Source: Candidatus Enterococcus ferrettii
Lineage (GTDB): Bacteria; Bacillota; Bacilli; Lactobacillales; Enterococcaceae
Direction: 5' to 3'
Assembly: GCF_017377655.1 (NCBI RefSeq)
Contig: NZ_JAFREL010000089.1
Location: 1-31,692, forward strand
Length of the DNA: 31,692 nucleotides
Shown: piece after piece, positions 1 through 31,692 of the stretch
Layout: every line of letters begins with the position of its first letter
Position numbering within the stretch: position 1 is the stretch's first letter
The notes under the pieces: generated by a model
Databases searched by the model: none
Told to the model about the DNA's origin: nothing
The model's input: only the letters and a program-made list of their open reading frames with translations
Position numbers and translations under genes: made by a program

Positions 1-60
1 TAATAGATTTGTGTATAAATTTTTAAATGTATACTTATAAAAACATTGTGATAAACTATA

Positions 61-66
61 TATAAT
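61..66 (+). promoter_or_regulatory. Perfect -10 box of the RpiR-type regulator gene
   Basis: TATAAT lies directly against the ATG at 67. No good -35 box is seen at 17 bp. If this box is used, transcription would begin near 73, after the first ATG. That favours a translation start further inside the gene, beyond the AAGGAGG at 86-92. Confidence 0.35.
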
Positions 67-903
67 ATGTTGGAAAATAATTTAAAAGGAGGTAGCCTGG
101 ATTATTGGGCTAGAAATCATATGAGCAATATAAGAATCCAATTATTATCCATTCTGAATCGTGAACCAGCAGACTCTGTGAATTTTGTTATTACTAAATA
201 CATACTTGAAAACATCAAGTATCAAAAGAAAATATCTATGTCAGATATGGCGAACGTTTGTAATGTATCCAAAGCATCTATTAGTCGCTATTCTAAACGG
301 CTTGGTTATGAGGATTATTTTGATTTTCAGCTAGCTTTAGCAACTTACCGAGTTTCTAAAAACGATTATTTTTATTTAAACGCTATTGAAAGTGACGATT
401 TATTTGGCAATTACTTTAGTAAGGTAAAAAATCAAGTCGATTATTTAAGTGATAATTTAGATTTAGGAGAAATCGAGCATTTGGTTGAGTTGATTAAAAG
501 TCATGACAATATTTTTTTAATGGGACAAGTTTCTTCTGGATTTGCTGCAGTTTCTTTACAGGATAACTTAACCAAATTAGGAAAAGTTGTCCGGACCAGT
601 CATGATTTTGTTGAACAGAAAGAACTGATTGAAACGTTGGAAGATGATGCTTTAGTCATTGTTTTTTCAGCTGGCGGTAAGTTTTTTGAAAGAATAGAAC
701 CAAATCCAATTACTATGCAACGTTTAAAAAAGCCGACTATTTACTTTATTACTATTGATGAGACAAAAGACTATTCGTATGTTAATCAAACTATTGTATT
801 GGGTCAAGAAACAGATTATTCATCATGGATGTTGTTGAATGTTTATTCAGATTTACTTTACCTAAATTATAAAATAAAGTTTGATGACGAAAGTGTTTCA
901 TAA
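67..903 (+). CDS. MurR/RpiR family transcriptional regulator
   Basis: Probable sugar-phosphate-responsive regulator of the beta-glucoside genes that follow. The N-terminal part has the RpiR helix-turn-helix, with an MADVCNVSK-like recognition stretch followed by SISRYSKRLGY. The C-terminal half (about residues 140-250) is a SIS sugar-phosphate fold with the typical IFLMGQVSSG and VIVFSAGG strands and loops. The full frame gives 278 aa, but the start is uncertain. A TATAAT box abuts the ATG at 67 and a strong AAGGAGG lies inside the frame at 86-92. The ATG at 121 gives a 260-aa protein whose N-terminus fits the family better, although it lies 28 nt after that motif; a CTG at 97 is in frame but too close. 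The family is well known in this position next to PTS and 6-phospho-glycosidase genes. The ligand is inferred from context. Confidence 0.85.
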   Translation: MLENNLKGGSLDYWARNHMSNIRIQLLSILNREPADSVNFVITKYILENIKYQKKISMSDMANVCNVSKASISRYSKRLGYEDYFDFQLALATYRVSKNDYFYLNAIESDDLFGNYFSKVKNQVDYLSDNLDLGEIEHLVELIKSHDNIFLMGQVSSGFAAVSLQDNLTKLGKVVRTSHDFVEQKELIETLEDDALVIVFSAGGKFFERIEPNPITMQRLKKPTIYFITIDETKDYSYVNQTIVLGQETDYSSWMLLNVYSDLLYLNYKIKFDDESVS

Positions 904-928
904 TATGAAACAGAGAATCATAACGTGA

Positions 929-955
929 AAAAAACGCTTTCTAAAGCGTTTTTTT
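929..955 (+). terminator. Hairpin with T-tract, overlapping a cre-like palindrome
   Basis: A 9-bp inverted repeat AAACGCTTT (932-940) / AAAGCGTTT (943-951) is followed by T949-955, giving an intrinsic terminator after the regulator gene. The same bases match the catabolite-responsive element consensus WGWAANCGNTNNCW at 13 of 14 positions, on the plus strand (929-942) and again on the minus strand. It may therefore also be a CcpA site or a condition-dependent attenuator for the glucosidase gene. Confidence 0.6.
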
Positions 956-973
956 GCTACTATCAACTTATAA

Positions 974-2452
<1,479 letters not shown>

Positions 2453-2478
2453 TTTTAAGGATGACATGGGGAGAAAAA

Positions 2479-4308
2479 ATGGATAAGAAAAATCAAGCTA
2501 AAAGGATCTTAGAACTTATTGGTGGTAAATCTAATGTTGTAAGTATGATGCATTGTATGACTCGCCTAAGAGTTAATCTAAAAGATAATAATCTTGTCAA
2601 AGTTGATGAATTAGAAAAAGTTGACGAAGTTTTAAAAGTTCAATTTAAAAATAATCAATTGCAAATTGTTATCGGTCCACAAGTTGCACAGGTTTATAGT
2701 GAAATTAATTTACTAGGGAATTTTAATTCTGAAAATGCAAATCAAAATGAATCAGAAGAGAAGAAAGGAATTCTTTCAAACTTCTTGAATATTTTATCTA
2801 GTGTATTTGTACCAGTTATTCCAGCGATTGCTAGTGCTGGAATGCTTAAAGCTATCTTAGCGTTAGTTAAAGCTTTTAATTTAGTACCAGTTGAAAGTGA
2901 TATTTTTGTTCTATTTAATATGATTGCGGATGTTTCTTTTTACTTTTTACCAATTTTATTAGCATCCTCCGCTGCTAAGGTATTTAATACAAATAGAACA
3001 ATAGCGATTGTTTTAGGGGCTGCTTTAATTCACCCAACTTTTACTGCTTTTGTAATTGGTGGCGAAGTAAGCAAACTATCATTCTTTGGTTTACCAATTC
3101 CAATTATTAATTACGCGAACTCAGTTATTCCAATTATTTTATCAGTCTGGATTTTAAGTTATGTTTATAAATTTGTAGATAAACATATGCCAAATGCTTT
3201 AAAAGTTATTTTCACACCAACTATTGTACTGTTAATCATGATCCCATTAATGTTTATTATTTTAGGACCTTTAGGAAATTATGTTGGAGTAGCTATTTCA
3301 ACCTTCGTTGGTTCACTATTTTCATTTAACAAATTAATTGCTGGTTTCATTTTATCATTTTTAAGACCACTACTAGTTATTACAGGTATGCATCAAGCTT
3401 TTACACCTGTGATTTTCCAGAATCTATCGGATCGTGGAAGTGACTTTTTATTGCCAACAATGATGATGTCTACAATGGCTCAGTTTGGAGCAACGGTAGC
3501 GATGATTTTTAAAACAAGAAATAAAACAGAAAAAGCAGTAGCCACTTCAGCCAGTATTTCAGCAGTTCTTGGAATTACTGAGCCAGCTTTATATACGGTG
3601 CTAATTCATAATAAACGGGCTTTATTTTCTGCTTGTTTAGGTGGAGCGATTGGTGGAGCTTATATTTCTTTTATGGGAATTGAATTGCCAGCGTTTGCTT
3701 CATCAAGTATTGTTAGTTTACCAATCTATTTACAAGTTAATGTCCCCGTTGTTTTAAGTGCTTTTTTAATTAGTACAGTAGCAGGTTTTGTCATTACCTT
3801 CTTAATTGTGAAAACTCCGAAAAAAGAAATTGATGTTGAAATTTCGCAAACTAGTGATGACAGTGTAGGCTTGTTCAACTCTCCTCTATCAGGTGAAATA
3901 GTGGAACTATCTAAAGTAAATGATCAAGCCTTTTCAACTGGAACAATGGGACCAGGTTTTGCGATTAAACCAACAGATGGAATAGTAGTTGCACCATTTA
4001 GTGGTGTCGTTACTACGGTTTTTCCAACGAATCACGCAATTGGTTTAACTTCTGATGAGGGAGTCGAATTGTTGATTCATGTGGGAATTGATACGGTGGA
4101 ACTAGATGGTAAACACTTTACACCTCTTGTTAAAACAGGAGATAAAATAAGTATTGGTCAAGAATTATTAAGCTTTGATTTAGAAAAAATTGGGAAAGAG
4201 TATGATACAGTCGTTCCAATAATTTTTTTGAATCGAGAGCTTGACAAAAAAAATATTGGGAAAATATCTAACAAAGTAGAAAAAAGTAGTTATTTGTTTA
4301 GTTTGTAA
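2479..4308 (+). CDS. PTS beta-glucoside transporter, EIIBCA
   Basis: Membrane permease that imports and phosphorylates beta-glucosides at the cost of PEP, with all three EII domains in one chain (B, C, A order, as in BglF/BglP). The EIIB domain carries the phosphorylated cysteine C26 in HCMTRLR. EIIC occupies about residues 100-450, with many hydrophobic segments and the GITEPALY loop. A Crr-like EIIA ends the protein, with H519 (TNHAIG) and phosphorylated H534 (LLIHVGIDT). The ATG at 2479 (609 aa) is preferred over the in-frame ATG at 2461, because GGGGAG lies 6-7 nt before it and the family begins at MDKK...[10 protein letters not shown]. It forms an operon with the GH1 gene, with the RpiR regulator upstream. 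No BglG-type antiterminator gene is present here. Confidence 0.93.
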
Positions 4309-4409
4309 AGACAGTTTGGAAGAGGGCTTATAACTAGAAGCATTGATAACGTTTTCTTTTTGTTGATATAAGTTCAAATCAACAGGTATGTCACTGGTAA
4401 TGCAGACAA

Positions 4410-4469
4410 GACCAAATAAGTAGAGAAGACTATGTTCTTTTCTACCTATTTGGTCCTGCTTCTTTTTTT
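4410..4469 (+). terminator. Rho-independent terminator of the PTS operon
   Basis: GACCAAATA (4410-4418) pairs with TATTTGGTC (4447-4455). The stem extends inward through GTAGA/TCTAC with one mismatch, and a run of seven T follows at 4463-4469. It lies about 100 bp after the permease stop. Confidence 0.8.
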
Positions 4470-4531
4470 AGTTGGCCACTAAAAAAGGGTATTTGTTAAA
4501 TGATGTTGTTTTTAAATTAAGTCAAAAAATG

Positions 4532-4551
4532 GAGAACATTTCGATGTTCTC
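4532..4551. repeat. Short perfect hairpin with TTCG loop
   Basis: GAGAACAT (4532-4539) and ATGTTCTC (4544-4551) form an 8-bp stem closing a TTCG tetraloop. Read on the minus strand it is followed by CATTTTTT, so it could stop minus-strand transcription; on the plus strand there is no T-tract. Confidence 0.45.
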
Positions 4552-4656
4552 TCAGACTACAGAAAAAGTGGAGGTTTGATCCTTTATATTTAGCAACTTT
4601 CTTACGAATTCACTTGTCTGTTCGTCTTTCTTTCTTTCTGTTGCTCTTAGTCGTAG

Positions 4657-4720
4657 GCATTTGGTTTTTCCTTCTATATTTTGTTCAGCGGCTTAATTAT
4701 AGAGGAACCAAATGCTTTTT
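4657..4720 (+). repeat. Long-range inverted repeat with T-tract
   Basis: GCATTTGGTT (4657-4666) is perfectly complementary to AACCAAATGC (4706-4715), with partial pairing continuing inward (CCTTCTAT / ATAGAGG). Five T follow (4716-4720). It could be a second terminator reading on the plus strand. Confidence 0.4.
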
Positions 4721-4725
4721 GTCAT

Positions 4726-4768
4726 AAAAAATTTGGTGTTCCTACTCATTTGAGTAATAACACCAAAT
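4726..4768 (-). terminator. Terminator of the secreted Ig/sortase-like gene
   Basis: On the minus strand ATTTGGTGTT (4768-4759) pairs perfectly with AACACCAAAT (4740-4731), an inner ACTCA/TGAGT stem stacks inside, and six T follow. It sits about 50 bp after the stop of the minus-strand gene. Confidence 0.85.
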
Positions 4769-4819
4769 ATTATAGAATCCTATTTACAGGGTTCATTTTA
4801 TTGATCTGTAGAATTATTT

Positions 4820-5758
4820 TTAGTTTGCTAAAACGATTCGATTCACTGAATCAGTGATGCAGGTTTGAAGTGAGATGCGTTCTCCCCCGGCATCAATTAC
4901 TCTAGCCCAAATATCGTCGTTTGGGTCATGAACATTAATTCCATCATCATAGACATCAAGTACTTCATAAACTGTGTAGGTTCGAGTGTTACCTTGCCCA
5001 TCAACTACGGTAATTGGTGTGCCAACTGTGATGTTCATTACTGGTGCAAAGTCACCAGGATTATGCCCAATGAAATGGGTAGGTGCGCCATCATTGACCA
5101 TTCCTGTCCCTGTCCATGTACCGGCACCGCTGCTAGGTGCTTCACTAGCACCATTACAATTGATGAAGGGAATGGTACTACCTAAAAAGCTGATAGTAGA
5201 ATTTTGTTGGGTCATGACTGGTTCAGCTTCAGGAACGGGTGCTGTATTCTTTTCGACCAATGCAGATTGATTTTCTGTAAGAGTATTATCCGCAACTGGT
5301 TCTACAGCTTCAGGAACGTCCGGATTATTTTCAGCAACTGGAGTATCTGCTTCAGCGGATTTTGTTTGATCAGAAACAGCAGGCTCAACAGTTGAAGGGT
5401 CTTCTTTGTCTGGAACAATTGTGACTGTTCGTTTTTTAGAAGTTTTATTGCCGCTGCTGTCTACTACAGAGTAAATCAATTCATATTTTCCAACGGTATC
5501 CTTCTTTAAGTCAATGTTTAGCTTTATTTTTTCTGTTAGATTTCCATCTACGTTATCAAAAGATTGTACATTTTCCAATGGATCAAAATTTTTTGCTTCG
5601 CTCAATGTCAACGTGCAGTCTGCGATATGCTCGATTTTAGGGGGCATCGTGTCTTTTGCACTTGCATTAGAATGATCATCTTGCTTTGCAAATCCTAGAA
5701 AAGTCAGTGGTAACAATAAACCAATAGAAAAAATCATTGCTTTTTTTAATGCATTCAT
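4820..5758 (-). CDS. Secreted Ig-like domain protein with sortase-like catalytic domain
   Basis: 312-aa exported protein. The start at 5758 is chosen over the longer frame because AAAGGGAG lies 8 nt before it and a signal peptide then begins at once (MNALKKAM, then a hydrophobic core to about residue 24). Residues about 38-118 look like a DUF5011/HYR-type Ig-like fold (TVGKYELIYSVVDSSGN, then TVTIVP). A Pro/Glu/Val-rich linker of about 70 residues follows. The C-terminal 100 residues resemble a sortase: H232 in FIGHN, C300 in SLQTC and R307 in NRIVLA have the order and spacing of the sortase His-Cys-Arg triad, and the protein ends at the strand carrying the Arg. There is no C-terminal membrane anchor, so it is probably released or held by its Ig domain. 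Its substrate is unknown. It is monocistronic, with its own terminator. Confidence 0.75.
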   Translation of the reverse strand: MNALKKAMIFSIGLLLPLTFLGFAKQDDHSNASAKDTMPPKIEHIADCTLTLSEAKNFDPLENVQSFDNVDGNLTEKIKLNIDLKKDTVGKYELIYSVVDSSGNKTSKKRTVTIVPDKEDPSTVEPAVSDQTKSAEADTPVAENNPDVPEAVEPVADNTLTENQSALVEKNTAPVPEAEPVMTQQNSTISFLGSTIPFINCNGASEAPSSGAGTWTGTGMVNDGAPTHFIGHNPGDFAPVMNITVGTPITVVDGQGNTRTYTVYEVLDVYDDGINVHDPNDDIWARVIDAGGERISLQTCITDSVNRIVLAN

Positions 5759-5875
5759 TGTAAACACTCCCTTTAATAAAATAGATTTATTCCTTTTTTC
5801 GAGAGTAGTATACAATTCCTTTTCCAGGATATTTTCTATCTTATTTCACGGATTTTCACAAAAAATGAAAAAATA

Positions 5876-5934
5876 AAGAAAACAGCTGTAGCCTTAGTGC
5901 CAGAATGGCTTTTCTAAGGTACAACTGTCTTCTT
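5876..5934 (-). terminator. Terminator downstream of the Mga-like gene
   Basis: AAGAAAACAGCTGTAGCCTTAG at 5876-5897 pairs, with small interruptions, with CTAAGGTACAACTGTCTTCTT at 5914-5934. On the minus strand the stem is followed by a T-rich tract. It directly follows the stop of the Mga-like gene and may also work weakly on the plus strand. Confidence 0.7.
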
Positions 5935-5942
5935 TTGAGGTA

Positions 5943-7403
5943 TTATTCAGTTTTCCAGTTATAAACATAGGATAAAATATTTTTGGTATCCTCTAAAATC
6001 GAGTTTCGTGAGATTGGAAAGAAGGTGAGTGAATCGGGAATCGTGAAATCGTATTTTAGCGATCGCTCGCATATAACGATACTTGGCCAGTCTTTGACAT
6101 AAATTGGTAATTCATCTAAGGAATAATACATAGTGCTATCAATAACATTATAGTCCAAGTTCAACCAACGTTTTAAGTTCTCCCGGTAAATAGTATGGGA
6201 TAATTCATCTTCTGCAATAAAGAAGAAAACAAATTTTGGGGTTCTTTTTTGCATCAAACTCACGGTTACTTGAGAGCAGAACTTTTCAAGTGTGGTCTGA
6301 TTGAATATGACTTCTGTTTCTAAATGGAAGTGTTTCTGCCAAGATTCTAAGACTTGCTTGATTCTTTCTGCTAACTGTAATTGCTGGTCACTTAGATAAA
6401 AATGCTTTTCAACAGAAAAAGCTTGGGTTTCCTGCCATAAAGAATAAATAAAATTCATAAAGGGTTTTTCAAATAGAATATAATTGAACAAATCAGCAGA
6501 AAATTCATCTTCAAAATCTTTAATCAATTGTCGAACCATAAAATTTTTCTCGATCATCAATTCTCTTTCCCTCTGATAGTTCATTTCCACAATTAAATAA
6601 TTACTCGTGTTTAAAGGGATCGTTTTATAAATCGAAGCCAGATATTGAATTTCAGTTTCTGGTAATTTTTCTTTCGTTAAAATCAAGTCATTAACGTCCA
6701 TCAGTTGTTGAAAAGTCGGTGTATTTTTTAAATAAGTAATGGCTTCTTTTTCGTACACTAAAGAAAAATCTTTAAAGCGACTGAGCGACAAGTAGGTATT
6801 CAGCAGCAAAAAATGATATTCTCTTTTGTTTTTTTCGTAACCATTGGCAAACTTGAATAAGACTTGATCTACAAAAACAGTAGCGGTTTTATACTTATCT
6901 GAAACAATCAGCTTATCCAATACATCGCATCGCATCCAAACAGAAATAAGGACTAAACGATAGCGAATTTCATTATTAATGAAGGCACCATTTTCGTCCA
7001 TGATCTCTGCTGCCTTGAAATAGTTTTCTACCTGTTTTTTTGTTGTGAAAGCTTTGGCGACTGAAATAAATTCTGCTTCTACCAGAGTCAGATAATCGGA
7101 TTCACCAAGCAAATAATAGGCACATGTTTTTAAAAAATACGAATCTTGGTAGATCATTTTAATTAATTCATAACGCGTAAAGGAGCTATTGAAAATAATG
7201 GAAATCGTTGTACTGGTGATTTCAGAAAACTCGATTTGCTCCTCTAACATTAAGACGACTTTATCAAAGTCTCGTTTCACTGTATTCGTTGTCACTTGTA
7301 GTCGCTTGGCAACCTCACGCAAGGTCAGCTTTTCTAACTCATAAAGGTATTCGATTAATTTGACTTGTCGAATAACATCTTTTTCAATAAATGATTCAAT
7401 CAC
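5943..7403 (-). CDS. Mga-family transcriptional regulator
   Basis: 486-aa cytoplasmic regulator of the Mga/AtxA type. The GTG at 7403 is the best start: GGAGG lies 7 nt before it, and the protein then opens with the family's N-terminal winged helix (VIRQVKLIEYLYELEKLTLREVAKRLQVTTNTVKRDF split over residues about 9-48). The open frame runs 120 codons further upstream, but that part is hydrophobic, resembles no Mga N-terminus and overlaps the divergent Fic gene, so I discard it. The long central helical region resembles the PRD-like part of Mga proteins, and the C-terminus (from about residue 390) has an EIIB-like pattern. Mga proteins control surface and sugar genes; the target here is unknown. 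The adjacent secreted sortase-like gene is one possible target. A TATAAT box lies on the minus strand at 7440-7435. Confidence 0.8.
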   Translation of the reverse strand: MIESFIEKDVIRQVKLIEYLYELEKLTLREVAKRLQVTTNTVKRDFDKVVLMLEEQIEFSEITSTTISIIFNSSFTRYELIKMIYQDSYFLKTCAYYLLGESDYLTLVEAEFISVAKAFTTKKQVENYFKAAEIMDENGAFINNEIRYRLVLISVWMRCDVLDKLIVSDKYKTATVFVDQVLFKFANGYEKNKREYHFLLLNTYLSLSRFKDFSLVYEKEAITYLKNTPTFQQLMDVNDLILTKEKLPETEIQYLASIYKTIPLNTSNYLIVEMNYQRERELMIEKNFMVRQLIKDFEDEFSADLFNYILFEKPFMNFIYSLWQETQAFSVEKHFYLSDQQLQLAERIKQVLESWQKHFHLETEVIFNQTTLEKFCSQVTVSLMQKRTPKFVFFFIAEDELSHTIYRENLKRWLNLDYNVIDSTMYYSLDELPIYVKDWPSIVICERSLKYDFTIPDSLTFFPISRNSILEDTKNILSYVYNWKTE

Positions 7404-7748
7404 CGTACTACCTCCGCTCCTTATTACTACATTTATTATAGTCTGACCACCTGCAAAAATCACGAACATTCCGGACTTTTTGTCACTAGCTATAGCAATA
7501 AGAAATCTGATGCTATCGAGAAAAGTCATGACTATCATTGGTTTATGATAGGGAGAGGGGATACTGAGTAATGCGGTTTTTGAAAGTATTATTTGCGATA
7601 TGTGGGTTCGTAATATAAGTAAGTATTTTTTTGCGGACATTTGAACATTAGATGCTAGTGTCAGTGTAGATATAAAAGCTACAAGTGTTTTGAGTCGCTC
7701 GATTAAGGTATAATAAAATAGTGTAAGCACGGGTGGGGAGGAAAAGAC
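7404..7748. promoter_or_regulatory. Divergent promoter region between the Mga-like and Fic genes
   Basis: 345 bp without a supported gene. For the minus strand, TATAAT occupies 7440-7435, with a weak GTGATT 17 bp upstream. For the plus strand, a perfect TATAAT is at 7709-7714, with no clear -35 box. A 7-bp inverted repeat CTATCAT (7532-7538) / ATGATAG (7545-7551) lies in between. A 15-codon hydrophobic frame at 7571-7618 follows a GGGAGAGGGG stretch; I list it only as a curiosity. Confidence 0.5.
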
Positions 7749-8420
7749 ATGGATGTTTCTCAAGATTATTTAGACGATGTGCTTGTCCGAATGGCGTATC
7801 ATTCCAGTGGAATAGAAGGCAACACAATAAGTTTGCCACAGACAGTCTCTATCATTTTAGAAGGAACGCTTCCCAGCAGCGGTAAAAGCATTCGTGAATT
7901 TTATGAAATTGAAAATCATAAGCAAGCCTTTGATTATTTGATTGGATTGTTAGCTGAAAATCAGTCATTAGATATAGCAGAAATCAAGCAATTTCATTTT
8001 CTGCTAACAGATCGACTGCAGCATGATAAGGGTCAGTTTAAAACGCAGCAAAATGCGATCCGTGGAGCGGAATTCAAAACGGCTGTGCCGGAGGAAACGC
8101 CATTACTAATGAATCAATGGGCTGACAATACAAACTACCGTCTAGATTTATTAACTGATGAACAAGAAATTTTGGAAGTATTAGCAGATACTCATATTCA
8201 GTTTGAACGAATCCATCCTTTTTCTGATGGAAATGGACGAACCGGACGCCTACTATTGATGTACCTGAGTATGAAATATTTAGGAGTGCCGATTGTTATC
8301 AGAAAAGAATGGCGAGGTCAATATATGGAATATCTAGGAGAACAGGATAGTGAGTCCTTGGCAAAATTATTTAGGGAATCAATGGTATTTGAATGTGAAC
8401 GAATGACTGAATTCCCATAG
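7749..8420 (+). CDS. Fic family protein (class II, self-inhibited)
   Basis: 223-aa Fic-domain enzyme, predicted to transfer AMP (or another nucleotide-derived group) to a hydroxyl side chain of a target protein. The catalytic motif HPFSDGNGRTGR occupies residues 156-167, with catalytic H156 and all conserved positions intact. The inhibitory helix SxxxEGN lies at S19-E23-G24-N25 at the N-terminus, on the same chain, which defines class II Fic proteins that keep themselves off until the helix moves. The start is supported by GGGGAGG 7 nt upstream. There is no antitoxin-like small gene beside it, which fits the self-contained class. It is transcribed alone and followed by a terminator. Targets cannot be inferred from the sequence. 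Confidence 0.93.
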   Translation: MDVSQDYLDDVLVRMAYHSSGIEGNTISLPQTVSIILEGTLPSSGKSIREFYEIENHKQAFDYLIGLLAENQSLDIAEIKQFHFLLTDRLQHDKGQFKTQQNAIRGAEFKTAVPEETPLLMNQWADNTNYRLDLLTDEQEILEVLADTHIQFERIHPFSDGNGRTGRLLLMYLSMKYLGVPIVIRKEWRGQYMEYLGEQDSESLAKLFRESMVFECERMTEFP

Positions 8421-8747
8421 TTAAGCTTAGTAATAGCAATGACTTTTTGCTTTGAATGAATAAAGGCGTTTAGAAATTACACCTTATGTACAGGAATGTT
8501 TCTGGCATATGTGTAATCCTAAATGTCTTTTTCGTTAAGCTGTTAGCAACAAGTCCCCATTGTCTCGATCCTTATTTGCAATAATTCCTGTATGAACAGA
8601 AAGGTACTACATAGTCTGGAGTATCTTGCTAAATTTCCATTTGCCTCACTAAAGCAATTGATTGTAAGGTATACTACAACAGGTATGATGAATGAAATCT
8701 ATACTCGAGATTTTTCAATTAGAAAAACGAAAACAAGGAGATATTGA
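8421..8747. other. Intergenic region after the Fic gene
   Basis: 327 bp with no supported gene. It contains the Fic terminator (8462-8532) and a TATACT box at 8670-8675 preceded by GTAAGG, the likely promoter of the DUF1456 gene. The -10 context (GATT..AAGGTATA) resembles that of the Fic gene at 7701-7714. Confidence 0.5.
8462..8532 (+). terminator. Terminator of the Fic gene
   Basis: ATTACAC (8476-8482) pairs with GTGTAAT (8511-8517). The stem continues outward through TTTAG/CTAAA and an imperfect AAAGGC/GTCTTT segment, and ends in a five-T run. Confidence 0.65.
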
Positions 8748-9266
8748 ATGAACAATAATGACAGATTGTTACGTTTAAGATACGCAATTGATATTAAGGA
8801 TGCTGATCTTATCGAAGCTTTTGAGCTAGGTGGAATCACGATTGCTAAGGACGACATGCATGAGATGTTGACAAAAGTGAAGCCTGCTTCACGTGAGGAA
8901 GATAATGTGTATTTGAAGCCTATAGACAATCAAGAATTAGATGCCTTTTTGAATGGTTTCATCATTCTTAAACGCGGTCCGCAAAAAGATAAACCTGTGG
9001 AAGAAGTACAGCCTCAAAACAAGGAGATCAAATATATCAATAATATTCTTCTGAAAAAGCTGAAGATTGCACTATTCCTGACTAGTGATGACATGTTGGC
9101 CATTCTTGCTGAGGCAAAAGTCTATCCTTCAAAGGGGGAGCTTGGGGCTATTTTACGAAAAGAAGGACATCGCAACTTCAAAACTTGCGGAGATAAGTAT
9201 GCGCGTAATTTCTTAAAAGGATTAGGTTTGGTTTATCGGAGCGAGGAAAATAATCAGAAGCGGTAA
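8748..9266 (+). CDS. DUF1456 family protein (YehS-like)
   Basis: 172-aa soluble protein of the DUF1456 family, whose role is not established. It has the family's two tandem copies of the same helical unit. The first begins NNNDRLLRLRYAIDIKDADL and the second, near residue 87, INNILLKKLKIALFLTSDDM; each is followed by a basic, lysine-rich helix. The start is well defined: AAGGAG lies 7 nt upstream, and the MNNND N-terminus is typical of the family. It is monocistronic as far as can be seen. The family is widespread in bacteria and has been suggested to be regulatory, but no DNA or ligand target can be read from this sequence. Confidence 0.85.
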   Translation: MNNNDRLLRLRYAIDIKDADLIEAFELGGITIAKDDMHEMLTKVKPASREEDNVYLKPIDNQELDAFLNGFIILKRGPQKDKPVEEVQPQNKEIKYINNILLKKLKIALFLTSDDMLAILAEAKVYPSKGELGAILRKEGHRNFKTCGDKYARNFLKGLGLVYRSEENNQKR

Positions 9267-9661
9267 ATGGTTGATGGACGATATAAAAGTATGTCAAAAG
9301 GATGGAGATATATCACAGTTGAACTGCCGAACTAATTATAAGTTGCTAAAAAGCTTTATTAAGGTGTTCTCAAGATAGACATGCTACTGATAATTCATGA
9401 ATGGTTACAGCGGAAATCTATTTCTGAAATCAAGTTTTTGAAAAATTCTTATCTATAGTATTAGGGGCTCTATTGTTGACGTTGGATAATCCATCTTTGA
9501 TCAACATAAAGGTTTTTTTGTGCATGAATAACTGTGAACTAATAATCTAAAAAGAGTTTATCTTTGCAACACTAGTGAGATTATATTAAAAAAAGCAACT
9601 ATTCTCTTTTGCTTTGTTATACTGAAATACATAGATTGAAAAAAGTTGGGAGATGGGTTGA
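9267..9661. other. Intergenic region ahead of the zinc-ribbon/TerB-like operon
   Basis: 395 bp with no convincing gene. GTTGA (9475-9479) and TCAAC (9501-9505) enclose GGAT-A-ATCC and are followed, after a few bases, by seven T, so a structured element or weak terminator is possible there. TATACT at 9618-9623 is the likely -10 of the next operon. Confidence 0.4.
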
Positions 9662-11506
9662 ATGAAGTTTTGTCCTGAATGTGGAAATAAGTTGGTTGAA
9701 GGTGCGAAATTTTGTCCTGAGTGTGGGTATAAAATTTTCAATGAAAATAATTCAAATGAAAAATTAGATAGGAACTTTTCAATTAAAAAGGTATCTTCTG
9801 AGGCTTATATAAGAAGAGTATTAAGCGAATCTAGTATTGAGAACAGCAGTGTTGCACCCGATATTGATGAAAAATTACTAATTACGGCTGCTAAAACAAT
9901 TGCTATGAACATAAATCCATCCTTTATTATTGGCATAATAAATACAGCATTACTTGGTAAAGGAAAAACTGGTATTGTGTTCACTGGATCTGATGCATAT
10001 ATTAGGGGCTCATTTGATACTTCTATAAAAATTCCTTACGAAGGTATTTCCAATGTGAAATATGATTTAGAACGTAAAATGACTGATAAGGGAAAAATGT
10101 TAGAAATTCAATTTCTTACTATTGACTATTTAAACGGTAATTCAATACGAATTGATTCACAAAAGCTGGATGCATCTTTTCCATTTAACTTTTTAGCTCA
10201 GGTGCTAAAAGATTTTGATAAAAACGTGGATAAGATTGAAGTTAGTAATCAAGTCATTCAATTAACAGATCTTGGCCCAGAAATCATTGAGCTCTATTTT
10301 AAGGCGGTTATTATCTTTCTGAAGTCAGATGATTATAAGATTAGTAGTGAGGAATATAAAGAGCTTGTTACACTAATGACTAAAGTTAAAGTAACTAAAC
10401 CAATAGCAAAAAAATTACGTGATTATCGATTTTCAGAAAATATTGACTGTAGCTTTTCTGAAATGGTTTCTTTGTTAAGGAAAGAGCTGAATGAACAAGG
10501 TGTTTCTTATACTGTTATTTACCAATCTCTAGCCATGGATATCATTTCGATGAATAAAAACAGATTAAAAAATTGGAAGGATTTTGATTATATTGTTGGA
10601 GCAATGGAGTCTTTGGAAATAAATAAAAAGCAAGTTGAATTTATTGTACTAAAGATAGAATCTGATGAAAGGCTCATTTCAGAACGCTTGGATGATAAGC
10701 AGGTAGGAGAATTAACTAAAGAACTTGCTGCAGTTGCTAGTGGGGCAGGTGTATCGTTAGGAGCTTTGGCAGTGACAGGTGCGGTAACCGGATGGGGAGC
10801 AGGCATTTCTGGCGGATTGTTTGCTCTTGTAGGATCTGGAGGAACACTTATAGGTCTGGCAGCAATAGCCGGGGCTGGATACGGGGTATATAAAGGCGTT
10901 AAATATTTTTCTGGAACAAGTGAGCTTGAAAAATCAGGAATTCGAATTAATGCATTAACAGTTAAGATTGAACAATTACGAGCAGCCAATGCCTATATAA
11001 TTGATGACATAAACTGGTTAGTTGGAAAAATTGCTTCCTTCGCTAATAAACTTCAAGAATCTGAAGAATTAAATAGTGAAGTTATGAACCAAATGGTTGC
11101 AATGATTAGTCAATCTCAAAATGTTGCAGAGTCAGGATCGCTTGTAGAAAAAGATCAAGAAAATGCAGAGTATGAATACCTAATAGCCAATTTACCAAAG
11201 AAACTGGATGTTGATAAATACGAAGAGTTAATTTCAAAAGATATCAATCATGAACTAAATGATTTGTTAGTTAAAGAGGTATATCTTCCGTTGAGTGAAG
11301 AAGCTATTGCGGGTAGTGAAGAAAATACCGAGACTTTGAATGGATTATTTTTAAACGAAGCTGCTGATTTTGAGACGCTTGGTCGTGTTAGACAAATTCT
11401 AGAAAATATTCGTTATTTCGATACTAAAGCTTCGGCAGCAGCCCAAAGTAAAGTGGTAGCTAAAAAGGCTAAAGCGGGACTAAAATCTTTATTCGGCGGT
11501 GAATAG
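9662..11506 (+). CDS. Zinc-ribbon protein with TerB-like and glycine-rich membrane regions
   Basis: 614-aa protein that I cannot assign to a named family. Residues 4-21 form a double-CxxC zinc ribbon (C4, C7, C18, C21). Residues about 99-180 look like a beta-rich, PH-like domain (GKTGIVFTGSDAYIRG, then IPYEGISNVKYD). Residues about 205-270 resemble the TerB helical domain (LKSDDYKISSEEYKELV, acidic metal-site-like residues). Residues about 355-412 are an alternating Gly/Ala-rich hydrophobic stretch like a glycine zipper, able to insert in a membrane. The rest is helical and charged, ending KSLFGGE. The next gene starts one base after its stop, so the two products probably act together. Its AT-rich codon use is like that of its partner and differs from the genes after 14 kb. 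No enzymatic motif is visible; a sensor or membrane-stress role is only a guess. Confidence 0.8.
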   Translation: MKFCPECGNKLVEGAKFCPECGYKIFNENNSNEKLDRNFSIKKVSSEAYIRRVLSESSIENSSVAPDIDEKLLITAAKTIAMNINPSFIIGIINTALLGKGKTGIVFTGSDAYIRGSFDTSIKIPYEGISNVKYDLERKMTDKGKMLEIQFLTIDYLNGNSIRIDSQKLDASFPFNFLAQVLKDFDKNVDKIEVSNQVIQLTDLGPEIIELYFKAVIIFLKSDDYKISSEEYKELVTLMTKVKVTKPIAKKLRDYRFSENIDCSFSEMVSLLRKELNEQGVSYTVIYQSLAMDIISMNKNRLKNWKDFDYIVGAMESLEINKKQVEFIVLKIESDERLISERLDDKQVGELTKELAAVASGAGVSLGALAVTGAVTGWGAGISGGLFALVGSGGTLIGLAAIAGAGYGVYKGVKYFSGTSELEKSGIRINALTVKIEQLRAANAYIIDDINWLVGKIASFANKLQESEELNSEVMNQMVAMISQSQNVAESGSLVEKDQENAEYEYLIANLPKKLDVDKYEELISKDINHELNDLLVKEVYLPLSEEAIAGSEENTETLNGLFLNEAADFETLGRVRQILENIRYFDTKASAAAQSKVVAKKAKAGLKSLFGGE

Positions 11507-11507
11507 T

Positions 11508-13121
11508 ATGTCAAATCACAAACAAAGGAATGACTTGAATACTATGAATGAAATTGCGGAATCTCTTTTGGTAGAAAACGAATTGAAGAATCAAGGGAGA
11601 GTAAACTTGGATTCTGCGATGTATAATATAGATCAGCTAGACGAACGTATTGATAATACCAATAAGAAAAAAAGAGAATTGCTTGAAATACTCAGAGCAG
11701 GTGGAGACAACCAAAAAGAAGAATTAATCAAGAAGATGAACGAGGTAAAAATTGATCAAACTAAAAAAATCAATTTACAAGAAATTCATCATTTAGAAAC
11801 TCCAAAATTGAATTTAGAGTGGGAAGCTGCTGTTCAGCAAAATAGAGAATTTGCGAAAAAGAACAATATCGATCTTACTTCACCTTACTTTTCGATGTTC
11901 TCTAAGGTAGAGCAGGTACAGATGGCAGCAACACTTGTCAAAAAGTTTGAAGTAATACAACTTGATAAATACGATTATTTATTTGCGACGAGTTGTGGAC
12001 TAATTGCAGGTTTTATTGATGCCATGTTTGTTGGAACCATTCAAACAGGTAAAGCAGCAACAGGCCTTCAAAAAAAAGTAGATAATACCTTTGATAAATT
12101 GGTGAAAAAAGTTGGGAAAAGTCAGAAAATAGCAGACCTTGAAAAGAAGAAAGAGAGCGCTAAAACAGCTGAAGCAAAAGAAAAGCTTGAAAAAATGATA
12201 AAAGATTTAAAGCAAGATATTAAAGGATACGATCAGCATGGAAACCCCATTAAATGGGAAAAAAAAGACAGTATCAAAACTCTAGAGAGTAACCACCGTG
12301 TTTCTTATGATGCGGGCACATACAAATCTGTTAATGGAATGACGCTAGATAATCATCATCTAAGATCCTTAGCACATGATCCTGGATTAATAGGCTTGGT
12401 TTTTGGTGTTTATAATCAATTGAGTGGTTCGAGTTCATTTATAGGTAATGGTGGCGAGTATGTTTCAGTAAGAACTGGAAATTTAAACAATGAATTGAGT
12501 GGGAATTTTATCCAAAAAATAATTCAAGCAGTAAATAATTGGTTCTTTCACTGCTTAAGTGATGTTGCTGGAAGTAGCAGCTCTACTGGACGTGGGAGTG
12601 GTCTACCAGTACCCGGATGGGTGGCATTGCAAAAATTACAGCTTGGAAATTTTAATCTAAATAGTAGACAACAAAATATGAATACTGCAGAGATTAGCGA
12701 TTGGATGTTTAAAAATGGATATGATTTAAGGGCTTTTACTGCGCAAACGATTCCTATAATTATTTATGAAGTACTGCTCAGATGTTATTGGTTTTGTAAG
12801 CAACATTTTTATTATGGCAAAAATTTACAAGAAAGTTTACCTATTGCCAATGATAGAGAATTAGCAAGATTGTTGCTTTTTTCTTCTGCGAGCTTTACTG
12901 CGATAGATGTTGTACACGCAACAATCAAAGCTCAACCAGGTAATCCAGCTTTTTTAGCAACCTTTTTAATGACCATCAATATACCAGGCATGCTTGATTT
13001 TGGGTTTAGATCTGTTCAAAATATTAGAAACGAAGTAATGCATCGACAGCGCATCCAAAAACTGCTAGATAATGATATAAGAGTAGAATTTGATCGTATT
13101 TTACTAGAATCAACAGTATAA
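11508..13121 (+). CDS. Conserved membrane protein of unknown function, partner of the zinc-ribbon/TerB-like protein
   Basis: 537-aa protein. The ATG at 11508 follows the upstream stop by one base, and GGTGA lies 5 nt before it; a GTG at 11499 would overlap the upstream gene and has no ribosome site. The N-terminal 130 residues are charged and helical. A hydrophobic segment near residues 160-181 (CGLIAGFIDAMFVGTI) is followed by a Lys/Glu coiled coil (about 200-240). Two distinctive blocks follow: HHLRSLAHDPGLIGLVFG (283-300) and HCLSDVAGSSSSTGRGSG (348-365). Three more hydrophobic segments end the protein. The His/Asp-rich blocks look conserved and possibly functional. I recall similar blocks in uncharacterised proteins of gut Firmicutes and Bacteroidetes, but no name. 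It is translationally coupled to the zinc-ribbon/TerB-like gene. Confidence 0.8.
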   Translation: MSNHKQRNDLNTMNEIAESLLVENELKNQGRVNLDSAMYNIDQLDERIDNTNKKKRELLEILRAGGDNQKEELIKKMNEVKIDQTKKINLQEIHHLETPKLNLEWEAAVQQNREFAKKNNIDLTSPYFSMFSKVEQVQMAATLVKKFEVIQLDKYDYLFATSCGLIAGFIDAMFVGTIQTGKAATGLQKKVDNTFDKLVKKVGKSQKIADLEKKKESAKTAEAKEKLEKMIKDLKQDIKGYDQHGNPIKWEKKDSIKTLESNHRVSYDAGTYKSVNGMTLDNHHLRSLAHDPGLIGLVFGVYNQLSGSSSFIGNGGEYVSVRTGNLNNELSGNFIQKIIQAVNNWFFHCLSDVAGSSSSTGRGSGLPVPGWVALQKLQLGNFNLNSRQQNMNTAEISDWMFKNGYDLRAFTAQTIPIIIYEVLLRCYWFCKQHFYYGKNLQESLPIANDRELARLLLFSSASFTAIDVVHATIKAQPGNPAFLATFLMTINIPGMLDFGFRSVQNIRNEVMHRQRIQKLLDNDIRVEFDRILLESTV

Positions 13122-13135
13122 AATGTCTTAAATCA

Positions 13136-13165
13136 AGCCCCTCATCAAATCTGGATGATGGGGCT
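13136..13165 (+). terminator. Probable terminator of the two-gene operon
   Basis: AGCCCCTCATC (13136-13146) pairs with GATGATGGGGCT (13154-13165) with one bulged base. The stem is strong, but there is no proper T-tract behind it. Confidence 0.5.
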
Positions 13166-13261
13166 ATGAGCTTTCTTAATTGATGTCTTCTGATTTTCGA
13201 AATGAAATGAAGCATGGAAGCAAAAAAAATTTGACTCTTCCTTTAGTTAAGCTCTCATAAT

Positions 13262-13765
13262 ATGTGTATAACTTACGAAAAGACGGTTGATCATTTAGTA
13301 GAGATTATAAGTAAACTGGACAAGAAAATTCCAGATGTAATGGTTGCACGAATTCCTCCATTTAGAGCAGTAATTTCTGAGACACAGCTTTTTGAGGAGA
13401 TATTTTGGGACGATGACTATGTATTTCAGCTGTGGCAGTATTTTCATTTATATCAGTCAGTGATAGTTGATTGATCGGATTTTCTGTTGTATAAGTGTGA
13501 GATGATCCATCCTGTTAAGAACGATGTAAATGAATCCGATAGTTAGTCATTTAAACTGCTTGACTTTTCTGGCGAATTGTAAGTCAGGACTGTCACTATT
13601 GATGAGGATGATGAGAGCAGTCAAAAGGTTCGTCACAAAATCATTTAATAAACTGAAAATACCAATTTCGAGGATGATAAGAATCGCAGCTTTCTGTTCA
13701 ATATGTCCTATTCAGATAAGGCCAATGAATATCAACAAGACATAGTTGAAGGGGGAAGGCTATAG
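13262..13765 (+). pseudogene. Degenerate GyrI-like effector-binding protein
   Basis: A 70-codon frame opens at 13262 and ends in TGA at 13472. The same frame, read on, continues the same protein: before the stop it reads HLYQSVIVD and after it SDFLLYKCEMIHPVKNDV, then LLDFSGEL, VRTVTIDEDDESSQKV and TENTNFEDDKNRSFLFNMSY. The further in-frame stops are TAG (13544), TAA (13580), TAA TAA (13646-13651) and a final TAG (13763). The pattern (IPPFRAV, DFLLYK, TIDEDDES, ENTNF) recalls the GyrI-like small-molecule-binding domain found alone or at the C-terminus of AraC-type regulators. No frameshift is needed, only base substitutions, so this is a gene decaying by point mutation. The DNA-binding part is absent. 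The family call is from memory of its motifs; the pseudogene call rests on the continuing frame. Confidence 0.7.
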
Positions 13766-13818
13766 ACAAATGCAAAGATTTGCTCTGATAAAACTAAGAA
13801 ACGAACACGTAGTAATTC

Positions 13819-13850
13819 AAGGTACACATCCTCATTCCGTGTACCTTTTT
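13819..13850 (+). terminator. Hairpin at the 3' end of the WYL gene
   Basis: AAGGTACAC (13819-13827) and GTGTACCTT (13839-13847) form a perfect 9-bp stem, with T13846-13850 behind it on the plus strand. It overlaps the stop codon of the minus-strand WYL gene and separates the converging units. Confidence 0.7.
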
Positions 13851-14776
13851 ATCATGTCTTCAACTTCTCTTCGTACTTTGTCCACAAATGACGGTGGTGA
13901 AAGCACCTGAACATTCTTACCTTGACTCAGCAGCCACATGATTACACCAGTATCGTAGGCAGTAGCCTCAATAATAACGCTAGTGTCTGCGAATGTTTTG
14001 ATGACTCTAGAATTTGGCAGCTTATCCAAAGCGGCCTCGACGATTCCCCAAAAACGAAAGGTGAAGGTGACTTCTTTACCGGCATACATAAAGTGGATTT
14101 TTTTCCGCAGCTCACCATCCTCCAGACGATTTTTATGGGGGATTTTTATTTTGTCGGAAGTAACAGTAATTTTACCGAAACGATCCAAGCGATAAATCAA
14201 ATAGTTTTCATATGTTGGGTTGTACAGCAGGACGTAAAAATAGTATTCCGAAAAAATAAGTGAAACAGGCAGGCCTTTGCGCTGGACGAGGTCACCGCGA
14301 TTCTTGCAGTAATCAAAAGCGATGACGGTTTGTTCGGCAATGTACTGGCTGAAATTCCAAATTAATTGAAATAGGTTTTCCTGGTGTTTAAGTGGATAGT
14401 AGTTTAACAACTCATTAGCTAGTGACTTCTTGACTGTCTTGCTGGATTCGACAGACAACTCTTTTAATAGATGATTAATGATTTTTTCTAGTTCTTCTTT
14501 GGTTAGTGCTCGGCTTTCCAGCAGAATTTTGCCGATTGACAGAACCTCTTGTGGTAAGAGCTTGTCAGTATTTTCCAACTTATAATGCTGTTGGTGGGTG
14601 TCGTAAATCAAACTTAGTGATGCATTGCTAGTGCTCAGAATTTCCTTAATTGCAGCTAGATCTCGCTGAATGGTCCGCGGCGAAACATCGTAGCGAGCAC
14701 TAGTCTCTGTGATAGTCAGACTTTGACCTTGGTAAAGAGTGAGAAATAATTCAATTACTCGCTTATTACTGTTCAT
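13832..14776 (-). CDS. HTH/WYL-domain transcriptional regulator
   Basis: 314-aa DNA-binding regulator. The N-terminus is an HTH_11-type winged helix (RVIELFLTLYQGQSLTITET, then YDVSPRTIQRDLAAIKEIL), and the C-terminal half carries a WYL ligand-binding domain (about residues 150-230: TVIAFDYCKNRGD, then LPVSLIFSEYYFYVLLYNP, then YLIYRLDRF) followed by a WCX-like end. WYL domains are known to bind nucleic-acid or nucleotide ligands in several regulators. The start at 14776 is chosen because AAGGAGGG lies 4-5 nt before it; the longer frame to 14821 lacks a ribosome site and would run across the divergent promoter. It is transcribed away from the Mor-like/zinc-ribbon operon across a gap of only 66 bp, so it very likely controls that operon and itself. 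Confidence 0.9.
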   Translation of the reverse strand: MNSNKRVIELFLTLYQGQSLTITETSARYDVSPRTIQRDLAAIKEILSTSNASLSLIYDTHQQHYKLENTDKLLPQEVLSIGKILLESRALTKEELEKIINHLLKELSVESSKTVKKSLANELLNYYPLKHQENLFQLIWNFSQYIAEQTVIAFDYCKNRGDLVQRKGLPVSLIFSEYYFYVLLYNPTYENYLIYRLDRFGKITVTSDKIKIPHKNRLEDGELRKKIHFMYAGKEVTFTFRFWGIVEAALDKLPNSRVIKTFADTSVIIEATAYDTGVIMWLLSQGKNVQVLSPPSFVDKVRREVEDMIKRYTE

Positions 14777-14842
14777 GATGCCCTCCTTGCGACATAATGT
14801 GTCATCATCTAATGATACCATACTGTCGAAGGAGGGAGCTTG
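14777..14842. promoter_or_regulatory. Divergent promoter/operator between the WYL and Mor-like genes
   Basis: 66 bp hold both start regions and two inverted repeats: GACATAATGTGTC (14791-14803) and ATCATCTAATGAT (14804-14816), lying side by side. A related GACGTAATGTC occurs at 15153-15163 before the second Mor-like gene. The likely readers are the WYL or the Mor-like proteins. Ribosome sites AAGGAGG flank both ends. Confidence 0.5.
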
Positions 14843-15112
14843 ATGGTTGAAAAAGAATTACTAAATAGCTTTTATCAAGAATTAGCGGATCTGCTGGATG
14901 AAGAAGCAATGCTGAAATTTTTTGAGCATTATCAGGGCTTGGTGATCAGCGTTCCTAAAAAGCTTTACTGTGGCAAAAGGTTGTCAGAGAGACTGGCACT
15001 CCTTCCTCCGATTGATCTCAAAACGAAACAGCAGCTTGCCCAGAAGTATGGTTATTCCCAGCGACAGATTGAACGATTAATCAAGAAAAATCCAAATGAG
15101 GATTTTACCTAG
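14843..15112 (+). CDS. Mor-like small HTH protein, copy 1
   Basis: 89-aa predicted DNA-binding protein. It has the layout of the Mor/C phage-type activator family: an N-terminal helical dimerisation part, a central strand and loop (FEHYQGLVISVPKKL), and a C-terminal helix-turn-helix with the typical core LAQKYGYSQRQIERLIKK. It starts at ATG 14843, seven nt after AAGGAGG; a TTG immediately before is in frame but less likely. It is the first gene of the plus-strand unit that leads to the zinc-ribbon genes, and diverges from the WYL regulator. A paralogue of exactly the same length follows. A role in transcription of the cluster is inferred; phage origin is possible, but no other phage gene is nearby. 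Confidence 0.75.
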   Translation: MVEKELLNSFYQELADLLDEEAMLKFFEHYQGLVISVPKKLYCGKRLSERLALLPPIDLKTKQQLAQKYGYSQRQIERLIKKNPNEDFT

Positions 15113-15152
15113 CTGCCTTTACAAAGCCAATGAGAAAGTCGCGACAAAAGGA

Positions 15153-15163
15153 GACGTAATGTC
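15153..15163. promoter_or_regulatory. Possible operator before the second Mor-like gene
   Basis: GACGTAATGTC shares the core GACRTAATGT with the repeat at 14791-14803. Two TCGCGA palindromes (15139-15144 and 15174-15179) flank it. It is a candidate binding site only. Confidence 0.3.
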
Positions 15164-15239
15164 GTTGAAAAAATCGCGAGATAAGTTTTTTTGAAAACAT
15201 TATTATTTTAAATAGGGAGTGACGAATGGGGGAAAAGAA

Positions 15240-15509
15240 GTGAATGAGCTTGATACGTCTGGTTGGAATAAAATCTACAAAGACTTGCAGAAAGTAATCG
15301 GTACCGAAGCAACGTTAAACTTATTCAAAGAATATCGAGGGATTCAATTGAATTTACCCGTACGTTTGATTTCTCGGTCGCATATGCTGGATGTACTACG
15401 CATCGACTATGATGGCCGCAACAAACAAAAGCTGGCCCGCGCTTACGGCTACAGTCAGCGCAGTATTGAGCGAATGCTGCGAGAAATCAAAGAGCAGGAG
15501 GAGAGTTAG
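15240..15509 (+). CDS. Mor-like small HTH protein, copy 2
   Basis: 89-aa paralogue of the preceding protein. The conserved points are an aromatic N-terminal helix, the motif EYRGIQLNLPVRL matching HYQGLVISVPKKL in copy 1, and an HTH ending LARAYGYSQRSIERMLRE. The GTG at 15240 follows GGGGGA by 6-7 nt and gives exactly the length of copy 1; the longer frame from the GTG at 15219 has its only purine stretch adjoining the codon. The gap of about 130 bp between the copies carries its own candidate operator, so copy 2 may have a separate promoter. The stop is 4 bp before the zinc-ribbon serine hydrolase gene, so the regulator and that enzyme are in one transcript. Confidence 0.75.
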   Translation: MNELDTSGWNKIYKDLQKVIGTEATLNLFKEYRGIQLNLPVRLISRSHMLDVLRIDYDGRNKQKLARAYGYSQRSIERMLREIKEQEES

Positions 15510-15513
15510 GTTT

Positions 15514-16752
15514 ATGAAATTTTGTGAAGAGTGCGGGACGCCGCTGGTAGAAGGTGTTGCCTTTTGTGAAAATTGTGGAACACCTGTTAAGCATTCAACG
15601 ACAGAACCAATTGAAGAATTGATAGAAACGGCTTCGGAAACTTCTGTCGATAACGAAGCTGTCACAAGCAAAATTATTTCGCAAAAAGTGGAAGGAGAAA
15701 CCTATCGGGACAGACCGCAATCAACCCCTAATCCAAAGAAATCTGGTTGGAAGTGGAGTCTGCTGGCACTGCTGTTGGTTGGGGTGATCGGCGGTTGTCT
15801 CTGGTGGAGAGGCCACGCTTCTGAAGAAAAGACAGCAACGGTTTATTCTTCTATTGAACATTCAACTGAAACAACTCAAGAAAGAAGTACTAGTCAATCA
15901 TTGGTCTCTGATACTGAGACGACAGTCGAATCTGAGGAGTCGGCTTTTAACGTGACAGAAGCTAGAACAATTGCTCAAACTGCTTTAAACGGAGCTGCTG
16001 GAAATTTTGGTGTAGTGCTGGCACCAATTGAAGCTGGCGGGCCGACTTTTTCAATGGAAGAAAAAAATATGCGGCGGGCTGCCAGTGTAATCAAATTATT
16101 CATTATGGCGGCTGTGTATGAGCAAGTGGACCAAAAAAAATTGGCGTTAAACCAGGAATATACCTTGCTTGGAGAAGACATTGTTGGTGGAACGGGCGTG
16201 TTGCAGGAGTATCCGATTGGCAGCACATTGACAATAAATCAGCTGCTTGCTCACATGATGGTTGATAGCGATAATACAGCTGGCAATATTCTGATCGAAC
16301 AGCTTGGGGGACTTTCGGAGTTGAACAATTATCTTCGTGAACAGAATTTTTCCAAGACGGTGATGAATCGTTTGTTTCTGGATACAGAAGCCTTAGAAGC
16401 GGGAATTGATAACTATACCAGTGCAGAGGATGTAGCTCACTTACTACAAAACGTTTATCAGCAAAAACTAGTTTCACCGGTTCATGATTTGGCGATGCTG
16501 GAGCTTTTGAATCAGAATAAAAACCACAGCAAGCTGCCAGCGCAAATTGGACCAGAAGTAGAGGTTTACAACAAAGCAGGAGAATATGCAGATTATGGAG
16601 TAGAAAATGATGCTTGCATTTTCGAAAAAGGCGGCACTGCTTATATATTAGTGGTTCTTTCAGAGGACGGAAAATCCAGTGAACAAATATTGGCAATGAA
16701 TCGTTTAGGGAAAGAATTTTACGAAATGTTTATGGAGAGTGAAAGAAGATGA
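15514..16752 (+). CDS. Zinc ribbon-TM-serine hydrolase (class A beta-lactamase-like)
   Basis: 412-aa membrane protein. Residues 4-21 are a cytoplasmic double-CxxC zinc ribbon. Residues about 76-98 are a single TM helix (WSLLALLLVGVIGGCLWW), followed by a Ser/Thr/Glu-rich stalk. The C-terminal 260 residues are an extracellular beta-lactamase2-type fold, with all three active-site elements: S191-VI-K194, S252-D-N and K354-A-G. Such domains in Firmicutes usually act on peptidoglycan-like peptides or hydrolyse esters, and the KAG instead of KTG together with the anchor argue against antibiotic resistance. The start at MKFCEECG is chosen over an open frame 41 codons longer that overlaps the previous gene. 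It has a 4-bp gap upstream and a 4-bp ATGA overlap with the PrsW gene. The ribbon could report to or recruit a partner inside the cell; this is inference. Confidence 0.85.
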   Translation: MKFCEECGTPLVEGVAFCENCGTPVKHSTTEPIEELIETASETSVDNEAVTSKIISQKVEGETYRDRPQSTPNPKKSGWKWSLLALLLVGVIGGCLWWRGHASEEKTATVYSSIEHSTETTQERSTSQSLVSDTETTVESEESAFNVTEARTIAQTALNGAAGNFGVVLAPIEAGGPTFSMEEKNMRRAASVIKLFIMAAVYEQVDQKKLALNQEYTLLGEDIVGGTGVLQEYPIGSTLTINQLLAHMMVDSDNTAGNILIEQLGGLSELNNYLREQNFSKTVMNRLFLDTEALEAGIDNYTSAEDVAHLLQNVYQQKLVSPVHDLAMLELLNQNKNHSKLPAQIGPEVEVYNKAGEYADYGVENDACIFEKGGTAYILVVLSEDGKSSEQILAMNRLGKEFYEMFMESERR

Positions 16753-17870
16753 ACTATTGTCCAAACTGTGGGAATCCATTAGGAGAACATGCGAAATTTT
16801 GTGGGAAATGTGGATCGTCGCTAAATTTATCGACACAGCCAGTATCAGAAGTAACAAATGAAACAACTAAAAAGCCAGGACTTTTTAGCGAAGCAACCCG
16901 AGCAATCGGAAAATATGCAGGAGAAGAGGACGGCTTGAAGGTCGACTTAAATCAATTGTTTTCAGAAGTAACTAAAAAGCATACCAATGAGGAAGCGGAA
17001 AAGATTTTCATTGCCGGAACTAAGCAGACCACACCAGATATTTCAAAGGTTACGAGCGATTGGTCAAAGCCGTGGTTGTTCTCACGAATTTTTATCGCAG
17101 CACTGCTTGTATTTGGATCACTTCTGATAGCTGTGACAAGCTTTGAAAACAGCAATGCAATCCCAGGCTTAATTATCATCGGTGCCTTTGCTGTTCCCTT
17201 TTCAGTGTTGATCTTTTTCTTTGAAACCAATGTTTATCAAAATATCAGTATTTTTGAAGTCATTAAAATTTTTTTCATTGGTGGAGTTATTTCAATTCTC
17301 AGTACGCTGTTTTTGTATGAGTTTGTGACCTTTAGTGATGAGACAACTTATTTTGGAGTAATGACGATTACGGATGCTTTTTTAGTCAGTGTGGTGGAAG
17401 AGCTGGGAAAGGCCGTGATTGTTGTCTACTTTATTAACAAATACAGTATCAACAAGATTCTAAATGGTTTGTTGATTGGTGCGGCAGTTGGTGCCGGCTT
17501 TGCAGCTTTTGAAACTTCTGGGTACGTTTTTACTGAGCTGCTGGGCTATGGTGATGTGATTGGGATAATTGTTTTGCGGGGCTGGATGAGTATCGGGACA
17601 CATTTGGCTTGGTCGGCGATGATTGGCGGAGCCGTGATTATTGTGAAAAAAACCAGCTCCTTCAATATAAATCAGTTGTTTGATACACGCTTTATCTTTT
17701 TCTTTGCTTCGGCGGTGGTACTCCACGGTATCTGGGACATGGGAATTGTGCTGCTGAACAGCGAGCTGTTGATTTATATTTTGCTGATTGTTGCAGCTTG
17801 GATCGAACTATTTATTTTAATGAGTGCAGGACTAAAAGAAGTCAATCAGTTTCGGCAAACAGAAAATTAG
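16749..17870 (+). CDS. Zinc ribbon-PrsW family intramembrane protease
   Basis: 373-aa multi-pass membrane protein. The N-terminal zinc ribbon has C4, C7, C18 and C21. After a soluble linker of about 90 residues there are eight or so hydrophobic segments that carry the PrsW signature: E217-E218-x-x-K221, G250-F-A-A-F-E255, H285 in THLAW, and H326-G-I-W-D330. PrsW of Bacillus subtilis cleaves the anti-sigma factor RsiW at the membrane, and the family is related to CAAX/APH-1 proteases. Here no sigma or anti-sigma gene is nearby, so the substrate may be one of the neighbouring membrane-anchored zinc-ribbon proteins. The start codon overlaps the stop of the serine hydrolase gene (ATGA), so translation is coupled. 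Confidence 0.9.
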   Translation: MNYCPNCGNPLGEHAKFCGKCGSSLNLSTQPVSEVTNETTKKPGLFSEATRAIGKYAGEEDGLKVDLNQLFSEVTKKHTNEEAEKIFIAGTKQTTPDISKVTSDWSKPWLFSRIFIAALLVFGSLLIAVTSFENSNAIPGLIIIGAFAVPFSVLIFFFETNVYQNISIFEVIKIFFIGGVISILSTLFLYEFVTFSDETTYFGVMTITDAFLVSVVEELGKAVIVVYFINKYSINKILNGLLIGAAVGAGFAAFETSGYVFTELLGYGDVIGIIVLRGWMSIGTHLAWSAMIGGAVIIVKKTSSFNINQLFDTRFIFFFASAVVLHGIWDMGIVLLNSELLIYILLIVAAWIELFILMSAGLKEVNQFRQTEN

Positions 17871-17879
17871 AGGAGATGG

Positions 17880-18566
17880 ATGGAAATGGCAGAATCAAAA
17901 ATGTTTACATTAGAAGAGGGAATGACAGCTGAAAGTGTTGGCCGCGGCTTAGAGATTTTTTTCCGTGAAAAGAAAAAATTTGTAGTCGAGGGAATGGTAA
18001 CACCAGAAGGATATCTGGTTCAAGCAAAAGAAGAGCAGAGCTGGAAAAAATTTGCAGGGATGGATCAGGCGACACAGGTCCAGATATTCCAATCAACATC
18101 AGAAAGTATCACTGTCAATGTTGGTACTGGAAAATGGATTGACAAAGCTGCAGCAGCAGGTGTCGGAGCAATTGTTTTTGCACCATTGTTGGCAACAGCT
18201 GCATTTGGGGTCTTTAAGCAGCAACAATTACCTCAAGAGATTTTCGATGCGATTGAACACTATATTCAAACAGGTGGGAAGGTAGTAACCGTTTCGATGT
18301 CAGGAAATATTGGAGCAGTAGGGACGATTTGCTCCAACTGCCATGCACAAAATCCAGAGGGAACTAAATTCTGCAGCTCTTGTGGGCAGTCGCTGATGGA
18401 TGCTTGCCCTAATTGTCAGGCGTCGATTGATAAAAGTACCAAGTTCTGCCCGGAATGCGGCACGAATGTCCAGGAAACTAAGGAAAAACATTGCGAGAAT
18501 TGTCAAACTGTATTGGCAGAGGATGCCAAATTTTGCCCAGAGTGTGGAACTTCAGCAAGGGAATGA
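17880..18566 (+). CDS. Membrane-associated protein with three C-terminal zinc ribbons
   Basis: 228-aa protein. The N-terminal 90 residues are a small alpha/beta domain (GRGLEIFFREKKKFVVEG, then SWKKFAGMDQATQV). This is followed by a Gly/Ala-rich hydrophobic hairpin at about residues 86-110 (AAAAGVGAIVFAPLLATAAFG). The C-terminus holds three tandem double-CxxC ribbons with the cores CSNC/CSSC, CPNC/CPEC and CENC/CPEC. In contrast to its neighbours, the ribbons are at the C-terminus. The N-terminal part recalls an unnamed family often annotated only as zinc ribbon protein. The ATG at 17880 is used here; the ATG at 17886 is equally placed relative to AGGAG at 17871-17875. It is 9 bp after the PrsW gene, in the same operon. 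The repeated ribbons suggest a scaffold for the ribbon-bearing enzymes; this is a guess. Confidence 0.8.
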   Translation: MEMAESKMFTLEEGMTAESVGRGLEIFFREKKKFVVEGMVTPEGYLVQAKEEQSWKKFAGMDQATQVQIFQSTSESITVNVGTGKWIDKAAAAGVGAIVFAPLLATAAFGVFKQQQLPQEIFDAIEHYIQTGGKVVTVSMSGNIGAVGTICSNCHAQNPEGTKFCSSCGQSLMDACPNCQASIDKSTKFCPECGTNVQETKEKHCENCQTVLAEDAKFCPECGTSARE

Positions 18567-18650
18567 TCTAAGAACCTCTTTTTATGTTCTTGAAGAAGGA
18601 ACGAACAGCCAGTGATACGTGTTAAACTGAACACTAAAGGAGTGAGACGA

Positions 18651-19163
18651 TTGATTATCTGGCTAAACGGTGCTTTTGGTGCAGGAAAGACGACGATTGC
18701 GGAAATCCTTCATTCTAAGCTTGCCAATTCTTATATCTATGACCCGGAAAACATTGGTGATTTTTTACGACATAACCTGCCCCAAGAGATACAAAAGAGT
18801 GACTTTCAAGAGTATGTTGAATGGCGTCAGTGGAATGTACACATGCTAAGGAAGATTTACCGGGAGTATTCGGGGGATATTATTGTTCCAATGACTTTGT
18901 ATAAGCAGCCGGCTTTTGATGAAATTTTTGAAGGATTAAAAAAAGCAGGACTAGAGGTTCATCACTTTCAGTTAGAAGTTAGTAAAAAAGTAATCTTGGA
19001 TCGATTACAGGAACGTAATCAGGTACTAATTAATTGGGGAACAGAAAGAGTAGATGAAATCATCACAGCTTTTCAGCAACTACCTTTGGAAGAGAAAATC
19101 AATAATGAAAAGATGCTGCCAAATGAAGTTGCTCAGTTGATCATTAAGCAGGTATATAACTAA
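18651..19163 (+). CDS. TmrB-like P-loop ATPase
   Basis: 170-aa AAA_33-type P-loop protein. The Walker A motif GAFGAGKTT is at residues 7-15, right behind the first strand, as in TmrB of Bacillus subtilis, a tunicamycin-resistance protein. Other TmrB-like features are YIYDPENIGDFLR, LPQEIQKSDFQEY, IIVPMTLYKQP and LEVHHFQL, in the same order. The TTG at 18651 is the best start: AAAGGAG lies 8 nt before it, and the family begins MIIW at this point. It may share the transcript of the zinc-ribbon genes (84 bp gap, no terminator seen) and is followed by a strong terminator. TmrB itself is thought to bind or sequester the drug at the membrane. Whether this protein has such a role is unknown, and a kinase-type function is possible. 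Confidence 0.85.
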   Translation: MIIWLNGAFGAGKTTIAEILHSKLANSYIYDPENIGDFLRHNLPQEIQKSDFQEYVEWRQWNVHMLRKIYREYSGDIIVPMTLYKQPAFDEIFEGLKKAGLEVHHFQLEVSKKVILDRLQERNQVLINWGTERVDEIITAFQQLPLEEKINNEKMLPNEVAQLIIKQVYN

Positions 19164-19277
19164 AAAACGTTTGCCGATTTACCCACTTTAAAAGATCAGA
19201 CTAATTTTTGCTGAGTATAAGACAAAAGGACAAATTTTCCTTGGTATTCAAGGTACTATGGAATAAAATAATCTATA

Positions 19278-19307
19278 AAGTTCAGCGAATTCTCGTTGAA
19301 CTTTTTT
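19278..19307 (+). terminator. Terminator of the zinc-ribbon/TmrB-like operon
   Basis: AAGTTCAGCGA (19278-19288) pairs with TCGTTGAACTT (19293-19303) over 11 positions with one G-U, closing an ATTC loop, followed by a run of T to 19307. Confidence 0.9.
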
Positions 19308-19534
19308 CGCGCTTATAAAGCCTAAATTAGGCTGCTGGAAGCAAATAATCAATACGTTTAAAATCAATCTGACGCTTACGAATCAGGAACTAAGCAGTTT
19401 TTCTGCTAGATTAGAATAGTTAAAAATAACAAGGGATTTTGAAGACTTGAATTCCCTGCACTTACTTACCTATATGGTTGAGGCAATATAAAAAAACTGG
19501 ATTGAAATATTTTTGTAATATTCTATTCATATGT

Positions 19535-19557
19535 GTGATATATCACTATGGTAGAAT
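19535..19557 (+). promoter_or_regulatory. Extended -10 promoter with a palindrome, for the CHAP gene
   Basis: TGGTAGAAT (19549-19557) matches an extended -10 box (TGnTAnAAT). Immediately upstream lies the perfect 12-bp palindrome GTGATATATCAC (19535-19546), in the place of the spacer, where a bound protein would block or bend the promoter. The leader would be about 55 nt. The protein that binds is not known. Confidence 0.5.
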
Positions 19558-19620
19558 TGCTTCTGACCTTAAAGAATTTATAACTTACATATTAAGTAAA
19601 GTAACCGGAGGAATTATTTA

Positions 19621-20949
19621 GTGAAGAAGACTTTATTATCAGCAGTATTGGTATGTACATTAGCTTTATCAGCGGTGCCAAACATTGCTTTAGCCGATAG
19701 CTATGATCAACAAATTCAAGAAAAAGATCAAAAAATTAGTGAGTTGCAAGGAAAACAATCATCTGTTCAAACACAGATCAATGAAATGACTGCTGAAATT
19801 GAAACAGTAAGCGGACAAGTAAAAGACTTAGAAGCAAAACAAGAAAAATTAAACGAAGATACAATGAAATTACAAGATAAAATTGCGACCTTGAAGGTTC
19901 GTATTGCTAAACGTGAAGCGCTAATTGAAAGCCAAGCGCGTGATGCACAAGTAAATGGTCAAGCAACTAATTATGTGAATGCAGTATTGGATGCTGATTC
20001 TTTATCTGATGTTGTTGGTCGTGTTCAAGCGATGAATACCATGGTTAAAGCGAACAAAACTTTAATGGAACAACAAAAAGAAGATAAACTAGAGGTTGAG
20101 AAGCAAGTCAAAGCCAATGAAGAAAAAGTGGCTGAACTTGTTGAAAACCAAAAAGAATTAGAAACACAAAAAAATGCCATTGCGAACAAACAAGCAGAAT
20201 TGAATGTTGTCAAAGCAAACTATGCGGCTGAGCAAGCAACTGCTGAACAAGATAAGTCTAAATTGAAGGCACAACAAGAAGCTGCTAAAGCTGAACAAGC
20301 ACGTATTTTGAAAGAGCAGCAAGACGCTGAAAAAGCGCGTCAAGCAGAAGAAAAACGCCAAGCGGAAGAAGCAGCGAAAGCTCAAAAAGCATTTGAAGCC
20401 TCTCAAGCGAAGGCAGCTAAAGAACAAGCAGCAACTGTAGAATCTTCTACAGCTGCTACTGAAACTAGCTCTAGTTCAACAGCTCAAGCACAAACAAGTA
20501 CTGAACCAAAAGCAGAAACAACAACAAATTCTTCTGTAGCTGAGACTCCAGTAGTATCAACTCCAACAACTAGCACTGGTGGAAGAGTTGACCACACTGG
20601 ATCAGGCAATGCTTACTCACCAGGTCAATGTACTTGGTATGTTAAATCAGTCGCTCCATGGGCTGGAACTTATTGGGGCAATGGTTGTCAATGGGGAGCT
20701 TCAGCAGCGGCTGACGGTTTCCAAGTAGATGGCTCTCCTACAGCAGGTTCAATCGTGGTCTTTGCTCAAGGACAATCTGTTGGAACATGGAATGCAGATG
20801 GTGCTTACGGTCACGTAGCTTACGTTCAATCGTATGATGCTGGCAGCAATACTATTACAATTACTCAAGGCGGCATGGGCTTCCCAACACCAATGGGACC
20901 AAACACAGCAACCTTAAGTGCTTCAGGATTAACTTACATCCACCCATAA
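19621..20949 (+). CDS. Secreted coiled-coil/CHAP peptidoglycan hydrolase (PcsB/SagA-like)
   Basis: 442-aa secreted cell-wall protein with a GTG start 7 nt after GGAGGAA. It has a signal peptide (KKTLLSAVLVCTLALSAVPN, cleavage likely after ALA-D near residue 26). A long N-terminal coiled coil covers about residues 28-265, ending in Lys/Ala/Glu/Gln repeats, then a Ser/Thr-rich linker to about residue 320. The CHAP domain has C337 in QCTWYV and H398 in YGHVAYV. PcsB of streptococci and the secreted hydrolases of enterococci have this design; the coiled coil usually binds an FtsEX-type activator and CHAP cleaves peptide stems or cross-bridges during division. SagA of E. faecium has NlpC/P60 instead of CHAP, so the gene is not called sagA. 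It is monocistronic with a strong terminator. Confidence 0.92.
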   Translation: MKKTLLSAVLVCTLALSAVPNIALADSYDQQIQEKDQKISELQGKQSSVQTQINEMTAEIETVSGQVKDLEAKQEKLNEDTMKLQDKIATLKVRIAKREALIESQARDAQVNGQATNYVNAVLDADSLSDVVGRVQAMNTMVKANKTLMEQQKEDKLEVEKQVKANEEKVAELVENQKELETQKNAIANKQAELNVVKANYAAEQATAEQDKSKLKAQQEAAKAEQARILKEQQDAEKARQAEEKRQAEEAAKAQKAFEASQAKAAKEQAATVESSTAATETSSSSTAQAQTSTEPKAETTTNSSVAETPVVSTPTTSTGGRVDHTGSGNAYSPGQCTWYVKSVAPWAGTYWGNGCQWGASAAADGFQVDGSPTAGSIVVFAQGQSVGTWNADGAYGHVAYVQSYDAGSNTITITQGGMGFPTPMGPNTATLSASGLTYIHP

Positions 20950-20963
20950 ATAAATCATTTAAG

Positions 20964-20989
20964 AGCTTCCGAATTTCGGAAGCTTTTTT
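20964..20989 (+). terminator. Terminator of the CHAP gene
   Basis: AGCTTCCGAA (20964-20973) is perfectly complementary to TTCGGAAGCT (20975-20984), followed by six T. It lies 15 bp after the stop. Confidence 0.93.
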
Positions 20990-21198
20990 GTTTGGGTTGT
21001 CGGACCGGCAGTGAAAAAAAAGGGTGATTACCCTAATTTACCTTAAATTTTAAGGAGAAAATGGGGACTAATCTTGAAATCTGAGGTAGACGATTTTGTT
21101 CCAAGCGTTGCGACGGAAAGTTTGCTGATAAGTAACTGCTGTAGTAAAGTGATTAGTAGATAATCGTGTCTACTTTGTTTTGACTAGGAGGACTATAA

Positions 21199-21708
21199 AT
21201 GGATTTTACAAAATTGTCGATCGATACCTTGAAGCGTGCGCAGGAACGACTGGAGAATACCTTGAGTCAGATGAGTATCGAGGAAGCCAATACGATGCCG
21301 GCGCCATTGATCAAATCAGTTACTTGGCTAATTTGGCACACTGCCCGCGAGCTGGACTTTCAGATTTCAGGTCTGAATAATACGGAATCCCTGTGGCTGT
21401 CAGCCGGTTGGAGTGAAAAGTTTGCTTTGGATTTGCCGGACGATACAGAAGAATGGCACCATACTCCCGAGGAAGCAGAGAAGGTTGTGGTGAGTAACAA
21501 AGATATCTTGCTGGACTATTTGTCTGCTAGTGTCGATTTTACAATTTCTTACTTAAAAGGACTTAAGGAAGAAAGTTTAGAGGATATTGTTGATGCCAGC
21601 TGGACGCCACCGGTAACACGAGAGGTACGGATTGTTTCGGCGATTGATGATGCAGGAATGCACTCTGGACAAGCGGTGTACACCAAAAGGTTAGTCATTG
21701 GCAAATAA
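21199..21708 (+). CDS. DinB family protein
   Basis: 169-aa protein of the DinB/YfiT four-helix-bundle superfamily, which uses a metal bound by histidines; several members act as thiol (bacillithiol or mycothiol) transferases. H47 lies in WLIWHTARELDF on the second helix and H155 in GMHSGQAV on the last helix, the usual first and third metal ligands. A histidine pair WHH lies between, near residue 89. The start is supported by AGGAGG 7-8 nt upstream. It is monocistronic, with a terminator behind it. A 6-bp inverted repeat AGTAGA/TCTACT lies 30-50 bp before the start. The substrate is unknown. Confidence 0.85.
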   Translation: MDFTKLSIDTLKRAQERLENTLSQMSIEEANTMPAPLIKSVTWLIWHTARELDFQISGLNNTESLWLSAGWSEKFALDLPDDTEEWHHTPEEAEKVVVSNKDILLDYLSASVDFTISYLKGLKEESLEDIVDASWTPPVTREVRIVSAIDDAGMHSGQAVYTKRLVIGK

Positions 21709-21721
21709 TTTTGTAAGCGAA

Positions 21722-21754
21722 GGTCAATCATCTTACGAGGTGATTGGTCTTTTT
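21722..21754 (+). terminator. Terminator of the DinB-family gene
   Basis: GGTCAATCA (21722-21730) pairs with TGATTGGTC (21741-21749), partly through G-U pairs, and is followed by TTTTT. Confidence 0.7.
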
Positions 21755-21909
21755 AGTGTTGAAGGCATTTTACTGGAGAAACCTTAAATTTTTCAGGTAA
21801 AACACTCAATTTGCTTGAGAATCAAAGGTCCGTTGTGAAAAAGAAGCCTATAAACAGTTGAAAAATGATAGTATAAAGTTAAGCTAAATAGAGGAGATAA
21901 TCAGATCAT

Positions 21910-22650
21910 ATGAGAAATATTAAACTAACCATCGAATATGATGGTAAACGATACTTAGGCTGGCAGCGGCTGGGGGATTCCGATAAAACCATTCAGGGGA
22001 AAATCGAAAACATCATCAAGCAAATGACTGGTGAAGAAATTGAAATTATTGGTTCTGGTCGGACGGATGGTGGGACTCATGCACGGGGTCAGGTAGCTAA
22101 TTTTAAAACAACTAGTGAAATGCCTTTGACTGAAATGATTGCTTTTCTGAATCAGTATCTGCCACAGGATATTGTGGTGAAAAAAGCAGAAGAGGCCGCC
22201 GAACGCTTTCATGCCCGCTACAATGCAACTGGAAAACAGTACAGCTATTATGTTTGGAATGCGGAGATCCCTTCTGCTTTTGAACGGTCCTATAGTTATC
22301 ATTATCCGCAAGAAATGGATCTGGAAAAGATGAAAGAAGCCTGCCGTAAGCTGGTGGGTAAGCATGATTTTATGGGCTTTTCGGCTTTGAAGAAAACTAA
22401 GAAATCCACTGTTCGTACGATTGAGAGTATTACAATTGAAGAAGAAGGCAATTTGCTGCATTTTACCTTTGTTGGTAATGGCTTTCTGCATAAAATGGTG
22501 CGGATTATCGTTGGGACTTTACTAGAGATTGGTGCAGGAACGATGAAGCCGGAAGCAATTGACGAAATATTGGCTAGTAAGGTTAGGAAAAATGCTGGAG
22601 AAACAGTGCCAGCACAAGGCTTATTTCTTGATGAAGTGTATTATCATTAG
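21910..22650 (+). CDS. truA: tRNA pseudouridine synthase A (TruA family)
   Basis: 246-aa RNA-modifying enzyme that makes pseudouridine in the anticodon stem (positions 38-40) of tRNAs. The family layout is complete: TIEYDGKRYLGWQR at the N-terminus, the catalytic aspartate D53 in GSGRTDGGTHARGQV, FHARYNATGKQYSYYVWN, and the C-terminal FLHKMVRIIVGTLLEIG. The active-site loop reads RTDGGTHARG where typical housekeeping TruA has RTDAGVHA.G. The gene stands alone here, not next to the ECF-transporter and ribosomal genes that accompany the main truA in Lactobacillales. It may therefore be a second TruA paralogue with other tRNA targets. GAGGAGA lies 12 nt before the ATG, a rather long spacing. Confidence 0.9.
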   Translation: MRNIKLTIEYDGKRYLGWQRLGDSDKTIQGKIENIIKQMTGEEIEIIGSGRTDGGTHARGQVANFKTTSEMPLTEMIAFLNQYLPQDIVVKKAEEAAERFHARYNATGKQYSYYVWNAEIPSAFERSYSYHYPQEMDLEKMKEACRKLVGKHDFMGFSALKKTKKSTVRTIESITIEEEGNLLHFTFVGNGFLHKMVRIIVGTLLEIGAGTMKPEAIDEILASKVRKNAGETVPAQGLFLDEVYYH

Positions 22651-22684
22651 AAAAAAAGGGGCGCAGCTATGTTGGCTGAGCCCC
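22651..22684 (-). terminator. Terminator between truA and the CPBP gene
   Basis: GGGGC-G-CAGC (22658-22667) pairs with GCTG-A-GCCCC (22675-22684). On the minus strand the stem is followed by seven T (22657-22651), so it ends the CPBP gene. It also directly follows the truA stop and may serve both. Confidence 0.9.
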
Positions 22685-22695
22685 TCTTCGCATTT

Positions 22696-23772
22696 CTAAG
22701 CGTATTTTGTAGTTATGTGTTTTTTAGGCACTGTTCCTTCAGTAATCTGGTCGGCCCGAGCTTCGGGTGTTTGGTTCAGGTTGTTTTTATCCCTGAAGTA
22801 TTTAGTGACTATTGGCCAAGCGTAGCAAAGACTCATAATTACTGCTGCTGTGGCAATATCGGACCAGCCGATCGTGTAGCCAGACATGGATTCACCAGTG
22901 AGATCACCGGAAAAAATAGGTGCCAGATTATTATTCAAAAAATGAATGGCAACAACACTCCAAATGTTGTCAGTCTTCATATATACGAACCCCATGAAAA
23001 TTCCCATCGTGATACAGACAACGATTTGATTGGCTACCGAAATAATACCGATTGCTGGAGAAGTATAAAAGAAGAAATTCAGCGGTAAATGCCAAAGTCC
23101 CCATACAATGCCAAGAAGCAGCACGCCTTTGATCATGCCATATCTTTTCTGCAAAATAGGTTGTAAAAAGTAACGCCAGCCGTATTCTTCACCAAAATAA
23201 GGTCCAAACATAATAAGATAGCTGATTAAGGTTTGGATCAATACAAACCAAGTTTGGGATCTGGAGAAGATCTCCGTCATTTCGCCAAGCCCGCCCTCTA
23301 TTAGATAATAGATGACCATTCGTGCGATATACAACACCACAAATAATAAAACGAAGGCGATGGTCAGCTTCCAATTTTTTCTACGTAAACCATAGGCCTC
23401 TCGACGTTCCGCTTTGGCAACCAGTAGAGCAATCCATAGAAAAATACTGCCAAGTATCATTACGAAGCTGCCGATCATCATAAAAGTGCTATTGCCAATA
23501 AATAATCCTAACAGGCTGCAAACAATCATTAAACCAGTTTGGATCAAATAACCAATGAAGAATGCTTTAGGCATAAGCTGTCGATTTTTGCGGCTAAGAT
23601 ACAGAGCAATCATCGCACCAGCCGCTGGATAGTACATATGGGTTAAGGTGAAGAGATCAATGCTCCTTTTCGTACTATAGCCATACCACATAAATAGCCC
23701 CATGATTACCGGCAATCCAAAAGCGATGATGGAGAAAACTCTTAACTGCTTGCTTTCAATTTGTTTATTCAT
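22696..23772 (-). CDS. CPBP family intramembrane metalloprotease
   Basis: 358-aa multi-pass membrane protein of the CAAX protease/bacteriocin-processing (Abi) family. The three catalytic motifs are present in order: E195-E196-YGWR in GEEYGWRYFL, H228 in VWGLWHLPL, and HFLNNN near residue 279. About eight hydrophobic segments surround them. Members process peptides at the membrane or give self-protection against bacteriocins; no bacteriocin precursor is visible next to this gene. The start is supported by AAGGAGTGAG just upstream on the minus strand. It is monocistronic with its own terminator. Together with the PrsW-type gene at 16749 this makes two glutamate-based membrane proteases of related fold in one window. 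Confidence 0.92.
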   Translation of the reverse strand: MNKQIESKQLRVFSIIAFGLPVIMGLFMWYGYSTKRSIDLFTLTHMYYPAAGAMIALYLSRKNRQLMPKAFFIGYLIQTGLMIVCSLLGLFIGNSTFMMIGSFVMILGSIFLWIALLVAKAERREAYGLRRKNWKLTIAFVLLFVVLYIARMVIYYLIEGGLGEMTEIFSRSQTWFVLIQTLISYLIMFGPYFGEEYGWRYFLQPILQKRYGMIKGVLLLGIVWGLWHLPLNFFFYTSPAIGIISVANQIVVCITMGIFMGFVYMKTDNIWSVVAIHFLNNNLAPIFSGDLTGESMSGYTIGWSDIATAAVIMSLCYAWPIVTKYFRDKNNLNQTPEARADQITEGTVPKKHITTKYA

Positions 23773-23909
23773 ATTCTCACTCCTTAAGTGCTTTCTTACC
23801 TGAAGTTTAACGAATAACTGCGTGTGAAAGCTGCTTTTGTCCTAAATGGTCGGATATGGGGCTTGAACGATAAAGAGGCGACAATTCAGCGAATGCAGTC
23901 TTCTCAACG

Positions 23910-24263
23910 TTAGCTTGCTTGGATCGTACAAGTAGCTACTACATCAATTCCTGTATTTAACAGATTTTCAAGGACGATGTCACCAATTTCAACGGGTGCC
24001 TGCAGTCGAACCTGATTAAGGATCGTCATGGCTTCTCTGACGGATTCTTTAGGAATGCCATCCAGCGTTTTGACTGAGCAGCGGTGGGAGTTGCCATTTC
24101 TTACTACAACCGTGGAGGTCACCTCTCGAACGGGATTGGTGGCTTCAGCCTTGCCGTATTTTACTCCTTTGTTACAGCTGTGACCAGTGACCTGGTAATC
24201 ATTTTCTTCGTCCACGGCTAGATGACAGCCTTTGGGGCACATGATGCAAATGAATGTTTTCAT
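23910..24263 (-). CDS. DUF1667 iron-sulfur-like protein of the glp flavoprotein operon
   Basis: 117-aa small protein with four N-terminal cysteines (CIMCPKGC, then C29 in GHSCNKG), the DUF1667 pattern suggestive of an iron-sulfur or metal site. The family is almost always encoded after a GlpA/GlpO-like dehydrogenase and a pyridine nucleotide-type flavoprotein, as here, and is regarded as a third part of an anaerobic-type glycerol-3-phosphate dehydrogenase. Its start codon overlaps the stop of the upstream flavoprotein by 4 bp (translational coupling). No clear terminator is seen behind it. An electron-transfer role is inferred from cysteines and context. Confidence 0.88.
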   Translation of the reverse strand: MKTFICIMCPKGCHLAVDEENDYQVTGHSCNKGVKYGKAEATNPVREVTSTVVVRNGNSHRCSVKTLDGIPKESVREAMTILNQVRLQAPVEIGDIVLENLLNTGIDVVATCTIQAS

Positions 24264-25528
24264 GATTTGCTGACCTCCTCAACTGAGAGTTCAATTTCAC
24301 CATTGCTGGCTTTGTCTAAAATCTTTTTCGATAAATGAATCTTTTCCAGCTCTCCCGGAACAATATAGCTTTTCCGCTTTTGGGCAATAACCTCTCCGTG
24401 GGATTTCACAATGATTTGACTGTCATCAAAGACTTTATTCACCCGGAAAAAAAGTTCAACTTTTTTAGGAACATTGCCTTTGCGAATTTTTTGCGGGACA
24501 ACATAGGTTACACAAGCCCCATTTTTTATTTCAAGACAAACATCTTGCTGCTTCAGCTGCTCCTGTTGGAAAAGGTATTGTGCAGCTGCAGCACCCGCTC
24601 GTGTGCTTTCGGCAGTAACGAAGTCTACTAGATCATGAACATGAACGACATTGCCGCAGGCGAAAATACCAGGAATCGAGGTTTCCATGTTTTCATAAAC
24701 AATAGCGCCGCTGGTTTTATTATCCATAATGACACCGGCACTGCGGCTCAATTCATTTTCTGGAATCAAGCCAACGGACAATAGAATCGTGTCACAGACA
24801 AAGGTTTGCTCGGTGCCGGCGATCGGGCGTCGGTTTTCATCTACCTGAGAGACAACGACTTCTTCTACACGGTTCTTTCCCCGAATTTCGGTAATAGTAT
24901 GGGATAAGTATAAAGGAATATCAAAATCGTCTAGACACTGAACGATATTTCTAGTTAGTCCACCTGAGTAAGGCATCACCTCAACACAGGCTAGTACTTC
25001 AGCACCCTCTAATGTCATGCGGCGAGCCATAATTAAGCCGATATCACCAGAGCCCAAAATCAGTACTTTTTTTCCTACTAAATATCCTTCTATATTTACA
25101 TAACGTTGCGCAGTGCCAGCGGTGTAGACACCAGCAGGGCGACTGCCAGGGATTCCGATAGCTCCTCGTGTACGTTCGCGACACCCCATCGCCAAGACAA
25201 TTGATTTTGCCTGAAGGATTTGGTAACCTTGCTCCTTATTAACTAGATGGACTTCTTTATTTTCTGATATTTCTAGAACCATCGTATCTAAGAAGACCTG
25301 AATCGTTGTTTGTTCAATCCTATCGATAAACCGTCTCGCATATTCAGGACCAGTTAATTCTTCCTTGAAATAATGCAAGCCAAAGCCGTTGTGGATGCAT
25401 TGATTTAAAATACCGCCTAATTGTTGATCTCTTTCAATGATTAAGATATCTTGAACCCCTTCATTGTAAGCAGCCATCGCTGCAGCAAGTCCAGCTGGAC
25501 CTCCGCCAATTACGATCAAGTCATGCAT
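24260..25528 (-). CDS. NAD(P)/FAD-dependent oxidoreductase, GlpB-like partner
   Basis: 422-aa flavoprotein of the pyridine nucleotide-disulfide type. The FAD-binding fold is at the N-terminus (VIGGGPAGLAAAMAAYNEG), a second dinucleotide fold lies near residue 150 (KVLILGSGDIGLIMARRM), and the C-terminal FAD contact is GIFACGNVVHVHDLVD near residue 295. A catalytic CxxC disulfide is not seen; the usual site reads GGILNQCIHNGFG with one cysteine, as in partners of GlpA-like dehydrogenases. It follows the dehydrogenase gene by a one-base gap and overlaps the DUF1667 gene. It likely passes electrons from the dehydrogenase to NAD or another acceptor. Its exact acceptor is unknown. Confidence 0.88.
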   Translation of the reverse strand: MHDLIVIGGGPAGLAAAMAAYNEGVQDILIIERDQQLGGILNQCIHNGFGLHYFKEELTGPEYARRFIDRIEQTTIQVFLDTMVLEISENKEVHLVNKEQGYQILQAKSIVLAMGCRERTRGAIGIPGSRPAGVYTAGTAQRYVNIEGYLVGKKVLILGSGDIGLIMARRMTLEGAEVLACVEVMPYSGGLTRNIVQCLDDFDIPLYLSHTITEIRGKNRVEEVVVSQVDENRRPIAGTEQTFVCDTILLSVGLIPENELSRSAGVIMDNKTSGAIVYENMETSIPGIFACGNVVHVHDLVDFVTAESTRAGAAAAQYLFQQEQLKQQDVCLEIKNGACVTYVVPQKIRKGNVPKKVELFFRVNKVFDDSQIIVKSHGEVIAQKRKSYIVPGELEKIHLSKKILDKASNGEIELSVEEVSKS

Positions 25529-25529
25529 G

Positions 25530-26978
25530 TTAAATCCCTCCTTTAGTAGCTTCGATTAATACATTACTTCCGCTGCGATCCTGCAAGACTTCCAATGGAG
25601 AAATAGCCAGCTCCTCGGATAAGATTTCCACTACTCTTGGTCCACAAAATCCTCCCTGACAGCGACCCATGCCAGCGTTACAGCGTCGTTTGATCCCATC
25701 CAGTGAAGTAGGTGGAATGGGTGAATGCACGGCTGCTTTAATTTCACCCTCAGTAATTGTTTCGCAACGGCAAATTACTCGACCATAGCTGTGCTCTTTT
25801 TTAATCAATTGATTTTTCTCAGAAATACTCAGCTCCTGAAAAACTATTTTTTCGCGAGCAGCTGTACATTGCTTTTTTTGTTTAAAGGACTGGTTCGTTG
25901 ATTTTTCCAGTAATTCAATAGCATATAAAGCAATCGCTGGAGCAGAGGTGAGCCCAGGTGATTTAATGCCGGCTAGATCAATGAATCCAGGCGCAGCTTC
26001 TTGGATGACAAAATCGTTGCTGGTACTGTTGGCCCGAACACCGGAAAAGTTGCGAATTGATTGCCTTAGATTAAGGTCAGGAACAGATTTTCTAGCCAGC
26101 TTAGCTACCTGAGATAATCCAGTAGAAGTATTTCCGGTATCTAGACCCGTCCCCAATTCAGATTTCAAAATGCCATGAGAGTTAGGTCCAACGATCAAAT
26201 TTCCATGAACCGTTGGGCTAATCAGAACTCCTTTGCCAATACTAGACGGGCATTGAAAAATGACGTGATTTACTCTCGTTCCTTCAGATTTATCCAGTAA
26301 ATAATATTCACCACGATTCGGGGTGATTTTGAAATTGGGCTTCGAGATCATGTTGTGCAGATCGTCTGAATGAACGCCAGCGGCATTGAAAATATATTTG
26401 GTTTGATAGACTGCTTGATTGGTTTTGACTTGATAGCCTTCAGCAGTTTGAGTAATCGCCGTGACTTGATTGTTTAGGGCTAATTCCACCCCGTTTTTAA
26501 CCGCTGTTTCAGCCAAAGCTAAGCAAAATTCCCATGGATTGACGATTGCTGCACTAGGAGCGTAAAGAGCACCCACAGCTTCAGAAGAAAGATGCGGTTC
26601 CTTGACCAGCAATTCTTCTTTAGTTAGTAAAGTTAGATTCGGCACCCCATTTTTCACACCGCGGGTATATAATTCTTGAATCGTAGCTAAATCCTCTTCG
26701 GAAAACGCAACAACCAAAGAACCAATCTGGTTATAATGAACCGAAAGCTTTTGACAAAGTTCTTTTGCGTAAGCGGCACCTTCAACATTTAGCTTAGCCA
26801 TCAGGGTACCAGGTTCGGGATCAAAGCCAGCGTGCAAAATAGCACTATTGGCTTTAGTGGCCCCTTGACTGACATCATTTTCTGCTTCTAAAATTAGTAT
26901 TTTTAACTGGTATTTGCTTAATTCATAGGCGGTGGCGGCACCAACAATTCCGCAACCGATGACGATAGCATCATACAT
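25530..26978 (-). CDS. FAD-dependent dehydrogenase with BFD-type [2Fe-2S] domain (GlpA/GlpO-like)
   Basis: 482-aa DAO-family flavoenzyme, most likely a glycerol-3-phosphate dehydrogenase. The FAD-binding motif IGCGIVGAATAYELSK starts at residue 6. The DAO fold extends to about residue 370 with AGVHSDDLHNM and AGIKSPGLTSAPA. The C-terminus is a BFD-like iron-sulfur domain with the four-cysteine pattern CRC...C...C in VICRCETITEGEI and GMGRCQGGFCGP. Related L-2-hydroxyglutarate oxidases lack this last domain. The glpP gene, promoter and antiterminator leader upstream support glycerol-3-phosphate as the substrate. AGGAGGAAAG lies just before the ATG. It heads a three-gene unit with the following flavoprotein and DUF1667 genes. 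Confidence 0.88.
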   Translation of the reverse strand: MYDAIVIGCGIVGAATAYELSKYQLKILILEAENDVSQGATKANSAILHAGFDPEPGTLMAKLNVEGAAYAKELCQKLSVHYNQIGSLVVAFSEEDLATIQELYTRGVKNGVPNLTLLTKEELLVKEPHLSSEAVGALYAPSAAIVNPWEFCLALAETAVKNGVELALNNQVTAITQTAEGYQVKTNQAVYQTKYIFNAAGVHSDDLHNMISKPNFKITPNRGEYYLLDKSEGTRVNHVIFQCPSSIGKGVLISPTVHGNLIVGPNSHGILKSELGTGLDTGNTSTGLSQVAKLARKSVPDLNLRQSIRNFSGVRANSTSNDFVIQEAAPGFIDLAGIKSPGLTSAPAIALYAIELLEKSTNQSFKQKKQCTAAREKIVFQELSISEKNQLIKKEHSYGRVICRCETITEGEIKAAVHSPIPPTSLDGIKRRCNAGMGRCQGGFCGPRVVEILSEELAISPLEVLQDRSGSNVLIEATKGGI

Positions 26979-27015
26979 AATCTTTCCTCCTCGTAACCTT
27001 CAACTAGTAATGCGC

Positions 27016-27076
27016 AAAAAAAGAGTATAGGAAACAAATGCCAAGGATTGTTGGCATTTGCTGCTATACTCTTTTT
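27016..27076 (-). promoter_or_regulatory. GlpP-type antiterminator/terminator leader
   Basis: On the minus strand GAGTATAG (27071-27064) pairs with CTATACTC (27030-27023). Inside it CAAATGCCAA (27060-27051) pairs with TTGGCATTTG (27044-27035), both perfectly, and seven T follow (27022-27016). It lies in the roughly 120-nt leader between the promoter and the dehydrogenase ATG. This is the layout of glpD leaders, where GlpP with glycerol-3-phosphate prevents termination. Confidence 0.85.
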
Positions 27077-27104
27077 GTCTCTAGCAAGTTATTTAGTTAA
27101 CTGT

Positions 27105-27133
27105 ATTATAACACCTTTTATTTGAGACAACAA
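27105..27133 (-). promoter_or_regulatory. Promoter of the glp flavoprotein operon
   Basis: On the minus strand the -35 box TTGTTG (27133-27128) and -10 box TATAAT (27110-27105) are separated by exactly 17 bp. The promoter lies just behind the glpP stop, so the flavoprotein genes have a start of their own. Confidence 0.75.
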
Positions 27134-27136
27134 TCT

Positions 27137-27706
27137 CTAGATAGACCAAACTGAAGCCCTTGTAGAGGATACTGCAAGACTTCCGGCTCCTAAAGCACCC
27201 ATAACATCTTCTTTGTCACGGATTAGTCCGCCAACAATCAAAGGTTTTCGAGATTGTCTGACGAGCTCCTTGATGATTTTTGGCGAAACATTAGGAAGAA
27301 CCTCTACTAAATCAGCTTCTGTCTGTGTCAGCTGCCGTTCAACGTTAACCAATGCAGATGAATCCAATAGGAAGAACCGTTGAATTGCTAACAGCCGATG
27401 TCTTTTTGCTTGGCGGATAATCGCCGGCTTGGTTGAGATGATTCCATCAAAGACAGTACATTTTTTTATGTAGTCAATCGCTGTTTCGTCAGAGGACAGT
27501 CCCTTTACGCGATCCGCATGCAAAATGGCCACCTTGCCGCTTTGTTTAATTTTTTCAGATAGTTCCTGCAGCTGCATTAGGTGAGATTGCAGCACAAATA
27601 GAATCTCAACATCAGTTAACAAAGCTTGAGTCAATTCTGTTTCGTTGTTCACAGCAGCAATTACTGGAGCAAGCTCCAGTTTGTTATACAGTTCATGTGT
27701 ATTCAT
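27137..27706 (-). CDS. glpP: Glycerol-3-phosphate-responsive antiterminator GlpP
   Basis: 189-aa RNA-binding regulator of the GlpP family, with a TIM-barrel-like fold. Recognised by the typical run of motifs: PVIAAVNNETELTQAL, then VEILFVLQSHLMQLQ, GKVAILHADRVKGLSSDE, DGIISTKPAIIRQAKR, and the final GGLIRDKEDVMGALGAGSLAVS. The length agrees with family members. GlpP binds glycerol-3-phosphate and lets RNA polymerase pass the terminator in the leader of glp genes. Exactly such a leader lies 60 bp downstream at 27016-27076, so the regulator sits directly before its target. GGGAG lies about 10 nt before the ATG. No glycerol kinase or facilitator gene is present in the window. Confidence 0.93.
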   Translation of the reverse strand: MNTHELYNKLELAPVIAAVNNETELTQALLTDVEILFVLQSHLMQLQELSEKIKQSGKVAILHADRVKGLSSDETAIDYIKKCTVFDGIISTKPAIIRQAKRHRLLAIQRFFLLDSSALVNVERQLTQTEADLVEVLPNVSPKIIKELVRQSRKPLIVGGLIRDKEDVMGALGAGSLAVSSTRASVWSI

Positions 27707-27858
27707 TTAAGCTTTCTCCCAATCTTAATAAGAATAAAGGTCCCGTAGTAGTTATTTTCATTTTAGCATAAATTATTCGCTGAACCGACTCTCTTCGTTT
27801 GAAGTGAAAATATGAGAGAATGATTAAAAAATCCATGATATTTCCTCTTCTACTATAG

Positions 27859-27880
27859 TATAATCGTAGTAACAACTACG
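27859..27880 (+). promoter_or_regulatory. Promoter and inverted repeat of the ddh gene
   Basis: TATAAT (27859-27864) is followed at once by CGTAGT-AACA-ACTACG (27865-27880), a 6-bp inverted repeat at the transcription start, just before GAGGAG. It could be an operator or a 5' RNA hairpin. No good -35 box is visible. Confidence 0.5.
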
Positions 27881-27892
27881 AGGAGTGATGGA

Positions 27893-28864
27893 ATGACAAA
27901 AGTAGCAATTGTCGGTTATGGAAATTTAGGTCGAGGTGTAGAGCGTTCCTTAAAGCAAAATCCTGATATGGAGTTAGTAGGCGTATTTACCAGACGGTCA
28001 TCTGAAGCCGTTGCAACAGAGGGCGCAACCGCTTATCATATGGATGATCTATTAAGTAAAAAAGCGGAGATTGATGTTTGTATTCTGTGTGGTGGTTCAG
28101 CGACTGATTTGCCAGTACAGACACCAGAAATCACTAAGGCGTTCAACACTATCGACAGCTTTGATACCCATGCCAAGATTCCTGAGCATTTTGCCAATGT
28201 CGACCAAGTGGCGAAAGAGAATCAAACCGTGTCAATTATCTCAACAGGTTGGGATCCGGGCTTGTTTAGCTTGAATCGTTTGTATGCACAAAGTATTTTG
28301 CCGACGGGTGAAACGAATACCTTCTGGGGCAAGGGCGTCAGTCAAGGACACTCAGATGCTTTAAGAAGAATTAAGGGTGTAGCGGATGCGACCCAATATA
28401 CGATTCCGAATAGTGAAGTGATTGAAAAATTGAAGTCTGGCGAAAAGCTGGAATTAACTACTCGGGATAAGCATTTTAGACAATGCTTTGTAGTATTGGA
28501 AGATGGTGCGGATGCAGAAGCAATCAAAGAAGAGATTGTGACGATGCCAAACTATTTCTCTGATTATGACACAGAAGTGAATTTCATTTCTCAAGAGGAA
28601 CTGAATCGTGACCATAAAGCGATGCCTCATGGGGGAACTGTTTTACACACGGGAACCACAGGAGAGAATACCAACCAAGTAATTGAATACACGCTGCAAT
28701 TAGAGAGCAACCCAGAATTTACTGCTAGCGTGCTAGTTGCTTATGCCAGAGCGTGTGTGCGTTTAGCGAAGGAAAAACAATTTGGGGCGTTTACTGTATT
28801 AGATATTGCACCGAAATATTTGTCGCCGCTGGATGATGCAACACTGCGCAAAGAATTACTGTAA
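27893..28864 (+). CDS. ddh: meso-Diaminopimelate D-dehydrogenase
   Basis: 323-aa NADP-dependent enzyme that interconverts tetrahydrodipicolinate plus ammonia and meso-diaminopimelate, the one-step branch of lysine synthesis. The Rossmann motif VAIVGYGNLGRGVE is at the N-terminus. The substrate-binding stretches follow: CGGSATDLPVQTP, IDSFDTHAKIPEH, STGWDPGLFSLNRLYAQ, GVSQGHSDALRRIKGV and the C-terminal MPHGGTVLHTG. The length fits the family. The start has GAGGAGTGATGG in front. It stands alone, with its own promoter and terminator, not inside a dap operon. If the host has L-lysine-type peptidoglycan, as Enterococcus does, the product would serve lysine supply only. Confidence 0.92.
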   Translation: MTKVAIVGYGNLGRGVERSLKQNPDMELVGVFTRRSSEAVATEGATAYHMDDLLSKKAEIDVCILCGGSATDLPVQTPEITKAFNTIDSFDTHAKIPEHFANVDQVAKENQTVSIISTGWDPGLFSLNRLYAQSILPTGETNTFWGKGVSQGHSDALRRIKGVADATQYTIPNSEVIEKLKSGEKLELTTRDKHFRQCFVVLEDGADAEAIKEEIVTMPNYFSDYDTEVNFISQEELNRDHKAMPHGGTVLHTGTTGENTNQVIEYTLQLESNPEFTASVLVAYARACVRLAKEKQFGAFTVLDIAPKYLSPLDDATLRKELL

Positions 28865-29040
28865 GACGTTGAGAGAAATGTTGCAGATAATCGAGAAATC
28901 GATTAGCAAAAGACACTCTCCAAATCAACATTCGCTAGTTGAACAAGAATGATGGCAATAACTAAAATCAACTATGCTAAAAAAGGAGTAAAAGATAAAT
29001 TACTCACTATATTAATCCCAGCAAAATATAATTGATTTAA

Positions 29041-29081
29041 AAAGGTTTAAGTACAGCAATCAAGTGTACTTAAGCCTTTTT
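29041..29081 (+). terminator. Terminator, probably of ddh
   Basis: AAAGGTTTAAGTACA (29041-29055) pairs with TGTACTTAAGCCTTT (29065-29079) with a single mismatch, and ends in a T-run. It lies about 175 bp after the ddh stop. Confidence 0.85.
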
Positions 29082-29176
29082 CTGCTTTTAAGAGTTGAAA
29101 ATAAAGTAGCGGTAGTTCATAAAAAGTGTAAAGCCGCGATTATCATAATAGGAAGTGGTTTACGTCAGAGACATCG

Positions 29177-29226
29177 TTGACATAGGTAGATTATCTATAT
29201 ATACTATAAGTAGACAATCTACCTAT
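29177..29226 (+). promoter_or_regulatory. PadR promoter with 11-bp inverted-repeat operator
   Basis: A perfect -35 TTGACA (29177-29182) and -10 TATACT (29200-29205) are 17 bp apart. ATAGGTAGATT (29182-29192) in the spacer and AATCTACCTAT (29216-29226) at the start of transcription are exact inverted copies. A dimeric regulator bound here would cover the promoter; the adjacent PadR protein is the obvious candidate. Confidence 0.8.
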
Positions 29227-29239
29227 GGAGGTGAAATCA

Positions 29240-29575
29240 ATGATTGATAAAGGCCTAGTATCTGGCAGCACGACTTTGCTGATTTTGAGCTTGCTTTCAG
29301 ACAAAGATATGTACGGATATGAAATGATTGAAACTTTAGCCAAGCGTTCGAAAAATGTCTTTGAGCTAAAAACGGGAACCTTGTATCCTTTACTGCATCA
29401 GCTGGTTAAAGCAGGCAACTTAAACAGCTACGAAAGGGAAGTTAACGGGAAAAAGCGAAAATATTATCAACTTACTGCAGCTGGCCGTCGTTTTTTGGAG
29501 GAGAAAGTAATAGAGTGGGAGACCTATTCCAGCACCATCACCGACATTCTTGGAGGTGTGACTTATGGATACTAA
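29240..29575 (+). CDS. PadR family transcriptional regulator
   Basis: 111-aa winged-helix repressor. Typical PadR sequence: GSTTLLILSLLSDKDMYGYE, then FELKTGTLYPLLHQLVKAG, then GKKRKYYQLTAAGRRFLEEK. The C-terminal helix is short, as in the PadR-s1 group. The start at 29240 is used because GGAGGTGA lies 5-6 nt before it; the ATG at 29225 is in frame, but falls inside the operator and before the ribosome site. The stop overlaps the next gene by 11 bp, the standard arrangement for PadR with a HAAS-domain membrane protein. Autoregulation through the 11-bp inverted repeat upstream is likely. Inducer unknown; PadR-s1 proteins often respond to envelope stress or small lipophilic compounds. Confidence 0.93.
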   Translation: MIDKGLVSGSTTLLILSLLSDKDMYGYEMIETLAKRSKNVFELKTGTLYPLLHQLVKAGNLNSYEREVNGKKRKYYQLTAAGRRFLEEKVIEWETYSSTITDILGGVTYGY

Positions 29576-30323
29576 AAACTATTTAAAAAGGCTGACTAAA
29601 CAAATCAGTGTCGGCAGTGCCAGAGAGGAAATATTAGTAGAATATGCAGCTCATATTGAGGACCACAAGGAAGCTTTGATCGATCAAGGATTGAGTGAAG
29701 AAGAAGCTGAGCTGGAGGTATTAAAGCAGTTAGGAGATCCCGTTGTGACTGGCCGACAATTAAATAAGGTGCATCGCCGTGGGATTGAATGGCGTATGAC
29801 TGGCTATTTTTTGATTTGTGCCTTACTGATCAACGTGGTGCCTTACTTTTTTGGCTATGGTCGTACTAGTGCATCGGCACCAAATTTTATTTTGTATGGA
29901 ATTGCAGGGATAATTGCCTGCGCAGGATTTTTGATTTCCTTTATGGAAAAATATACCGATTCGGCTTTGTTTTATGCTTGGGGTGAAAACTGGGATGGCG
30001 GAGGCATTACGAATAGCGGCTTCGTTTTAGCAATAGCAGTTTTTCCGTTTACAGGATCTCTTCAACAGAAGCTCTTTTGTATTTTTTTGTTGGCAGGTTT
30101 GCTTACTTTGCAGCGTTACGTGATTGTGCTCGTCAAGGATCGTAAAGAGAAGCAGCTGCTTTGGGAAATCGGTGTGGCTGTTACTGACATTTCCTATAAA
30201 GGACTAGGTATAATTGCTGGAAAAAAACTGCGCTTAAAAAGCCAAGGAATGTTGATAAAGAAAGATACGCCGTTTATGGTGATCGGGCTAGAAGGGTTTC
30301 GACCGATTGCAGTGGCTATTTGA
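29565..30323 (+). CDS. HAAS-domain (DUF1700-like) membrane protein
   Basis: 252-aa membrane protein. The N-terminal 70 residues form the HAAS/permease-prefix helical domain (SAREEILVEYAAHIEDHKEA, then LSEEEAELEVLKQLGDP). Then follow about four hydrophobic segments (residues about 80-190: FLICALLINVVPYFFGYG, FILYGIAGIIACAGFLISFM and others). The C-terminus is a soluble tail of about 50 residues. HAAS domains accompany PadR regulators and are thought to help in sensing and sending a signal to or from the repressor. GGAGGTG lies just before the ATG, inside the PadR coding region. A strong terminator follows, so the unit is only these two genes. Confidence 0.85.
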   Translation: MDTKNYLKRLTKQISVGSAREEILVEYAAHIEDHKEALIDQGLSEEEAELEVLKQLGDPVVTGRQLNKVHRRGIEWRMTGYFLICALLINVVPYFFGYGRTSASAPNFILYGIAGIIACAGFLISFMEKYTDSALFYAWGENWDGGGITNSGFVLAIAVFPFTGSLQQKLFCIFLLAGLLTLQRYVIVLVKDRKEKQLLWEIGVAVTDISYKGLGIIAGKKLRLKSQGMLIKKDTPFMVIGLEGFRPIAVAI

Positions 30324-30327
30324 GGAG

Positions 30328-30360
30328 ACAGACTGTTCATTAAAAGGACAGTCTGTTTTT
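30328..30360 (+). terminator. Terminator of the PadR/HAAS operon
   Basis: ACAGACTGT (30328-30336) pairs perfectly with ACAGTCTGT (30348-30356) and a T-run follows, 5 bp after the stop. Confidence 0.9.
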
Positions 30361-30539
30361 GATCTATAAACATAAAATTTAACAGATTTTCGGATGAGTG
30401 GTAGGGTTAAAATGTGGCTGGTAATCAGTACGGTTGCCTTAAGCATAAAATGTTTTTAGGAAATTCCCTTCGATTCTAAGGGGAAAAGATAGCTTTGCCA
30501 AAAAGAACCAACCACTATTACTAAAGGAGGAATTTGCAG

Positions 30540-31379
30540 ATGACAGCACCAATGATTACATTGAATGATGGGAATAAATTGCCAGCTTTAGGCTTAGGTA
30601 CAGTAGCAATTCGTGGAGACCACGGAACCAACCAGATTGTCGCAGCGATCCAAAGTGGTTATCGTCTGATCGATTCTTCAACGAATTATGATAATGAAGG
30701 TATCGTGGGAGAAGCGATTCGTCGTTCAGGTGTTCCGCGAGCTGAGCTTTTTGTGACTTCTAAATTACCAGGGAAATATCATGCCTATGAGGATGCTTTG
30801 ATGATGATTCAAGAATCTTTGCGTCGGATGGGTTTGGAATACTTTGATTTATATTTGATTCACTGGCCTCTGCCAAAACGAGATCATTATGTAGAAGCTT
30901 GGCAAGCCTTGATTACAGCACAAGAAATGGGATTGATTCGTTCGATTGGCGTTTCTAATTTTGAGCCTGACCACTTAGATCGGATTATTGAAGAAACGGG
31001 TGTAACGCCGGCAGTCAATCAAATTGAACTCCATCCTTATTGGGTTCAAGAAGAACGATTGGCTGAAAACAAGCGCCGAGGAATCGTGACAGAGGCGTGG
31101 AGTCCTTTAGGTCGTGGTACGGTTTCATTGGAAGAAGATATCCTGAAAAAGCTGGCTGACCAATACGATAAAACTCCTGCTCAAATTGTGATTCGCTGGC
31201 ATTTAGATCGTGGAATTTTACCAGTAGTAAAATCCAGCAATCCGCAACGGCAGCGAGATAATCTGTCTGTATTTGATTTCCATTTAACGGAAGATGAAAT
31301 TGCTTCAATTAATCAGCTGAACAAATCAGATGGCCGTGTAGACGGACAAGACCCAAATGAGTATGAAGAGTTTGACTAA
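30540..31379 (+). CDS. Aldo/keto reductase
   Basis: 279-aa NADPH-dependent oxidoreductase with an (alpha/beta)8 barrel, similar to the AKR5-type enzymes (2,5-diketo-D-gluconate reductase/YvgN group). The catalytic tetrad is complete: D45 and Y50 in LIDSSTNYDNE, K75 in TSKLP and H108 in LIHWPLP. The cofactor-binding end is IRWHLDRGILPVVKSSN. The ATG at 30540 lies 9 nt after AAAGGAGG; the in-frame TTG at 30534 is too close to it. It is monocistronic and followed by a terminator. The substrate cannot be told: members reduce many aldehydes, including methylglyoxal. Confidence 0.93.
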   Translation: MTAPMITLNDGNKLPALGLGTVAIRGDHGTNQIVAAIQSGYRLIDSSTNYDNEGIVGEAIRRSGVPRAELFVTSKLPGKYHAYEDALMMIQESLRRMGLEYFDLYLIHWPLPKRDHYVEAWQALITAQEMGLIRSIGVSNFEPDHLDRIIEETGVTPAVNQIELHPYWVQEERLAENKRRGIVTEAWSPLGRGTVSLEEDILKKLADQYDKTPAQIVIRWHLDRGILPVVKSSNPQRQRDNLSVFDFHLTEDEIASINQLNKSDGRVDGQDPNEYEEFD

Positions 31380-31692
31380 AACTAGATAGAATTGGAAATT
31401 ACTGAACTAAGCGTCTGCTGACAGCTTATGGTTCAGTAATTTTTTTGTTTAAGTCTCAAATAATTGAGAAAATACATAAAAAAACACTCGTTATTATTCA
31501 GAGCACCTTTGATAGAAAGTGTTGTTTGTAATCGGATTAATGGTAATTTACGGAAGAGAACCAAACTATAAATAAAATGTTTGTCGTTGTTTTTGATCAA
31601 TGATATTATTTTAATTCGAATGCTTAAAAGTAGAAAATAACCCTTAGACTAAATAAAGTTGTTGAAAAAGTAAGTTTTATATCATAAAATAA
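31380..31692. other. Terminal non-coding stretch
   Basis: No gene recognised. It has the reductase terminator (31396-31446), a small hairpin TCTCAA-ATAA-TTGAGA (31453-31468) and very AT-rich DNA from about 31540 to the end, which could be the promoter region of a gene outside the window. Confidence 0.5.
31396..31446 (+). terminator. Terminator of the aldo/keto reductase gene
   Basis: AAATTACTGAAC (31396-31407) pairs with GTTCAGTAATTT (31431-31442), a second inner stem TAAGC/GCTTA stacks on it, and a run of T follows to 31446. Confidence 0.9.

What the first reader, a model, noticed from the sequence alone, without database searches (positions are those of the whole stretch)
14777..19163. Candidate undescribed membrane system: zinc-ribbon serine hydrolase, zinc-ribbon PrsW protease and triple-ribbon protein under Mor-like/WYL control
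Seen: five plus-strand genes with gaps of 130 bp, 4 bp, -4 bp and 9 bp, in order Mor-like, Mor-like, ribbon-TM-beta-lactamase-fold, ribbon-PrsW, membrane hairpin with three ribbons. A TmrB-like ATPase follows before a strong terminator, and a WYL regulator diverges. Known: PrsW proteases act on membrane-anchored regulators, and the hydrolase active site is intact (SVIK, SDN, KAG). Inference: an extracellular peptidoglycan- or drug-sensing hydrolase, a membrane protease and a ribbon scaffold form one signalling module, with the ribbons bringing the parts together on the cytoplasmic side. No sigma or anti-sigma pair is present, so the substrate of PrsW should be inside the module.
Basis: partly seen in the sequence, partly recalled or inferred. 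Interest (0 to 1): 0.8.

Follow-up and report, generated by a model that had tools for sequence, protein, structure and literature searches.

The report
Zinc-ribbon hydrolase and membrane protease module
A small conserved gene set in enterococci and lactobacilli makes a surface enzyme, a protease buried in the membrane and a third protein that all carry the same zinc-binding tag, which suggests an undescribed membrane signalling unit that sometimes sits beside a known anti-phage system.

Summary
In an Enterococcus pallens-like genome, two Mor-like genes, a ribbon-TM-serine hydrolase, a ribbon-PrsW and a triple-ribbon protein form one tight plus-strand run with a divergent WYL gene. The module is not species-specific: hydrolase and PrsW are adjacent in 13 of 59 PrsW-anchored loci, 12 also with the triple-ribbon gene, in one order in Enterococcus and another in Lactobacillaceae. 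The kinase was found in none of those 59. Ribbons go with linkage: 10 of 16 ribbon-PrsW rows but 0 of 43 ribbonless rows adjoin a hydrolase; a phylogeny-corrected test on hydrolases had too few pairs. In 28 of 47 ribbon-PrsW loci a ribbon protein shares the gene run; in 25 it is single-pass (ribbon, TM, ectodomain), like PrsW's known substrate RsiW. The hydrolase keeps SxxK, SDN and K(T/A)G but lacks the residue aligned with beta-lactamase Glu166. New: Bunzi defence genes lie beside 4 of 18 hydrolase-PrsW loci. Best reading: regulated intramembrane proteolysis with ribbon-matched partners; no step is shown biochemically, and the Bunzi link is suggestive.

The parts
13832..14776 (-). WYL-domain regulator, divergent
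   Evidence: PF13280 32.1 bits, WCX, HTH; homologue in the same place in L041 and L042, and upstream of the module in L043 and L068
14777..14842 (.). divergent intergenic region with a 24-base block invariant in three Enterococcus species
   Evidence: alignment; candidate operator, inference
14843..15112 (+). Mor-like regulator 1
   Evidence: PF08765 20 bits, below cut-off 24.9; kept in L041 and L042
15113..15239 (.). intergenic region with conserved blocks in three species
   Evidence: alignment
15240..15509 (+). Mor-like regulator 2
   Evidence: PF08765 28.6 bits; Ka/Ks 0.03 to E. pallens
15514..16752 (+). zinc ribbon (3-25), one TM (78-96), ectodomain of PF13354 serine hydrolase fold
   Evidence: adjacent to PrsW in 13 of 59 loci
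16749..17870 (+). zinc ribbon (3-25) plus PrsW-family membrane protease
   Evidence: E217, E218, K221, E255, H326, D330 invariant in 17 aligned sequences
17880..18566 (+). alpha/beta domain without a Pfam family, one hydrophobic stretch (94-112), then three zinc ribbons
9662..11506 (+). BnzA of a Bunzi defence system, with an extra N-terminal zinc ribbon (residues 3-24)
   Evidence: PADLOC 2.6e-125; ribbon PF13240 34.2 bits. Neighbour of the module, not a proven part
11499..13121 (+). BnzB of a Bunzi defence system
   Evidence: PADLOC 2.1e-147. Neighbour of the module, not a proven part
18612..19163 (+). P-loop kinase, probably not part of the module
   Evidence: AAA_33 35.7 bits; no homologue in the 59 other loci
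19277..19304 (+). intrinsic terminator
   Evidence: -14.3 kcal/mol, z -4.1, followed by a T run; not listed by the scan

Best explanation
A ribbon-matched regulated-proteolysis unit. The hydrolase is a single-pass protein: zinc ribbon in the cytoplasm, one membrane helix, and outside a penicillin-recognising serine fold that can probably be acylated but lacks the glutamate that class A beta-lactamases use to deacylate, so it would act as a receptor for cell-wall fragments or drugs rather than a drug-destroying enzyme. PrsW, tagged with the same kind of ribbon, recognises or cleaves this partner near the membrane; the triple-ribbon protein, through a membrane-lying alpha/beta domain, collects the ribbon-tagged proteins on the inner face. 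The Mor-like and WYL proteins set the level of the operon. Shown by sequence: the domains, predicted layout, conservation and linkage. Inferred: that the ribbons touch each other, that PrsW cuts the hydrolase, what is sensed, and what the output is.
For: Hydrolase-PrsW adjacency in 13 of 59 PrsW-anchored loci, 12 of 59 also with the triple-ribbon gene. In 395 genomes of the same order, 10 of 16 PrsW rows whose match begins with the ribbon adjoin the hydrolase against 0 of 43 others (Fisher 1.3e-7). Ribbon hydrolases have a ribbon neighbour in 13 of 18 cases, ribbonless in 1 of 16 (p 1e-4); ribbon-PrsW 24 of 47 against 0 of 12 (p 8e-4); background genes 1 of 187 and 1 of 502 (strict motif; the loose motif gives p 4e-4 and 6e-4). 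Partner families change while the ribbon stays: hydrolase, a Staphylococcus ectodomain family, BACON proteins in Bacteroidota, DUF805. In 28 of 47 ribbon-PrsW loci a ribbon gene lies in the same run, and in 25 of those it is single-pass with an N-terminal ribbon. PrsW motif residues are invariant in 17 sequences; the hydrolase keeps SxxK, SDN and K[TA]G, but position 288, aligned with Glu166 of class A enzymes, is F (11), M (4) or L (1) in the 16 aligned sequences. PrsW cleaves RsiW at site 1 in response to envelope stress (PMC6686233 and PMC3498285, passages). Zn-ribbon-PrsW fusions were predicted in 2012 to be signalling peptidases (PMC3482391, section 9 read).
Against: Nothing shows that PrsW cuts the hydrolase. 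23 of 47 ribbon-PrsW genes have no ribbon gene as immediate neighbour, 19 of 47 none in the run. Five ribbon hydrolases have no ribbon neighbour (L176, L185, L192, L196, L197). Some of the 12 ribbonless PrsW genes are fragments that may have lost the ribbon (L095, L098). Counts include relatives: on the hydrolase tree the ribbon changes at least 7 times, but only 3 independent pairs lie on supported branches (sign test p 0.25). In L073 the larger ribbon partners are polytopic, in L088 the partner has two TMs and in L078 none. An invariant Asp290 lies two residues after the Glu166 position, so a shifted general base is not excluded. Zinc ribbons may be generic cytoplasmic caps. No sigma/anti-sigma pair, so the output is unknown.
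Confidence: 0.42

Rival explanations
1. The module is an accessory or sensor of the Bunzi anti-phage system: the ribbon-tagged surface hydrolase and PrsW detect envelope damage during infection and act on ribbon-tagged, membrane-bound BnzA.
For: BnzAB beside the module in the window and L041; a short BnzA-like gene plus BnzB right upstream in L068 and L168, about 350 and 43 bp away: 4 of 18 distinct hydrolase-PrsW loci, at different positions. BnzB is in 26 of 395 genomes; expected within 10 kb of the 10 hydrolase-PrsW loci of that sample 0.0055, seen 2, P 1.5e-5, or 1 seen with P 0.005 when the window's genome is left out (rough model with 2.5 Mb genomes). My BnzB model found BnzB in all 25 loci fetched for it and in none of the 46 PrsW loci without hydrolase. 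BnzA has its own N-terminal ribbon in 4 of 7 full-length cases: window, L213, L214, L215. A Mor gene sits beside ribbon-BnzA/BnzB in L215.
Against: 14 of 18 module loci have no BnzB in the flank seen (several flanks are cut by contig ends). BnzA of L041 has no ribbon although it adjoins the module. Defence genes cluster anyway: other candidate defence genes flank the module in L043 and L046. Of the module proteins scanned (Mor2 was not), hydrolase, PrsW, triple ribbon and Mor1 have no PADLOC match; WYL matches generic WYL models and the kinase weakly.
Confidence: 0.18
2. Maturation or quality control: PrsW processes or degrades the ribbon-anchored hydrolase, which is itself a peptidoglycan DD-peptidase-like effector; ribbons are recognition tags but no signal is transmitted.
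For: Same linkage data; PrsW is a protease family and the hydrolase active-site motifs are kept.
Against: Dedicated regulators (two Mor, WYL) and the triple-ribbon protein suggest more than processing; the hydrolase evolves faster than PrsW (Ka 0.27 against 0.07 to L041), which fits a sensor as well as an effector.
Confidence: 0.2
3. The ribbons are generic cytoplasmic caps common in Gram-positive membrane proteins; the gene cluster is an accessory-region assembly without a joint function.
For: The locus lies in a variable region after the yehS-like gene; 19 of 47 ribbon-PrsW genes have no ribbon gene in their run; the phylogeny-corrected test lacks power.
Against: Two conserved gene orders across families, overlapping genes, purifying selection, and background ribbon frequency of 1 in 187 and 1 in 502 genes.
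Confidence: 0.2

Closest known systems
PrsW / RsiW regulated intramembrane proteolysis (Bacillus subtilis)
   Same: PrsW-fold protease; partner with zinc-binding cytoplasmic N-terminus (for RsiW recalled), one TM and an ectodomain; envelope-stress theme
   Different: No sigma or anti-sigma factor found; partner has an enzyme-like ectodomain; protease and partner carry matching ribbons; NCBIfam PrsW equivalog score 38 against cut-off 225
Zn-ribbon-PrsW fusions noted by Zhang et al. 2012 (PMC3482391)
   Same: Same fusion, already predicted to be signalling peptidases (section 9)
   Different: In the passages and the section I read, no partner gene, serine hydrolase, triple-ribbon protein or Bunzi link is described; its additional file was not seen
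BlaR1/MecR1 (recalled)
   Same: Penicillin-recognising extracellular domain tied to a membrane protease and a DNA-binding regulator
   Different: There sensor and M56 metalloprotease are one protein; here two proteins, a PrsW-type protease and a PF13354 domain
Class A beta-lactamase / PF13354 serine hydrolases (PDB 2j7v, 4ewf, 4hes)
   Same: Fold family, SxxK, SDN, KTG
   Different: No Glu at the Glu166 position; membrane anchor and zinc ribbon
Bunzi (BnzA, BnzB)
   Same: Adjacent in 4 of 18 loci; BnzA ribbon-tagged in the window
   Different: Hydrolase, PrsW and triple-ribbon protein do not match PADLOC models

Membership tests
PrsW family (PF13367) | profile match over curated cut-off | tested here: met
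   80.2 bits, cut-off 23.5
PrsW family (PF13367) | conserved intramembrane motif residues | tested here: met
   E217, E218, K221, E255, H326, D330 invariant in 17 sequences; which residues are catalytic is recalled
PrsW equivalog (NF033739) | score over NCBI's cut-off of 225 | tested here: not met
   38 bits
RsiW-type regulated proteolysis | sigma / anti-sigma pair in the module | tested here: not met
   none among the 7 proteins scanned with Pfam and NCBIfam over cut-off; Mor1 and WYL have sub-threshold sigma70-ECF matches in their HTH regions (16.5 and 13.5 bits, cut-off 42.9)
RsiW-type regulated proteolysis | single-pass partner with cytoplasmic zinc domain and ectodomain | tested here: met
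   by prediction only: ribbon 3-25, one TM 78-96, ectodomain; sidedness inferred
RsiW-type regulated proteolysis | PrsW cleaves the partner | not testable with these tools
   needs an experiment
Class A beta-lactamase | Ser70-x-x-Lys, SDN, KTG | tested here: met
   SVIK, SDN, KAG in the window; KTG in nearly all aligned relatives
Class A beta-lactamase | Glu166 on the omega loop | tested here: not met
   aligned residue F288; F, M or L in 16 of 16; the numbering of Glu166 in the aligned enzyme is recalled
Class A beta-lactamase | NCBIfam bla_class_A cut-off 200 | tested here: not met
   114.9 bits
Mor transcription activator (PF08765) | over curated cut-off | tested here: inconclusive
   Mor2 28.6 (met), Mor1 20 (not met), cut-off 24.9
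Bunzi defence system | BnzA and BnzB present and adjacent | tested here: met
   window 9662-13121, 2.6e-125 and 2.1e-147
Bunzi defence system | hydrolase, PrsW or triple-ribbon protein as a Bunzi component | tested here: not met
   no PADLOC match at E up to 0.01 for the three
KA1-like / helix-grip fold (triple-ribbon N-domain) | fold match well above unrelated rows | tested here: inconclusive

The most novel reading that the evidence does not exclude
A zinc-ribbon code: PrsW proteases find their single-pass substrates through matching cytoplasmic ribbons, so swapping the ectodomain (serine hydrolase, BACON, staphylococcal domain) retunes what one protease senses; in enterococci and lactobacilli the serine-hydrolase version, held by a triple-ribbon hub, watches the cell wall and arms or anchors ribbon-tagged Bunzi during phage attack.
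Probability: 0.12. Interest if true: 0.88.

Novelty: new variant of a known kind. Interest (0 to 1): 0.62.

Why it matters
RsiW is the one PrsW substrate named in the passages I read. The linkage rule (ribbon-PrsW beside a ribbon-TM-ectodomain gene) names candidate substrates in Lactobacillaceae, Enterococcus, Staphylococcus and Bacteroidota at once, and each can be tested by deleting one gene. If the ribbons are docking tags, a common domain of unknown role in Gram-positive membrane proteins would gain a function. The repeated adjacency to Bunzi offers a hint of what surface event might connect to that defence system.

Tried and rejected
Kinase as a module member: rejected, no homologue in the 59 other loci. 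Beta-lactamase as a resistance enzyme: not supported, no Glu at the Glu166 position. Plasmid-borne module: the plasmid search with the triple-ribbon protein gave 10 records, none covering 80% of it. A simple empty site in sister species: not found in the three module-less relatives where I read the flank of both or one of the neighbours (G001, G002, G008; also G014 for one side); they carry different accessory genes there. Operator motif: the 11-base pattern is not enriched in the window (7 matches, 9.4 expected), so only the conserved intergenic blocks are reported. The first ribbon motif was too narrow and missed four ribbon hydrolases (L185, L192, L196, L197); one search uses a wider one and the result got weaker (13 of 18 ribbon hydrolases with a ribbon neighbour). 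Fold of the triple-ribbon N-domain: two models, no firm relative. Literature: no paper in the held library joined PrsW, zinc ribbon and serine hydrolase, and one joined PrsW and zinc ribbon, a domain-classification paper that I saw only as a listing. The listings (some capped at 8 to 12 rows) showed no title on the module; from them I opened PMC3482391, PMC9019972, PMC10952713, PMC6686233 and PMC3498285, and only section 9 of the first was read in full, the rest as passages. Subscription journals and preprints are not covered. No structure of a complex was attempted (single chains only).


Full report
What is there. The window lies in a 5.4 Mb Enterococcus-type genome; the nearest named relative of the hydrolase is from Enterococcus pallens, 83% identical. 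The five genes of the finding are real and tight: Mor1 14843-15112, Mor2 15240-15509, hydrolase 15514-16752, PrsW 16749-17870, triple ribbon 17880-18566, with WYL on the other strand. Pfam places Mor2, hydrolase, PrsW, the ribbons and WYL over their cut-offs; Mor1 is below. The five genes are under purifying selection against E. pallens (Ka/Ks 0.03 to 0.19). A hairpin terminator follows the kinase.

Is it a unit? Anchoring on PrsW, the genome collection gave 59 loci. The hydrolase lies beside PrsW in 13 of 59 and the triple-ribbon gene is with them in 12 of 59 (in L045 the hydrolase gene is split). Enterococcus sp. 669A (L041) and E. pallens (L042) share the window's order, with two Mor genes and the divergent WYL. 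Ten Lactobacillaceae loci (among them Lactiplantibacillus, Levilactobacillus, Secundilactobacillus, Lapidilactobacillus) have trib-hyd-prsW, eight of them with a Mor gene in front; L. modestisalitolerans (L046) has mor-hyd-prsW. The other 46 loci, among them Staphylococcus, Oceanobacillus and a second Levilactobacillus group, have PrsW without the hydrolase next to it. Within the genus 3 of 20 genomes hold the triple-ribbon gene. In 395 genomes of the same order the full-length triple-ribbon protein was found in 6, and in 5 of these it lies by hydrolase and PrsW (the first look of that search scores only a few candidates a genome, so some may be missed); the sixth, in a Carnobacterium-like genome, stands after two serine recombinases. 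In four further genomes the pair hydrolase-PrsW occurs with no triple-ribbon or Mor gene found (L168-L171), so hydrolase and PrsW are the core.

The ribbons. In the 395-genome sample, PrsW rows whose match begins with the ribbon (profile position 1-3) adjoin a hydrolase in 10 of 16 cases, the others in 0 of 43 (Fisher 1.3e-7); many of the 43 come from one family, so this is not 59 independent events. With a motif test on 34 hydrolase loci, ribbon hydrolases have a co-directional ribbon neighbour within 100 bp in 13 of 18 cases and ribbonless ones in 1 of 16 (the one, L174, has a degenerate ribbon); for the 59 PrsW loci the figures are 24 of 47 and 0 of 12, some of the 12 being fragments; genes further away bear the motif in 1 of 187 and 1 of 502. 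The partners differ: hydrolase; DUF805 (L170); ribbon-TM proteins in Staphylococcus; BACON proteins in Bacteroidota (L082 and L086; the L086 ribbon is below Pfam's cut-off). In 28 of 47 ribbon-PrsW loci a ribbon protein lies in the same run, and in 25 of the 28 it has an N-terminal ribbon and exactly one predicted membrane helix. Against this: five ribbon hydrolases have no ribbon neighbour (L176, L185, L192, L196, L197), and on a tree of 41 hydrolases only 3 independent pairs sit on supported branches (sign test p 0.25), although the ribbon changes at least 7 times and the neighbour trait at least 5. The association is strong in counts and unproven in phylogenetic terms.

Regulation. The region between WYL and Mor1 holds a 24-base block identical in three Enterococcus species, and the region between Mor1 and Mor2 further conserved blocks. 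Mor-like genes also head another ribbon operon (L233) and stand by a ribbon-tagged Bunzi pair (L215).

Bunzi. The genes at 9662-13121 are BnzA and BnzB, and this BnzA has its own N-terminal ribbon. In L041 BnzAB follow the triple-ribbon gene by about 275 bp. In L068 and L168 a short BnzA-like gene and BnzB stand about 350 and 43 bp upstream of the module; their short proteins are 48% identical. That is 4 of 18 distinct hydrolase-PrsW loci (the window, 13 and L168-L171). BnzB occurs in 26 of 395 genomes, and the expected number within 10 kb of the 10 loci of that sample is 0.0055 against 2 seen (P 1.5e-5), or 1 seen with P 0.005 without the window's genome (rough model). My own BnzB model, which found BnzB in all 25 loci fetched for it, found none in the other loci of the two scanned sets. 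Against a specific link: 14 of 18 loci lack it in the flank seen, several flanks are cut, BnzA of L041 has no ribbon, other candidate defence genes flank L043 and L046, and defence genes cluster in general.

Mechanism. Known: PrsW cuts the anti-sigma factor RsiW at site 1 under envelope stress (PMC6686233 and PMC3498285, passages). Zhang et al. 2012 recorded Zn-ribbon-PrsW fusions and predicted them to be signalling peptidases (section 9 read). The new points are the recurring partner with RsiW-like layout, the triple-ribbon protein, the two conserved operon orders and the Bunzi neighbourhood. I hold the most likely mechanism to be PrsW acting on the ribbon-hydrolase, with ribbons as docking tags; every step after gene linkage is inference.

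Verdict. Real, conserved, not described in the papers I could search, and directly testable. New variant of a known kind (regulated intramembrane proteolysis); interest 0.62.

Noticed in passing
window 9662-13121: Bunzi anti-phage genes BnzA (with an extra N-terminal zinc ribbon) and BnzB directly upstream of the finding.
   Followed up: yes
window 7749-8420: Fic-like protein matching a PADLOC candidate defence family (PDC-S04, 6.9e-111) and SoFic (8.1e-28).
   Followed up: no
window 8748-19621 and L207-L211: The stretch after the yehS-like gene looks variable in Enterococcus: the relatives read carry different genes there.
   Followed up: partly
L215:6914-11460: DUF805 protein, Mor gene and ribbon-tagged BnzA/BnzB side by side, with a WYL-like match near.
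   Followed up: partly
L233:13149-14904: A second Mor-headed ribbon operon in the genome that also holds mor-hyd-prsW, about 4-5 kb from a BnzB gene.
   Followed up: partly
L173:5494-10279: A lone triple-ribbon homologue (Carnobacterium-like) just after two serine-recombinase-like genes (named by eye), so perhaps on a mobile element.
   Followed up: no
L169:6779-8983: Four more ribbon proteins next to a hydrolase-PrsW pair, three upstream on the same strand and one on the other.
   Followed up: partly
L043 and Lactiplantibacillus plantarum WCFS1: A LysR-regulon paper (PMC9019972, passage) lists two zinc-ribbon genes with neighbouring tags, LP_RS12410 and LP_RS12415, lowered together; they might be this module, which I could not check.
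   Followed up: no
L045:8509-9989: The hydrolase gene of Secundilactobacillus similis appears split in two frames; counted as it stands.
   Followed up: no
G000:C88:46829-47368: A second PrsW-family gene in the window's genome; the ribbon-PrsW protein query did not match it, so it may lack the ribbon.
   Followed up: no
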